Shown here: positions 1 to 64,000 of the stretch, piece after piece | Layout of the letters: the number at the start of each line of letters is the position of its first letter | Position numbering within the stretch: position 1 is the stretch's first letter | Assembly (NCBI GenBank): GCA_035771165.1 | Contig: JAWNZC010000232.1 | Span: forward strand, 1,790,001 to 1,854,000 | Source: Paragorgia papillata | Taxonomy: Eukaryota; Cnidaria; Anthozoa; Scleralcyonacea; Coralliidae | Length of the DNA stretch: 64,000 nt | Direction: 5' to 3' | The notes under the pieces: generated by a model | What the model was told of the DNA's origin: nothing | The model's input: only the letters and a program-made list of their open reading frames with translations | The model's database searches: none | Translations under genes and position numbers: made by a program

Positions 1-186
1 AGAAACCGGAAGTCCTAGTTTCTAGGACATACGGGACTTTACAACGTCAAAACATGGATCAAATTATCCCAGTAAACCCGCCATGGAAGAAGATGGCCAA
101 TAAGCGCTTTGTAGGAATACGTCTTGTACGTATGTTTTGACTTTGTAAAGTCCCGTACGTCCTAGAATCTAGGACTTCCGGTTTCT
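1..186. mobile_element. Short palindromic MITE
   Basis: Bases 1-57 are the near-perfect reverse complement of 128-186 (outer ends AGAAACCGGAAGTCC and GGACTTCCGGTTTCT). The short loop has no coding capacity. The element may extend left of the window, so no target duplication can be judged. Confidence 0.75.
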
Positions 187-312
187 GTGTCTCCAGAGCG
201 CTTTGACTTCTCGTGCGGCCGCGCTAAGAGAATCGAAGGGCTCTGGAGACGAGAATGCATTACACTACTGCTATTATATGAATGTATTTATGTATGTATA
301 TACTTGTATATA
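187..312. other. Unassigned spacer
   Basis: Short unique spacer between two MITEs. It ends in a TATATA-rich stretch. No gene or RNA signal seen. Confidence 0.4.
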
Positions 313-315
313 TAA

Positions 316-695
316 AGCCCTAATCAAACGAGAATGCAAGTCATCGCAAGTTAGCTTACGATGCCTTGCGATGCCACCAGTCAAACGTTGGCACAAGTCG
401 TCGCAAGTTCTGCACTTCCGCTATTTCCCACGCCTTTTCGCTAGTTCTCATGGTAGTTTCTATGGCGACGGAGCAGGAAAGACTTGCATCGACTTGTGTT
501 TTGTGTTCAAACGTTTCGCAAGCCTTCGCAAGCCTTCGCAAGCCCTCGCAAGTTGAAGAAAACTTCCGATGAAAGTTGAACAAGATCAAATTAGTCGCAA
601 GCTAACGCAAGTCATCGCAAGCTGGCAATCAAACGGGACACAAGCAAGCACAAGCTAAAACTTGCGATGACTTGCGTTCTCGTTTGATTAGGGCT
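316..695. mobile_element. MITE with TAA target duplication
   Basis: The ends AGCCCTAATCAAACGAGAA and its reverse complement define a 380 bp element. TAA directly flanks both ends (313-315 and 696-698), the TWA duplication typical of PIF/Harbinger-type elements. The interior is dominated by the motif TCGCAAG in both orientations, including a short tandem run near 510-555. No transposase is encoded. Confidence 0.7.
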
Positions 696-835
696 TAATG
701 TAGTGTGTACATAGTTTGTTGAAATGCTTATTGCTTTTATTGCCAAAATAATCTGTTATCTTTTACAGTGAAACCGGATGCAATTAGCAAGTTGCTAAAA
801 ATTCGCATTTTAGACATCGAACTTCACATAATATG

Positions 836-1016
836 AAGTTCTTATTCAAAGTCACCACCAGTCAAAGAGACCATCTCATTTACATAACAAACAAATTGAA
901 ATATCTTGAAAACGCAGAAAGATACGAAAAAGTTGTCAAAGATCTTCTATTACAATTTTATGAGTTCTTTCAAATTAGACAAACTTAATTTGTAATGCTA
1001 ATACCCTTTAAATAGT
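836..1016. mobile_element. Single arm of a dispersed MITE
   Basis: This stretch matches about 19391-19555 closely (shared core GAGACCATCTCATTTACAT through the AATTTTATGAGTTC region). It is therefore a solo arm or truncated copy of the inverted-repeat MITE at 19092-19560. No coding potential. Confidence 0.65.
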
Positions 1017-1317
1017 TTTTATTTTGATAAGATGTATGTGGTGACGAAAAAACCTTTTGATAGTTCCTCACAACATTTTCCATATTATATTTGAAAGTGA
1101 ACAACCTGATGAGTTCTGACACAAAGTGAAACAGTCAGAAATGTGTTGTATTTGAACTAGTTTTTTAATGACATTTTATGACCTTCAGTGTTCTTAAAAA
1201 TCACCCCTCAGAATGCAGGAAATGGCATTTCAGAGACTCTTCATTTCAAAAATTTGGTAAGCAGGTGTGGGTGAGTGTGTGTCAGTGGGCGAGTATCTGT
1301 AGGTGTGTAGGTGAGTC

Positions 1318-2380
1318 AAGGGAGCACGCCAGACTGACCTGTGTGTCTTCTTCTTTGTTCGGAGTTCCTTCAATACAGCCATTTTGAATAATGCGGTATA
1401 TATCATTAGCGTATCGCAGGCGCGGGTTACGGGACCGAAGGAAACCCGAGGCCCGAGCGTTTACGAGGGCGGAGAAAGGAGGGAAGAAAAAAGGAGGGAA
1501 GTGAAACAACCGTCACGTGAAGGAGTATTGACCAATGGCGATGCGTTATTTGGGTTTTGAAATCTAGCTAGGCTCGTAGCCCTTGATCTGTCAACAATCA
1601 ATTAGGTTGTTCACGCGAGGTAAGTTTAACAAACGTTTATAAGTTGCCAGCAGTTACAACCCATGACCCAACCGTCCCAGCGTTTCTGATATTCCTCAAT
1701 TCCTGTCTAGTAAACACTATTAAAACATAATCGCTAGCCAACAGCGAACCACTTGCAAAGACAGAGTCAGAGAAACAAAATACTGTTCGAATGCTGTATT
1801 TAAATTACATCGTCCAAGTACACGTCGTAAAATTGTAATATTATTTAATTTACTCACATATCAACTGAAATCCGCCTTCGATCTACTGATAGTAATAGTT
1901 TGTTTATGTACTGCCGAAACATAGAACGTAGATGTCTCACTTTCGAGCGATTGGAGCCAAGGCCCTTTAATATAAAGTCAAAATGTTAGACATTACGTTT
2001 CATGTTTCGGCAGTACACCAACCTTGCTATATTTCGACTTGCATTTCAACACTGACCTCGCAGCAGGCTGCTTTTATTTCACTATTTCATTTTGGATGGA
2101 TAGTGACATCATACATGTATATCGACCATAATTAGAAATGTTCCTAGCAACGGTCAACCAGCATCATCTTACAAAATCTCTGGCGTTTCACTCCCCTTCT
2201 ATTTATCTTCCTTCCGACCGTTATTTAATTTTCGGAACGCGCTCGGGTTTCCTTCGGCCCCGTAACCCGCGCCTGCGATACGCTAATGATATATACCGCA
2301 TTATTCAAAATGGCTGAATATAAATGAAGGAACTCCGAACAAAGAAGAAGAAACACAGGTCAGTCTGGCGTGCTCTCTTG
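1318..2380. mobile_element. DNA transposon remnant with 150 bp inverted ends
   Basis: Bases 1318-1470 (AAGGGAGCACGCCAGACTGA onward) are inverted at about 2233-2380, with some divergence. The roughly 760 bp between has no long ORF. No transposase motif was seen, so this is a non-autonomous element. A clean target duplication could not be fixed by eye. Confidence 0.65.
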
Positions 2381-2725
2381 GGCGAGTCAGTCACTTACAG
2401 ATTTAGGATAGCTGTTGTATCTTGCAGGCTTTGCTTACATCTCAACTTTACCACTTTTTCGTTCTTTACTCTTAACCTAAAACATTATTAGTATTTCTCT
2501 AACACACCATAACCATTAAAACACCACACCATTCAATTTAAATTGAAATCATTTGAAAACTAAATCATTTGCAGTCACTAAGTTCAAATGTGACACTTCC
2601 TGCCTCGAGTTTGAATATACGACAAGCAATCGGTTTCCCTGTTCGCGAATCGGATGTCACTTCAAACTCAACTGGATCTAGGAATGAAAAGAAAGAATTT
2701 ATTAATAAAAAGTTAAAAACACTTA

Positions 2726-3869
2726 GTCCCTGTCTACATGAAGCGGATTGAGTGTTCAAATCAAATCTCGCATGTTGTTTCTACTTGTTGTGTTTACATG
2801 AAGAAGATTGAAAGTTTTCGATCTGATCGAAACGAATGGCTGAAGTCAATCCACGCAGTGGAGTGGATTAACTTGAGATTCAAGCAAGGATCGACTTGAA
2901 TGTCTCCAATCTGATTCACCTGAACACAGTTTGACTTGAAAATGAGTTGATACGCATGAGTGAAGTTGGTGCGTGTCGTGCTAAATGGCAGATATTGAGG
3001 GAAGCACAGAAAATAGTGTTCCAAAACTGAAAACAATGTTCCAAGCAGATCGGATTCTCCATGTAAACATGTGCCCCGATTGACTTCACTCGCGTTTTTC
3101 GATCCGATTGGACTGTCCAGTGCTGGAAAATGTCCGGAAACTTTTTTGTAAAAGTTTTTCGCAGGAAATGTTTTGTATCTTGCAGGAAATATTTGTCAGT
3201 TTTTTTAATCCAAGTCAAAGTTTAAAGATAAATTTCCTATTCTTCAAAAAATCGAAAAGCGTCACGGTCACACAATCACACAATTTTGATGGGCATCACC
3301 CTTTGATCGAATATCGAGTTTCATATTCGATGACTCATCTTTCTATATTCTTGCCAAACCCATCGGCGATTTGTAAACAATTCGAAAGTGTTTTGAAGGT
3401 TTATTACATGACCTTAACCTGTCTAAGTTTCGTATATCCTTGCGCAAATGACGCAACGATTTGTTTTAGAAAACAATGAAATATTTATCATTTCAGTATA
3501 GTGTTGCTGTTGCAGGTTGCAGCTGTCATTGTGCATTTGCAAGAATGCAAGCTGCTTTTATCTTATTCAACTGTTTCAGCATTTCGATTTTTGACGCTAG
3601 TACTTGTATTACGTAGTATTCAATTGAAAAGTTCGCTATTTCAAAGTATGTATAGATACCACAATACCACATTCAGATAAATTATGGCTTTGAGATATAA
3701 ACTTGCAAGTCTGGTGATATCACAACTTATAAAAAAAATAAAAAATTCTATCAGGCAGGAAATCGTTAATTTAGTTTAGCAGGAAATATTTATTTGTGGA
3801 TTTTGCTGGCAGGAAGAAAAATGCTTTATCTAGGACTGGCACTGGCAATCCTCTTCATGTAAACAGGGC
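2726..3869. mobile_element. MITE with TTA target duplication
   Basis: The left end GTCCCTGTCTACATGAAG and right end CTTCATGTAAACAGGGC are inverted. TTA lies immediately outside both ends (2723-2725, 3870-3872), as in PIF/Harbinger-type insertions. The interior is AT-rich without a transposase. Confidence 0.65.
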
Positions 3870-4248
3870 TTAAATTTGATGGTGATTGGCTTTAGTGTAT
3901 ATACTAAAAGATGATTCTGTCATGATCTGTAGTTCTTACAAGCTTTTTTTCTATGCTTTGTTAGGTTTTAATAAGACATGTAATATATCAAACACGAGGA
4001 GGAGTGTTTCATCAGGATATCCAAACACCGAGACGTTTGTTGAAAACCGAGGCGAAGCCGAGGTTTTTGAACAAACTTCGAGTATTTTAAGAGAAAATCA
4101 AGATGAAAGTTTGCTTAATTTATGTAATTTCTTCCTCCGATATCCAAACCACCGACACGGTACAGATTTCTTTCGTGTTTTCTTCATGAATTATTATATA
4201 TGCAATGTTCTTTGAGCTGTTTATTACACAGAAAGATTTCTGAGGTCA

Positions 4249-5001
4249 TGTCCACACTAATCCAGTAGGGACTTTAAGATTCAGACAACGGATTACGGCT
4301 ACGGTAGAAAGTTTAACAGTGGTATTAAATGATGGTGCATTTATACATTCAAATTTGAAAATACATAATCGCACGGACTCGCCTTGTTCTTAAATTCTTG
4401 AAGAGATACACTTGTTCAATCTATGTTAGTCGCGAGAGTAATGTTAAGCTTTCCCAAGGCTTCTGTAGCGACTCAGGTTTCGCGTTGTCTTTACAACGTC
4501 AAAATGCTTTTTCTACGTTGTTAACAGAGCTACGACGGCATGAAAATTACTCTTGCGACCGTCATTTGCAAAAGCTCTTTGTATATGACATAAAATTCTA
4601 TTGTTCAAAGACGTTGCCGTAGTCCTTAGTCGTTGTGTTTTCTTAACGTCCCTAATATTTTCAAACGGAATCAAAACGTATCAAAAGTTTCCCGTCCACA
4701 CTATCGTTTTTGTATTGTTTTCACCATTTAGTAAAATGCTAAAAAGATCTACAGGGGTATGAATGAATAGTTCTAGCTGACAGACTGAAACCAAGATAAC
4801 ATAATCGTGACATCGTCGTTTTCCAAAAGCTTCGTTTTTGCCGTCCACACTGGTGCAGAAAAACGGCGTCTTCGGGTGTCCACTCTGGAGAGCGTTTTCG
4901 AAAATCTCCATTTTTGGTCACTGAAGACGCTGGATTAGTGTGGAGGAAAGGCCTAACCCTACCAAAAAGTCTCTCAACTTCGAAAACGGATTAGTGTGGA
5001 C
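4249..5001. mobile_element. MITE with GTCCACACTAATCC ends
   Basis: Inverted ends GTCCACACTAATCC (4250) and GGATTAGTGTGGAC (4988), with an extra internal copy near 4930. No transposase is seen, and the length suits a non-autonomous element. Confidence 0.55.
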
Positions 5002-5629
5002 CCCACTGATCTCAATAAAACTGGATGGGGCACGAGGCCGGATTTAGCGTGCCAGTTGTATGATGACGTGACCATTACCCAAGATGGCCGCCACTAAAGC
5101 TCATAAGCTTTCGTAGATTGAAAACAGACAAAAAGAGTTATTTTAAGAAGATTTAAACGAATGTAAGGACACAAGAAGTACTTAATAAGGTTTAAGACGC
5201 TAATTTCTTGAATTTGTTTCTGTTACTGAGCTGTAAAACCTTTAAATTTCGTTGTTTTTCTTCAGTGCCGACAACGAAGAAATTTCACGATAATATAAAC
5301 TGAAAAACAGACTATAAAATCTACGAAGAATTCAATTCCAAATCTTAAATTGTACCTTTAATGGTAATCTTAATGCCTTAACAATATCTCGTGTTGCGTA
5401 CTTGCCATATTTTGGCTGTATTTGTTGTTAAACAGTGAAAACTAAACGAACCGGCATCTGTTGTTTGCCACAGAGTAATTAATATTCCTACCCTCGGATA
5501 ATCTGACCGTGCTGACGTCAAGATTGCTTATGCTAGTCAACTTTGGGATTGGGAACAAGTTCTAAGGCCGCAATGCGTCATATGTTCGACTACGTAAGAT
5601 GGCGGCGACTGGCACGAAATGTTTGACTG
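5002..5629. other. AT-rich spacer with no recognisable gene
   Basis: Only short ORFs in all frames. I see no splice-flanked conserved segment, tRNA box or repeat pair here. Confidence 0.4.
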
Positions 5630-5765
5630 CTGGCCATAGGGAATGGCCTATCCAGTTTATATTGAAATCAGTGACATGGCCTGAGTTCCCAATTGGGGCT
5701 CGAACCCACAACTTCGAAGACCATTTCTGTTGATAATTTACCTCCAACCTCGAGGTCATTCAGGT
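5630..5765 (-). mobile_element. Possible tRNA-derived SINE fragment
   Basis: On the minus strand, GGGTTCGAGCCCC at about 5694-5706 fits a Pol III B box and lies in a tRNA-like arm. The A box upstream is degenerate. A functional tRNA is not supported. Confidence 0.35.
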
Positions 5766-5923
5766 TTCCTTTGTACTGACTATAGTGGAAAAACACTCGA
5801 AGCTCTTGGTCAGCACACTCGATAAAACCATATGTTTGCTACAGAGAAAAAAACAATTAGCTAATTAACCCAATCTTGCTTAGGATGTCCCAGGGTTTCC
5901 TCATTGACGAGTAAGATCACTAC

Positions 5924-6344
5924 GCAATCTCGTTCCCAGAGCCCACGTTCCCCACCCGGGAAACGAGAGACTCTGGGATAATCCGTTTCAAATCACAGGA
6001 TTCTTGTTATTCCGGTTGAGGTACGCATGCGTAAATATCCGAGCGGAATCTGGATAGTATGTTCTCCTTGTTTGACTTTTCCCCCAAACAAGTCAATGGG
6101 GTTGCTGGCGAAGCTCGAATTACAGCATCTACACACATACGGCGAAGATATCGATCGCGGCAACGTCTTCACTGGAGTCTTGTCGTCCGACATCTTTGTT
6201 ATTTTGGTTTTATTAATTCTACTTCCGGTCACTTCAGACCAACTCATGCTCACTATTCAGCCAATAACGTGAAGATTTGAAATGGATTATCCCAGAGTCT
6301 CTCGTTTCTCGGGTGGGGAACGTGGGCTCTAAGAGCGAGATTGG
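5924..6344. mobile_element. MITE with 70 bp inverted ends
   Basis: CAATCTCGTTCCCAGAGCCC at the left end is inverted at the right end, and complementarity runs on through GGATTATCCCAGAGTC. The interior is non-coding. Confidence 0.65.
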
Positions 6345-6359
6345 ATCGCTACCCAACTT

Positions 6360-6826
6360 AGACCCCGTTTACACGATGCCGGTGCAATTTGAAAACGGAA
6401 CAAAATCATGCCGTTTATGCCTTGCGTTTACACGATACCGGCACAAAAATGACATGAAAACGGCACAAAATGAAGACGGGTTCCTTGACGGCATGAAATG
6501 AAAACGGAACACTAACCGGTATCGTGTAAACGCCCATGCCGTAACAGTTTGATGACGGTAATCACGATATATACGACCACAGTATTCGGGTCAGCAGTAT
6601 TCACAAAGTCTTCTCAATTCTCATTGGAAGAGAATAGTCCCATGCTAATCCGTAATTATATTATACCGGCACCGTGTAAACGCAAGACTTTTTGGCCTGT
6701 ATTTACACACCGGCATGATTTTGTTCCGTTTTCAAATTGTACCGGCACCGTGTAAACGCAAGACTTTTTCGCCTGTATTTACACACCGGCATGATTTTGT
6801 TCCGTTTTCAAATTGTACCGGCATCA
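6360..6826. mobile_element. Truncated MITE with internal tandem duplication
   Basis: The left end CCCCGTTTACACGATGCCGG has internal inverted partners (CCGGCACCGTGTAAACG). Two nearly identical units of about 76 bp lie at about 6668-6743 and 6744-6826. The expected outer right end is missing; the sequence passes directly into the next element at about 6827. Confidence 0.5.
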
Positions 6827-7195
6827 AACATAGGGATAACCCTACCCCCGAGATAACTCGGTGTTATTTTATTTCCATGTTAAAAAGTAAACCGTTCACA
6901 TGAGACCGAGATAACTCGGGGGATAGGGATAACTCGGTCGGAGCGATAGGATAACCCTAGCCCCCGAGTTATCCCTACCTCCATGTGAACGCTTTCACCC
7001 GAGTTATCTCGGGGGGTAGGGTCAACTTAGGCATGCGTATTTAAGCTGTTGCTCGGGATAACTCGGGGTGAAGCGTTCACATGAAGCTAGGGTTATCTCG
7101 GGGGCCAGGGACAACTCGGTAGTTGCGTTTTATCATGTGAAATAGGGTCAACTTTGACCCTAGCCCCCGAGTTATCCCTACCCCCCGAGATAACC
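6827..7195. mobile_element. Left part of an older MITE (outermost nesting level)
   Basis: The region is saturated with GAGATAACTCGGGGG, GTTCACATGAGACCGAG and their reverse complements. The matching outer piece, CGGTCTCATGTGAACAGCC, is found only at 17424-17442, beyond the two elements inserted into it. Confidence 0.5.
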
Positions 7196-7530
7196 CAGAG
7201 CCTGAAATAACGGCCGGCGGTCGGCTGTTTTCCGACCAAATTCCAGTTTTTCCGACCAAATGCTGAAATGATCGGAAATTTTGTCCGGACAAATTTTGAA
7301 AAAAAAAATAATCTGTTTTTTTAAATGATCGGGTCGGCGTTCAGCACAGTGAGTGCTATCTATAATCTTAGATTATCTATATTAGGCTTATATAGAGTAA
7401 TCAACTGGAATGAATACGGGCTCAATAATCAAGATGGCGGCGTGTAGTCGAGAAAATGTGAGGTGAGAGTAGATAACCCCCCCCCCCCCCATATAGCGGC
7501 ACAAAGGGATGCCGCCTCATTAAATATTCA

Positions 7531-7602
7531 GTGTGACGCCCGGTGTGACGTCCGGTGTGACGCCCGCTGTGATGCACGGTGTGATGCACGGTGTGACGCC
7601 GG
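7531..7602. repeat. GGTGTGACGCCC-type tandem repeat near the left terminus
   Basis: About six 11-12 bp units (GGTGTGACGCCC, GGTGTGACGTCC, GGTGTGATGCAC). The mirror copy is at about 17003-17075. Short tandem repeats close to the ends are common in Polinton inverted repeats. The array lies just upstream of the GRF gene and could affect its promoter. Confidence 0.7.
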
Positions 7603-7630
7603 AAGTAATTAGCAAACATAGAGTGGGTGA

Positions 7631-7636
7631 TATAAA
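7631..7636 (+). promoter_or_regulatory. Probable TATA box of the left-arm GRF gene
   Basis: TATAAA lies 58 bp upstream of the first in-frame ATG at 7694, which would give a short 5' leader. The mirror copy on the minus strand is at about 16970-16975. Assigned from motif and position only. Confidence 0.45.
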
Positions 7637-7693
7637 CCCAGGGTTACTTGAGTTGCTTCACTCGTGGCTCTGGTTAAGTACAACATCGTTACA

Positions 7694-8326
7694 ATGGAAT
7701 GTCTACATGGTGAATCTGCGTCTGTCTCAACAACAAGGAATGGCACCTTTTGGTTCTGTGGACAGAAACCTAGTTGTGAGTTCTTTTGCCCAGAAGAAGA
7801 TTGCTACATGTTTGGAAAAGCCGTAGCCTCCTTTCATGAAAGTGAATGTATACATCCAAGGTGCCATGGCCATGGACGACTAGCACAGATGCGAATGGTT
7901 AAAGATAAGATGAAGGAAAGTTACGGGAGACCATACTTTGTTTGCTCCGCACGAGGAAATCCCTGTTCGTTTTGGCAATGGGCTGATGTCTTCGAGGGTA
8001 TCAAACCAATATGTCGACATGGTCTGATTTGTCGTACTAGCAAAGTCAAGAAAGAAGGTCCTAATCAAGGTCGATTATTTTACTTGTGTCCCCACGAGAG
8101 AGAAAACTGCTGTGACTTTTTCGAATGGAAACCGGAAGAAGATCCCCTTGAACCATTTTCCACTGTTCTGTTTAGTATGCCACCATCTTACAGATATACA
8201 GTCAAAAAGACTGGAGAGACATTCACGAGCCATGAAACTGATCATAAGAAAGCCTACGAAGAGTACCTTTTTCAAAAGTCGGTAAATGACTTGACTATAG
8301 ACTTGGAAAAACTGAACATTTGCTGA
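7694..8326 (+). CDS. Triple GRF-type zinc finger protein (left arm)
   Basis: A 210 aa protein starting at the first ATG; the frame is open further upstream but without ATG. It has three successive Cys/His knuckles. Finger 1 uses C3, H5, C22, C28. Finger 2 uses C57, H60, C84, C91 and ends WQW (94-96). Finger 3 uses C107, H109, C132, C140, with a classic GPNQGRLFY stretch and CDFFEW end. GRF fingers bind single-stranded nucleic acid in topoisomerase III, NEIL3 and APE2; here a DNA-binding role in an element's replication or packaging is inferred. Residues about 153-210 form a tail with a KKAYEEYLF motif that recurs in the 148 aa protein at 10039. It is the outermost gene of the arm, reading inward. 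Both arm copies have the same length and no stop, so the gene is probably still under little decay. Confidence 0.85.
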   Translation: MECLHGESASVSTTRNGTFWFCGQKPSCEFFCPEEDCYMFGKAVASFHESECIHPRCHGHGRLAQMRMVKDKMKESYGRPYFVCSARGNPCSFWQWADVFEGIKPICRHGLICRTSKVKKEGPNQGRLFYLCPHERENCCDFFEWKPEEDPLEPFSTVLFSMPPSYRYTVKKTGETFTSHETDHKKAYEEYLFQKSVNDLTIDLEKLNIC

Positions 8327-8868
8327 ACATGTATAATTTTGTATTCTAATTATCTATCTAATAAATATATGTTTATACCTGACTTTTTTTTTTTTTTCGT
8401 GATTCATTTATCTCCAACTTTGGTTATAAATGTTGTGTTTTGTCTTATATAAGGCTAATAGTTGTTGAGCAATACGTTCCATTTTTTTGTTCGGAGGTAA
8501 ACCCTAGTTCATGAGCGAGGAAATTGTAGGAAGATAGAATGAGGAATCACTTCGAGAAGTCGTGAAAAGAACGATTTTAAGTGTCGAAATATGAACTAAA
8601 GGCAAAGCGATTTATTACTTTGAAAGCGTTGCTAGGTTAAATAATTCGTCGCTATGATTTAGTATGTTATAAGATTTTCGCACGTGCAGAACACAAAAGG
8701 GAAAAGTCATTAAAGTTACTAATGCCCAAAACATAACCAGATTTGCATATAAGTAGAATATTTAATTCATTTTAGGGGATGTCATGAGTTGTGTGTGGAT
8801 AACAAGGGGTATTAATGTGTGGGCATGTTCAGGCCAAAATATGATTAGCGGGGGCGTTACCATGGAGA
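8327..8868. other. Intergenic stretch of left arm
   Basis: Contains AATAAA at 8361 (polyadenylation candidate for the GRF gene) and a run of 14 T at 8384-8397. No ORF above 60 codons that I would support. The mirror is 15738-16278, where the run has 13 bases. Confidence 0.5.
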
Positions 8869-9081
8869 ATGTACAGCGTCGCGTCGTCTCATAAGGCAGA
8901 ATTCAAAGTATTCAGTTTAAAATATTTATTTCTTGGTCCAAAAAATCAAAGCATAGTCGAAAGTGTTATCGTATTTGAAGAAAACACAGTTAATCAACCT
9001 GTTGGAGACAGTCCTGTTGTTAGTTTGGCAAGCGAAGAGTGTGTAAATGATTCTAGCTTCCCCTTAACCGTAGCTGGATAG
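8869..9081 (+). CDS. Small hypothetical ORF, 70 aa (left arm)
   Basis: Starts with ATG in the sequence GAATGTAC. No family recognised. The segment GPKNQSIVESVIVFEENTV is mixed charged and hydrophobic, with no clear membrane span and no Cys/His pairs. An ATG seven bases upstream in another frame opens a short alternative frame. The mirror copy at 15525-15737 differs by one residue near the C terminus (Val to Leu). Could be the end of a spliced or decayed gene, or chance. Confidence 0.3.
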   Translation: MYSVASSHKAEFKVFSLKYLFLGPKNQSIVESVIVFEENTVNQPVGDSPVVSLASEECVNDSSFPLTVAG

Positions 9082-9202
9082 AGTAAATGATGTCAACAAT
9101 GAAGAAACCGTTCGGTAAGCTGTTCGAAAGATATTGAAACACTTTCTTTCAAAAGTTTGTATAAGCACTAATGTTTCTGTTTCGATTAAATGATTAACAT
9201 AT

Positions 9203-9436
9203 CTAAAACTGCTTAGTCTCTTCGTATAACATATCCTTTGACTGTTCGAATATCCACTGGATATAAGCCTCGGGAAATCGTACTAGCGTAGATTCTCTTC
9301 TTTTCCTTCTTTTCTCCAGTTGCATATTAGCATAAATTGTTAACCAATATGATATTTTATCGTTACGATAAGAGCACCGTTTTTCAAATGTCTGCTTTTC
9401 ATTCAGACACCAAGGCTCTATCACTTTGTGTTCACT
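9203..9436 (-). pseudogene. Downstream half of an interrupted small ORF (left arm)
   Basis: A 77-codon open stretch continuing in the same reading frame as the ORF at 9437-9613, separated from it only by a TAA codon. It has no ATG at its beginning (first open codons AGT, then GTG), so it is unlikely to be an independent gene. It is rich in basic residues (LEKRRKRRE) and ends ETKQF. Read together with the upstream part it would form one continuous frame of about 135 codons from the first ATG, interrupted once. The same stop is present in the right arm. Family not recognised. Confidence 0.45.
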
Positions 9437-9613
9437 TTATATGACCATTTTCTGTAGTGTCTTTCTTTTCTTTAGTTTTAAGAGTGTATATGCTCGAAGT
9501 AATTGTGTGTTTAAATCTTCGTCCCTGCGGTTTTCTATAAGCTGATGATCCCGTAGGTAAATTCGAAGGTTTATCGCTCGTCTCCATTCTTTATTTTCTT
9601 CTTCACTCATCAT
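9437..9613 (-). CDS. Small charged ORF, 58 aa, ends at shared TAA (left arm)
   Basis: From the first ATG (MMSEEENKEWRR) this is a 58 aa highly charged, probably helical protein. The frame is open 32 codons further upstream through a hydrophobic segment, but without ATG; an upstream exon is possible. It stops at TAA (9437-9439), after which the frame stays open for another 77 codons. Family unknown. Same structure in the right arm (14993-15169). Confidence 0.4.
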   Translation of the reverse strand: MMSEEENKEWRRAINLRIYLRDHQLIENRRDEDLNTQLLRAYTLLKLKKRKTLQKMVI

Positions 9614-9709
9614 GAAGAAAAACACCGCAACAACTAAACCTTTGTTGACAACAAGCAGTAACCATTGATTACTAATACTTAGATTGAGGAGATGTCTTCG
9701 AAAGTTCAA

Positions 9710-10038
9710 AATCGTTGTGTAAACACGGAACGGTTTGCCGTACTCGTAAAGTCAATCGAGAAGTCGCGAGTATGAGGAATTGAATCGAGAAACTGTAAGA
9801 GCTTAAGGTACAGACGAAATATTATTTGTCTATAGAATGGCTGAGTGTAATGTTTAAGTCCATGTACACTATTGGTGTTAATGACTCATTAGCAATTTAA
9901 ACAAAAGAACGTGTCTGCGCGAGTTTGGGCGACGTCAGAGCTTAGACAAAGAAATCCTAATTAATATGCTTATTCACGGCGTCGGTTTTCTCGGCGTATC
10001 ATTTGCTTGCTATTTGCTGTTGGAGTAAGACCGCAGAG
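9710..10038. other. Divergent promoter region of left arm
   Basis: Gap of about 430 bp between the minus-strand small ORF and the plus-strand Cys/His gene, so it probably holds two divergent promoters. An AT-rich ATTAATATG lies at about 9960. No clear TATA box. Mirror 14568-14896. Confidence 0.35.
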
Positions 10039-10485
10039 ATGGAGGGTTTATATGAAAAATTGTTTTCAATGTTCGAAGCTATTTACAATGAAACTTTGTG
10101 GGAAGAATATTCGAAGCTTTGTCATGAAAAATGCTACGGTTGTAGGACTAGCCATCCTAGTCAGAAACAACACAGTTGCCTAACAGATGATGAGCAATGG
10201 AGATCGTGCTACGAAGAGACCAGGACAAACGTCGACGAACGTATCTGGATAGAGTTCAACGAAGCGATGCAGGCGTTGAAATTACGAAACCAAACAGACA
10301 ATAATAAATACTCTCAAGACGCTACAGAGACAGTGGTTGTGCCGGTGGAAATTGACGACTCGCCAAATATTCTTTCTATATCTGTTCTGTTTAGCTGTCC
10401 ATTAAAGTATCTGTACCAAGTAAAAGACACTGGTGTAAAATTTACGAGTACGATAAAGAATCCTCTGGAGGCTTACGAGGAGTAA
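10039..10485 (+). CDS. Cys/His-rich HPSQ-motif protein with GRF-protein-like tail (left arm)
   Basis: A 148 aa protein from the first ATG (the frame is open upstream from a TTG). An N-terminal helical segment is followed by a metal-binding-like cluster: C28-x3-C32-x2-C35-x3-H39-P-S-Q-x2-H45-x-C47. The last 40 residues (LFSCPLKYLYQVKDTG ... EAYEE) match the tail of the GRF protein at 7694 (LFSMPPSYRYTVKKTG ... KAYEEYLFQKS). The TAA stop sits exactly where the GRF protein has Tyr, and the next 17 codons stay in frame and still resemble that tail. The stop is therefore probably a nonsense change, shared by both arms. Function unknown; the cluster suggests nucleic-acid or protein binding. Confidence 0.7.
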   Translation: MEGLYEKLFSMFEAIYNETLWEEYSKLCHEKCYGCRTSHPSQKQHSCLTDDEQWRSCYEETRTNVDERIWIEFNEAMQALKLRNQTDNNKYSQDATETVVVPVEIDDSPNILSISVLFSCPLKYLYQVKDTGVKFTSTIKNPLEAYEE

Positions 10486-10539
10486 CTTCTTGAAAAGTCT
10501 AGAAACTTAACGACGAAAAGCAATCTGAACTATATGTGA

Positions 10540-11235
10540 ACTAGTGCTATATGTGTTATAAGAACATTATCGAGTTAATCCAAAGTTAAATTATGTTTTA
10601 AGTTAAATCAAATTTCTTGGACTATTTAGTGTGTAAGAAAGATGTGTAATTTTATATATGTTAAATTTTATCTGAAGAGAAATTAATAAAAACATATGAG
10701 CAACATTATAATAGTTCTTTGTAGTTTATTTTTATATTATAACAAATTACAGTGTACATATTGACAGCTAATTATTTACATAAACAAATGTTTTTAAATA
10801 AACTGTCCTGCGTTTACCGTTTCTTCTAGCGCACCCACTTCTTATAGATAATGTTTGTTTCTCTGTTTTGCATAATATAACTCGACAAGACCCTTTATAC
10901 GAGAGTTGATAAGCGGTAACTTATACATTTAACATGTACCAAAGGAATATCAGAAAGACATACGCATTATTTGTAAATACTTTATTTAAATTCAGCATAG
11001 TACAGAAGATAATGTTTCAACGATTCAACAGCAACTTTAATTCTTATAATTGGTGTCATTCCAATACTAGGGCGTTTAGGTTGATTGTAGGAATACACTA
11101 GTTTTTTGTAATAATGGTTTCTTTCGTTTGATGAAATCTAAACATATATTCAAAATGCACAGTCCTATATAGCCTTTAATAAACCATTATCAGTATGTCT
11201 CAATGTCGCTTTTCTCAGGTATTCAGCACTTATTC
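10540..11235. other. Convergent 3' region of left arm
   Basis: AT-rich, about 700 bp, between the convergent HPSQ-motif and ATPase genes. AATAAA at about 10685 suits the plus-strand gene. Several of the arm-to-arm differences cluster in 10535-10660. No gene seen. Confidence 0.45.
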
Positions 11236-12048
11236 TTATACCCTGGGTTGATATACATAATGTGTATCAGTCGGAAATATCCCGGATCTTACTCGGATTT
11301 CATCGGGACATGTCGGCGTGAGATCGACAAACAGGTAAGAATATGGCTCTTTGGTTGCCATCTGGTAGGCTTGCTGGAAAAACTTTGTGTTGTCGGGATA
11401 CAACTGTTTGGCAAGATGAGTCACTTGACTTGCATCACGAACATTTTTTGTTAGGACAAAGTAACTAGCGTTGAGAGAGATGGTACGATGGTCTTTGCTT
11501 TGATGAAACAAATTTTGCACAATATAAATCACGCTGAGATTACCATGATGGGATTTCTTCGTGAACAGTTTGGCAATAATCGTATCTTTTTCACCCATCA
11601 TATCATCAATGATAAATAGATTTCTTATTTGGGGATTAATACTATCCAATATAAATTCGGATAAACCTTGCACAAACTGAATCCCAGGAATAAGAAGTTC
11701 CATTTTAGCAAACGTGTCTTGGTACTCAGAATAAAAATAAATTATATTTTCTGGGACAGGGTCGATCATGATTTGGGCGTTGGCTAATAATTCCTTGACA
11801 AAGGTTGTCTTCCCAGTCTTGGTCCCTCCAGAGACCAAGAGTCCAAAGGGATGTGTTAATTGTATGGAGTATGTCTTTTTGTTGTCTTGGTAATTCGATG
11901 CGTTTCCATCAAATGGAGAATACTTAAATGTAGAATCAGTAGACATCGTTTGTATTGGCCGATCTCCCCCATGCAGGACCTTTACGTGACGTTGTAAATT
12001 AAACTGTCTTGAAAAGCTCTTTCCGCAAATATTACAAGCGCTAGGCAT
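11236..12048 (-). CDS. C2H2-finger fused to A32-like/FtsK-HerA packaging-type ATPase (left arm)
   Basis: A 270 aa protein from the first ATG. Residues 5-26 form a C2H2 finger (C5, C8, H21, H26; spacing CX2CX12HX4H). A P-loop NTPase follows: Walker A GGTKTGKTT at 74-82, Walker B NLFIIDD at 143-149, and a sensor-like IVQNLFHQ with Gln near 178. The later RTISLN and LTKNVRD blocks are typical of DNA-packaging ATPases of the poxvirus A32/Polinton type as I know them. Such ATPases drive genome packaging into capsids. The finger could tether it to DNA; a finger in this position is not something I know as standard. The gene starts next to the palindrome centre and reads outward. The right-arm copy differs by one residue (Gln/Leu in the KFFxQAY segment). 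Complete and uninterrupted in both arms. Confidence 0.82.
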   Translation of the reverse strand: MPSACNICGKSFSRQFNLQRHVKVLHGGDRPIQTMSTDSTFKYSPFDGNASNYQDNKKTYSIQLTHPFGLLVSGGTKTGKTTFVKELLANAQIMIDPVPENIIYFYSEYQDTFAKMELLIPGIQFVQGLSEFILDSINPQIRNLFIIDDMMGEKDTIIAKLFTKKSHHGNLSVIYIVQNLFHQSKDHRTISLNASYFVLTKNVRDASQVTHLAKQLYPDNTKFFQQAYQMATKEPYSYLFVDLTPTCPDEIRVRSGIFPTDTHYVYQPRV

Positions 12049-12210
12049 GTTCACACAACAACTCTCAAACTACTTGTGAAAATTAATGTGAGAAAAGTAA
12101 GATTATATCCTTGGGTTTCTTCTCTAATGCATGTGGGGATACCAAAACGAACCAAGGCGCATGCATAGCTGGACGTCACTTGGACGTTACGTAGACGCCG
12201 CCTCCAAGGG

Positions 12211-12395
12211 ATTAACTCATGAGTAACTCGTGAGTAAATGAGTAACTACTCATGAGTAACTCATGAGTTACTCATTTACTCACGAGTTACTCATGAGTAA
12301 CTCATGAGTTACTCATTTACTCACGAGTTGCTCATTTACTCATGAGTAACTCGCGAGTTACTCACGAGTTACTCATGAGTTACTCATGAGTTAAT
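12211..12395. repeat. Centre of palindrome: array of short self-complementary units
   Basis: About 185 bp made almost wholly of ACTCATGAGTAACT, ACTCACGAGT and CATTTACTC units in both orientations. The large inverted symmetry holds only to about 12230 and from about 12376; the middle is not symmetric as a whole. The short palindromic words can form hairpins. It lies between the two divergent ATPase genes and so also holds both their promoters. Confidence 0.8.
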
Positions 12396-12557
12396 CCCTT
12401 GGAGGCGGCGTCTACGTAACGTCCAAGTGACGTCCAGCTATGCATGCGCCTTGGTTCGTTTTGGTATCCCCACATGCATTAGAGAAGAAACCCAAGGATA
12501 TAATCTTACTTTTCTCACATTAATTTTCACAAGTAGTTTGAGAGTTGTTGTGTGAAC

Positions 12558-13370
12558 ATGCCTAGCGCTTGTAATATTTGCGGAAAGAGCTTTTCAAGAC
12601 AGTTTAATTTACAACGTCACGTAAAGGTCCTGCATGGGGGAGATCGGCCAATACAAACGATGTCTACTGATTCTACATTTAAGTATTCTCCATTTGATGG
12701 AAACGCATCGAATTACCAAGACAACAAAAAGACATACTCCATACAATTAACACATCCCTTTGGACTCTTGGTCTCTGGAGGGACCAAGACTGGGAAGACA
12801 ACCTTTGTCAAGGAATTATTAGCCAACGCCCAAATCATGATCGACCCTGTCCCAGAAAATATAATTTATTTTTATTCTGAGTACCAAGACACGTTTGCCA
12901 AAATGGAACTTCTTATTCCTGGGATTCAGTTTGTGCAAGGTTTATCCGAATTTATATTGGATAGTATTAATCCCCAAATAAGAAATCTATTTATCATTGA
13001 TGATATGATGGGTGAAAAAGATACGATTATTGCCAAACTGTTCACGAAGAAATCCCATCATGGTAATCTCAGCGTGATTTATATTGTGCAAAATTTGTTT
13101 CATCAAAGCAAAGACCATCGTACCATCTCTCTCAACGCTAGTTACTTTGTCCTAACAAAAAATGTTCGTGATGCAAGTCAAGTGACTCATCTTGCCAAAC
13201 AGTTGTATCCCGACAACACAAAGTTTTTCCTGCAAGCCTACCAGATGGCAACCAAAGAGCCATATTCTTACCTGTTTGTCGATCTCACGCCGACATGTCC
13301 CGATGAAATCCGAGTAAGATCCGGGATATTTCCGACTGATACACATTATGTATATCAACCCAGGGTATAA
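12558..13370 (+). CDS. C2H2-finger/packaging-type ATPase (right arm)
   Basis: Mirror copy of 11236-12048, with the same length, finger (C5, C8, H21, H26), Walker A (74-82) and Walker B (143-149). The one protein difference I find is Leu for Gln in the KFFxQAYQMATKEPY segment near the C terminus; it does not touch a catalytic motif. The two ATPase genes diverge from the repeat array at the centre. Confidence 0.82.
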   Translation: MPSACNICGKSFSRQFNLQRHVKVLHGGDRPIQTMSTDSTFKYSPFDGNASNYQDNKKTYSIQLTHPFGLLVSGGTKTGKTTFVKELLANAQIMIDPVPENIIYFYSEYQDTFAKMELLIPGIQFVQGLSEFILDSINPQIRNLFIIDDMMGEKDTIIAKLFTKKSHHGNLSVIYIVQNLFHQSKDHRTISLNASYFVLTKNVRDASQVTHLAKQLYPDNTKFFLQAYQMATKEPYSYLFVDLTPTCPDEIRVRSGIFPTDTHYVYQPRV

Positions 13371-14120
13371 GAATAAGTGCTGAATACCTGAGAAAAGCGA
13401 CATTGAGACATACTGATAATGGTTTATTAAAGGCTATATAGGACTGTGCATTTTGAATATATGTTTAGATTTCATCAAACGAAAGAAACCATTATTACAA
13501 AAAACTAGTGTATTCCTACAATCAACCTAAACGCCCTAGTATTGGAATGACACCAATTATAAGAATTAAAGTTGCTGTTGAATCGTTGAAACATTATCTT
13601 CTGTACTATGCTGAATTTAAATAAAGTATTTACAAATAATGCGTATGTCTTTCTGATATTCCTTTGGTACATGTTAAATGTATAAGTTACCGCTTATCAA
13701 CTCTCGTATAAAGGGTCTTGTCGAGTTATATTATGCAAAACAGAGAAACAAACATTATCTATAAGAAGTGGGTGCGCTAGAAGAAACGGTAAACGCAGGA
13801 CAGTTTATTTAAAAACATTTGTTTATGTAAATAATTAGCTGTCAATATGTACACTGTAATTTGTTATAATATAAAAATAAACTACAAAGAACTATTATAA
13901 TGTTGCTCATATGTTTTTATTAATTTCTCTTCAGATAAAATTTCACATATATAAAATTACACATCTTTCTTACACACTAAATAGTCCAAGAAATTTTATT
14001 TAACTTAAAACATAATTTAACTTTTGATTAACTCGATAATGTTCTTATAACACATATAGCATTAGTTCACATATAGTTCAGATTGCTTTTCGTCGTTAAG
14101 TTTCTAGACTTTTCAAGAAG
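13371..14120. other. Convergent 3' region of right arm
   Basis: Mirror of 10486-11235. Contains AATAAA-like words for both flanking genes and several single-base differences from the left arm. No gene. Confidence 0.45.
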
Positions 14121-14567
14121 TTACTCCTCGTAAGCCTCCCGAGGATTCTTTATCGTACTCGTAAATTTTACACCAGTGTCTTTTACTTGGTACAGATACT
14201 TTAATGGACAGCTAAACAGAACAGATATAGAAAGAATATTTGGCGAGTCGTCAATTTCCACCGGCACAACCACTGTCTCTGTAGCGTCTTGAGAGTATTT
14301 ATTATTGTCTCTTTGGTTTCGTAATTTCAACGCCTGCATCGCTTCGTTGAACTCTATCCAGATACGTTCGTCGACGTTTGTCCTGGTCTCTTCGTAGCAC
14401 GATCTCCATTGCTCATCATCTGTTAGGCAACTGTGTTGTTTCTGACTAGGATGGCTAGTCCTACAACCGTAGCATTTTTCATGACAAAGCTTCGAATATT
14501 CTTCCCACAAAGTTTCATTGTAAATAGCTTCGAACATTGAAAACAATTTTTCATATAAACCCTCCAT
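14121..14567 (-). CDS. Cys/His-rich HPSQ-motif protein (right arm)
   Basis: Mirror copy of 10039-10485, with identical Cys/His cluster and identical TAA stop. Two residue changes relative to the left arm: Arg for Thr in the QxDNNKYS segment and Arg for Leu in NPxEAYEE. The frame after the stop again stays open and resembles the GRF-protein tail. Confidence 0.7.
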   Translation of the reverse strand: MEGLYEKLFSMFEAIYNETLWEEYSKLCHEKCYGCRTSHPSQKQHSCLTDDEQWRSCYEETRTNVDERIWIEFNEAMQALKLRNQRDNNKYSQDATETVVVPVEIDDSPNILSISVLFSCPLKYLYQVKDTGVKFTSTIKNPREAYEE

Positions 14568-14992
14568 CTCTGCGGTCTTACTCCAACAGCAAATAGCAAG
14601 CAAATGATACGCCGAGAAAACCGACGCCGTGAATAAGCATATTAATTAGGATTTCTTTGTCTAAGCTCTGACGTCGCCCAAACTCGCGCAGACACGTTCT
14701 TTTGTTTAAATTGCTAATGAGTCATTAACACCAATAGTGTACATGGACTTAAACATTACACTCAGCCATTCTATAGACAAATAATATTTCGTCTGTACCT
14801 TACGCTCTTACAGTTTCTCGATTCAATTCCTCATACTCGCGACTTCTCGATTGACTTTACGAGTACGGCAAACCGTTCCGTGTTTACACAACGATTTTGA
14901 ACTTTCGAAGACATCTCCTCAATCTAAGTATTAGTAATCAATGGTTACTGCTTGTTGTCAACAAAGGTTTAGTTGTTGCGGTGTTTTTCTTC

Positions 14993-15169
14993 ATGATGAG
15001 TGAAGAAGAAAATAAAGAATGGAGACGAGCGATAAACCTTCGAATTTACCTACGGGATCATCAGCTTATAGAAAACCGCAGGGACGAAGATTTAAACACA
15101 CAATTACTTCGAGCATATACACTCTTAAAACTAAAGAAAAGAAAGACACTACAGAAAATGGTCATATAA
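14993..15169 (+). CDS. Small charged ORF, 58 aa (right arm)
   Basis: Mirror copy of 9437-9613 with the same protein and the same TAA at the end. See that entry for the interrupted-frame argument. Confidence 0.4.
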   Translation: MMSEEENKEWRRAINLRIYLRDHQLIENRRDEDLNTQLLRAYTLLKLKKRKTLQKMVI

Positions 15170-15403
15170 AGTGAAGACAAAGTGATAGAGCCTTGGTGTC
15201 TGAATGAAAAGCAGACATTTGAAAAACGGTGCTCTTATCGTAACGATAAAATATCATATTGGTTAACAATTTATGCTAATATGCAACTGGAGAAAAGAAG
15301 GAAAAGAAGAGAATCTACGCTAGTACGATTTCCCGAGGCTTATATCCAGTGGATATTCGAACAGTCAAAGGATATGTTATACGAAGAGACTAAGCAGTTT
15401 TAG
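15170..15403 (+). pseudogene. Downstream half of interrupted small ORF (right arm)
   Basis: Mirror copy of 9203-9436. It begins directly after the TAA in the same frame, again without ATG. One base differs from the left arm just after the stop. Confidence 0.45.
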
Positions 15404-15524
15404 ATATGTTAATCATTTAATCGAAACAGAAACATTAGTGCTTATACAAACTTTTGAAAGAAAGTGTTTCAATATCTTTCGAACAGCTTACCGAACGGTT
15501 TCTTCATTGTTGGCATCATTTACT

Positions 15525-15737
15525 CTATCCAGCTAAGGTTAAGGGGAAGCTAGAATCATTTACACACTCTTCGCTTGCCAAACTAACAACAGGACTGTCT
15601 CCAACAGGTTGATTAACTGTGTTTTCTTCAAATACGATAACACTTTCGACTATGCTTTGATTTTTTGGACCAAGAAATAAATATTTTAAACTGAATACTT
15701 TGAATTCTGCCTTATGAGACGACGCGACGCTGTACAT
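15525..15737 (-). CDS. Small hypothetical ORF, 70 aa (right arm)
   Basis: Mirror copy of 8869-9081 with one residue changed (Leu for Val, third from the end). No recognised domain. Confidence 0.3.
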   Translation of the reverse strand: MYSVASSHKAEFKVFSLKYLFLGPKNQSIVESVIVFEENTVNQPVGDSPVVSLASEECVNDSSFPLTLAG

Positions 15738-16278
15738 TCTCCATGGTAACGCCCCCGCTAATCATATTTTGGCCTGAACATGCCCACACATTAATACCCC
15801 TTGTTATCCACACACAACTCATGACATCCCCTAAAATGAATTAAATATTCTACTTATATGCAAATCTGGTTATGTTTTGGGCATTAGTAACTTTAATGAC
15901 TTTTCCCTTTTGTGTTCTGCACGTGCGAAAATCTTATAACATACTAAATCATAGCGACGAATTATTTAACCTAGCAACGCTTTCAAAGTAATAAATCGCT
16001 TTGCCTTTAGTTCATATTTCGACACTTAAAATCGTTCTTTTCACGACTTCTCGAAGTGATTCCTCATTCTATCTTCCTACAATTTCCTCGCTCATGAACT
16101 AGGGTTTACCTCCGAACAAAAAAATGGAACGTATTGCTCAACAACTATTAGCCTTATATAAGACAAAACACAACATTTATAACCAAAGTTGGAGATAAAT
16201 GAATCACGAAAAAAAAAAAAAGTCAGGTATAAACATATATTTATTAGATAGATAATTAGAATACAAAATTATACATGT

Positions 16279-16911
16279 TCAGCAAATGTTCAGTTTTTCC
16301 AAGTCTATAGTCAAGTCATTTACCGACTTTTGAAAAAGGTACTCTTCGTAGGCTTTCTTATGATCAGTTTCATGGCTCGTGAATGTCTCTCCAGTCTTTT
16401 TGACTGTATATCTGTAAGATGGTGGCATACTAAACAGAACAGTGGAAAATGGTTCAAGGGGATCTTCTTCCGGTTTCCATTCGAAAAAGTCACAGCAGTT
16501 TTCTCTCTCGTGGGGACACAAGTAAAATAATCGACCTTGATTAGGACCTTCTTTCTTGACTTTGCTAGTACGACAAATCAGACCATGTCGACATATTGGT
16601 TTGATACCCTCGAAGACATCAGCCCATTGCCAAAACGAACAGGGATTTCCTCGTGCGGAGCAAACAAAGTATGGTCTCCCGTAACTTTCCTTCATCTTAT
16701 CTTTAACCATTCGCATCTGTGCTAGTCGTCCATGGCCATGGCACCTTGGATGTATACATTCACTTTCATGAAAGGAGGCTACGGCTTTTCCAAACATGTA
16801 GCAATCTTCTTCTGGGCAAAAGAACTCACAACTAGGTTTCTGTCCACAGAACCAAAAGGTGCCATTCCTTGTTGTTGAGACAGACGCAGATTCACCATGT
16901 AGACATTCCAT
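16279..16911 (-). CDS. Triple GRF-type zinc finger protein (right arm)
   Basis: Mirror copy of 7694-8326, with the same 210 aa and the same three fingers (C3/H5/C22/C28, C57/H60/C84/C91, C107/H109/C132/C140) and tail. I found no residue difference from the left copy. Mirror TATA box at about 16970-16975. Confidence 0.85.
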   Translation of the reverse strand: MECLHGESASVSTTRNGTFWFCGQKPSCEFFCPEEDCYMFGKAVASFHESECIHPRCHGHGRLAQMRMVKDKMKESYGRPYFVCSARGNPCSFWQWADVFEGIKPICRHGLICRTSKVKKEGPNQGRLFYLCPHERENCCDFFEWKPEEDPLEPFSTVLFSMPPSYRYTVKKTGETFTSHETDHKKAYEEYLFQKSVNDLTIDLEKLNIC

Positions 16912-17141
16912 TGTAACGATGTTGTACTTAACCAGAGCCACGAGTGAAGCAACTCAAGTAACCCTGGGTTTATATCACCCACTCTATGTTTGCTAATTAC
17001 TTCCGGGCGTCACACCGTGCATCACACCGTGCATCACAGCGGGCGTCACACCGGACGTCACACCGGGCGTCACACTGAATATTTAATGAGGCGGCATCCC
17101 TTTGTGCCGCTATATGGGGGGGGGGGTTATCTACTGGTGAG

Positions 17142-17418
17142 TCTTAATTTATTTGCAATTTAAATCATCACACTTATGTTTCTGTAGAACACCCGTCGGC
17201 CCATGACCATTTTGAAACCTTACAGTTACACGAATTACCTTACACATAAGCATTAACAATTGCTCTAAATATGTCATAATATGTTCCATACAGAATTTAC
17301 TCAACGGAGGGGGTCAAACTAAACTAAAAAATTTCCGACCAAATTTGAAAATTTCCGGTCAAATTTCATTTCGCTCGGAAGTTTTGCCGGACAAATTTTA
17401 AAATTATTTCAGGCTCTG
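17142..17418. mobile_element. Right half of the interrupted hAT-like MITE
   Basis: Contains TTTCCGACCAAATTTG and CCGGACAAATTTT, matching the left half at about 7230-7300, and ends TTATTTCAGGCTCTG. It is continuous with 7196-7467 once the palindromic element is removed. Confidence 0.65.
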
Positions 17419-17549
17419 TAACCCGGTCTCATGTGAACAGCCCCTTAGTCACACGGCTTATGGCTAACAACTCACTGGAAGTATGAATATCAGTGGAAGA
17501 AAAAAGTGAAAATATGTAAGATTGTGACACCCAGATAGACTATACCTAT

Positions 17550-18033
17550 CACGGGTACACGCGTAAAAATCTCGCAAGTTGTTACAGCATTGTTGCCTGA
17601 ACAATGCTGTAACAACTTGTTGACATATGTGAACAACATTGATAAATGAACAACATTGTTCATCATTGTTTCAACAAGTTGTTACAGCTTGATGAAACAA
17701 CAACCGTTGTTCACGCATGTTGGAACAACCCAAGAACGTGTTGATACATCAACCATGTTCACCATTGTTGTTCATCGTTGTTATTTCGTCATGCCGTTAC
17801 AACATGTTGTATCATGTGCGAACAACGTTGTTGGCTATAAAAAATGTGCTGTTGCAACAACTTGTTCATGACTGTTGATTTATCCGTGAACAAGTTGTTC
17901 GAACCATAAGTGAACAACTTGTTGACAACTTGTTCACGGGGTGCAGCACAACATTGTTCACGGCGAGCAGCACAACATTGTTCACGCCTGTTGACAACCG
18001 TGAACAAGTTGTGCGTTTTTACGCGTGTAGCCC
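17550..18033. mobile_element. Inverted-repeat MITE made of GTTGTTCAC units
   Basis: The ends carry ACACGCGTAAAAATCTC and GTTTTTACGCGTGTAG in inverted orientation. The interior has many copies of CAACAAGTTGTTCACG and its complement. Any open frames here are by-products of the repeat. Confidence 0.55.
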
Positions 18034-18284
18034 GAGTAATAACAGTAGCATAATTTTTTCTAAAACTGACTATACTCACACAAAGTTTTTCAATCAACCC
18101 AGTTTCCCTCGACCTACAATGAAATATAAGAGAAAGTCAATTCTTGATAGTGTAGTGAATTAATGGACTTTTAGTCTTTGAACAATGACGAGTGATGAAA
18201 AAACGGTTTGATGTTAGTCGTCAGTTAAGTCTTTAGTTTGATCACTTTTAATCTTTATCACTGTTTTAAATACTTATACCCTTA

Positions 18285-19093
18285 AAGTGTCACCAAGACG
18301 AAAAAATCGTCAGTCTTTTTTCTGATCTTATCATAAAGTACACTTAAAATGAGGGTGAACGGCGTTTGTGGTTTGTCAATATCTCATCTCGTTCAAGATA
18401 TATTCACGTTTTGAGAATATGCAAATTGATGGCTGATGACGTCATTTACTCCAAACGAGCGAAATGAAAATCGTAAAATAAGGAATATCTCTGGAAATAA
18501 ACAATAGAACGTGCTTAAACTGTGTATGCTTATAGTATCTAATAAAATACACTTCTCTGTGGAACTTTTGTGATTGCCATGGTAAGAGCATGCTCTCAGG
18601 TTACTCTAAACCTTAAAAAGGGAGTTATCATTTTTGCCTCATTGTTTAAAAATAGAAAGATTTAAACGTTTGAATTACAATGCCTACATAAGCCCTAATC
18701 GTCACATTTATTCGCTGGAGTAAACGCTACTTGATTGCCGATAAATAAGAAAATTTAATTTTATCATTGGATGGGGCCAGGAACCAGCAGTTTCCACGAA
18801 AACAACTAAAGTTCCACAGTGAAACGTATTTTATTTAATACTATAAGCATGCAAAATTTGAGCACTTTCTATTGTTTATTTCTAGAGATATTCCTAATTT
18901 TACGATTTTCATTTCGCTCGTTTGGAGAAAAAGACGTCATCAGCCATATAATTTGCATATTTCAAAAATGTGAGTATCTCTTGAACGAGATGAGATATTT
19001 ACAAACCACAAACGCCGTTCATCCTCACTTTAAATCTACTTTATGATTATATCAGAAAAAGACTGACGATTTTTCGTCTTAGTGACACTTTAA
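18285..19093. mobile_element. MITE with about 300 bp inverted arms
   Basis: TTAAAGTGTCACCAAGACG at the left is inverted at the right (CGTCTTAGTGACACTTTAA). Complementarity continues through the CATCTCGTTCAAGATAT and GACGTCAT segments to about 18580 and from about 18795. Non-coding. Confidence 0.7.
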
Positions 19094-19560
19094 AAGGGGA
19101 TTGGCATTAAAAATTAAGTTTGTCTAATTTGAAAGAACTCATAAAATTGTAATAGAAGATCCTTTACAACTTTTTCGTATCTTTCTGCGTTTTCAAGATA
19201 TTTCAATTTGTTTGATATGTAAATGAGATGGTCTCTGACGTCAGGTGTGGGGTAAAATATTTTCATTCAGAGCAAAATCACTTACATATCTAACATGAAA
19301 TGTTCAACGTCGCAAGGAGTTTTTATGTGCACAGTTTCAAATGATTTCGCTGAACAAACTTAGAGATATAACTGGTTTTGCTACATGTGAAAATATTTTA
19401 CCCCACACCTGACGTCAGAGACCATCTCATTTACATATTAAACAAATTGAAATATCTTGAAAACGCAGAAAGATACGAAAAAGTTGTAAAGGATCTTCTA
19501 TTACAATTTTATGAGTTCTTTCAAATTAGACAAACTTAATATTTGTTGCCAATGTCCTTT
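19092..19560. mobile_element. MITE with about 165 bp inverted arms
   Basis: Abuts the previous element. The left arm (AAGTTTGTCTAATTTGAAAG onward) is inverted at the right end. Both arms carry TCTGACGTCAGGTGTGG next to the loop. A solo arm lies at 836-1016. Confidence 0.7.
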
Positions 19561-19996
19561 AATTAATAAAGTTTGTAAACCACGTTTACAACAATAATAT
19601 GCGAATTTCAGGGTATTGCACACACATCATTTTGCAAAGGAATTGGCAGGCTCTTGGTGGGCTCCCCACAAAGTAAGCAATGGCAAACAGACTTGCTAGT
19701 GAGCCAAATTTGTTGATTTTAAATACTAATGTTTACTTTGAATGGAGCTTGACAGTTTTTTTTGAAAAATGATGGGAACCTAATACTGTGAAACTCGCCT
19801 ATTGTGAAATGAATGCTTTTAACATAAGCCCTTAGCATCATACCTTCCCAAATTAAAACTATCCATCACTTTTGCATCTTTACTAGTTCTCGGACTTGAA
19901 AAATAATAGTCCTTGTTCCGAAACTCCCGAGAGCCAGAATTTTGTAGTGTATGCTCCTAAAAGCAGTAATTTGGTGAAGAAAATTAAAGAGATGTC

Positions 19997-20485
19997 ACTT
20001 GTTAACTCATTGCTGTCTAGGATGGCTGAGGGTTCTCTCTTTGATGAGTAAAATCATCTGGTGTTAAACACAGTAAAACAATAAAGGGACCATTTTTGAC
20101 CAGCTCAGGCAGGAATGGGTAAATCACTTGTTAACTCATTGCTGTCTAGGATGTCTGCGGGTTCTCTCTTTGATGAATAAAATCATCTGGTGTTAGACAC
20201 AGTAAAACAATAAAGGAACCATTTTTGACCAGCTCAGGCAGGAATGGGTTAATCACTTGTTAACTCATTGCTACCTAGGATGGCTGAGGGTTCTCTCTTT
20301 GGTGAGTAAAATCATCTGGTGTTAGACAGAGTAATTAAAACAATAAAGGAACCATTTTTGACCAGCTCAGGCAGGAATGGGTTAATCACTTGTTAACTCA
20401 TTGCTGCCTAGGATGTCTGAAGTTTCTCTCTTTGATGAGTAAAATCATCTGGTGTTAGACACAGTAAAACAATAAAGGGAAATAA
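19997..20485. repeat. Tandem repeat, about 125-130 bp unit, four copies
   Basis: Units contain TTAACTCATTGCTG, GGTTCTCTCTTTGATGAGTA, ATCATCTGGTGTTAGACAC and CAGCTCAGGCAGGAATGGG. Reverse-complement copies occur at about 23925-24055, 24600-24800 and 24930-25025, so it is a dispersed family as well as a local array. Confidence 0.75.
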
Positions 20486-21680
20486 GCAAAACTGTTTTAA
20501 ATTATAAAAAAAAAAGAAAAAAAAGTGATAAGTACCTTCCATGAATCTGTTGCCATGGTGAAATCACAGAATATTATTTTTTTTGAAATATGGCACTGCC
20601 AGTGAATGTAATATACCGTAATATTAATACGTATAAAAAAGTTTCCCCTCGATATTCTCCTAATTCATCAAAATATATTCTAAATCATTCTTCTGCCCAG
20701 AATTTTGAAACATTTATATTAAGAAATACAGGCTCTGCCTTCAATGATAATCTAGAAACAAAAGGGAAACCAGAAATTATTATAACATACTATAATAATA
20801 ATAATAAAAATAATGGTTTATTGAATATAAAATCGCACAAAATTGAATTGCTTTACATTTACAATGGTTAATAGTCATAAAAGATGTTAAGATACTTGTA
20901 GTTATTAAAATTAAACAAGTGTTGGTGAATACCGGAGGACTGGATCCAGGTTACAATCGATAACCTGTTGTCTAGATACTGAAGAAAGTCAAGAAACTAC
21001 TGTAGTCTGTTTCAAAATATCAAATAGCCTCAGTACTATCACTCGACCTTCAGCTCCCAACTTGACCTGTTGCTCATTTGGTAGACAGGCCTCGAATTAT
21101 ACTTTTGCATCCAAAGACAAAAATGTCCTCCGATAATGAGTTTCCATGAGGCTATCCAAGGACATTTTTCTCTCGGATAGAACAAAACTGTTATCCTATA
21201 CAGTCAGGAAATGACTAAATCCATGATAAAGAGTGACTAACATTCACGTGATATTACGTCATTTGTGTGCTATAGTATTAGTTAGTAGTGACTGGTATAT
21301 AGATATAGGACTGTCTTCTTCGCTTGGACATGCAGATCGCCTCACTCCGACACTGAACAATGTCCTCTGCATATTTTAATGTCAATGCACAATCATGGCC
21401 ACCAGTGTTTGAACACGTGGTTAGCACAGTTGTGCCTGCATTTCCGGGCTGACCCAGCAATGGCCACGAAAACATTTACACGCTGATAATTCAATCTTTG
21501 GCTGGGATATTCTATTGCTGAACATTTTCTTACGATCATACGTTCGATCGATCGATCGGGAAAATTTAAAAACTCAAAACTCCATCGGCGGACAAAATGT
21601 CCTACATATTATGGGGGAAAAATCCCTATCGGCGGCCAAATGACAATTATCGGAGGACATGTCCTCGATGAAATTCAAGG
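20486..21680. other. AT-rich stretch, no supported gene
   Basis: One 93-codon frame at 20590-20871 has Asn-rich low complexity and no recognisable domain. Near 20800, minus-strand AATAAACC followed by (ATT)n resembles the 3' end of the R4-like LINEs further right. Bases about 21085-21665 carry GGACATTTT/CCTCCGATA words in both orientations, perhaps a degraded DNA transposon. Confidence 0.35.
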
Positions 21681-21770
21681 CTTGTTGGTAGAGCATTGGA
21701 CTAGTACACCAAAGGTCGTGGGTTTAAATCCCAGCCAGGACAAGTGGAGTTTTATTTTATTTTACAAGAT
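21681..21770 (+). mobile_element. tRNA-derived SINE head
   Basis: An A-box-like TGGTAGAGCATTGGA and B-box-like GGGTTTAAATCCC are about 30 bp apart. The short end stem CTTGT/ACAAG is followed by a TTTTATTTTATTTTA tail. The tail and weak acceptor stem point to a SINE, not a working tRNA. Confidence 0.55.
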
Positions 21771-21889
21771 TTGCCAGACAATACACACATACAAACAATC
21801 AACAAATATAAAGGAAATAAATAGTGATATAAAGTAAATACAAAGGCAGGGACTGACCACAGAGATAAAATCTCCAATAATGGGGTCCC

Positions 21890-22196
21890 AATAATTAAAT
21901 AAATAATTAAATAAATAGATAAACAAACAAACAAACAAACAAACAAACAAACAAACAAATAAATAAATAAACAAACAAATAAACAAACAAATAAAATAAA
22001 TAAACAAATGAATAATTGGATAAATAAATAAGTAAATAAATAAATAATCTCATAAATAAATGAATAAATATGTAAATAATAGGTAAAGAAATAAGTAAAA
22101 AAGTAAATAAGTAATTAAATAAACAGATAAATTGATAAATAAATAAATAAGTAAAATAATAAATAAGTAAGTAATTAAATAAATAAATAAAATCGA
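21890..22196. repeat. AAAT/AAAC-type microsatellite
   Basis: Long run of AATA and AACA tetramers. It directly follows, on the minus strand, the 3' end of the LINE fragment at 22197-23440, and so may be its expanded tail. Confidence 0.85.
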
Positions 22197-23440
22197 TCTA
22201 ACAGCACTCTCTCACAGATAGACTGTGGAGCAAACAAGTTGTGTGGCACTTAACACATACAGATTTAAATGTTTTTGGGTTTTCCGGATCATAGAATGAT
22301 ATCATCAGTAAGATCTAGATAGTATTTGTACAAAGCAGTTTTAAATGATGCTATAGATCTAGTAGTGTCTCTTATGGAACCAGGGAGAGTGTTCCAGACA
22401 CTGGGAGCTCTAATGTAATAACTGTTCTGAAAACTTACTGTTCTACATTTTGGTACATTTAGTACGAGGCCATTACTAAGACTGGTGTTCCTGGTTACTC
22501 GTAAAGGAACCCTAATAGAGATATGTTGGTTAGAGTTCTTAGGGCCTGTTTATATTCATCCCGTGTTTATATGGAGTAAACAAAGTGCTCGTCCTGGTTG
22601 ACCGGGATGAATTTCATCCCGGGTCAAAAAGCACGGGAATTTAAGGAAATGGACAAAAAAGCAAAAACTCACCCTAATTGTACTATGTTAGAAGTTATTT
22701 CACTTTTATTCAGTGTTTTGTCTTTAGACCTGACCGTTTGGACGAGATTCTGACCATAATATTCAAAGTTACAAGCATTGTAGTTCAGCAAAATCCCGGT
22801 GTACCAGGATGCCGCGTTTATATGGGGAAAAATCTGTCCCGGTGTACTGAGATCTTTGTTGCTTCAAACGGTCTCCATATAAAGCAACCGCGAAAATAAC
22901 AGTAAATGATCTACAAGCCGAGATCCCGGTACACCGGTACGTCCCGGTACACCAGGATCATATAAACAGGCCCTTAGTTATACATTTATATAGATAAACT
23001 AAATCTAGATATCAGTGCCAGTAGCATATTGGAGGATACCAATAGAATGTAGTCTTTCCTTGTACGAGACATCTGTACAATAAGGGAGCGATAAAATAAA
23101 CTTGGTCGCACGTCGTTGTGCGCTTTCAATGGCAAGAATGTTATTCACCGTTTGGGGTGCCTACACTTGTCTACCGTAAGCCTGCTTGCTTCGTACAATT
23201 GAGAGGTAGAGGACCTAGCCGACTTTATGGTCATGGAACATCTTGTTAGCCTTGCACAATGTTTCCTGGACGTGTTTGTTCCATTTCAGATCAGACGTAA
23301 CAATTATGCCAAGATCTTTTTCATATCTGGATTGCTTAACGCAGGTGCCGAGAAGTTGATACTGTGTGGTGATTGGTTGAGTGCTTCTAAAGATGTTTAG
23401 AACATCACACTCAGTCTGGTTTAAGGCCATTTTCCAATCG
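22197..23440 (-). mobile_element. Degraded CR1/L2-like LINE 3' end
   Basis: Minus-strand translation gives the C-terminal part of a non-LTR reverse transcriptase polyprotein in broken frames. Recognisable pieces are KDLGIIVTSDLKWNKHV (about 23300), QRRATKFILSLPYCTD (about 23100) and APSVWNTLPGSIRDTTRS (about 22390). It is split by the MITE at 22542-22973 and has frameshifts and stops. Clade assignment (CR1/L2/jockey group) is tentative. Confidence 0.7.
22542..22973. mobile_element. MITE with TTA target duplication, inside a LINE
   Basis: The ends GGGCCTGTTTATAT and ATATAAACAGGCCC are inverted, and TTA flanks both (22539-22541, 22974-22976). It interrupts the LINE reading frame, so it is younger than the LINE. 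Same end type as 56957-57305. Confidence 0.75.
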
Positions 23441-23734
23441 TGGCACTGTTAAGATCCAATCTTTTTTGAACACTGTTAAGATCCAATCTTTTTTTATCTT
23501 CTTTTCTCTACTTGTCCAGTATGTGATACGTAAGTATGTGTGTTTTTTTATCAAATTTCAAAATCGAAGCACACAATAAGTTTTATAAAACTACAGAACC
23601 GATATATAAAACTATGGATATGGACACTAATTTCCTTTGTGTTTTCCTCATGAATTATTGAGTTTTTTAACAAGTTCAAACGTACGTATATACTATATAC
23701 AGACTGTACAAATTCTATTAAAATTACCTTTTAA

Positions 23735-25525
23735 CTACTCAAATACTTTGCGAGCGATAGAAATTTCTGTGGCAGTATCTTCATTCAAATTAGATAAATT
23801 CTTCATCATCTTATTCTCCAGTGCTGATATTTGTTCCTAGGGGTAACAAAAACACACATGTTTTCAATGATATAATTATTAAAATATTTTGCCTTGTAGA
23901 GAAAAGCTAGATATTATATTCCTGCCTGAGCTGGCCAAAAATGGTCCCTTTATTGTTTTACTGTGTCTAACACCAGATGATTTTACTCATCAAAGAGAGA
24001 ACCCTCAGACATCCTTGACAGCAATGAGTTAACAAGTGATTATTAACACTTTGAAGCCTGACGACGAGTCTTTAGTGTTTTATTCTGGCTAATGCCAGAC
24101 GATTTTAATCAGCACAGGGAAACGTCCAGGCCTCAAAGTGTTAAACCCATTCCTGCCTAAGCTGGTTAAAAATGGTTCCTTTATTGTTCTACTCTGTCTA
24201 ACCAGGGCTCAAAATAACGTTTCATGTTACGCCGGTCATGGTGACTGGTCAGTTCCAATTGTGACTGGTCAAAGGTGATTTTTGACTGGTCAAATTTCAC
24301 AACGCCCCCCAAAAAAGAAAAAAAACAAACTAACAACAGCACAACACAACAAAAAACATTTGTCATAAAAAGGAAATCGGCATGCATAGTTCACTTCAAT
24401 ATATATCAGACATTATGACACTGGTCTACAACAGCACAACAACAATCATTTTAAGTTCCTTCAAAGAGAAGTAATAAAATTAATTGCAAGTTAATATGAC
24501 TGGTCGAAATGACCCGGTGTTATACAAATTTGACCAGTTACATTAAAAATTTGGCTGGTAATTGATCGGTGACCGGCCGTTATTTTGAGCCCTGCTAACA
24601 CCAGATGATTTTACTCATCAAAGAGAGAACCCTCAGACATCCTAGACAGCAATGAGTTAACAAGTGATTTAACCCCATTCCTACATGTACCTGAGCTGGT
24701 CAAAAATCATCCATTTATTGTTTTACTCTGTCTAACACCAGATGATTTTACTCATCAAAGAGAGAACCCTCAGACATCCTTGACAGCAATGAGTTAACAA
24801 GTGATTATTAACACTTTGAAACATGACGACGAGTCTTTAGTGTTTTATTGTGGCTAATGCCAGACGATTTTAGTCAGCACAGGGAGAGGTCCAGGCCTCA
24901 AAGTGTTAAACCCATTGCTGCCTGAGCTGAGCTGGTTAAAAATGGTTCCTTTATTGTTTTACTCTGTCTAACACCAGATGATTTTACTCATCAAAGAGAG
25001 AACCCTCAGATATCCTAGGCAGCAAACCCCCTTCACTGATTGTTTACTGATTATCACTCAATTAAGTAACGATAACTTCTGATTATTGATATTATTGATT
25101 GTGTACCCCATATTTAAAAAAAAATTTACTAAATAACAAATTTAACACTCATTCAATCTTCCTTACTTTAATACTAAAGTTTACCCAAGAGAAAAATCAT
25201 TTTAAAATGAATTTACTAAAAATACAGTGTCCCATGATTGAAATCACATGAGAGATATTTAGATGTCGACAGATTTTTTTTAAAACGTTTTCTATATTTT
25301 TGATTAGCAAATTCTATCTCATCTCTAAACCATTCAATGTATTAAGAAAACTTCTGATCTGATCTGAACTAGGAAAAAGAATTGAAATCGGACACTCGGG
25401 GAAAAGTTCTGAAAGAAATCGACATCGTTTTCATGTTGTTGAGATTTACATACCTTCACCAGTATACATGAATATAGTACAATAAAAACTACACGATTTT
25501 CACGTAAGTTGAAGCGAAACCCCAT
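23735..25525 (-). CDS. Candidate two-exon secreted coiled-coil protein (doubtful)
   Basis: Exon 1 (25454-25525) begins ATG and encodes 24 residues with a hydrophobic stretch VVFIVLYSCILV like a signal peptide. It ends AAG before a consensus GTATGT donor. A second candidate (23747-23836) follows CCCTAG, is in matching phase 0 and encodes helix-like EQISALENKMMKNLSNLN. It then meets either a GTATTT donor or, 12 bases later, a stop. The 1.6 kb between them holds satellites and a hAT-like MITE. No family recognised; a chance pairing is possible. Confidence 0.25.
23925..25025. repeat. Inverted-orientation cluster of the 125 bp repeat family
   Basis: Several units reading CCTGAGCTGGTCAAAAATGG, TCTAACACCAGATGATTTTA and TCAAAGAGAGAACCCTCAGA. 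They are interspersed with a related-looking unit (GACGACGAGTCTTTAGTG) and interrupted by the MITE at 24203-24594. Confidence 0.7.
24203..24594. mobile_element. hAT-like MITE, CAGGGCTCAAAATAACG ends
   Basis: The left end CAGGGCTCAAAATAACG and right end CGTTATTTTGAGCCCTG are inverted. CTAAC is duplicated on both sides (24198-24202, 24595-24599); the uninterrupted repeat unit elsewhere has this only once. The interior carries repeated GACTGGTCA words. The 5 bp duplication is shorter than the usual 8 bp of hAT elements. Confidence 0.8.
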
Positions 25526-25684
25526 ATTAAACGATGTTATTTAATAGTTAAGGTATACATGTATATCCTAGAAGAATATTAGAAAAATCGCTACCTTTTA
25601 AAAGGATTTTCTTGGCCAAAATTCACAGCACACTTCGAGTCTTCACAGTCCGCCATCTTCGCCCAGCCAAACTGTAACATGAGG

Positions 25685-26645
25685 TGGTTCCGGTGACGTA
25701 ACACTCGGGATATGCTCGGAAATCACTCGGAAATTTATTATAGCTTTCAAAATTAATCAAAAATATTTATAAAACCACATAAATGAATTTAAACCATACT
25801 ATTAGTATTAAAATATGTTCTTTAGACTCCACTAAAGAAATATATTACATAATTTTAAAGTAAATAAGGTTAAAATGTTTAAAGTCCAACTTCGGGTGAT
25901 CTTCGGAAAAAGCCGAGTATTTGTAATGGCGTCATCATTCCCGATCGCTCCGGGGACGAAGATACTCGGGATATACTCGTAAGTAACTCGGAAGTTTAGT
26001 TAGCTTTCAAAGTTAATCAAAAATATTTTTAAAAGCACATAAATGTTTTTAAACCTTGCTATAAGTATTAAAATATCTTCTTTAAAGTAAATTAAAGATA
26101 TTATATTACAGAATTTTAGAGAAAATAAGGTGAAAAAGTTTAAAGTCAAACGACAAATTATCTTCGGAAAAAGCCGAGTATTTGTAATGACGTCATCATT
26201 CCCGATGTCTGTCCCGTGCTTCATTGGTTCCGGTGACATACTCGGGACATACTCGTAAATCACTCGGAAATTTAGTTGCCTTTCAAAATTAATCAAAAAT
26301 ATTGTTAAAACTACAGAAAAATCTAGAATTTAAACCTTACTATTGGTACTAGAAGTATCTATCGCAAGTGAAGTGTTGCCTCAAATGGGACAACAACCTT
26401 AAAATATTTTCTTTAGAATCTATTAAAGAAATTATATTAGAAAATTTTAAAGAATTTCAGGTTAAAAAGTTTAAAGTCAAACGTCTGGTTATCTTCGGAA
26501 AAAGCCGAGTATTTGTAATGACGTCATCATTACGGTGACGAAGATACTTGGGATATATTCGTAAACCACTCGGAAATTTAGTTAGCTTTAAAAATTAATC
26601 ATTTGACATCATTTGTAATGACGTCATCGTTCCCGATGTCTGTCC
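25685..26645. repeat. Satellite-like direct repeat, about 285 bp unit
   Basis: Roughly three and a half units, each with GATACTCGGGATATACTCGTAA, AGCTTTCAAAATTAATCAAA, TTCGGAAAAAGCCGAGTATT and TGACGTCATCATTCCCGA. The units have diverged by point changes and small insertions. Confidence 0.75.
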
Positions 26646-27317
26646 CGTGCTCCTTCCATTGTTTTGAATTTTCAAAAGGCCTTCTATCCTTCTTGGATTT
26701 TCTTTCAGATTTTTGTCATTTCTGATTCGAGGATGTGAATTTTTGGTGTCTTTTAAGCAAAAAGGAGTAAATTGGGGATGATTTATTGTGGAAATTCAAC
26801 TAATGTACGCCTTGATTCTTGAATACATGAATTTCAAAGCTTCTGTACAGGGGCGTGGTGACTGGGGCGTGTGGGGAGTGCGACACGCTCCCAATAATTC
26901 TAAATATCAAATAGTTGGTCAAACAAGGAATTGCTGGTGTTCATGCAAAATAGAAATAGTGGGAGAAAAAAAATGCTGAATTTCTTCTTTTTTAAAAAAT
27001 GATTTGTTGGTTTTTTTAATTCCTGACACCCCCAACAAAATTAAAGATTGCGTTTAAGTGTGCATGCACTTGATGTATTCTGTAGTGCAGTATTTCCTAT
27101 CTAGAGACCGCAGACCACTGAAAACAGAGAGTGGTTTCGACCTTCAACAGTCATGACAAGCTGGCGTGTCATAAATTATGCATTTATTTTGGCTAAGTGA
27201 CTAACTTTATATGGGTAAGTCAGTTGTACAATGTTTCAAGCATATGGTGAATTGGTGATATAGATAAAGTGGCTCCACACAGTTTCTTGAAAAATGGAAA
27301 AGACAAGTTTGAGAGTC
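26646..27317. other. No supported gene
   Basis: AT-rich with short frames only. GGGGCGTGGTGACTGGGGCGTG at about 26850 is locally GC-rich without a recognisable role. Confidence 0.35.
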
Positions 27318-27868
27318 CAAAACACGTGCATAAATAATTCGGAAAAAGAATAAAACTAAATGTTATGCATAGTTAAACAGTCTGACAATCAAAACTGTTA
27401 CCAAGTAAATAGCAACAGTTGTTGCTATGGCAACAATGACCTTTTAAAATGGCTGCCAATTACCCTTCAAACTAATTTTATTCGAAAAAGACTTTGGTGA
27501 CCCCCAATCTTTTTTTCATTAAAACTTTTCTTTAAGTATGAATACTCAATAGGCCGATTTTAAAAAAATCACGTTTGTTAATTTTTAAAAAAATTCGCTC
27601 TACAGAATTTTGTTAAAATTCCCCTATTGATTACTCATACTTCAAGACTGAAAGTTTTAATGAAAAAAAAATTGGGGGTCACCAAAGTTTTTGTCGAATT
27701 AAACTAGTTTGAAGGGTAATTGGCAGCCATTTTGAAACGTCATTGTTGCCATAGCAACAACTGTTGCTATTTATTTGGTAACAGTTTTTGATTGTCAGAC
27801 TTCTTAACTACGCATAACATTTAGTTTTATTCTTTTTCCGAATTGTTTAATCACGTGTTTTGCGCACA
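27318..27868. mobile_element. MITE with about 240 bp inverted arms
   Basis: AATTCGGAAAAAGAATAAAAC on the left is inverted on the right. Both arms contain GTTGCTATGGCAACAATGA and GGTGACCCCCAATCTTT. The loop is about 60 bp. Non-coding. Confidence 0.7.
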
Positions 27869-28267
27869 CTATCTATTTAGTAGATATTTGCTCTGTGGTC
27901 ATTCATTTATAATATGTGGGGATTATCTCAGTGCTCATCAAAGTCTTGTCAGCGTGGTCTGAGCTTGAATGGTTTTGCGTGCGCTGTTTATTGACCCACC
28001 CACCTACTCCTGATAGAATGCAAGTAAGTATATATTTCAACTGCTTTGACAGTGTGACTGGTGCCTGGAGGTGGGCTGTGGTGGGATTGCCATGGTTACC
28101 TCTGATCAGTGGCTGGGTGGCTCCCCCTCTGGCTTGGCAGCAATCCTCCAATAATGTCAATTGGTGATCTCTTTTTTATTCTTCCAGGTAGAATAAGTTT
28201 TGGATTTTATTCCTTCAGTTCAACTTCAAAATGGATAATTATTTCCAAACAAACTACTGAAATTTTT

Positions 28268-29135
28268 TGTGTGGTGGTGATGGTGATGATGGTGGTGATC
28301 ATGGTGGTGATGATGATGGTGATGATGGTGGTGGTTGTAGTGGTGATGGTGGTGGTGTGGTGGTGATGATGATGGTGGTGGTGATGATGGTGATGGTGTT
28401 GGTGATAATGGTGGTGATGGTGGTGGTTATGATGGTGATGGTGTTGGTGATGATGATGGTGGTGATGATGATGATGGTGGTGATGATGATGATGGTGGTG
28501 GTTGTAGTAGTGATGGTAGTGATAGTGATGGTGATGATGGTAGTGATATGATGGTGGTAGTGGTGGTGATGACAGTGGTGATGGTGGTGGTGATGATGGT
28601 GATGGTGTTGGTGATAATGGTGGTGATGGTGGTGGTGATGATGGTGATGGTGTTGGTGATGGTGGTGGTGATGATGGTGGTTGTTGTGATGATGATGGTG
28701 GTGATTATGGTGGTGGTGACGGTGGTGATGATGATGGTGGTGATGGTGATAATGTGCTGGTGATGGTGGTGGCGATGGTGGTTGTGATGCTAGTGGTGAT
28801 GATGGTAATGGTAATGATAACGTTAATGGTTATGATGGTGGTGGAAGTGATGATGATGGTGGTGGTGATGATGATGCTGGTGATGGTGGTAGTGATGGTG
28901 GTAGTGATGAAGATGGTGGTGGTGATGATGGTGGTGATGATGGTGGTGATGATGGTGGTGATGATGGTGGTGATGATGGTGGTGATGATGGTGGTGATGA
29001 TGGTGGTGGTGATGGTGGTGATGATGATGGTGGTGATGATGGTGGTGAAGATGGTGGTGATGATGGTGGTGATGATGGTGGTGATGATGGTGGTGATGAT
29101 GGTGGTGATGGTGATGGTCATGGTGATGGTGATTA
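28268..29135. repeat. TGATGG/TGG minisatellite
   Basis: About 870 bp of GGTGATGAT and GGTGGTGATGG units on the + strand, with almost no C on that strand. All long frames in it are low-complexity artefacts. It ends just before the acceptor of the first candidate TBC exon. Confidence 0.9.
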
Positions 29136-29159
29136 ACATTTTTTTTTTGTTATTTATAG

Positions 29160-30920
<1,761 letters not shown>

Positions 30921-31080
30921 GTAAGTGGAAAGTTTTATAGGAAGAAACGACGGAAGAAAAGAGAAGGGAATGAAAAGGAAGGACGGGATGGGAAGGGACG
31001 GGACTGGGAGGAAGGAAGGACCCCGAAGGAAAGAATGAAGGGAAGGAAGGAAAGAAGGAAGGAAGGAAGGAAAGAAAGAA

Positions 31081-31082
<2 letters not shown>

Positions 31083-31120
<38 letters not shown>
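31083..31120. repeat. (AT)n microsatellite
   Basis: Simple AT run directly before the hammerhead-bearing repeat. Another AT run follows that repeat at about 31600-31616. Confidence 0.9.
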
Positions 31121-31124
<4 letters not shown>

Positions 31125-31128
31125 CAAT

Positions 31129-31171
31129 CTACAGACACGGTGTTTCGCTGTACAACAGCTCATCAGTGTAG
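31129..31171 (-). ncRNA. Type I hammerhead ribozyme, copy 1
   Basis: Read on the minus strand: stem I CTACA / TGTAG; core CTGATGA; stem II GCTGT-TGT-ACAGC; core GAA; stem III ACA-CCG-TGT; cleavage triplet GTC, predicted after the C at 31134. All core positions fit the consensus and all three stems pair without mismatch. Confidence 0.85.
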
Positions 31172-31405
31172 CTTGGAACAATCTGAATGAATTTCATCAA
31201 TTACTTATACACATGCGATCGTCGGTGACAACCGCATGTGGGACAGCATCGATGAAATACATTCAGATAGCGTGAAGTGCGCATGGGCCCAGAGTGCTCA
31301 AACCTCCACAAGGGTAGTGAGCGTTGCATTATCGCTAATAGGTACCCACGGCAACTTCGCAGAGTGCTCAACAACACCGAAGTGAAGGAGCGTACATAGT
31401 TCAAT

Positions 31406-31448
31406 CTACAGACACGGTGTTTCGCTGTACAACAGCTCATCAGTGTAG
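31406..31448 (-). ncRNA. Type I hammerhead ribozyme, copy 2
   Basis: Identical 43-nt motif to copy 1, exactly 277 bp downstream on the + strand. Cleavage at both copies would release a 277-nt linear RNA with ends suited to circularisation, as in retrozymes. Confidence 0.85.
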
Positions 31449-31651
31449 CTTGGAACAATCTGAATGAATTTCATCAATTACTTATACACATGCGATCGTC
31501 GGTGACAACCGCATGTGGGACAGCATCGATGAAATACATTCAGATAGCGTGAAGTGCGCATGGGCCCAGAGTGCTCAAACCTCCACAAGGGTAGTGAGCG
31601 TATATATATATATATATACAAAGTATAAAGTATAGTTTTACCTTAAAGTCT

Positions 31652-31692
31652 TCGCTACCAGAGGTTTCACCCTAAACGGGATCATCAGGCGA
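31652..31692 (-). ncRNA. Hammerhead ribozyme motif in palindrome, - strand
   Basis: Exact mirror of the + strand motif, because the surrounding 155 bp is a perfect palindrome. Confidence 0.7.
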
Positions 31693-31693
31693 C

Positions 31694-31734
31694 TCGCCTG
31701 ATGATCCCGTTTAGGGTGAAACCTCTGGTAGCGA
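31694..31734 (+). ncRNA. Hammerhead ribozyme motif in palindrome, + strand
   Basis: Stem I TCGC / GCGA; core CTGATGA; stem II CCC-GTTTA-GGG flanked by T-T; core GAA; stem III ACC-TCT-GGT; cleavage triplet GTA. Stem III is only 3 bp, as in Penelope-like element hammerheads, which usually act as dimers. Confidence 0.7.
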
Positions 31735-31770
31735 AGACTTTAAGGTAAAACTATACTTTATACTTTGTAT

Positions 31771-31838
31771 TTTGCTCTATCTATATGTATTGAGCACTCT
31801 CTAACATTTCGTGAACCATAACTCACTTATATATATAT

Positions 31839-31885
<47 letters not shown>

Positions 31886-32891
31886 ATTATATATATATAT
31901 ATATTTGTTCTTTACCTCGCTTTTCGTATTACACAAAAACTAAGTGATATTTCAACCATAAACTATATTACAAATTGAAATTCTTTAACAACAACTCTAA
32001 ATGTTCCGTATTTATTCTCAAAGGGTGCGGTGGGTGGGGTAACTTCGACCAGATGTTTTGACGAAAGCGATCAAAACCAGAGTGAGCTATCTTGTTTTTT
32101 GACATGCTTTTAGTGCTTATAAGCTTGGGATGCTTCTTTTTTAGTACCTTGCTTTTGCCAAAGTGACATAAGTGACATAACGCAGGAAATATCATAACTG
32201 CGCTATTGCGTGAGAGTATTAAGATGTAGCTTCTCATTAATCCCAATTTATCTAGTTAATATAAATTGGCGCTATAATAGAACTAAAACCAAACCAATAC
32301 AATCAGATTGCCATAGAAAAGTAACAGGCAAGGTTTCTGTCAAAAATATGAATAAACTGCAGAGAAAATTGACACGTCATAGTTACACGTCAAAGTCAAA
32401 AACACTAGAAAACACGTCGGAAAACACCACAGAAAACAAATTGGCGAATCTATTTAAGAGATTGAATAGCAGAAATAAGAGAAAACAAAAATAAGGTGGT
32501 ATAAATTGACTATTAATCAAACGGCAAATTTTCATTCAAAAATAGATAACAGTGGTCAAGAAAATATGGAAAACATATAAACCACGTCTAAAAGATTGGC
32601 GTCTTCAGCAAAACACAGCAAAAACCCTCAACGTAATAAAATTTATATCTCTCAAGATGAAACTTTCATTCGAAAATTTATTTTCCATGGTCGAGAAAAT
32701 ATGAAAAACTTAAGCTTACCTTTTTGCGTCTCGGACGTAGTGCGAAGACATATTGCTATCGAAAATGTTCTGATTTAGTTTGTTTGTGACAATCACGTGA
32801 ACACGAAGATGTCACGTAAAGTAACGAAAGTTTGCCGAAGGTCGCCATTTTGTTATGCTCACGCGGTCGAACATCGCTTCCTCAAAAGTAG
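31771..32891. other. AT-rich stretch with (AT)n; no supported gene
   Basis: Contains interrupted (AT)n at about 31828-31903. A 94-codon frame at 32210-32494 is Lys/Thr/Asn-rich and a 92-codon minus frame lies at 31968-32246; neither shows a domain or splice context I can support. The next TBC exons may lie here but I could not identify one. Confidence 0.35.
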
Positions 32892-33632
32892 AGCAGGGGT
32901 GGTAACGTGACGTTACATACACGGCCACGTTACATATACGGGCATGTTACATATACGGGCACGTTACATATTTGGGCACGTTACATATATGGGCACGTTA
33001 CATATACGGGCACGTTACATATATGGGCATGTTAAATATACGGGCACCAGGGGAGGTGGTAACTTAATGTTACATATACGGGCACCAGTGGGGTGGTAAC
33101 CTAATGTTACATATACGGGCATCAGAGGGGTGGTAACCTAATGTTACATATACGTAACATTATGTTAGCACCCCCTGGTGCCAGTATATGAAACATTGGT
33201 GCCCGTATCTGTAACATTAAGTTACCACCCCCTTGGTGCCCGTATATGTAACATTAGGTTTCCACCGGGCCCTGGTGCCCGTATATGTAACATTAGGTTA
33301 CCACCCCCCTGGTCCCCGTAGATGTAAAATTAGGACACCACCCCCCTGGTGCCCGTATATGTAACATTAGGTTACTACCCCCTGGTCCCGTATATGTAAC
33401 ATAGGTTAACACCCCCCTGGTGCCCGTATATGTAACATTAGGTTACCACCCCCTGGTACCTTGCCCGTATATGTAACATTAGGACACCACCCCCTTGGTG
33501 CCCGTATATGTAACATTTACGTTCTCATCCCTGCAGACGCTGCCCGTATATGTAACCTGCTCGTATATGTAACCTGCCCGTATATGTAACCTGCCCGTAT
33601 ATGTAACGTCACGTTACCACCTCATATGCAAA
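32892..33632. mobile_element. MITE built of GTTACATATACGGGCA units
   Basis: The outer ends GGTGGTAACGTGACGTTACAT and ATGTAACGTCACGTTACCACC are inverted. Nearly the entire interior is repeats of GTTACATATACGGGCAC (left side) and the complement, with TAGGTTACCACCCCCCTGGT spacers (right side). Non-coding. Confidence 0.75.
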
Positions 33633-35570
33633 AATAACGTTTGGTGCAGGTTTTTGCCAGGATAAGTGCTACTTGTTTTTTGTTCATAATTGGAGCCATT
33701 GTGTTTGCACTGACCAATAGTTCGATCAGGCGCTATATACGTGTGGATATCACATGTGTTTGCATATGAACGTGCAAATAATTATATCCTTTTATGAATA
33801 CAGTAATATATTATTGAATTTAACTGATGTGCCTGAGATGGTTTCAACTGAAAATAAAAATTATCAATTGCAATACAGTGAGTCGATCGTTTTCTGGTGA
33901 TGTATTTTTGACAGCTAACAATGAGCCTTTTGTGTCATATGAGCATGAGCATATCTTTAATCAAATATTTTCAAGTTCTTTAAATTTACAGCAGTTGTTT
34001 GTCTACAATTGGTGTCCATACTGTTGCAATATTTAGACCTCTTCCAGAAGTACGCAAAAATTTGGGCTCTCACTCAAGAAACGCATGTGGAATCAATGCC
34101 TTGTTCATCTGGAACTTGCATTTTAGCTTCAGTTGAGGGTATAGAAAACTTGGTGAAATATTTTCAATTTACAACATGTTGTCCCCAAGACATAATTTTA
34201 AGCAGCGAAGTTCAACCAGACTTTGCTGACAGTATGGAGCTAAGTTAGCACCCTGTGAGTCTTGATGTGGCTAAAAATTGAATAAAGCTTCTGATATGAT
34301 GGGCTCAAACTTAGTTCCCTCCAACATTAGGCATCTTCCACCCCTACTGTAAATCACTGCAATACTGAAATAACAGTGTTAACATTTTGATTAGAGGCTG
34401 TTTATCAGAGAATATGTGAACATGAAAAACTAAATTATTACATACCATCTTTATATCTTCTTTTGTCTGTAGTTTGTTTCATTGCAATAATTATCCGTTG
34501 TTTAAATTATAGTAAGCGCATGTACACATCATGCCTAATTATTTTTAATATGTTCTTTTGTGCACGCGTATAATTATATAATTGAGTCGTTGAACAAGAC
34601 CAGCAGTCCGAGACGCATGTACGCATTGCGGACCTATTTTTGTACTAGTGACTTTTATTTTTTCCCGCTCCGGTATCCCACGAAATCGCGTGTTCTGATT
34701 GGCTAGCGAGCGGTCCGTATTTTGCTATCCGGACTCTGCAGCCGGATCGCTGGCGTTTTCAACAACAAAACAAAATTTGCAATTTCGTAAATTAGTGTTT
34801 AAAAACACGCCAAAATGTATTCTGAAAGCTACAGTGAGCTACGGGGATGCAAATGAGTTTAATGGTTTTGTCAACTTCATGTGAAAACAGCGAATTTTAA
34901 AAGAAACGCTGGGAAAACTTGGACAAAGAAAAGTTTACGAGCGACATTTATAAACCTTTCAAGTATTATTGCTCAACGACTTATGAAAACAGTTTAAAAC
35001 GGTAGGCAAAAGATACATAAACTTGTGAACACAGTATTTTAAATCACTACTAATGAAACTATATAGAAGTATACATTAAAAAAAACATACAACGAGAAGA
35101 CAGAAGAGCTGAAACCTTTTGACACTATAAAACTGTTGTTCAACTACACTCAACAAAACCGCTACAAGTCTTACCTTTTAGTCAAATATTTTCCACATGG
35201 CAACCTCATCATGCCATACGTCTTTGAAAAAATAGTTACACATGACTCACTACAAGCATTTTCATCTTCAAACTCGAACAACACACTTTCAATTTCCATG
35301 GAGTCAGTCGAGTATTCAAAGCGACTTTCCAAGCGAACAGCCAAAAACGAGCAAGCGACGACAAGGAACGACGAAGAATCTTTATCAACTAAACTTTAAA
35401 AACACTTCGACTGCATTCTGACTTGCTTTTGTAACTAGATCTTCACGTTTTGACTGTTTTTTTTAATCACAAAAAGGTTCCTGCATGTCAGCAGTTGTTT
35501 ATTAAATACTGTCGAACGATAAACTTTGGACTTTTGTCTGATATCACGTGAACGTCTTCTCGATTACGCA
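33633..35570. other. Unassigned stretch with weak coding hints
   Basis: Open frames at 33827-34036, 34009-34248 (DLFQKYAKIWALTQETHVES, several Cys) and 35136-35399 look less random than the surroundings. None has a recognisable domain or clear exon borders. Possible remnants of a host gene or a recombinase-type element. Confidence 0.25.
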
Positions 35571-35639
35571 ACTTAAGGTGGCTCCCCAACCCAGTGAACT
35601 CTATATAAAGACTGGAACGATAACTCCATTGGAGAGCTC

Positions 35640-37502
35640 CTATGATTGGATGAACTGATGTCCCATCTGCTGTTACAGATCATACTTTTAACTCAGCATC
35701 AGCTGCCATTTCTAGTACCATCTTGACAAGTTGTGCCTGAACTGTCGATGATACATTATCAGTTAGGAAGTAGCCAATAGGGCATTTCCAATGATCTCAA
35801 GCACCAACCAAGAGGAAAACAAGTGCCTCTGAAGCCAATGTGTCAGGATCTTCTGGAATTACTCCTCCCTGACCATAATCCACAAAACCAGCATACCTAT
35901 CATTCTTTTGGTCCCACATTGTCTGCTTTCTAATGGACATAGCATCAGTGACCATGCAGCAATCTTTTTTGATGGATGCATTACGGACTTGACTTGTTAG
36001 GACTGTGAATGCTTCTTTAAAGAAACCTGGTTCACAGTTTACAGAGGATGGCCAATTTTCGAAGTAGGGATGGATTAGGTAATGGGATGATAGATCTTAC
36101 ATACCAGTATGCCTTGGGTGATTAGAAATACAGTGTCAGTGCAAATTCTTTTACTTTCGTCAGAATATCTTCTTGCAGTTGGTGCACTAATTAAATTTTC
36201 TTTTGCATCTTGGAAAATAGATAGTTGCAAATTGTCAAATGTTGCATGAAGTATACCTACCTGCTCTGTACTAATTATCAGTTTTTCTTGTAAATGGGCG
36301 ATTATGCTTTCCATGTTATCTAGTTGTTTTTTTTTATCTCCTTTAGTTGCTGTTTGTAAGTTTTTAATTTTTTTTCTTAATTTTTCTTCCAATTCTGATC
36401 TCTCTGGTGCTTCTTCTGGTGCTGGTGCTTTTCTTGCATAAGTATGATCCAAATGACCTTTGTTGCAGTTGACATGGTTTCTGATCCTTGTTGGGGCAGT
36501 GGACGTTTTTGGAGAAGCCCTAGTCGCTTTCTTACTGCTTCTGACATGCCACAAGTGCTAGGTAGTGATGTTGAAAATACTGATGGTACTGTATTTTTTT
36601 TTAACCTGCAGGTCCCATTTGCTGATGGAGGGATAGTATAATCTAATCTTTCAAAATGATTGCTGCAGATCAAACTACATATATTGTGTTGCTTTCCACA
36701 CTTTCCCAATGTTGTTTATTCTCCCAACAGCATTCTCCCACTTCTCAAGCAGAGCCTGATCTTTGAGAGGAAATCTACATTGTTATGAAAAATGAAAAGG
36801 TGTAATTAAATTGCTATTTGTATATAGCTAAATGTATATTTTTTCAGCTTGGCCATAGGCGTATTAGGTGTGTGTGTGTGGGGGGGGGGGGGGGGCAGGA
36901 GTTCTGGGGGGTAATTGCCCTCCCAAAATATTTGAAAAAGGAAAATTTGGCCACTTTCTGCTGGGAATTTCAGGCAATTTCAATATGTATTGCTGTGAAA
37001 TGTTCAAGCGAAATTCATGTGTTAAACTAAGACTGAAAAATACGACTTAAAAATCAATATTTAACCCTAAATGTTTCAGTCAAAAATCTCTGACCCCCCC
37101 CCCCCCCCCAAACAGAATTGGGCTGCTATGCCTATGAGCTTGGCATTTGGGCAACCATGTAATATGTATGCAGTGGGGCCAGGTTTAACAAAGGTGTACA
37201 TCTATTGTTATTTTAATATAATTCCTATCATTCTTTGTGTAAATAATAAATGAATCACCTTCATTATACTTGTTTAATTCTTTCCTGTCTAAGGGCCTTT
37301 CCAGAGGTGAATACAATTATATGGCATTAGTCAGAATATAATACTAGAGTGCATTCAGGACAGGAAAGAGTTAAATTATTTACTATTATGGTGTATTACC
37401 TATTGCTAGACTGTTGAATACAAAATAAACACTCACCTGTGAAAAGAAATGTATGGCTTGTTTTCTTTGTCATCGCTACAATACCCATAACTTTTGCATC
37501 CA
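35640..37502 (-). pseudogene. THAP-finger P-element-like transposase, inactivated
   Basis: Pieces in order on the minus strand. Exon 37437-37502 (CKSYGYC ... FH, the first half of a THAP C2CH finger) has donor GTGAGT. The next exon, from about 36779, reads FPLKDQALLEKWENAVGR, then after a frameshift ICSNHFERLDY and LKKNTVPSVF, which completes the THAP finger. A Lys/Glu-rich coiled coil follows (about 36200-36380). The catalytic part then reads DAMSIRKQTMWDQKNDRYAG (about 35900), typical of P/THAP9 transposases, which cut and paste DNA with an RNase H-like fold. At least two in-frame stops lie in 35640-35840. Inactive. Confidence 0.7.
36877..36896. repeat. Poly-G run
   Basis: A G homopolymer interrupted once by T, inside a GTGTGTG context. 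A matching poly-C run lies at 37093-37109. Both lie inside an insertion within the P-like element. Confidence 0.8.
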
Positions 37503-38146
37503 CTAATCACACAATTAATTGGCGTGTTTTATAACAAATTTTTAAAAAATTTAAAAAAAAGTTAGAAATAGACTTATTTTTAACTGTAGAAAATATTAAC
37601 AAGAAAATCCCAGAAAATTTTGCGCTCTGCCAAAAGGAAAAGTACTGGGGATAGCTGAAGAATGGCAAATTTTGTTTTTGCTCGTAAGTACTCCTTTTTA
37701 GGCTTTTTACGGAAGTAAATGGCAAATTTGGACTATAAAAACTTAATTAAAGATAACTTTAATGAAGCTGCTGTCCATCTTTTCCCTATGCTATGTCGAA
37801 AAGCCTTAAGATATCCAAGCAGAACGAGAATGAAATGAAGTTTCTGCGCGGTTTTTCGCACGAACTTTTTTCCATTTGTTTAATAACTTTGTTATTTGTG
37901 AAGAGCTGTCACTAAAAGTCACTTCAGTTGAAAGGCTACTTGCTCTAATTTGTTAAGGGCATAGAAATGCTGTTCCTATACGCAAAAATATTGTGAAACT
38001 TGGCAGAAAATAACGGTGTTTTTCGTACTGTATTTTCGTAAAAGGGACTGGGGCATACCTACATGTCAGCCTCCATGAACCTTCATGTTTGGCTTCAAAA
38101 TTCCTGCCCGAGTTATCGTTCCAGTCTTTTTATATAGAGTTCACTG

Positions 38147-38544
38147 CCCCAACCTCGTACCCAGGGCCATTTGTAGGGAACTGGGCCAAGATGGCGAATA
38201 AAACAAAATGGCGGGAACAAATGGCCCTGGTGGAGGCTATCTCAAAATGCGCATATATTGCGCATTTTCTTAATATAACTCAGTTCTTTACACAGTAATT
38301 ATACCTAATTACACCTAATTATTACTTGGTTTAAAATATAATTTCCTGTGACAAGCGACAACGTGAAAATACAATTAAAAAAAAAACAAAAAATCAAACC
38401 GTGTGATTTACGCCATATGCTCTTGACCAATTAGAGGCTGAGATAGCCTTGCCTCCACCAGGGCCATTTGTTCCCGCCATCTTGGCCCAGTTCCCTACAA
38501 ATGTCCCCCAGTTCCCTACAAATGGCCCTGGGTACGAAGGTTGG
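38147..38544. mobile_element. MITE inside the right end of the P-like transposon
   Basis: CCCAACCTCGTACCCAGGGCC on the left is inverted on the right (GGCCCTGGGTACGAAGGTTGGG). Both halves contain GGGAACTGGGCCAAGATGGC or its complement. It separates the P-element terminal repeat into two parts. Confidence 0.7.
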
Positions 38545-39089
38545 GTCGCTCCCTATAGTTTTATGACCGCGTGCGAGCTGGTTACTAATTTGGCAGCTTC
38601 AGCGGGAAAATTACTGAAAAGCGGGAAAATTATCGCGTCACGTGCGTAAAAAAAGCCTAAATATCAACGCGACTTTCTTGAATACCCTTCTGTTCATTTT
38701 TTTGAAAGTTTGTACAGATCATGGCAAAGTTTATATCATTTTAATTTTCTTTTTTCAAAAAATTCTATCCGAGAGATTTTGCCTTATTTAAAAAAATGTT
38801 GAATTTGATGATACTGACAAAACCGCCGGAACAACCTTACATTTATTTTACATTAAAACATTTTCCGAAGCAATTTCCACAAGATTTTGAAGTTTGAAGA
38901 AATTTAGGATACTCGAGAAATGGCAGGGAAAAGGCGACAAATAGCAAAAAACCCATTATCTTTTATACTCGCTGTTGCCATGGCAATAGTCTTTGGAAGG
39001 TTAATAACAACACAGAAGTTATTGGGATAATGGTATTAATCTTGCTGGAGAGTGTCAAAAGAGTACGTTACAGGGGGGGGGGGGGACTA

Positions 39090-39965
39090 GGGCTCCCTAA
39101 AGTGCGTATGAAATGAATTTTTTATTGCTTCATTTGAAAGAGCATCAAAAAGTAGGACAATATGCAGTTTATCGTTCCTTGATATCTTTTGTAGTTCCAG
39201 AGTTATAAAGATTTAAAGATGTCAAAATGAAGAAAAAATATGGCCCAAACAAATTCCTGATTCAGCACAAATTGTGACGTCATGTGGTTTGTTAATTTGG
39301 TGAATGTTTAAATGAACTATATAGCTCAGTTACTACGTGTCAGAATCAAATGAACCTTTGCACACATATAGAGCAAGATGAAACACAGTTGATAATATCA
39401 CCAGTTTTGTTGTCAAGGTAACACTGTTGTACCCAGACCCCTTGCACGGATTTTATATATAAACCACCTTCTCTGTCCTGATAAGGATAAAATAATATCA
39501 GACATGTGCTTGTCATACCTATGCATGCCTAAAATACGTTTATGCTATAATAGTTTGAAAATTATGCCCACAGAGATAAATATAAGGTGTTTCATAAAAT
39601 CCGTTCAAGGGGCCTGGGTACAACAGTGTTACTTTGACAACAAAATTGGAGATATTATCAACTGTGTTTCATCTTGCTCTATATGTGTGCAAAGGTTCAT
39701 TTGATTCTGACACATAGTAACTGAGCTATAGTTCATTTAAACATTCACCAAATTAACATGCAAACCACCTGACGTCACAATTTGTGCTGAATCAGCAATT
39801 TGTTTGTGCCATATTTTTTCTTCATTTTGACATCTTTAAATCATTATAACTCTGGAACTATAAAATATATAAAGGAACGGTAAACTGCATATTGTCCTAC
39901 TTTTTGATGCTCTTTCAAATGAAGCAATAAAAAATTCATTTCATTGGCACTTTAAGCACTTTAGT
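39090..39965. mobile_element. MITE with about 350 bp inverted arms
   Basis: AAATGAATTTTTTATTGCTTC on the left pairs with GAAGCAATAAAAAATTCATTT on the right. The pairing extends through CATTTTGACATCTTTAAAT and AACTGAGCTATA, and the loop is near 39480-39590. Non-coding. Confidence 0.75.
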
Positions 39966-40361
39966 CTAATATTATATGCCTGGACTGGGCTTGTTTTCGG
40001 GTCATTACGCCAAACGGCGCACGCTGATTGGTTGCTGAGAGGTCCGGAAAAAGCCGTAATGCCCTCTTGGCACTGTGAGAGGGCATTACGTCCTTTTTAA
40101 TGACCTGCAAGTTTTGGCGGGAAAATTACTGAGTTGATTTGAATGAAAATAAAAGCGAATTAGATATATTCGTTGGAAAATTTTTAACAATAATACGTCC
40201 TGAAACATCAGCCTAACAAGCCTAACAAGCCTAACAGGTGTAAACATTAAGCGAAATGAACAAGCTCAAAAGTAAGAACTAAGGTGAACAACGAAACCTG
40301 ATCAAGACAAACGTAGAACTAAAAACAGATAAGAAAACAAACCAAAAGCCATATAATAAAA

Positions 40362-40515
40362 GGCTTATTAACCTCGTTTTCTCGGTCTGTACGGGAAAGT
40401 ATTTGCCCTCGGTTTCTCTCGCACAAATCTCGCTCCTTCGTCGCTCGGTCTGTACGAAAACCTGAGGCAAATACTTTCCCGTACAGACCTCGAACTCGGT
40501 TAATAAGCCTTTAAT
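40362..40515. repeat. Palindromic MITE, TTAATAAGCC ends
   Basis: AAGGCTTATTAACC and GGTTAATAAGCCTT form the outer inverted pair. An inner pair is CGGTCTGTACGGGAAAGTAT / ATACTTTCCCGTACAGACC. Confidence 0.65.
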
Positions 40516-40536
40516 ATAGTAATGAGTTATGTAAAA

Positions 40537-40556
40537 ACCCTAGGGAGCCACCTTAA
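40537..40556. repeat. Solo P-like terminal motif
   Basis: CCTAGGGAGCCACCTTAA is the reverse complement of the word next to the left end of the P-like transposon (TTAAGGTGGCTCCC at 35574), so it may be a relic of another copy. Confidence 0.35.
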
Positions 40557-40616
40557 TTCAATTATGTTAATCTACCTAATTATGTAAATTATAAATTGTA
40601 CGATTAACAAAAAATA

Positions 40617-40770
40617 AATAAGTTATTTACCGTTTTGGTCGTTCCCTACAGAAAAATATTTGCCCTCGGTCTCAAAAATGCCCCTCGGTCTGCGAGCTCG
40701 GGCCTTTTTTAAGACCTCGGGCAAATATTTTTCTATACGGACATCCCAGCCAGTAAATAACATATTTATT
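40617..40770. repeat. Palindromic MITE, AATAAGTTATTTAC ends
   Basis: AAAAATATTTGCCCTCGGTCT pairs with AGACCTCGGGCAAATATTTTT, with GTTATTTAC and GTAAATAAC near the outer ends. Confidence 0.65.
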
Positions 40771-40845
40771 ATGCGTAGTTGGGAGTAACTATCATAAATA
40801 AATGACCGCGGTACATCAGAAAAACGTGGTGATCGTGAACTAATT

Positions 40846-40867
40846 CACATTATTATTATTATTATTA

Positions 40868-40911
<44 letters not shown>

Positions 40912-40912
40912 G

Positions 40913-40946
<34 letters not shown>

Positions 40947-40961
40947 TACTATTATAATTCA

Positions 40962-41003
<42 letters not shown>

Positions 41004-41020
41004 TATAATACATATTATCA

Positions 41021-41051
<31 letters not shown>

Positions 41052-41066
41052 TACTATAATAATTCA

Positions 41067-41126
<60 letters not shown>

Positions 41127-41127
41127 C

Positions 41128-41158
<31 letters not shown>

Positions 41159-41223
41159 CTATTATAATTCATATTATTATTATTATTATTGTCATTATCA
41201 TCATTATTATTATTATTATTGTT
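40846..41223. repeat. (ATT)n microsatellite, 5' flank of LINE copy 1
   Basis: ATT/ATC repeats interrupted by ACTATAATTCAT words. The LINE begins directly after it. Confidence 0.95.
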
Positions 41224-43755
41224 CTAAACACGAAAGACGTTGAACTTCCATCTTTCAACATGACAGAATGCCTTTCTTACTTCACCAATACTCTCGCTGC
41301 AATTCATCCTAACAAACTGTTTAACATTCCCAAGTGGATTCCTAGCTTATCTAATCCTGAAGTTCAATTTGACCTTGACCCTCCATCATATCAACAAGTC
41401 ATAAATATAATCCGTAAAATGAAAGCTTCTGGTTCTCCGTGTCCCCTTGATTAGCTCTCCATAATATGTTTTAAACGTTGTCCTTTCCTTAGAACATATT
41501 TAACTGACCTAATACGTGCTGTTTGGTTGTCCGGAACCATTCCTTCTGAGTGGAAAAAAGCTTGCACAATTCTTATTCACAAGAAAGGCGAGGCTAATAT
41601 ACCATCCATTTTCCGACCCATCACACTGGAAAGCATACCATTAAAAGTGTTTACTTCCTGTCTACGTAACGCAATGTACTCATTCCTCACCACTAATAAC
41701 TTTATAGAACATAATATACAGAAGGGCTTTACTCCTAACATGCCTGGTACTCTAGAACACACTGCACAAATGGCTAATATTATTAACAAAGCCCGGATCA
41801 AACAACGCTCTCTTCTCATCACTCTACTTGACCTGAAAAATGCCTTTGGCGAAGTTCATCACAATTTAATTCAATCCGTCCTTCATTGCCACCATATCCC
41901 TGAGCATATAACATTTGTTATAAAAAGTCTATACACGGATTTCCATACCTCAATAATTACACCTGAATTCTGTACTCCGTTCATATTTGTTAGCCGTGGC
42001 GTTCTGCAAGGCGATTGTCTCAGTCCTCTGCTGTTTAATATGTGTTTTAACACTTTTATTCAGCATATCAAAGCCGAGAAGTATCGTCAATTTGGTTTCT
42101 CCTTTCAGTTTTTAAATCCTATCCACTGGTTTCAGTTTGCTGATGACGCTGCTGTTATAAGTAGTGAAGAATCAGAAAACCAACATCTTTTGAACCGCTT
42201 TTCTATTTGGTGCCAATGGTCCAACATGATTATACGGATTGATAAGTGTAGTACTTTTGGCATTAAAAAAGCTGTAACAAAATCCATCCAATATCTACCG
42301 AAACTCCTCATTAATACTCAACTAATTCCAGCGACCAAAATTGGCGAGCATTTTCAATATTTAGGAAGATACTTTGATTTCAATATGTCCGATCAACAAC
42401 ATAAGTCTGAACTTACCTCCCTCATTGACGAACTAATGACTGATATTGATTCCAAGCCACTACATCCAAAAAATAAAATCCTCTTGTACAGTCGCTATGT
42501 TTTATCCAAAATATCCTGGCATTTTACTGTTACTACTTTATCAAAAACTTGGATTACAGAGAACATTGATTCTATAGCGAACAGTTATATTCGTAAATGG
42601 CTTGAAATACCGGTGTCAGGAACATTTAGTACTGTCTACCTAACTATAAACAAATTTGGTTTTATATTTGTCCTCCATCTGTCATATTCACCCAATGCCA
42701 AGCAGTTCTCCGTACAACTCTTAAAACATCTCCAAACCAAGCAATCACTGAACTCTGGAAGTCAACTAGTAACAGCACATGTATCCAGTATGATGTCTAT
42801 AACTCCACCAAGCAAGTTCTTAAGGACTTTCGCTCTGGACAAGAAGATAGACTTCATAACCATTTAACCTGTCAGGGATCCTTTTTCTCCAATATTACTA
42901 AGTTCTCCTTTCCCCAGCTTACAAAAATATGGTGTGCGTCTCAGTCCAACCTCCCGAAAAATATTTTTAATTTTACAATGAGATATATGAATAACTCTCT
43001 TCCCACGCGCAAAACCTTGCAAGATGGGGTGTATCACCAACTTCAGATTGTTCTCTTTGTCTGGCTCCAGAAACTCTTCTTCACGTAGTGGCAGGTTGCC
43101 AGTCGTACCTGGAACGATTTACATGGAGACACGACTCTATCTTGAACTTTCTCGCAACGACCCTACAGACCGTAAGTGGTTCAAGTCTTTATGTTGATCT
43201 TCCAGGTTATAAAAGTCCATCCATAATAACTGGTGACACATACCGTCCAGACTTGCTCCTATCAACTCCAAGTGGATGCCTCTACATTGTTGAACTGACT
43301 GTTGGTTTTGAGTCAAATCTTCAAAACAACGTCGATCGTAAAAAATCCAAATATTCAGAATCGATAAGGTCAGTCAAAGTGAACAATTCAGATCAGTTAA
43401 ATTTGTAAACCTATCGGTTAGCTGCCTTGGTGTCTTTGCAGCAGAATGTTCTACATTCATAGAAATGCTGAATGATCTTAGTCTTGACAAGACTCACCAA
43501 AAATATTGTATTAATAGAATGACGACGATCGCAATCAGAACCACCTATTACATATTCTGTTGCCGAAATAAGGAATGGACAAATCCTGAACTGCTAACTT
43601 TTTAAAATTATTGTACTGTATATTTGTTTTATGTTGTTATATATAGTTATTAGTTATATATTGTTAGTGTTGATTCAAGTAGCCGATTGTAAATTACCTT
43701 AAATAAGCGAGATTTGCAATTGTATATTATCTAAAAAGACATTTAATAAAGTTTC

Positions 43756-43757
<2 letters not shown>
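41224..43757 (+). mobile_element. R4/Dong-like LINE, 5'-truncated, copy 1
   Basis: It encodes reverse transcriptase with LLDLKNAFGEVHH, VLQGDCLSPLLFN and the catalytic FADDAAVI (41527-42867). One in-frame TAG interrupts the upstream part at about 41452. After frameshifts near 42650-43060 comes a CCHC-like cluster ending HVVAGCQSY. A restriction-enzyme-like endonuclease follows (43088-43408) with YRPDLLLS and YIVELTVGFE, giving the PD ... E residues. A single RT with a C-terminal endonuclease of this kind marks the R2/R4/NeSL side of the LINE tree. The 3' end is AATAAAGTTTCC. Both ends abut (ATT)n, matching the TAA-repeat target of Dong elements. Inactive. Confidence 0.75.

Positions 43758-43842
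<85 letters not shown>
43758..43842. repeat. (ATT)n microsatellite, 3' flank of LINE copy 1
   Basis: Pure ATT run immediately after AATAAAGTTTCC, the LINE 3' end. Confidence 0.95.
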
Positions 43843-43845
<3 letters not shown>

Positions 43846-44273
43846 TACAGTGGATTTTACTATCTAAAATTTTCAACTGTGATTACACAGTGTTTCATGC
43901 TTCTTCAGACAACTGAAGATTGCTAAAAGAGCACGTACGAAACACTGCATTTTCTAGTCAATTTGTCAACCTATCGGTCCCTGAGTTTAAATACAGAAAA
44001 AAATAGCAGTATTTGCGGCCTAAAAAGTATCTTTCCTGTGCAGTTTATGAATTAGAAGTAAATAACACTTACCCAGTTCATCGCCGTGGCCCATTCAAGC
44101 CATAGTGAAGAGAAGTTTAGGAGATATAAAGATGCGCGAACCACCCCCCAGCATACTTAAGTAGATTATAGTGAAACCGGGGGGATTTATTTCTGAGAGC
44201 TGGGTACTTTATGTAAGAGTTTGAGAATCGGAACCAATCTTCAACACGACCAAACCAGAAATCAGAAGGAAAT
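43843..44273. other. Possible Penelope-like element fragment; otherwise no gene
   Basis: CAGTGTTTC ... GAAACACTG around 43890-43950 is an inverted pair. It contains CTGAAGA and GAAAC words on each strand that recall hammerhead cores, but stem II does not pair convincingly. Confidence 0.25.
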
Positions 44274-45140
44274 AATGATGATGATGATAATAATGATGAT
44301 GTGGATAATGATGATAAAGATGATGATAATGGTGATGATAGTGATGATGATAACGGTGATGATAATAATAATAATTATGATGATGATAATGATAATGGTG
44401 ATGATAATAATACGGATGATAATGATGATGATGATTATAATAATGATGATGATAATGATGATACTGAAGATAATGATACTAATGGTAATGATGATGATGA
44501 TAATAATAATGATGATAATAATGGTGATGATTATTATAGTAATAATAATGATGATGATAATAATAATAATAAAAATGATGATTATGATGATAATAATAAT
44601 AATATTGATGGTAATGATAATGGTGATGATAATGATACTAATGGTAATGATAATGATGATGATGATGATGATAATAATAATAATGATGATGATGATGATG
44701 ATAATAATAATGATGATGATGATAATGATAATGATGATAATAATGATAATGATGAAGATAATGATAATAATAATGATGATGGTGATGATAATGATAATGA
44801 TGATGATGATGATGATAATGATAATGATGATGATGATGATAATAATAATGATGATGATGATCATGATGATACTACTGCTACTACTAATAATGATAATAAT
44901 AATGGTGATGGTAACGATACTAATGATAATGATGATGATGATAATGAAAATGATAATGATGATGATGATAATGATAATGATGATAATGATACTGATGATA
45001 ATGATGGTAATAATGATGATAATGATAATAATGATAATAATGATGATGATGATAATAATGATAATGATAATGGTGATGACAATGCTAATGGTTATGATAA
45101 TGATAATGATGTTAATGATATTGATGATGTTGCTAATGGT
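44274..45140. repeat. GAT/AAT minisatellite
   Basis: About 870 bp of GATGAT, AATGAT and GATAAT units. The three long frames through it (Met/Ile-, Asp/Asn- and Ile-rich) are low-complexity artefacts. Confidence 0.9.
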
Positions 45141-45428
45141 GATAATTTTACCCTGCACAGACAAGCTCAGGAGAGTCTAATTGAAACTCTTATAATATAA
45201 CATATTATGAGACTATTGGATCAGTGTCCTAAGGGGTGGATGGGGGGAGTAATGATGCTACCAACCATCAAAGATACTACCGACTGTCTAGGGATTCTAA
45301 ATGTGCCTAAACGACCGACAGTCTGGCTGGGTAGTACTATAGTGTTCTCACGGGTACTACTCGTTGAGGAGTTTGTTCAACGGGTGCGAGTTCCTGACGA
45401 TATCACGAATTTAAAAGAATACTTCAGA

Positions 45429-46067
45429 AATCTTGTCAGGAATATTAAAGCCCAGCATATAATTTTAAAAAGACCCATATTAATAGAGACATGAGTTATT
45501 TCAAATTTTTTATTAAAACTAACGTTCGTTGCTAATCCTGCAACATCTTCAGAGTGAATAATTATTTACAAGGTTATCTCGACTTATATGCTAATCTATT
45601 TACAATAACAGGAAATGGGTAACTGAGAGAGTGGTAGAAGTGACAGTGAATAAATTACAGTGTGAGGTAACAGGTATGATAGATTGTATCAAAACAAGAA
45701 GATAAATATAAAGAAAAACCGTGTATATAAATCAAATAATCTCTTCCTTTAACCTTACTTTGATTTATATACACGGTTTTTCTTTATATTTATCTTCTTG
45801 TTTTGATACAATCTATCATACCTGTTACCTCACACTGTAATTTATTCACTATCACTTCTACCACTCTCTCAGTTACTCATTTCCTGTTATTGTAAATAGA
45901 TTAGCATATAAGTCGAGATAACCTTGTAAATAATTATTCACTCTGAAGATGTTGCAGGATTAGCAACGAAACGTTAGTTTTAATAAAAAATTTGAAATAA
46001 CTCGTGTCTCCTTTAATATGGGTCTTTTTAAAATTATATGCTGGGCTTTAATATTCCTGACAAGATT
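45429..46067. mobile_element. Large palindrome with hammerhead-like words
   Basis: Arms of about 305 bp (45429-45737 and 45760-46067) are inverted copies at about 97-98% by eye, with a loop of about 22 bp. Each arm carries CTGAAGATGTTGCAGGATTAGCAAC followed by GAAACGTT (right) or GAACGTT (left). This has the form CUGANGA - paired stem II - GAAA of hammerheads in Penelope-like elements. One A is lost in the left arm. Confidence 0.65.
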
Positions 46068-46509
46068 ACGCTTTCCGCCTTGTTCGTCTATTAATACTTC
46101 AGAAACTTGTAAAATATTGTTAATAAAATGATTTAACCGTGCTTTACATGCATGCTTCTCTTCTGTTTTGATGCAAAGACACACATACTTTTGAAAAGGC
46201 GCGCATTTTTGCAACGTAAGTACCGCAGCTCCAAGTATAGGCGCTGGTTTACGTGGGCATATGGCACTGTCTCTAAAAGAAACAACATTCGACTCGGTGC
46301 AAGTTAAAAGAAAATTTAATCTATGCTCTTACTACAATCAGTATACCGGGCAGCATAATACCTATATGAAACTGCAGTATACGGTGTTTTTCAAAGGGTG
46401 CAGAATATATATGTTTGTATAAGGAACATTACATGAAAGCTCGTAAATTACACTATACTGTCAAATACAGTTATTAATCAATAATTATTTTGAGTGTAAT
46501 GACTCGAGT

Positions 46510-46785
46510 CATTACAAGCCCAACTACAAAAGTTACCAATACTTAACAATTATTCGCCGCAGGCGAGGTGAATTATTGTTTTAGTATAAATACACATTTT
46601 CGTACTTTTAGGAACAACATTTTCTTTAAAATTGTTAATTTTCTCGTCTGTCGCATTGACAACTTGGCTGGCGGCCATTTTTAATAAACGCTGTAGGTGA
46701 TTATCGAGAATTAATCCGAAGTAGCTCGACCAATCAGCGCACGTGATTTTCTATAATCACCGGTGTATTTATACTAATATGTAAT
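46510..46785. mobile_element. MITE with TTAGTATAAATACAC ends
   Basis: TTAGTATAAATACACATTTT at about 46580 pairs with GGTGTATTTATACTAATA at about 46762. The adjacent CAATTATTCGCCGCAGGCGAGGTG is a local palindrome. Confidence 0.5.
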
Positions 46786-46845
46786 AAGCTTTTTTTAAAT
46801 AATTGTTCCATGTTCAATCTTAGCGTATTAATTCTTAAAGAAAAT

Positions 46846-46965
46846 CAATCTAATGGTTTTTATGCACCTAAAACACCGTATTTCATATGTGTTTCTTGAA
46901 ACCAATCTAATGGTTTTTATGCACCTAAAACACCGTATTACATATGTGTTTCTCGAAATCAATCT
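46846..46965. repeat. Tandem duplication, 61 bp unit
   Basis: Two almost identical copies containing AATCTAATGGTTTTTATGCA and CACCGTATT(T/A)CATATGTG. Confidence 0.8.
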
Positions 46966-47371
46966 ACTTTATCCGGTACTGAGTGTTCTTATGAAACAAA
47001 GCTATTTCTGAAAATGAATAAGAAGAAATTCCATAAGATTTTCCAAAGATCACTTTTGATTTCGGAAAAAATGCGTATCCTTGCCGTGCAGGCAGGGTTT
47101 CTTTTTTTATCGATTACGTTACAAGTAGACTGAAGAGAAGGCGTCTTCCGTCTAGAAGCGGATCTCCCAATCCCGATAATCAAGATCCGCCAATTCCACT
47201 TGGTTGGAAAGCTCTAGTGCGGTTGGTCTGCTTTCACGATCTTCAATGAAGCAAGAAGCCATCACGTCATGTAACTAGATTTGAGAAGAAAACCTATTTA
47301 GTTTCTACATATACACATACACATACACAAGCTTCAACCAGTATCTAACTTAAAAGAATAGTAATAAATCT

Positions 47372-48240
47372 CTAAATCTATTAATGATCTTCCAAATTGT
47401 TTAGATAAATCTGTCCCGGCCATGTATGCCGACGATACAAATATAACTACAAGCGGAGAGACTATTAATGAGTTAGAAGATAAGTTAAATTGCGAATTGA
47501 ATAAAGTTCACAATTGGCTTCTTGTTAATAAACTAACAGTTAATGTCGGTAAAACGGAATACATGATAATTGGCACACGGCAAAGATTATCACGTAACAA
47601 CCATGACCCAAAAATTCAAATAGGAGGAATAGATTTAAAACGGGTCTCGGTTACAAAGAGTTTAGGGATTCTAGTTGATGAAAATTTAAACTGGAATCAA
47701 CAAATAGACAACATCAGCAAAAAAGTTTCAAAGGGAATTGGAATTTTAAGACGCGTGAAACAATATATTTCACGGCAGTCTTTACAGACAATATACCAAT
47801 CGCTAATTTTACCTCATTTTGATTATTGCTCTATGGTTTGGGGGAATTGCAACCAATCATTAAAAAACAAGTTGCAAAAACTCCAAAACAGAGCTGCTAG
47901 AGTAATAACAGGGGACACATATGATGTTCGTTCATATGAAATATTAGCCAACTTAGGATGGAAAACTTTAGAAGAAAGAAGAGAGGAACGAATTACATCC
48001 TATGTAAGCAAGGCTTTAAACAATAATTGTCCTCCAAATATTACATCTATGTTCGAAATTTCGAATAATACTAACTATAACCTAAGAAGTAATAACAATA
48101 TGCTGATGTTGTCTAAACCAAAAACCAATGCTATGAAGAGAAGTTTTGGCTACGCTGCGGCTAAAATCTGGAACAAACTCCCTAGTTTGACAAAGAAAAA
48201 TGTTTTAGAAAAATGTAATTAGCAGCAACTTGAAAACACC
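47372..48240 (+). mobile_element. CR1/jockey-group LINE, 5'-truncated RT fragment
   Basis: An open frame of about 280 codons starting inside the reverse transcriptase: INDLPNCLDKSV then the catalytic YADDT, followed by thumb and C-terminal conserved blocks SLGILVDENLNWNQQID, ILPHFDYCSMVWGNC and LQNRAARVITG. It ends after FGYAAAKIWNKLP. No intact upstream part, endonuclease or ORF1. The truncation and the lack of internal stops suggest a fairly recent but dead insertion. Confidence 0.8.
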
Positions 48241-48640
48241 ATTATTTTTTGTCACTATTTTTATATCTTAATGTTTTTAGATATTTTGTAAATAATTTGT
48301 AATATAATATTTTAATCTTTTAGATTTTATTTGGATTTTTTTTTATTTTTTTTTTTAATATTTATATATAACATTCAAACGCGGCCTAATGAAAAGCAAC
48401 CATTTTTATTTTTATGCCATTGTATTTCTATTTATTGTATTTATATCTTAAGGTTGATTAGCTACCGTGTATAAAGATTTTTTAAAATAATACAAGAAAT
48501 GCATGTATATATAGATCACGAAAATGAAATGGCCATCTTCTTGACAGACCTTAGATATTTTTAAGTAATCATTTTGGTCCAAAGATATTCTTTTAATATA
48601 GTGAAGATACAGACATTCTCTTTTTCTTATCACTGCACCT
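48241..48640. other. LINE 3' flank, AT-rich; no gene
   Basis: T-rich tail-like sequence after the LINE frame, likely its 3' untranslated part up to about 48460. Confidence 0.4.
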
Positions 48641-48654
48641 TGGGATCAACAACG

Positions 48655-49110
48655 AGTTTGCGTGTTTCATCATAGGATCCAAACACGAGGAAACATGATG
48701 AAAGCACGAGGTCGAAGACCGAGTTTTCGAGTATTGTTTTCGAGTGTTTGGCCTGCCCTAAACGTCGCACAATTAACGAATTTAATTCAGACGAATGTAA
48801 TTGTTTGAATTTTATTCGACGAAACTGCGACGTATAACTCGATTAAATTCGACACACGAATTAAATTTGTCTCGGCAATTAAATTCGTCTGAGTCAGACG
48901 GATAATGCGACGATGATGTCTGCTCGAGTTACACCGAACGAATTATCGTCACGTCGAATTAAATGTTTCTCTTCTGTTTGTGACAATTCGGCGCCATGTT
49001 TTCAAGAAGACATTTTCAGGCTCCACGAGTCCAAGTAAAAACAATTAAATTTGACGTTTAACTCGACGTCGCATTTACGTCGCATTACCGACGAAGTTAA
49101 TTACCCGGGC
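48655..49110. mobile_element. Degraded inverted-repeat element
   Basis: Many GACGAATTTAATT / AATTAAATTCGTC words in both orientations, with GCGACG words at both sides. The outer limits are unclear. Confidence 0.4.
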
Positions 49111-49259
49111 TACCTATGGTAGAACGAGTCTAGGTTTCGGCTCAGTTTTTTTGGGTGTCGCGATATTGCAATTGTGACGTCACACTTAAATGGTGCTGAT
49201 TTCAACATGGCGGATTTTCATGCAGGAGCGTGGAGGAGTCATGCGTTTTTTCTCCCCTG

Positions 49260-49383
49260 ACGGCCTTTGGTTGTGTATATATATTTGTAATTATTTAAAA
49301 ATTGTACATGGCTCACTGGAAGAGCATGTATTAATGAAGTGATACCATGTTTAAATAAAGATTATTGATTGATTGATTGATTG
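49260..49383 (+). mobile_element. LINE 3' end with (GATT)n tail
   Basis: GCTCACTGGAAGAGCATGTATTAA ... TTTAAATAAAGATTATTGATT followed by ATTG tetramers. The AATAAA plus short tandem tail is typical of CR1/L2-type LINE 3' ends. Confidence 0.5.
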
Positions 49384-50825
49384 TTCGAAGTGAATTTGTG
49401 TTTTAATGATAAATGCGCTCACAGGTCGGCAATCTCGATAACCGTACGCTGAAAATGTGTAGTACTCGATCAAAATTTTATAAACGAAAATTATCGATCA
49501 ATGTGTTCTCGATCAATTTACATGTGTTATTAATTAAATTGTGCTGAAAAATGTTGCTCAAGTGCAGTAAATCAAAGAACAAAGAAAGTTGATAAAGCCA
49601 GTTTGCAAGTGAAAGGTAAACATGCTGTGTTTTACATCTTCATCCGAAGTTGACATTTAACTGAACTGACTTGTGTCTGTAAATGCTGTATGTGGTTTGC
49701 TTTAACGTATGTAATTTGCTTTATTTTTACTTGCATTGTTTATTATATTGTGGTGTTAGTGAAGTTATACAAAATAAACACGATCCTATGGTACATGCAT
49801 TTTAATACTAGTTTTACTATTCATCATCTATTCACAAATTGTGTTTTGAGATCTGGTTGTTTTAGATTTTTTTATCATGCAGTCAAAAGTTCAAATTGTC
49901 AATGGGCGTTGTTTGTGATCACTAGTAGTTGTAATGAAGTTAATCAGGTGATTTTAAAGAACGACTGAACAAGGGAATTGTATAATCCCAACCTGAAACT
50001 GAATCAATGTTGTGCCCGACCCGGGGGAGGGAGGGCATACCCAGCGGCATTTGACATTTTCAATTTTTTTGTGTCGATAAGCCCCACTGCAGAGCACCAC
50101 TTGGTAGGTAATCTTTGTCAAATTTTCCCCTGTCTTGAGTTAGAGGACAACATGTTCTTGTTTAGATATATTTTCTTGCATAAAGAAATTATGTGTTCAG
50201 TCTGGTTAGCCGACTATAATATACTGTTATTTACTGCCAGAATCAAACTCTTCGACTCTTTTCAATTAAATTTCAGCTACCACAAAAAGTAAAGATTGAA
50301 AAGTAAACAAGAGTTCAAACATGTATTATTTGCATGACAAAAAAGTAGCCTCCGTAGCAGGCGTTCTGTTCTGGAGGAGAGCGTACCCGCCTCCCATAAT
50401 CCCTACCTCTCTCAACCCTTTCCCCCAGAACAGAACGATATATAGCATGAGCAGTGCTGTTTATTTTATATATTACTTTAACTAATTGGTCATCAGTATT
50501 CTCTAATCTGCGAAAATTATTTTAGATATTCTTTTTCTTGAGAAGTCAAGAACTTGCACCTTTAGATCACTAATAGTAATATCTTACATCCGATTGGAAC
50601 AGGACATAAACTCGCTGTTATTAATCGCATTCTATTGTTTTCTAGACTAAGTATCCCGACTTAATATTTTATTACACATGGAATAGGATATAAACTAACA
50701 CCACCGGAATGCGAGTTTCTAATCTTGTATTACTTCGAGCGGGAAATAAAGTAACACATTTATATATTATATTATATTCTCTTCTATATAGCCTCATATA
50801 TTATCCCCGAGCTCGGGCGTAGGTA
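49384..50825. other. No supported gene
   Basis: AT-rich. Frames of 92 and 104 codons at 49690-49968 and 49978-50292 lack domains and splice context. TGCCCGACCCGGGGGAGGGAGGGCATACCCAG at about 50010 looks like a fragment of a dispersed repeat. Confidence 0.3.
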
Positions 50826-50829
50826 ATAA

Positions 50830-51475
50830 TTCTGTGAAACAAGTTTCAGTATCAAAATCACTTGGTGTAAAAATTGACCAGAATATGACCTGGGAAAACC
50901 ACGTTAATGTGATGTCTAAGAAAATTGCATCTGGGATTAGTGCAATAAAACGCATTAGGTATTTTGTTCCTCGTGAAACACTCCTAACTGTTTACAATGC
51001 ATTAGTACAACCTCATTTTAACTATTGTAATGTGGTTTGGAGAAACTGTAACAAAGGCCTTTCTCAAATACTTCAAAAACTCCAAAATCGTGCTGCTCGT
51101 ATAATTACGTTCTCAAGTTACGATACTAGTACAAACGAACTTTTCCATTCGTTGAAATGGAACAAATTAGATCACAAGCGTAAAGTTGAGAAATCAATTT
51201 TAATGTACAAAGCTCTGAACGCTCAAACACCAGAATATTTGAGCTCTAGATTTATCAATCGAACGGACATTACGTCTTATAACTTGAGAAATGTAGAAAA
51301 CAGGCTAGCAGTTCCTCTTCCGCGTACTGACTACTATAAACGAAGTTTCAGTTACAGTGGAGCGGTACTGTGGAATGGCTTACCATCAAACCTAAGACAA
51401 GCTCCTTCACTGGCAAACTTTAAGAAACAAATTAGTTCCAACACTTTTCAGAGTTACTAATTCTCATATTGCACG
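50830..51475 (+). mobile_element. LINE RT C-terminal fragment, second family
   Basis: An open frame of about 208 codons with the same C-terminal blocks as the fragment at 47372 (SLGVKIDQNMTWENHV, VQPHFNYCNVVW, LQNRAARIIT, SGAVLWNGLPSNL), but diverged. It begins after the polymerase active site, so it is severely 5'-truncated. The 3' untranslated end reads GGGTAAATAAAGTTC and passes straight into a TTCTC repeat. Confidence 0.8.
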
Positions 51476-51621
51476 GCGTCTTTGTAAAGCTGGTATTTGT
51501 TTCATTTTCTTTTTATATATTTTCTTAGTTAATTGGTATATAACTTTGTAACCTTAATTTATAATTAGCATAGTTTATTCTTGTAATTCCTATTTTCCTG
51601 AAAGACCTGCCGTGGGTAAAT

Positions 51622-52109
51622 AAAGTTCTCTTCTCTTCTCTTCTCTTCTCTTCTCTTCTCTTCTCTTCTCTTCTCTTCTCTCTCTTCTCTTCTCTTCTCT
51701 TCTCTTCTCTTCCCTTCCCTTCTCTTCTCTTCTCTTCTCTTCTCTTCTCTTCTCTTCTCTTCTCTTCTCTTCTCTTCTCTTCTCTTCTCTTCTCTTCTCT
51801 TCTCTTCTCTTCTCTTCTCTTCTCTTCTCTTCTCTCTCTTCTCTTCTCTCTCTTCTCTTCTCTTCTCTTCTCTTCTCTTCTCTTCTCTTCTCTTCTCTTC
51901 TCTTCTCTTCTCTTCTCTTCTCTTCTCTTCTCTTCTCTTCTCTTCTCTTCTCTTCTCTTCTCTTCTCTTCTCTTCTCTTCTCTTCTCTAATCTTCTCTTC
52001 TCTTCTCTTCCCTTCTCTTCCCTTCTCTTCTCTTCTCTTCTCTTCTCTTCTCTTCTCTTCTCTTCTCTTCTCTTCTCTTCTCTTCTCTTCTCTTCTCTTC
52101 TCTTCTCTT
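51622..52109. repeat. (TTCTC)n microsatellite
   Basis: About 490 bp of CTTCT pentamers with few interruptions, starting exactly at the 3' end of the LINE fragment. It probably expanded from the LINE tail. Confidence 0.95.
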
Positions 52110-53073
52110 ATCTAGGGCCGAAGGCCCTGAGCCCGGTGAGGGGGCTAATCTCGTCACGCGCGGAGTCGTTTTACACGCGTGGACAAACGTGATATGCGAA
52201 CGAATTTCTGTGATCTGAATATTTATTTATTTATTTGTATATATGTGTGGACGGACCATGCGCGGTTAAGATTGTGGGGCACTGGGGACAATATAGTTCT
52301 TGACAAAAAGATTTTGAACTAACAACATAATTTATTCTTGACAAAAAGACTTGAGAAAGGAATTTTTGGGAATGGTATATCACTTTTGAAAGAACCGAAA
52401 CAAATCAACGTCTACGTATAAAGCAAAACAACGTCTTGAGTAGAAGGAAACCCGTCAAACCGAAACTCGCGATCGAAAGGAGGAGAAAGCAAGAGTGAAA
52501 CTTGAAAACTAACGAAGAAATAAAGGCCGGCAAAACGGTTTAAGTTTACGATAAAAATATAGAGCCGACCGCTCTCAGTAATCACGAACATTTAGTAGTA
52601 AAACTGTTCGAATTTCCGTATGTATATCCTGTCACTGTTAATTTTGTTTTCTCTTTTGTGTGTCCCTAAAGTATTTTTAAACTTATCCATTGCATGTTAG
52701 TTTGCTTGCCTGTTGTATTTTTTATCTGTGGCTGCCGTCTTAATATATTTTTTCAAATAGTTTTCTTATTGTAAAACCACTTGCGACTAACGTAGCTTGT
52801 CCATAAAAACCGGAAAAGGAGCAATTTTTCTTTTGTAAAACATACAAATGCTGTTGAAATATTTATTAACATGTAGGTGGGAACAATTTCAGCACATTGA
52901 AATGTCATAAATGAATATTGCTGTGACAGCCTGCCAGGTAGTTGTTTGATAGTTTTCAACCAATTTAGTGCCTTTGAAAAATGTTTTCAGATGCTGTAGT
53001 GATGTTTTTTGTAAACATGGAAAGAAAGAATTGTAAAATATAACCCTAATATTTTGACAAAATTTTTCCGCCT
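52110..53073. other. No supported gene
   Basis: AGGGCCGAAGGCCCTGAGCCCGG at about 52114 is a short local palindrome. The rest is AT-rich with short frames. The missing C-terminal exons of the kinase-fold gene may lie here or further left, but none was recognised. Confidence 0.3.
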
Positions 53074-53137
53074 GCCTCGGTAGCCTGGTGGTTAACATAG
53101 TCGGCTTACACGGTCGAGTTCAAACCGTGGATGCGAC
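53074..53137 (+). mobile_element. tRNA-like SINE head
   Basis: Contains GCCTCGGTAGCCTGGTGG (A-box-like), about 20 bp further GAGTTCAAACC (B box), then GTGGATGCGAC. The acceptor ends do not pair, so a functional tRNA is not supported. Confidence 0.5.
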
Positions 53138-53773
53138 TTGCAATTTTCTTCATCTCAATATTTTTCACGAAATATCATCCTTCAATTTTTCTTTGTTCCT
53201 CGTTACCTTTTTCTTCAAAAAATAGAGTTATTAAAACTGCAGGTTTTTTATTTCAAATATTCTACTAGAATTAAAACTATAGTTTGATCAACAGGAGTGC
53301 CTATTTCCAGGCCCCCAATAAAAAAAGAGCGCAAGTGTTTCTAATCAGAAGAAATATCACGGGTATTTATCAAAATTCATGCAAAAGCGGGCGAGGGGTT
53401 CTTGCGTTCATGTATTTCTAGTATTCTAGGGAAGGTGAACTGAAATATTTTACTTGAGTAGGATATACAACTGTGGGTTACCATGCAGTAGTACCGTCGT
53501 ACGCCTAGATCGTCAACAGTTGTTCAGTTTTTATTGGTTTGAACTTAAGCAGAAAATAGTATCACATCTTCTAGTTTTTGGTGTTGAAGACTATATGAAA
53601 TATCACATGTAATTTTTTAATATTTTTTAATTCATTCGAGACGTCAATAATACTACACCTTTCGATAACTAATACTGTATCCGACATTGACAAAACTGAA
53701 ACTACACTTTTTCTTCTATGTATTACAACAATAAAAAATAACGTTTCGAAATGTAATAATATTCAATGCTCAC

Positions 53774-63836
<10,063 letters not shown>

Positions 63837-64000
63837 CTGTTATGTCAGTAAAGTAAAAATTAGTATGAAGTCTATGTCGGCCATTTTTGGGGTTGATAAA
63901 CCATGCCAAGTTTCCAGTATATTAATGGTACAAAGCCATCTTACTACAATAACAAGCTCCTTACAATTAAATTTTTGACTGTGCACAGATATTTTTACTA

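Follow-up and report, generated by a model that had tools for sequence, protein, structure and literature searches.

Defective palindromes of the adenovirus type are self-complementary, carry one viral end twice and need helper functions. Among phages, the satellites P4 and PICIs depend on a helper, possess a packaging gene of their own and have helper-compatible ends. Snap-back satellite genomes of AAV are described as self-complementary and helper-dependent, with one viral end present twice (PMC8235507). Polintons encode capsid and packaging genes, with particles not observed as of 2021 according to PMC8097293, where (AG)3 and (AGT)2 are given as end motifs of vertebrate copies. Furthermore, the transposase of Galileo is described as P-element-like (PMC3573991). 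A literature search, which covered few subscription papers and no bioRxiv preprints, returned no description of palindromic or satellite Polintons among the best-ranked titles and abstract starts. Here we analysed a 64-kb stretch of DNA (the window) that contains a fully palindromic element. We regard it, with a probability of about 0.6, as one insertion of an established non-autonomous, fully palindromic family, satellites of Polintons resident in the same genome; it appears to be a so far undescribed parasite of these Polintons.

Structure of the palindromic element

The element spans positions 7468-17135 (9,668 bp) with AGTAGATAACC at one end and GGTTATCTACT at the other, and its terminal motif is AGTAGATAAC. 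It is flanked by an exact 6-bp target-site duplication, GGTGAG (7462-7467 and 17136-17141), beyond which the match does not extend. The inverted arms align over 3,903, 798 and 121 nt with 99-100% complementarity and, with the central array excluded, differ by 12 substitutions and a few homopolymer bases. These coordinates and the arm alignment agree with the initial annotation, which had described a 9,668-bp palindrome with AG...CT ends and an exact GGTGAG duplication and had taken the whole element to be inverted repeat. The centre (12215-12393) is an array of ACTCATGAGT-type self-complementary units forming the loop of the palindrome, with a folding energy as single-stranded DNA of -86 kcal/mol (z -21). 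Chance is no explanation for a palindrome of 9,668 bp. Fold-back artefacts are known from long reads, as described in PMC12870357; however, the exact duplication between two flanks, the non-identical arms and the presence of such palindromes at 25 or more loci leave an assembly or library artefact with a negligible probability.

The outer module of the left arm (7468-8424, plus strand), mirrored in the right arm at 16181-17135 (minus strand, inner border approximate from the arm alignment), consists of the terminal repeat and a GRF gene. Repeat analysis located a 12-bp minisatellite, GTGTGACGCCCG, within the left terminal repeat (7531-7600, plus) and its counterpart within the right one (17003-17075, minus). 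The profile scan of the element took in five ORFs. Each arm carries a GRF zinc-ribbon ORF of 220 aa (PF06839, 2.3e-21), listed from GTG (7664-8326, plus; mirror 16279-16941, minus), and an ORF for a C2H2 finger joined to an A32-like packaging ATPase (zf-C2H2, 4.9e-7; Pox_A32, 2.8e-4), 272 aa from GTG with the first ATG two codons on (11236-12054, minus; mirror 12552-13370, plus). The two ATPase copies differ by a single amino acid (Q/L). The Pox_A32 score is 20.9 bits, slightly below the curated 22.8, and PF04665 is annotated on many homologues of this ATPase. The structure model of the ATPase has modest confidence (pLDDT 71.6), and a fold search with it gave no match at E <= 0.001; its matches, which include P-loop folds such as the STIV2 packaging NTPase B204, are weak and mixed and are therefore not taken as proof. 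No relative was found in viral contigs scanned with the ATPase or with its alignment, and phage records gave no match.

Between the two genes lie a 301-bp module (8631-8931, plus; mirror 15675-15975, minus, by alignment) and four further listed ORFs, namely ORF70 (8869-9081, plus; mirror 15525-15737, minus), ORF73 (9203-9424, minus; mirror 15182-15403, plus), ORF90 (9437-9709, minus; mirror 14897-15169, plus) and ORF160 (10003-10485, plus; mirror 14121-14603, minus). The C-terminus of ORF160 resembles that of the GRF ORF, and its stop in the window is identical in both arms and absent at that position from other aligned copies. The 301-bp module is common to the palindromes and a second, related kind of element, represented by C405, which has GRF at both ends and one ATPase inside a unique centre; the module was not found in the four longer Polintons described below. 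The finger-ATPase of the second kind has widespread relatives (1,801 matches), and three records among the matches listed are from Oculina patagonica. We also considered the finger-fused ATPase as a mark of satellites, a proposal weakened by these 1,801 relatives.

Relation to longer Polintons of the same genome

The initial annotation had proposed a search for longer relatives with PolB and integrase that share the element's end, and such relatives were found. Four longer Polinton copies (C87, C473, C84 and C65) were read, and all share the palindrome's GRF-gene end. C87 encodes PolB (PF03175, 1.7e-32), an integrase with a chromodomain, an ATPase, a protease-like ORF matching African swine fever virus protease S273R (6.2e-5) and a 448-codon ORF that is a capsid candidate by its size and place only. 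Its GRF ORF, the same as that of the palindrome, sits at the end opposite PolB. C473, C84 and C65 match the PolB, integrase, protease-like and 448-codon ORFs of C87, with some frames broken. The Polinton end reads AGTAGGTAAC, one base off the AGTAGATAAC of the window. The assignment to the Polinton type thus stands on AGTAG ends, 6-bp duplications and an end found also on Polintons of this genome that encode PolB and integrase. In addition, tblastn with the C87 genes found no relative of PolB, integrase, the protease-like ORF or the 448-codon ORF in the 64-kb window, as had been noted for polymerase and integrase. Specifically, the window contains no PolB ORF and no match to the N-terminal part of C87 PolB, and the C87 integrase has no match in the window or in the palindromes C449 and C289.

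The outer 0.96 kb of the palindrome is ~95-97% identical to C87 and C473, and C84 and C65 match arm positions 223-957 plus shorter end pieces. The GRF ORF differs from that of C87 by a dS of 0.007-0.018 (~0.01), whereas the ATPase differs by a dS of ~1.0 with a dN of ~0.06; residues 62-272 of the window ATPase share 90% aa identity with the C87 ATPase, and its finger has no match in the ATPases of these Polintons. Terminal repeats aside, the alignment of the arm to the four Polintons is confined to positions 1-957 and 3766-4404, and the 2.8 kb between the outer module and the ATPase was not found in them. Judged by these alignments, the arm is a mosaic rather than a copy of one Polinton end, and the contrast between the GRF and ATPase dS values points to an exchange of ends. 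This bears on the origin first suggested, in which snap-back copying of a single end of a complete Polinton yielded a defective genome that was then integrated in trans. One Polinton end is indeed present at both termini, the centre is self-complementary, and the GRF gene points inward and the ATPase outward, an arrangement also seen in the GRF half of C87. However, C87 has its integrase, capsid-candidate and protease-like genes between GRF and ATPase, where the palindrome has unrelated DNA instead, and the ATPase and GRF dS values to the same Polinton are far apart. On the dS contrast and the non-aligning interior, we rejected a plain snap-back of these Polinton ends, so that a snap-back origin is disfavoured as regards these four copies and quite improbable overall. 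On the other hand, the element is of the Polinton type, with Polinton-type ends, lacks polymerase and integrase and belongs to a multi-copy family, and therefore probably was integrated in trans, as the initial annotation had it.

A family of palindromes

Inner-arm DNA is present at 24 loci, 16 of which show inverted pairs (plus then minus); C150 and C382 are palindromic on inspection, and C215 is so by its ATPase pair. The layout was called for 20 of these loci (C452, C285, C171 and C140 excluded): 19 of the 24 are palindromic, and C463 is a palindrome truncated just beyond the array. With head-to-head ATPase pairs at six further loci, the genome contains at least 25 head-to-head loci. All five palindromes with both ends read carry exact 6-bp duplications, each different (GGTGAG in the window, GTTGTT in C449, GTCGGC in C289, CACAAC in C320 and AATAGC in C382). 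Most other palindromes read have the end motif AGTAGGTAACC, in contrast to AGTAGATAACC in the window. The expectation of a class of palindromic elements, with further copies bearing different duplications, was thus borne out within this genome; in the tree the palindromes split into diverged subclades of one family and are no one-off defective genome.

The palindromes might also have formed repeatedly and independently from an unseen non-palindromic progenitor with a single arm. Such a process would leave the arms of each element as sisters with no need for homogenisation, and a relative of the C405 type does exist. Nevertheless, we consider it unlikely given the predominance of palindromes among the inner-module loci, where no single-arm element was identified among the best 40 of 1,616 candidates scored (one may be missed), and given that the array is central in the window element, C449, C289, C320, C91, C150, C382 and C91b.

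Likeness of the two arms

The two arms are sisters in the tree in 12 of 13 palindromes, the exception being C320; by distance, C320 and C89 tie with an arm of another element. Private changes present in both arms number 85, against one arm difference shared between elements. The left-right distances sum to 108 compared with a mean of 671 after re-pairing, and a sum as low occurred in 0 of 20,000. Frame breaks also coincide in position between the two arms, as in the 29-nt deletion of the C89 ATPase, ORF160 of C405b and C234, ORF73 of C367 and the ORF160 stop of the window. These sister arms and both-arm breaks suggest that the arms were probably made alike again during the mobile phase. CpG decay accounts for 8 of 105 arm-specific and 7 of 85 arm-shared changes and does not separate the two classes.

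Ordinary gene conversion by the host, acting on inserted copies as it does on other chromosomal palindromes, predicts sister arms too and may account for the copies whose inner arms show 0-2 differences (C91, C229 and C289), of which C229 has none in its inner arms and carries 1-nt insertions that differ between its two ATPases. However, C67 has drifted to 28 arm differences with ATPase breaks that differ between arms, and C89 has 22 beside its both-arm deletion, so that we judge post-insertion conversion an improbable source of the likeness.

Selection on the ATPase

Between diverged palindromes, the ATPase shows pN/pS of 0.12-0.19 in four comparisons (Fisher p 2.7e-4 to 3.3e-10), compared with 2.05 for ORF73 (no sign of constraint), 0.67 for ORF90 (none clear) and 1.14 for ORF160; the pooled value for ORF70 is 0.15. 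These substitution patterns show purifying selection on the ATPase between diverged palindromes. Among close palindromes, 11 comparisons gave 0-2 synonymous versus 1-4 nonsynonymous changes, with no constraint visible, and likewise for the GRF ORF. Furthermore, three of eight further palindromes (C67, C89 and C229) have a broken ATPase frame in each arm, the right ATPase of C91b is without its normal first 326 nt, and the C382 ATPase contains frame breaks, suggesting that an element's own intact ATPase is dispensable in some cycles. These breaks, including the C89 deletion in both arms, have not abolished mobility and, together with the lack of visible constraint among close copies, would suit an ATPase that is a passenger without a packaging role, the family then being no more than a non-autonomous transposon whose inverted repeats are very long. 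Against this stands the low pN/pS between diverged palindromes relative to ORF73, ORF90 and ORF160, and we give the passenger interpretation a minority chance.

Discussion

The palindromes are without replication and integration genes, a co-resident helper shares their ends, and their own ATPase gene is kept by selection between diverged copies. The missing genes suggest that they depend on a helper, and their DNA may be packaged. In the satellite reading, the helper's protein-primed polymerase would start at the shared terminal repeats, present at both palindrome ends, and the displaced strand would fold on itself into a 4.8-kb hairpin with the self-complementary array as its loop. Mismatch repair in the hairpin, or a growing strand that snaps back at the loop, could then restore the likeness of the arms while the element is mobile, and the helper integrase would insert the product with a 6-bp duplication. 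The finger-fused ATPase may be retained because it helps bring the satellite's own DNA into helper capsids. More tentatively, and with less than even confidence, these would be the first Polinton satellites. They would be fully palindromic, renew their arms in hairpin style and possess ends of the helper type; a 301-bp cis module specific to satellites would be common to them and a second satellite kind, and their finger-fused packaging ATPase would steer helper capsids towards satellite DNA.

A multi-copy parasite reduced to shared ends and a selected packaging motor would be indirect evidence for Polinton packaging. If the palindromes are packaging thieves, real capsids are implied, and the virus nature of Polintons therefore becomes testable. 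The palindromes may also serve as a clock, in which both-arm changes record the mobile phase and one-arm changes the time since insertion.

Polintons/Mavericks (polintoviruses) share with the palindrome AGTAG-type ends with inverted repeats, 6-bp duplications and an A32/FtsK-type packaging ATPase, whereas the palindrome lacks PolB, integrase, protease-like and capsid-candidate genes, is inverted repeat over its full length, and has its own interior and a finger fused to the ATPase. Foldback/Galileo-type DNA transposons are described as having, like the palindrome, very long inverted arms and internal repeats (PMC3573991), but the ends, the 6-bp duplication and the genes are all Polinton-type here. 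Snap-back defective genomes likewise carry one genome end, here the GRF end, at both termini. Their arms are colinear with the parent's end, which is not so here relative to the four Polintons read, and the AAV and adenovirus-type palindromes derive from one parent genome, in contrast to the mosaic arm, long-separate ATPase and own family tree of the present elements. Finally, P4 and PICIs are unrelated and would work like the palindrome by analogy, the palindrome being eukaryotic and palindromic, with a presumed redirection of packaging.

Structure of the palindrome in the window

The palindrome spans 9,668 bp (7468-17135), begins with AGTAGATAACC and ends with GGTTATCTACT, and an exact copy of GGTGAG lies on each side. 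With the centre excluded, 12 substitutions and a few homopolymer bases distinguish the arms, which are 99-100% complementary. An array of 11-bp units based on the self-complementary ACTCATGAGT occupies the centre; its single-strand fold reached -86 kcal/mol, whereas the mean of 200 shuffles was -18.8. In each arm, a GRF zinc-ribbon ORF lies near the outer end and a 272-codon ORF, combining a C2H2 finger with an A32-like ATPase domain, lies near the centre; there are also four small ORFs (70, 73, 90 and 160 codons). The C-termini of ORF160 (10003-10485) and the GRF ORF (7664-8326) are alike (53% over 34 aa), and this sequence likeness suggests an old duplication within the arm. Elsewhere in the window, reverse-transcriptase-like ORFs of non-LTR retrotransposons were recognized by eye (41527-42867, 58688-59932, 47422-48222 and 50834-51460), and long simple-sequence tracts occupy 28271-30565 and 44275-45129.

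Copies of the palindrome in the genome

We searched the 618-Mb genome to which the window belongs for further copies (C and L numbers denote other contigs or loci with related elements). The outer 0.94 kb of the arm matched at least 33 loci (40 of 1,728 first-look candidates scored) and the inner 2.56 kb at least 24 (40 of 1,616 scored). Sixteen of these 24 form pairs, in the order plus then minus; the gap in the C258 pair is wider than in the others, as if interrupted. C150 and C382, two of the eight loci unpaired in this search, were palindromic on inspection, C215 is paired through its ATPase, C463 is a palindrome cut just past the array, and the remaining four are C452, C285, C171 and C140. 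ATPase pairs stand head-to-head at six more loci (C22, C77, C158, C72, C132 and C130; 40 of 682 candidates scored). The further copies with different 6-bp duplications that the initial annotation had anticipated are therefore present: at least 25 loci are palindromic, the layout of most being taken from paired search matches, and all five palindromes with both ends read have exact duplications, each a different one. The array is central in the window, C449, C289, C320, C91, C150, C382 and C91b, and lies at the inner end in C463.

A second Polinton-type end, in opposite orientation (88701-89180; L015), lies immediately beyond the C320 palindrome on its left side and holds fragments of arm positions 1031-1173, counted from the outer end. 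A palindrome on C91 (541047-542764; L062/L063) has partly lost its centre: the array takes the place of the initial 326 nt of its right ATPase.

Evolution of the two arms

We compared the inner arm (~2.5 kb) of 13 palindromes. Arms of one element showed 0-28 differences, whereas the mean to other elements was 46-76. The arms were sisters in 12 of 13 palindromes (support 0.68-1.0, with no support value for C91), C320 being the sole exception; by distance, C320 and C89 tie with another element's arm. Private changes present in both arms numbered 85, the arms differed at 108 sites, one arm difference was common to two elements, and none of 20,000 random re-pairings of left and right arms was as low as observed. 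Some frame-breaking changes occupy matching positions in the two arms: a 29-nt deletion in the C89 ATPase, and changes in ORF160 (C405b, C234 and the window) and ORF73 (C367). The ATPase breaks of C67 and C229 differ between the arms, which is odd for C229, given its zero inner-arm differences. Most simply, a single arm would serve as template for both while the element is mobile, and this would cease once it has inserted, although host gene conversion could also make the arms alike.

Longer Polintons and the mosaic arm

Longer relatives sharing the end and carrying PolB and integrase, also anticipated by the initial annotation, were read at four loci. In C87 (1872886-1886067), ORFs for PolB, an ATPase, an integrase, a protease-like protein and a chromodomain are accompanied by a 448-codon ORF, which by size and place we take for a candidate capsid protein, and by the GRF ORF at the end opposite PolB. 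Its PolB frame has at least 1,074 codons, continuity being assumed across the border of two analysed pieces. C473 (1807588-1820802), C84 (281070-294154) and C65 (1042394-1057123) match the PolB, integrase, 448-codon and protease-like genes of C87. Some matches fall into separate pieces, suggesting frame breaks: in C473, those to the integrase, the protease-like gene and the ATPase; in C84, those to PolB, the integrase and the ATPase; in C65, those to PolB and the protease-like gene. Terminal repeats are short (~160-207 bp where measured), and each of the four Polintons is flanked by an exact 6-bp duplication.

Besides the terminal repeats, alignment with these Polintons is confined to arm positions 1-957 (in C84 and C65, 223-957) and 3766-4404, the outer part being ~95-97% identical. 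The GRF dS was 0.007-0.018 between C87 and five palindromes, whereas that of the palindrome ATPase was ~1.02 against C87 (dN ~0.055) and ~0.90 against C65; moreover, tblastn against the Polintons covered ATPase residues 62-272, with the finger outside the match. Recent transfer of the outer module between the palindromes and the Polintons therefore seems likely, whereas the palindrome ATPase lineage seems to have been long separate.

In addition, C211 (742930-759101; L018/L019) is a 16-kb composite with two different Polinton ends, a full-length integrase match, nested inverted repeats and an exact 6-bp duplication, CAGAAG. Its left end is most similar to C449, C405 and C87, and its right end has 2 differences in ~0.8 kb from C65. 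In the terminal repeats (L009-L031), elements vary in the stretch just after the C-tract (for example, the window has ATATAGCGGCACAAAGG and C87 has ATACGGACCAAAGG). This stretch is identical at both ends in most of the elements read, which would fit a co-inherited origin specificity; in C211 the two ends differ in it.

A second kind of element

C405 (173271-180441) carries the GRF end at each terminus. Its arms are 2.1 kb long, its centre is unique, and it has a finger-ATPase of its own, ~40% identical to that of the palindrome; it has no match to the PolB, integrase, protease-like or 448-codon genes of C87. A C473 element (1009324-1020343) looks like this kind interrupted by a transposon-like insertion, and it retains integrase fragments; transposase-like ORFs, hAT-like by eye, lie inside it (1015780-1018367; L013). 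A 301-bp stretch (window 8631-8931) is common to the palindromes and this second kind (95-97%); a search of the four Polintons with a threshold of E 1e-10 did not find it. Genome-wide, it forms at least 12 inverted pairs, all plus then minus, and is unpaired at no fewer than 16 more loci (40 of 1,054 candidates scored).

Selection on the ATPase and small ORFs

ATPases of four left arms were compared with the window's right arm. Synonymous/nonsynonymous changes were 20/10 in C400 (pN/pS 0.14, Fisher p 1.5e-7), 21/9 in C234 (0.12, 1.9e-8), 28/14 in C91b (0.14, 3.3e-10) and 12/8 in C367 (0.19, 2.7e-4), the four comparisons being non-independent through their common reference. The test omits C67 (20/19) and C89 (11/10), both broken, C229 (2/3) and C405b (1/3), which are too close, and the C91b right arm, whose first 326 nt were unmatched. 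Eleven comparisons among close palindromes gave 0-2 synonymous and 1-4 nonsynonymous ATPase changes, so that no constraint is visible there; nor was any seen for the GRF ORF among close palindromes. Pooled over six diverged left arms, pN/pS was 1.14 for ORF160, 2.05 for ORF73, 0.67 for ORF90 and 0.15 for ORF70 (p 6e-4).

Proposed mechanism and relation to known elements

The palindromes inserted with 6-bp duplications, share their ends and have arms that evolve together, and their ATPase is under selection in diverged copies. We propose that they are satellites of the longer Polintons: a helper polymerase would start by protein priming at both satellite ends, a hairpin would form through the central array, mismatch repair or snap-back would act at the loop, the helper integrase would integrate the satellite, and its own ATPase may serve in packaging. 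Among the matches listed in our literature searches, none described a satellite family that is palindromic and has a packaging ATPase of its own. The window element resembles Polintons in its ends, duplications and ATPase, indicating that it is a Polinton derivative.
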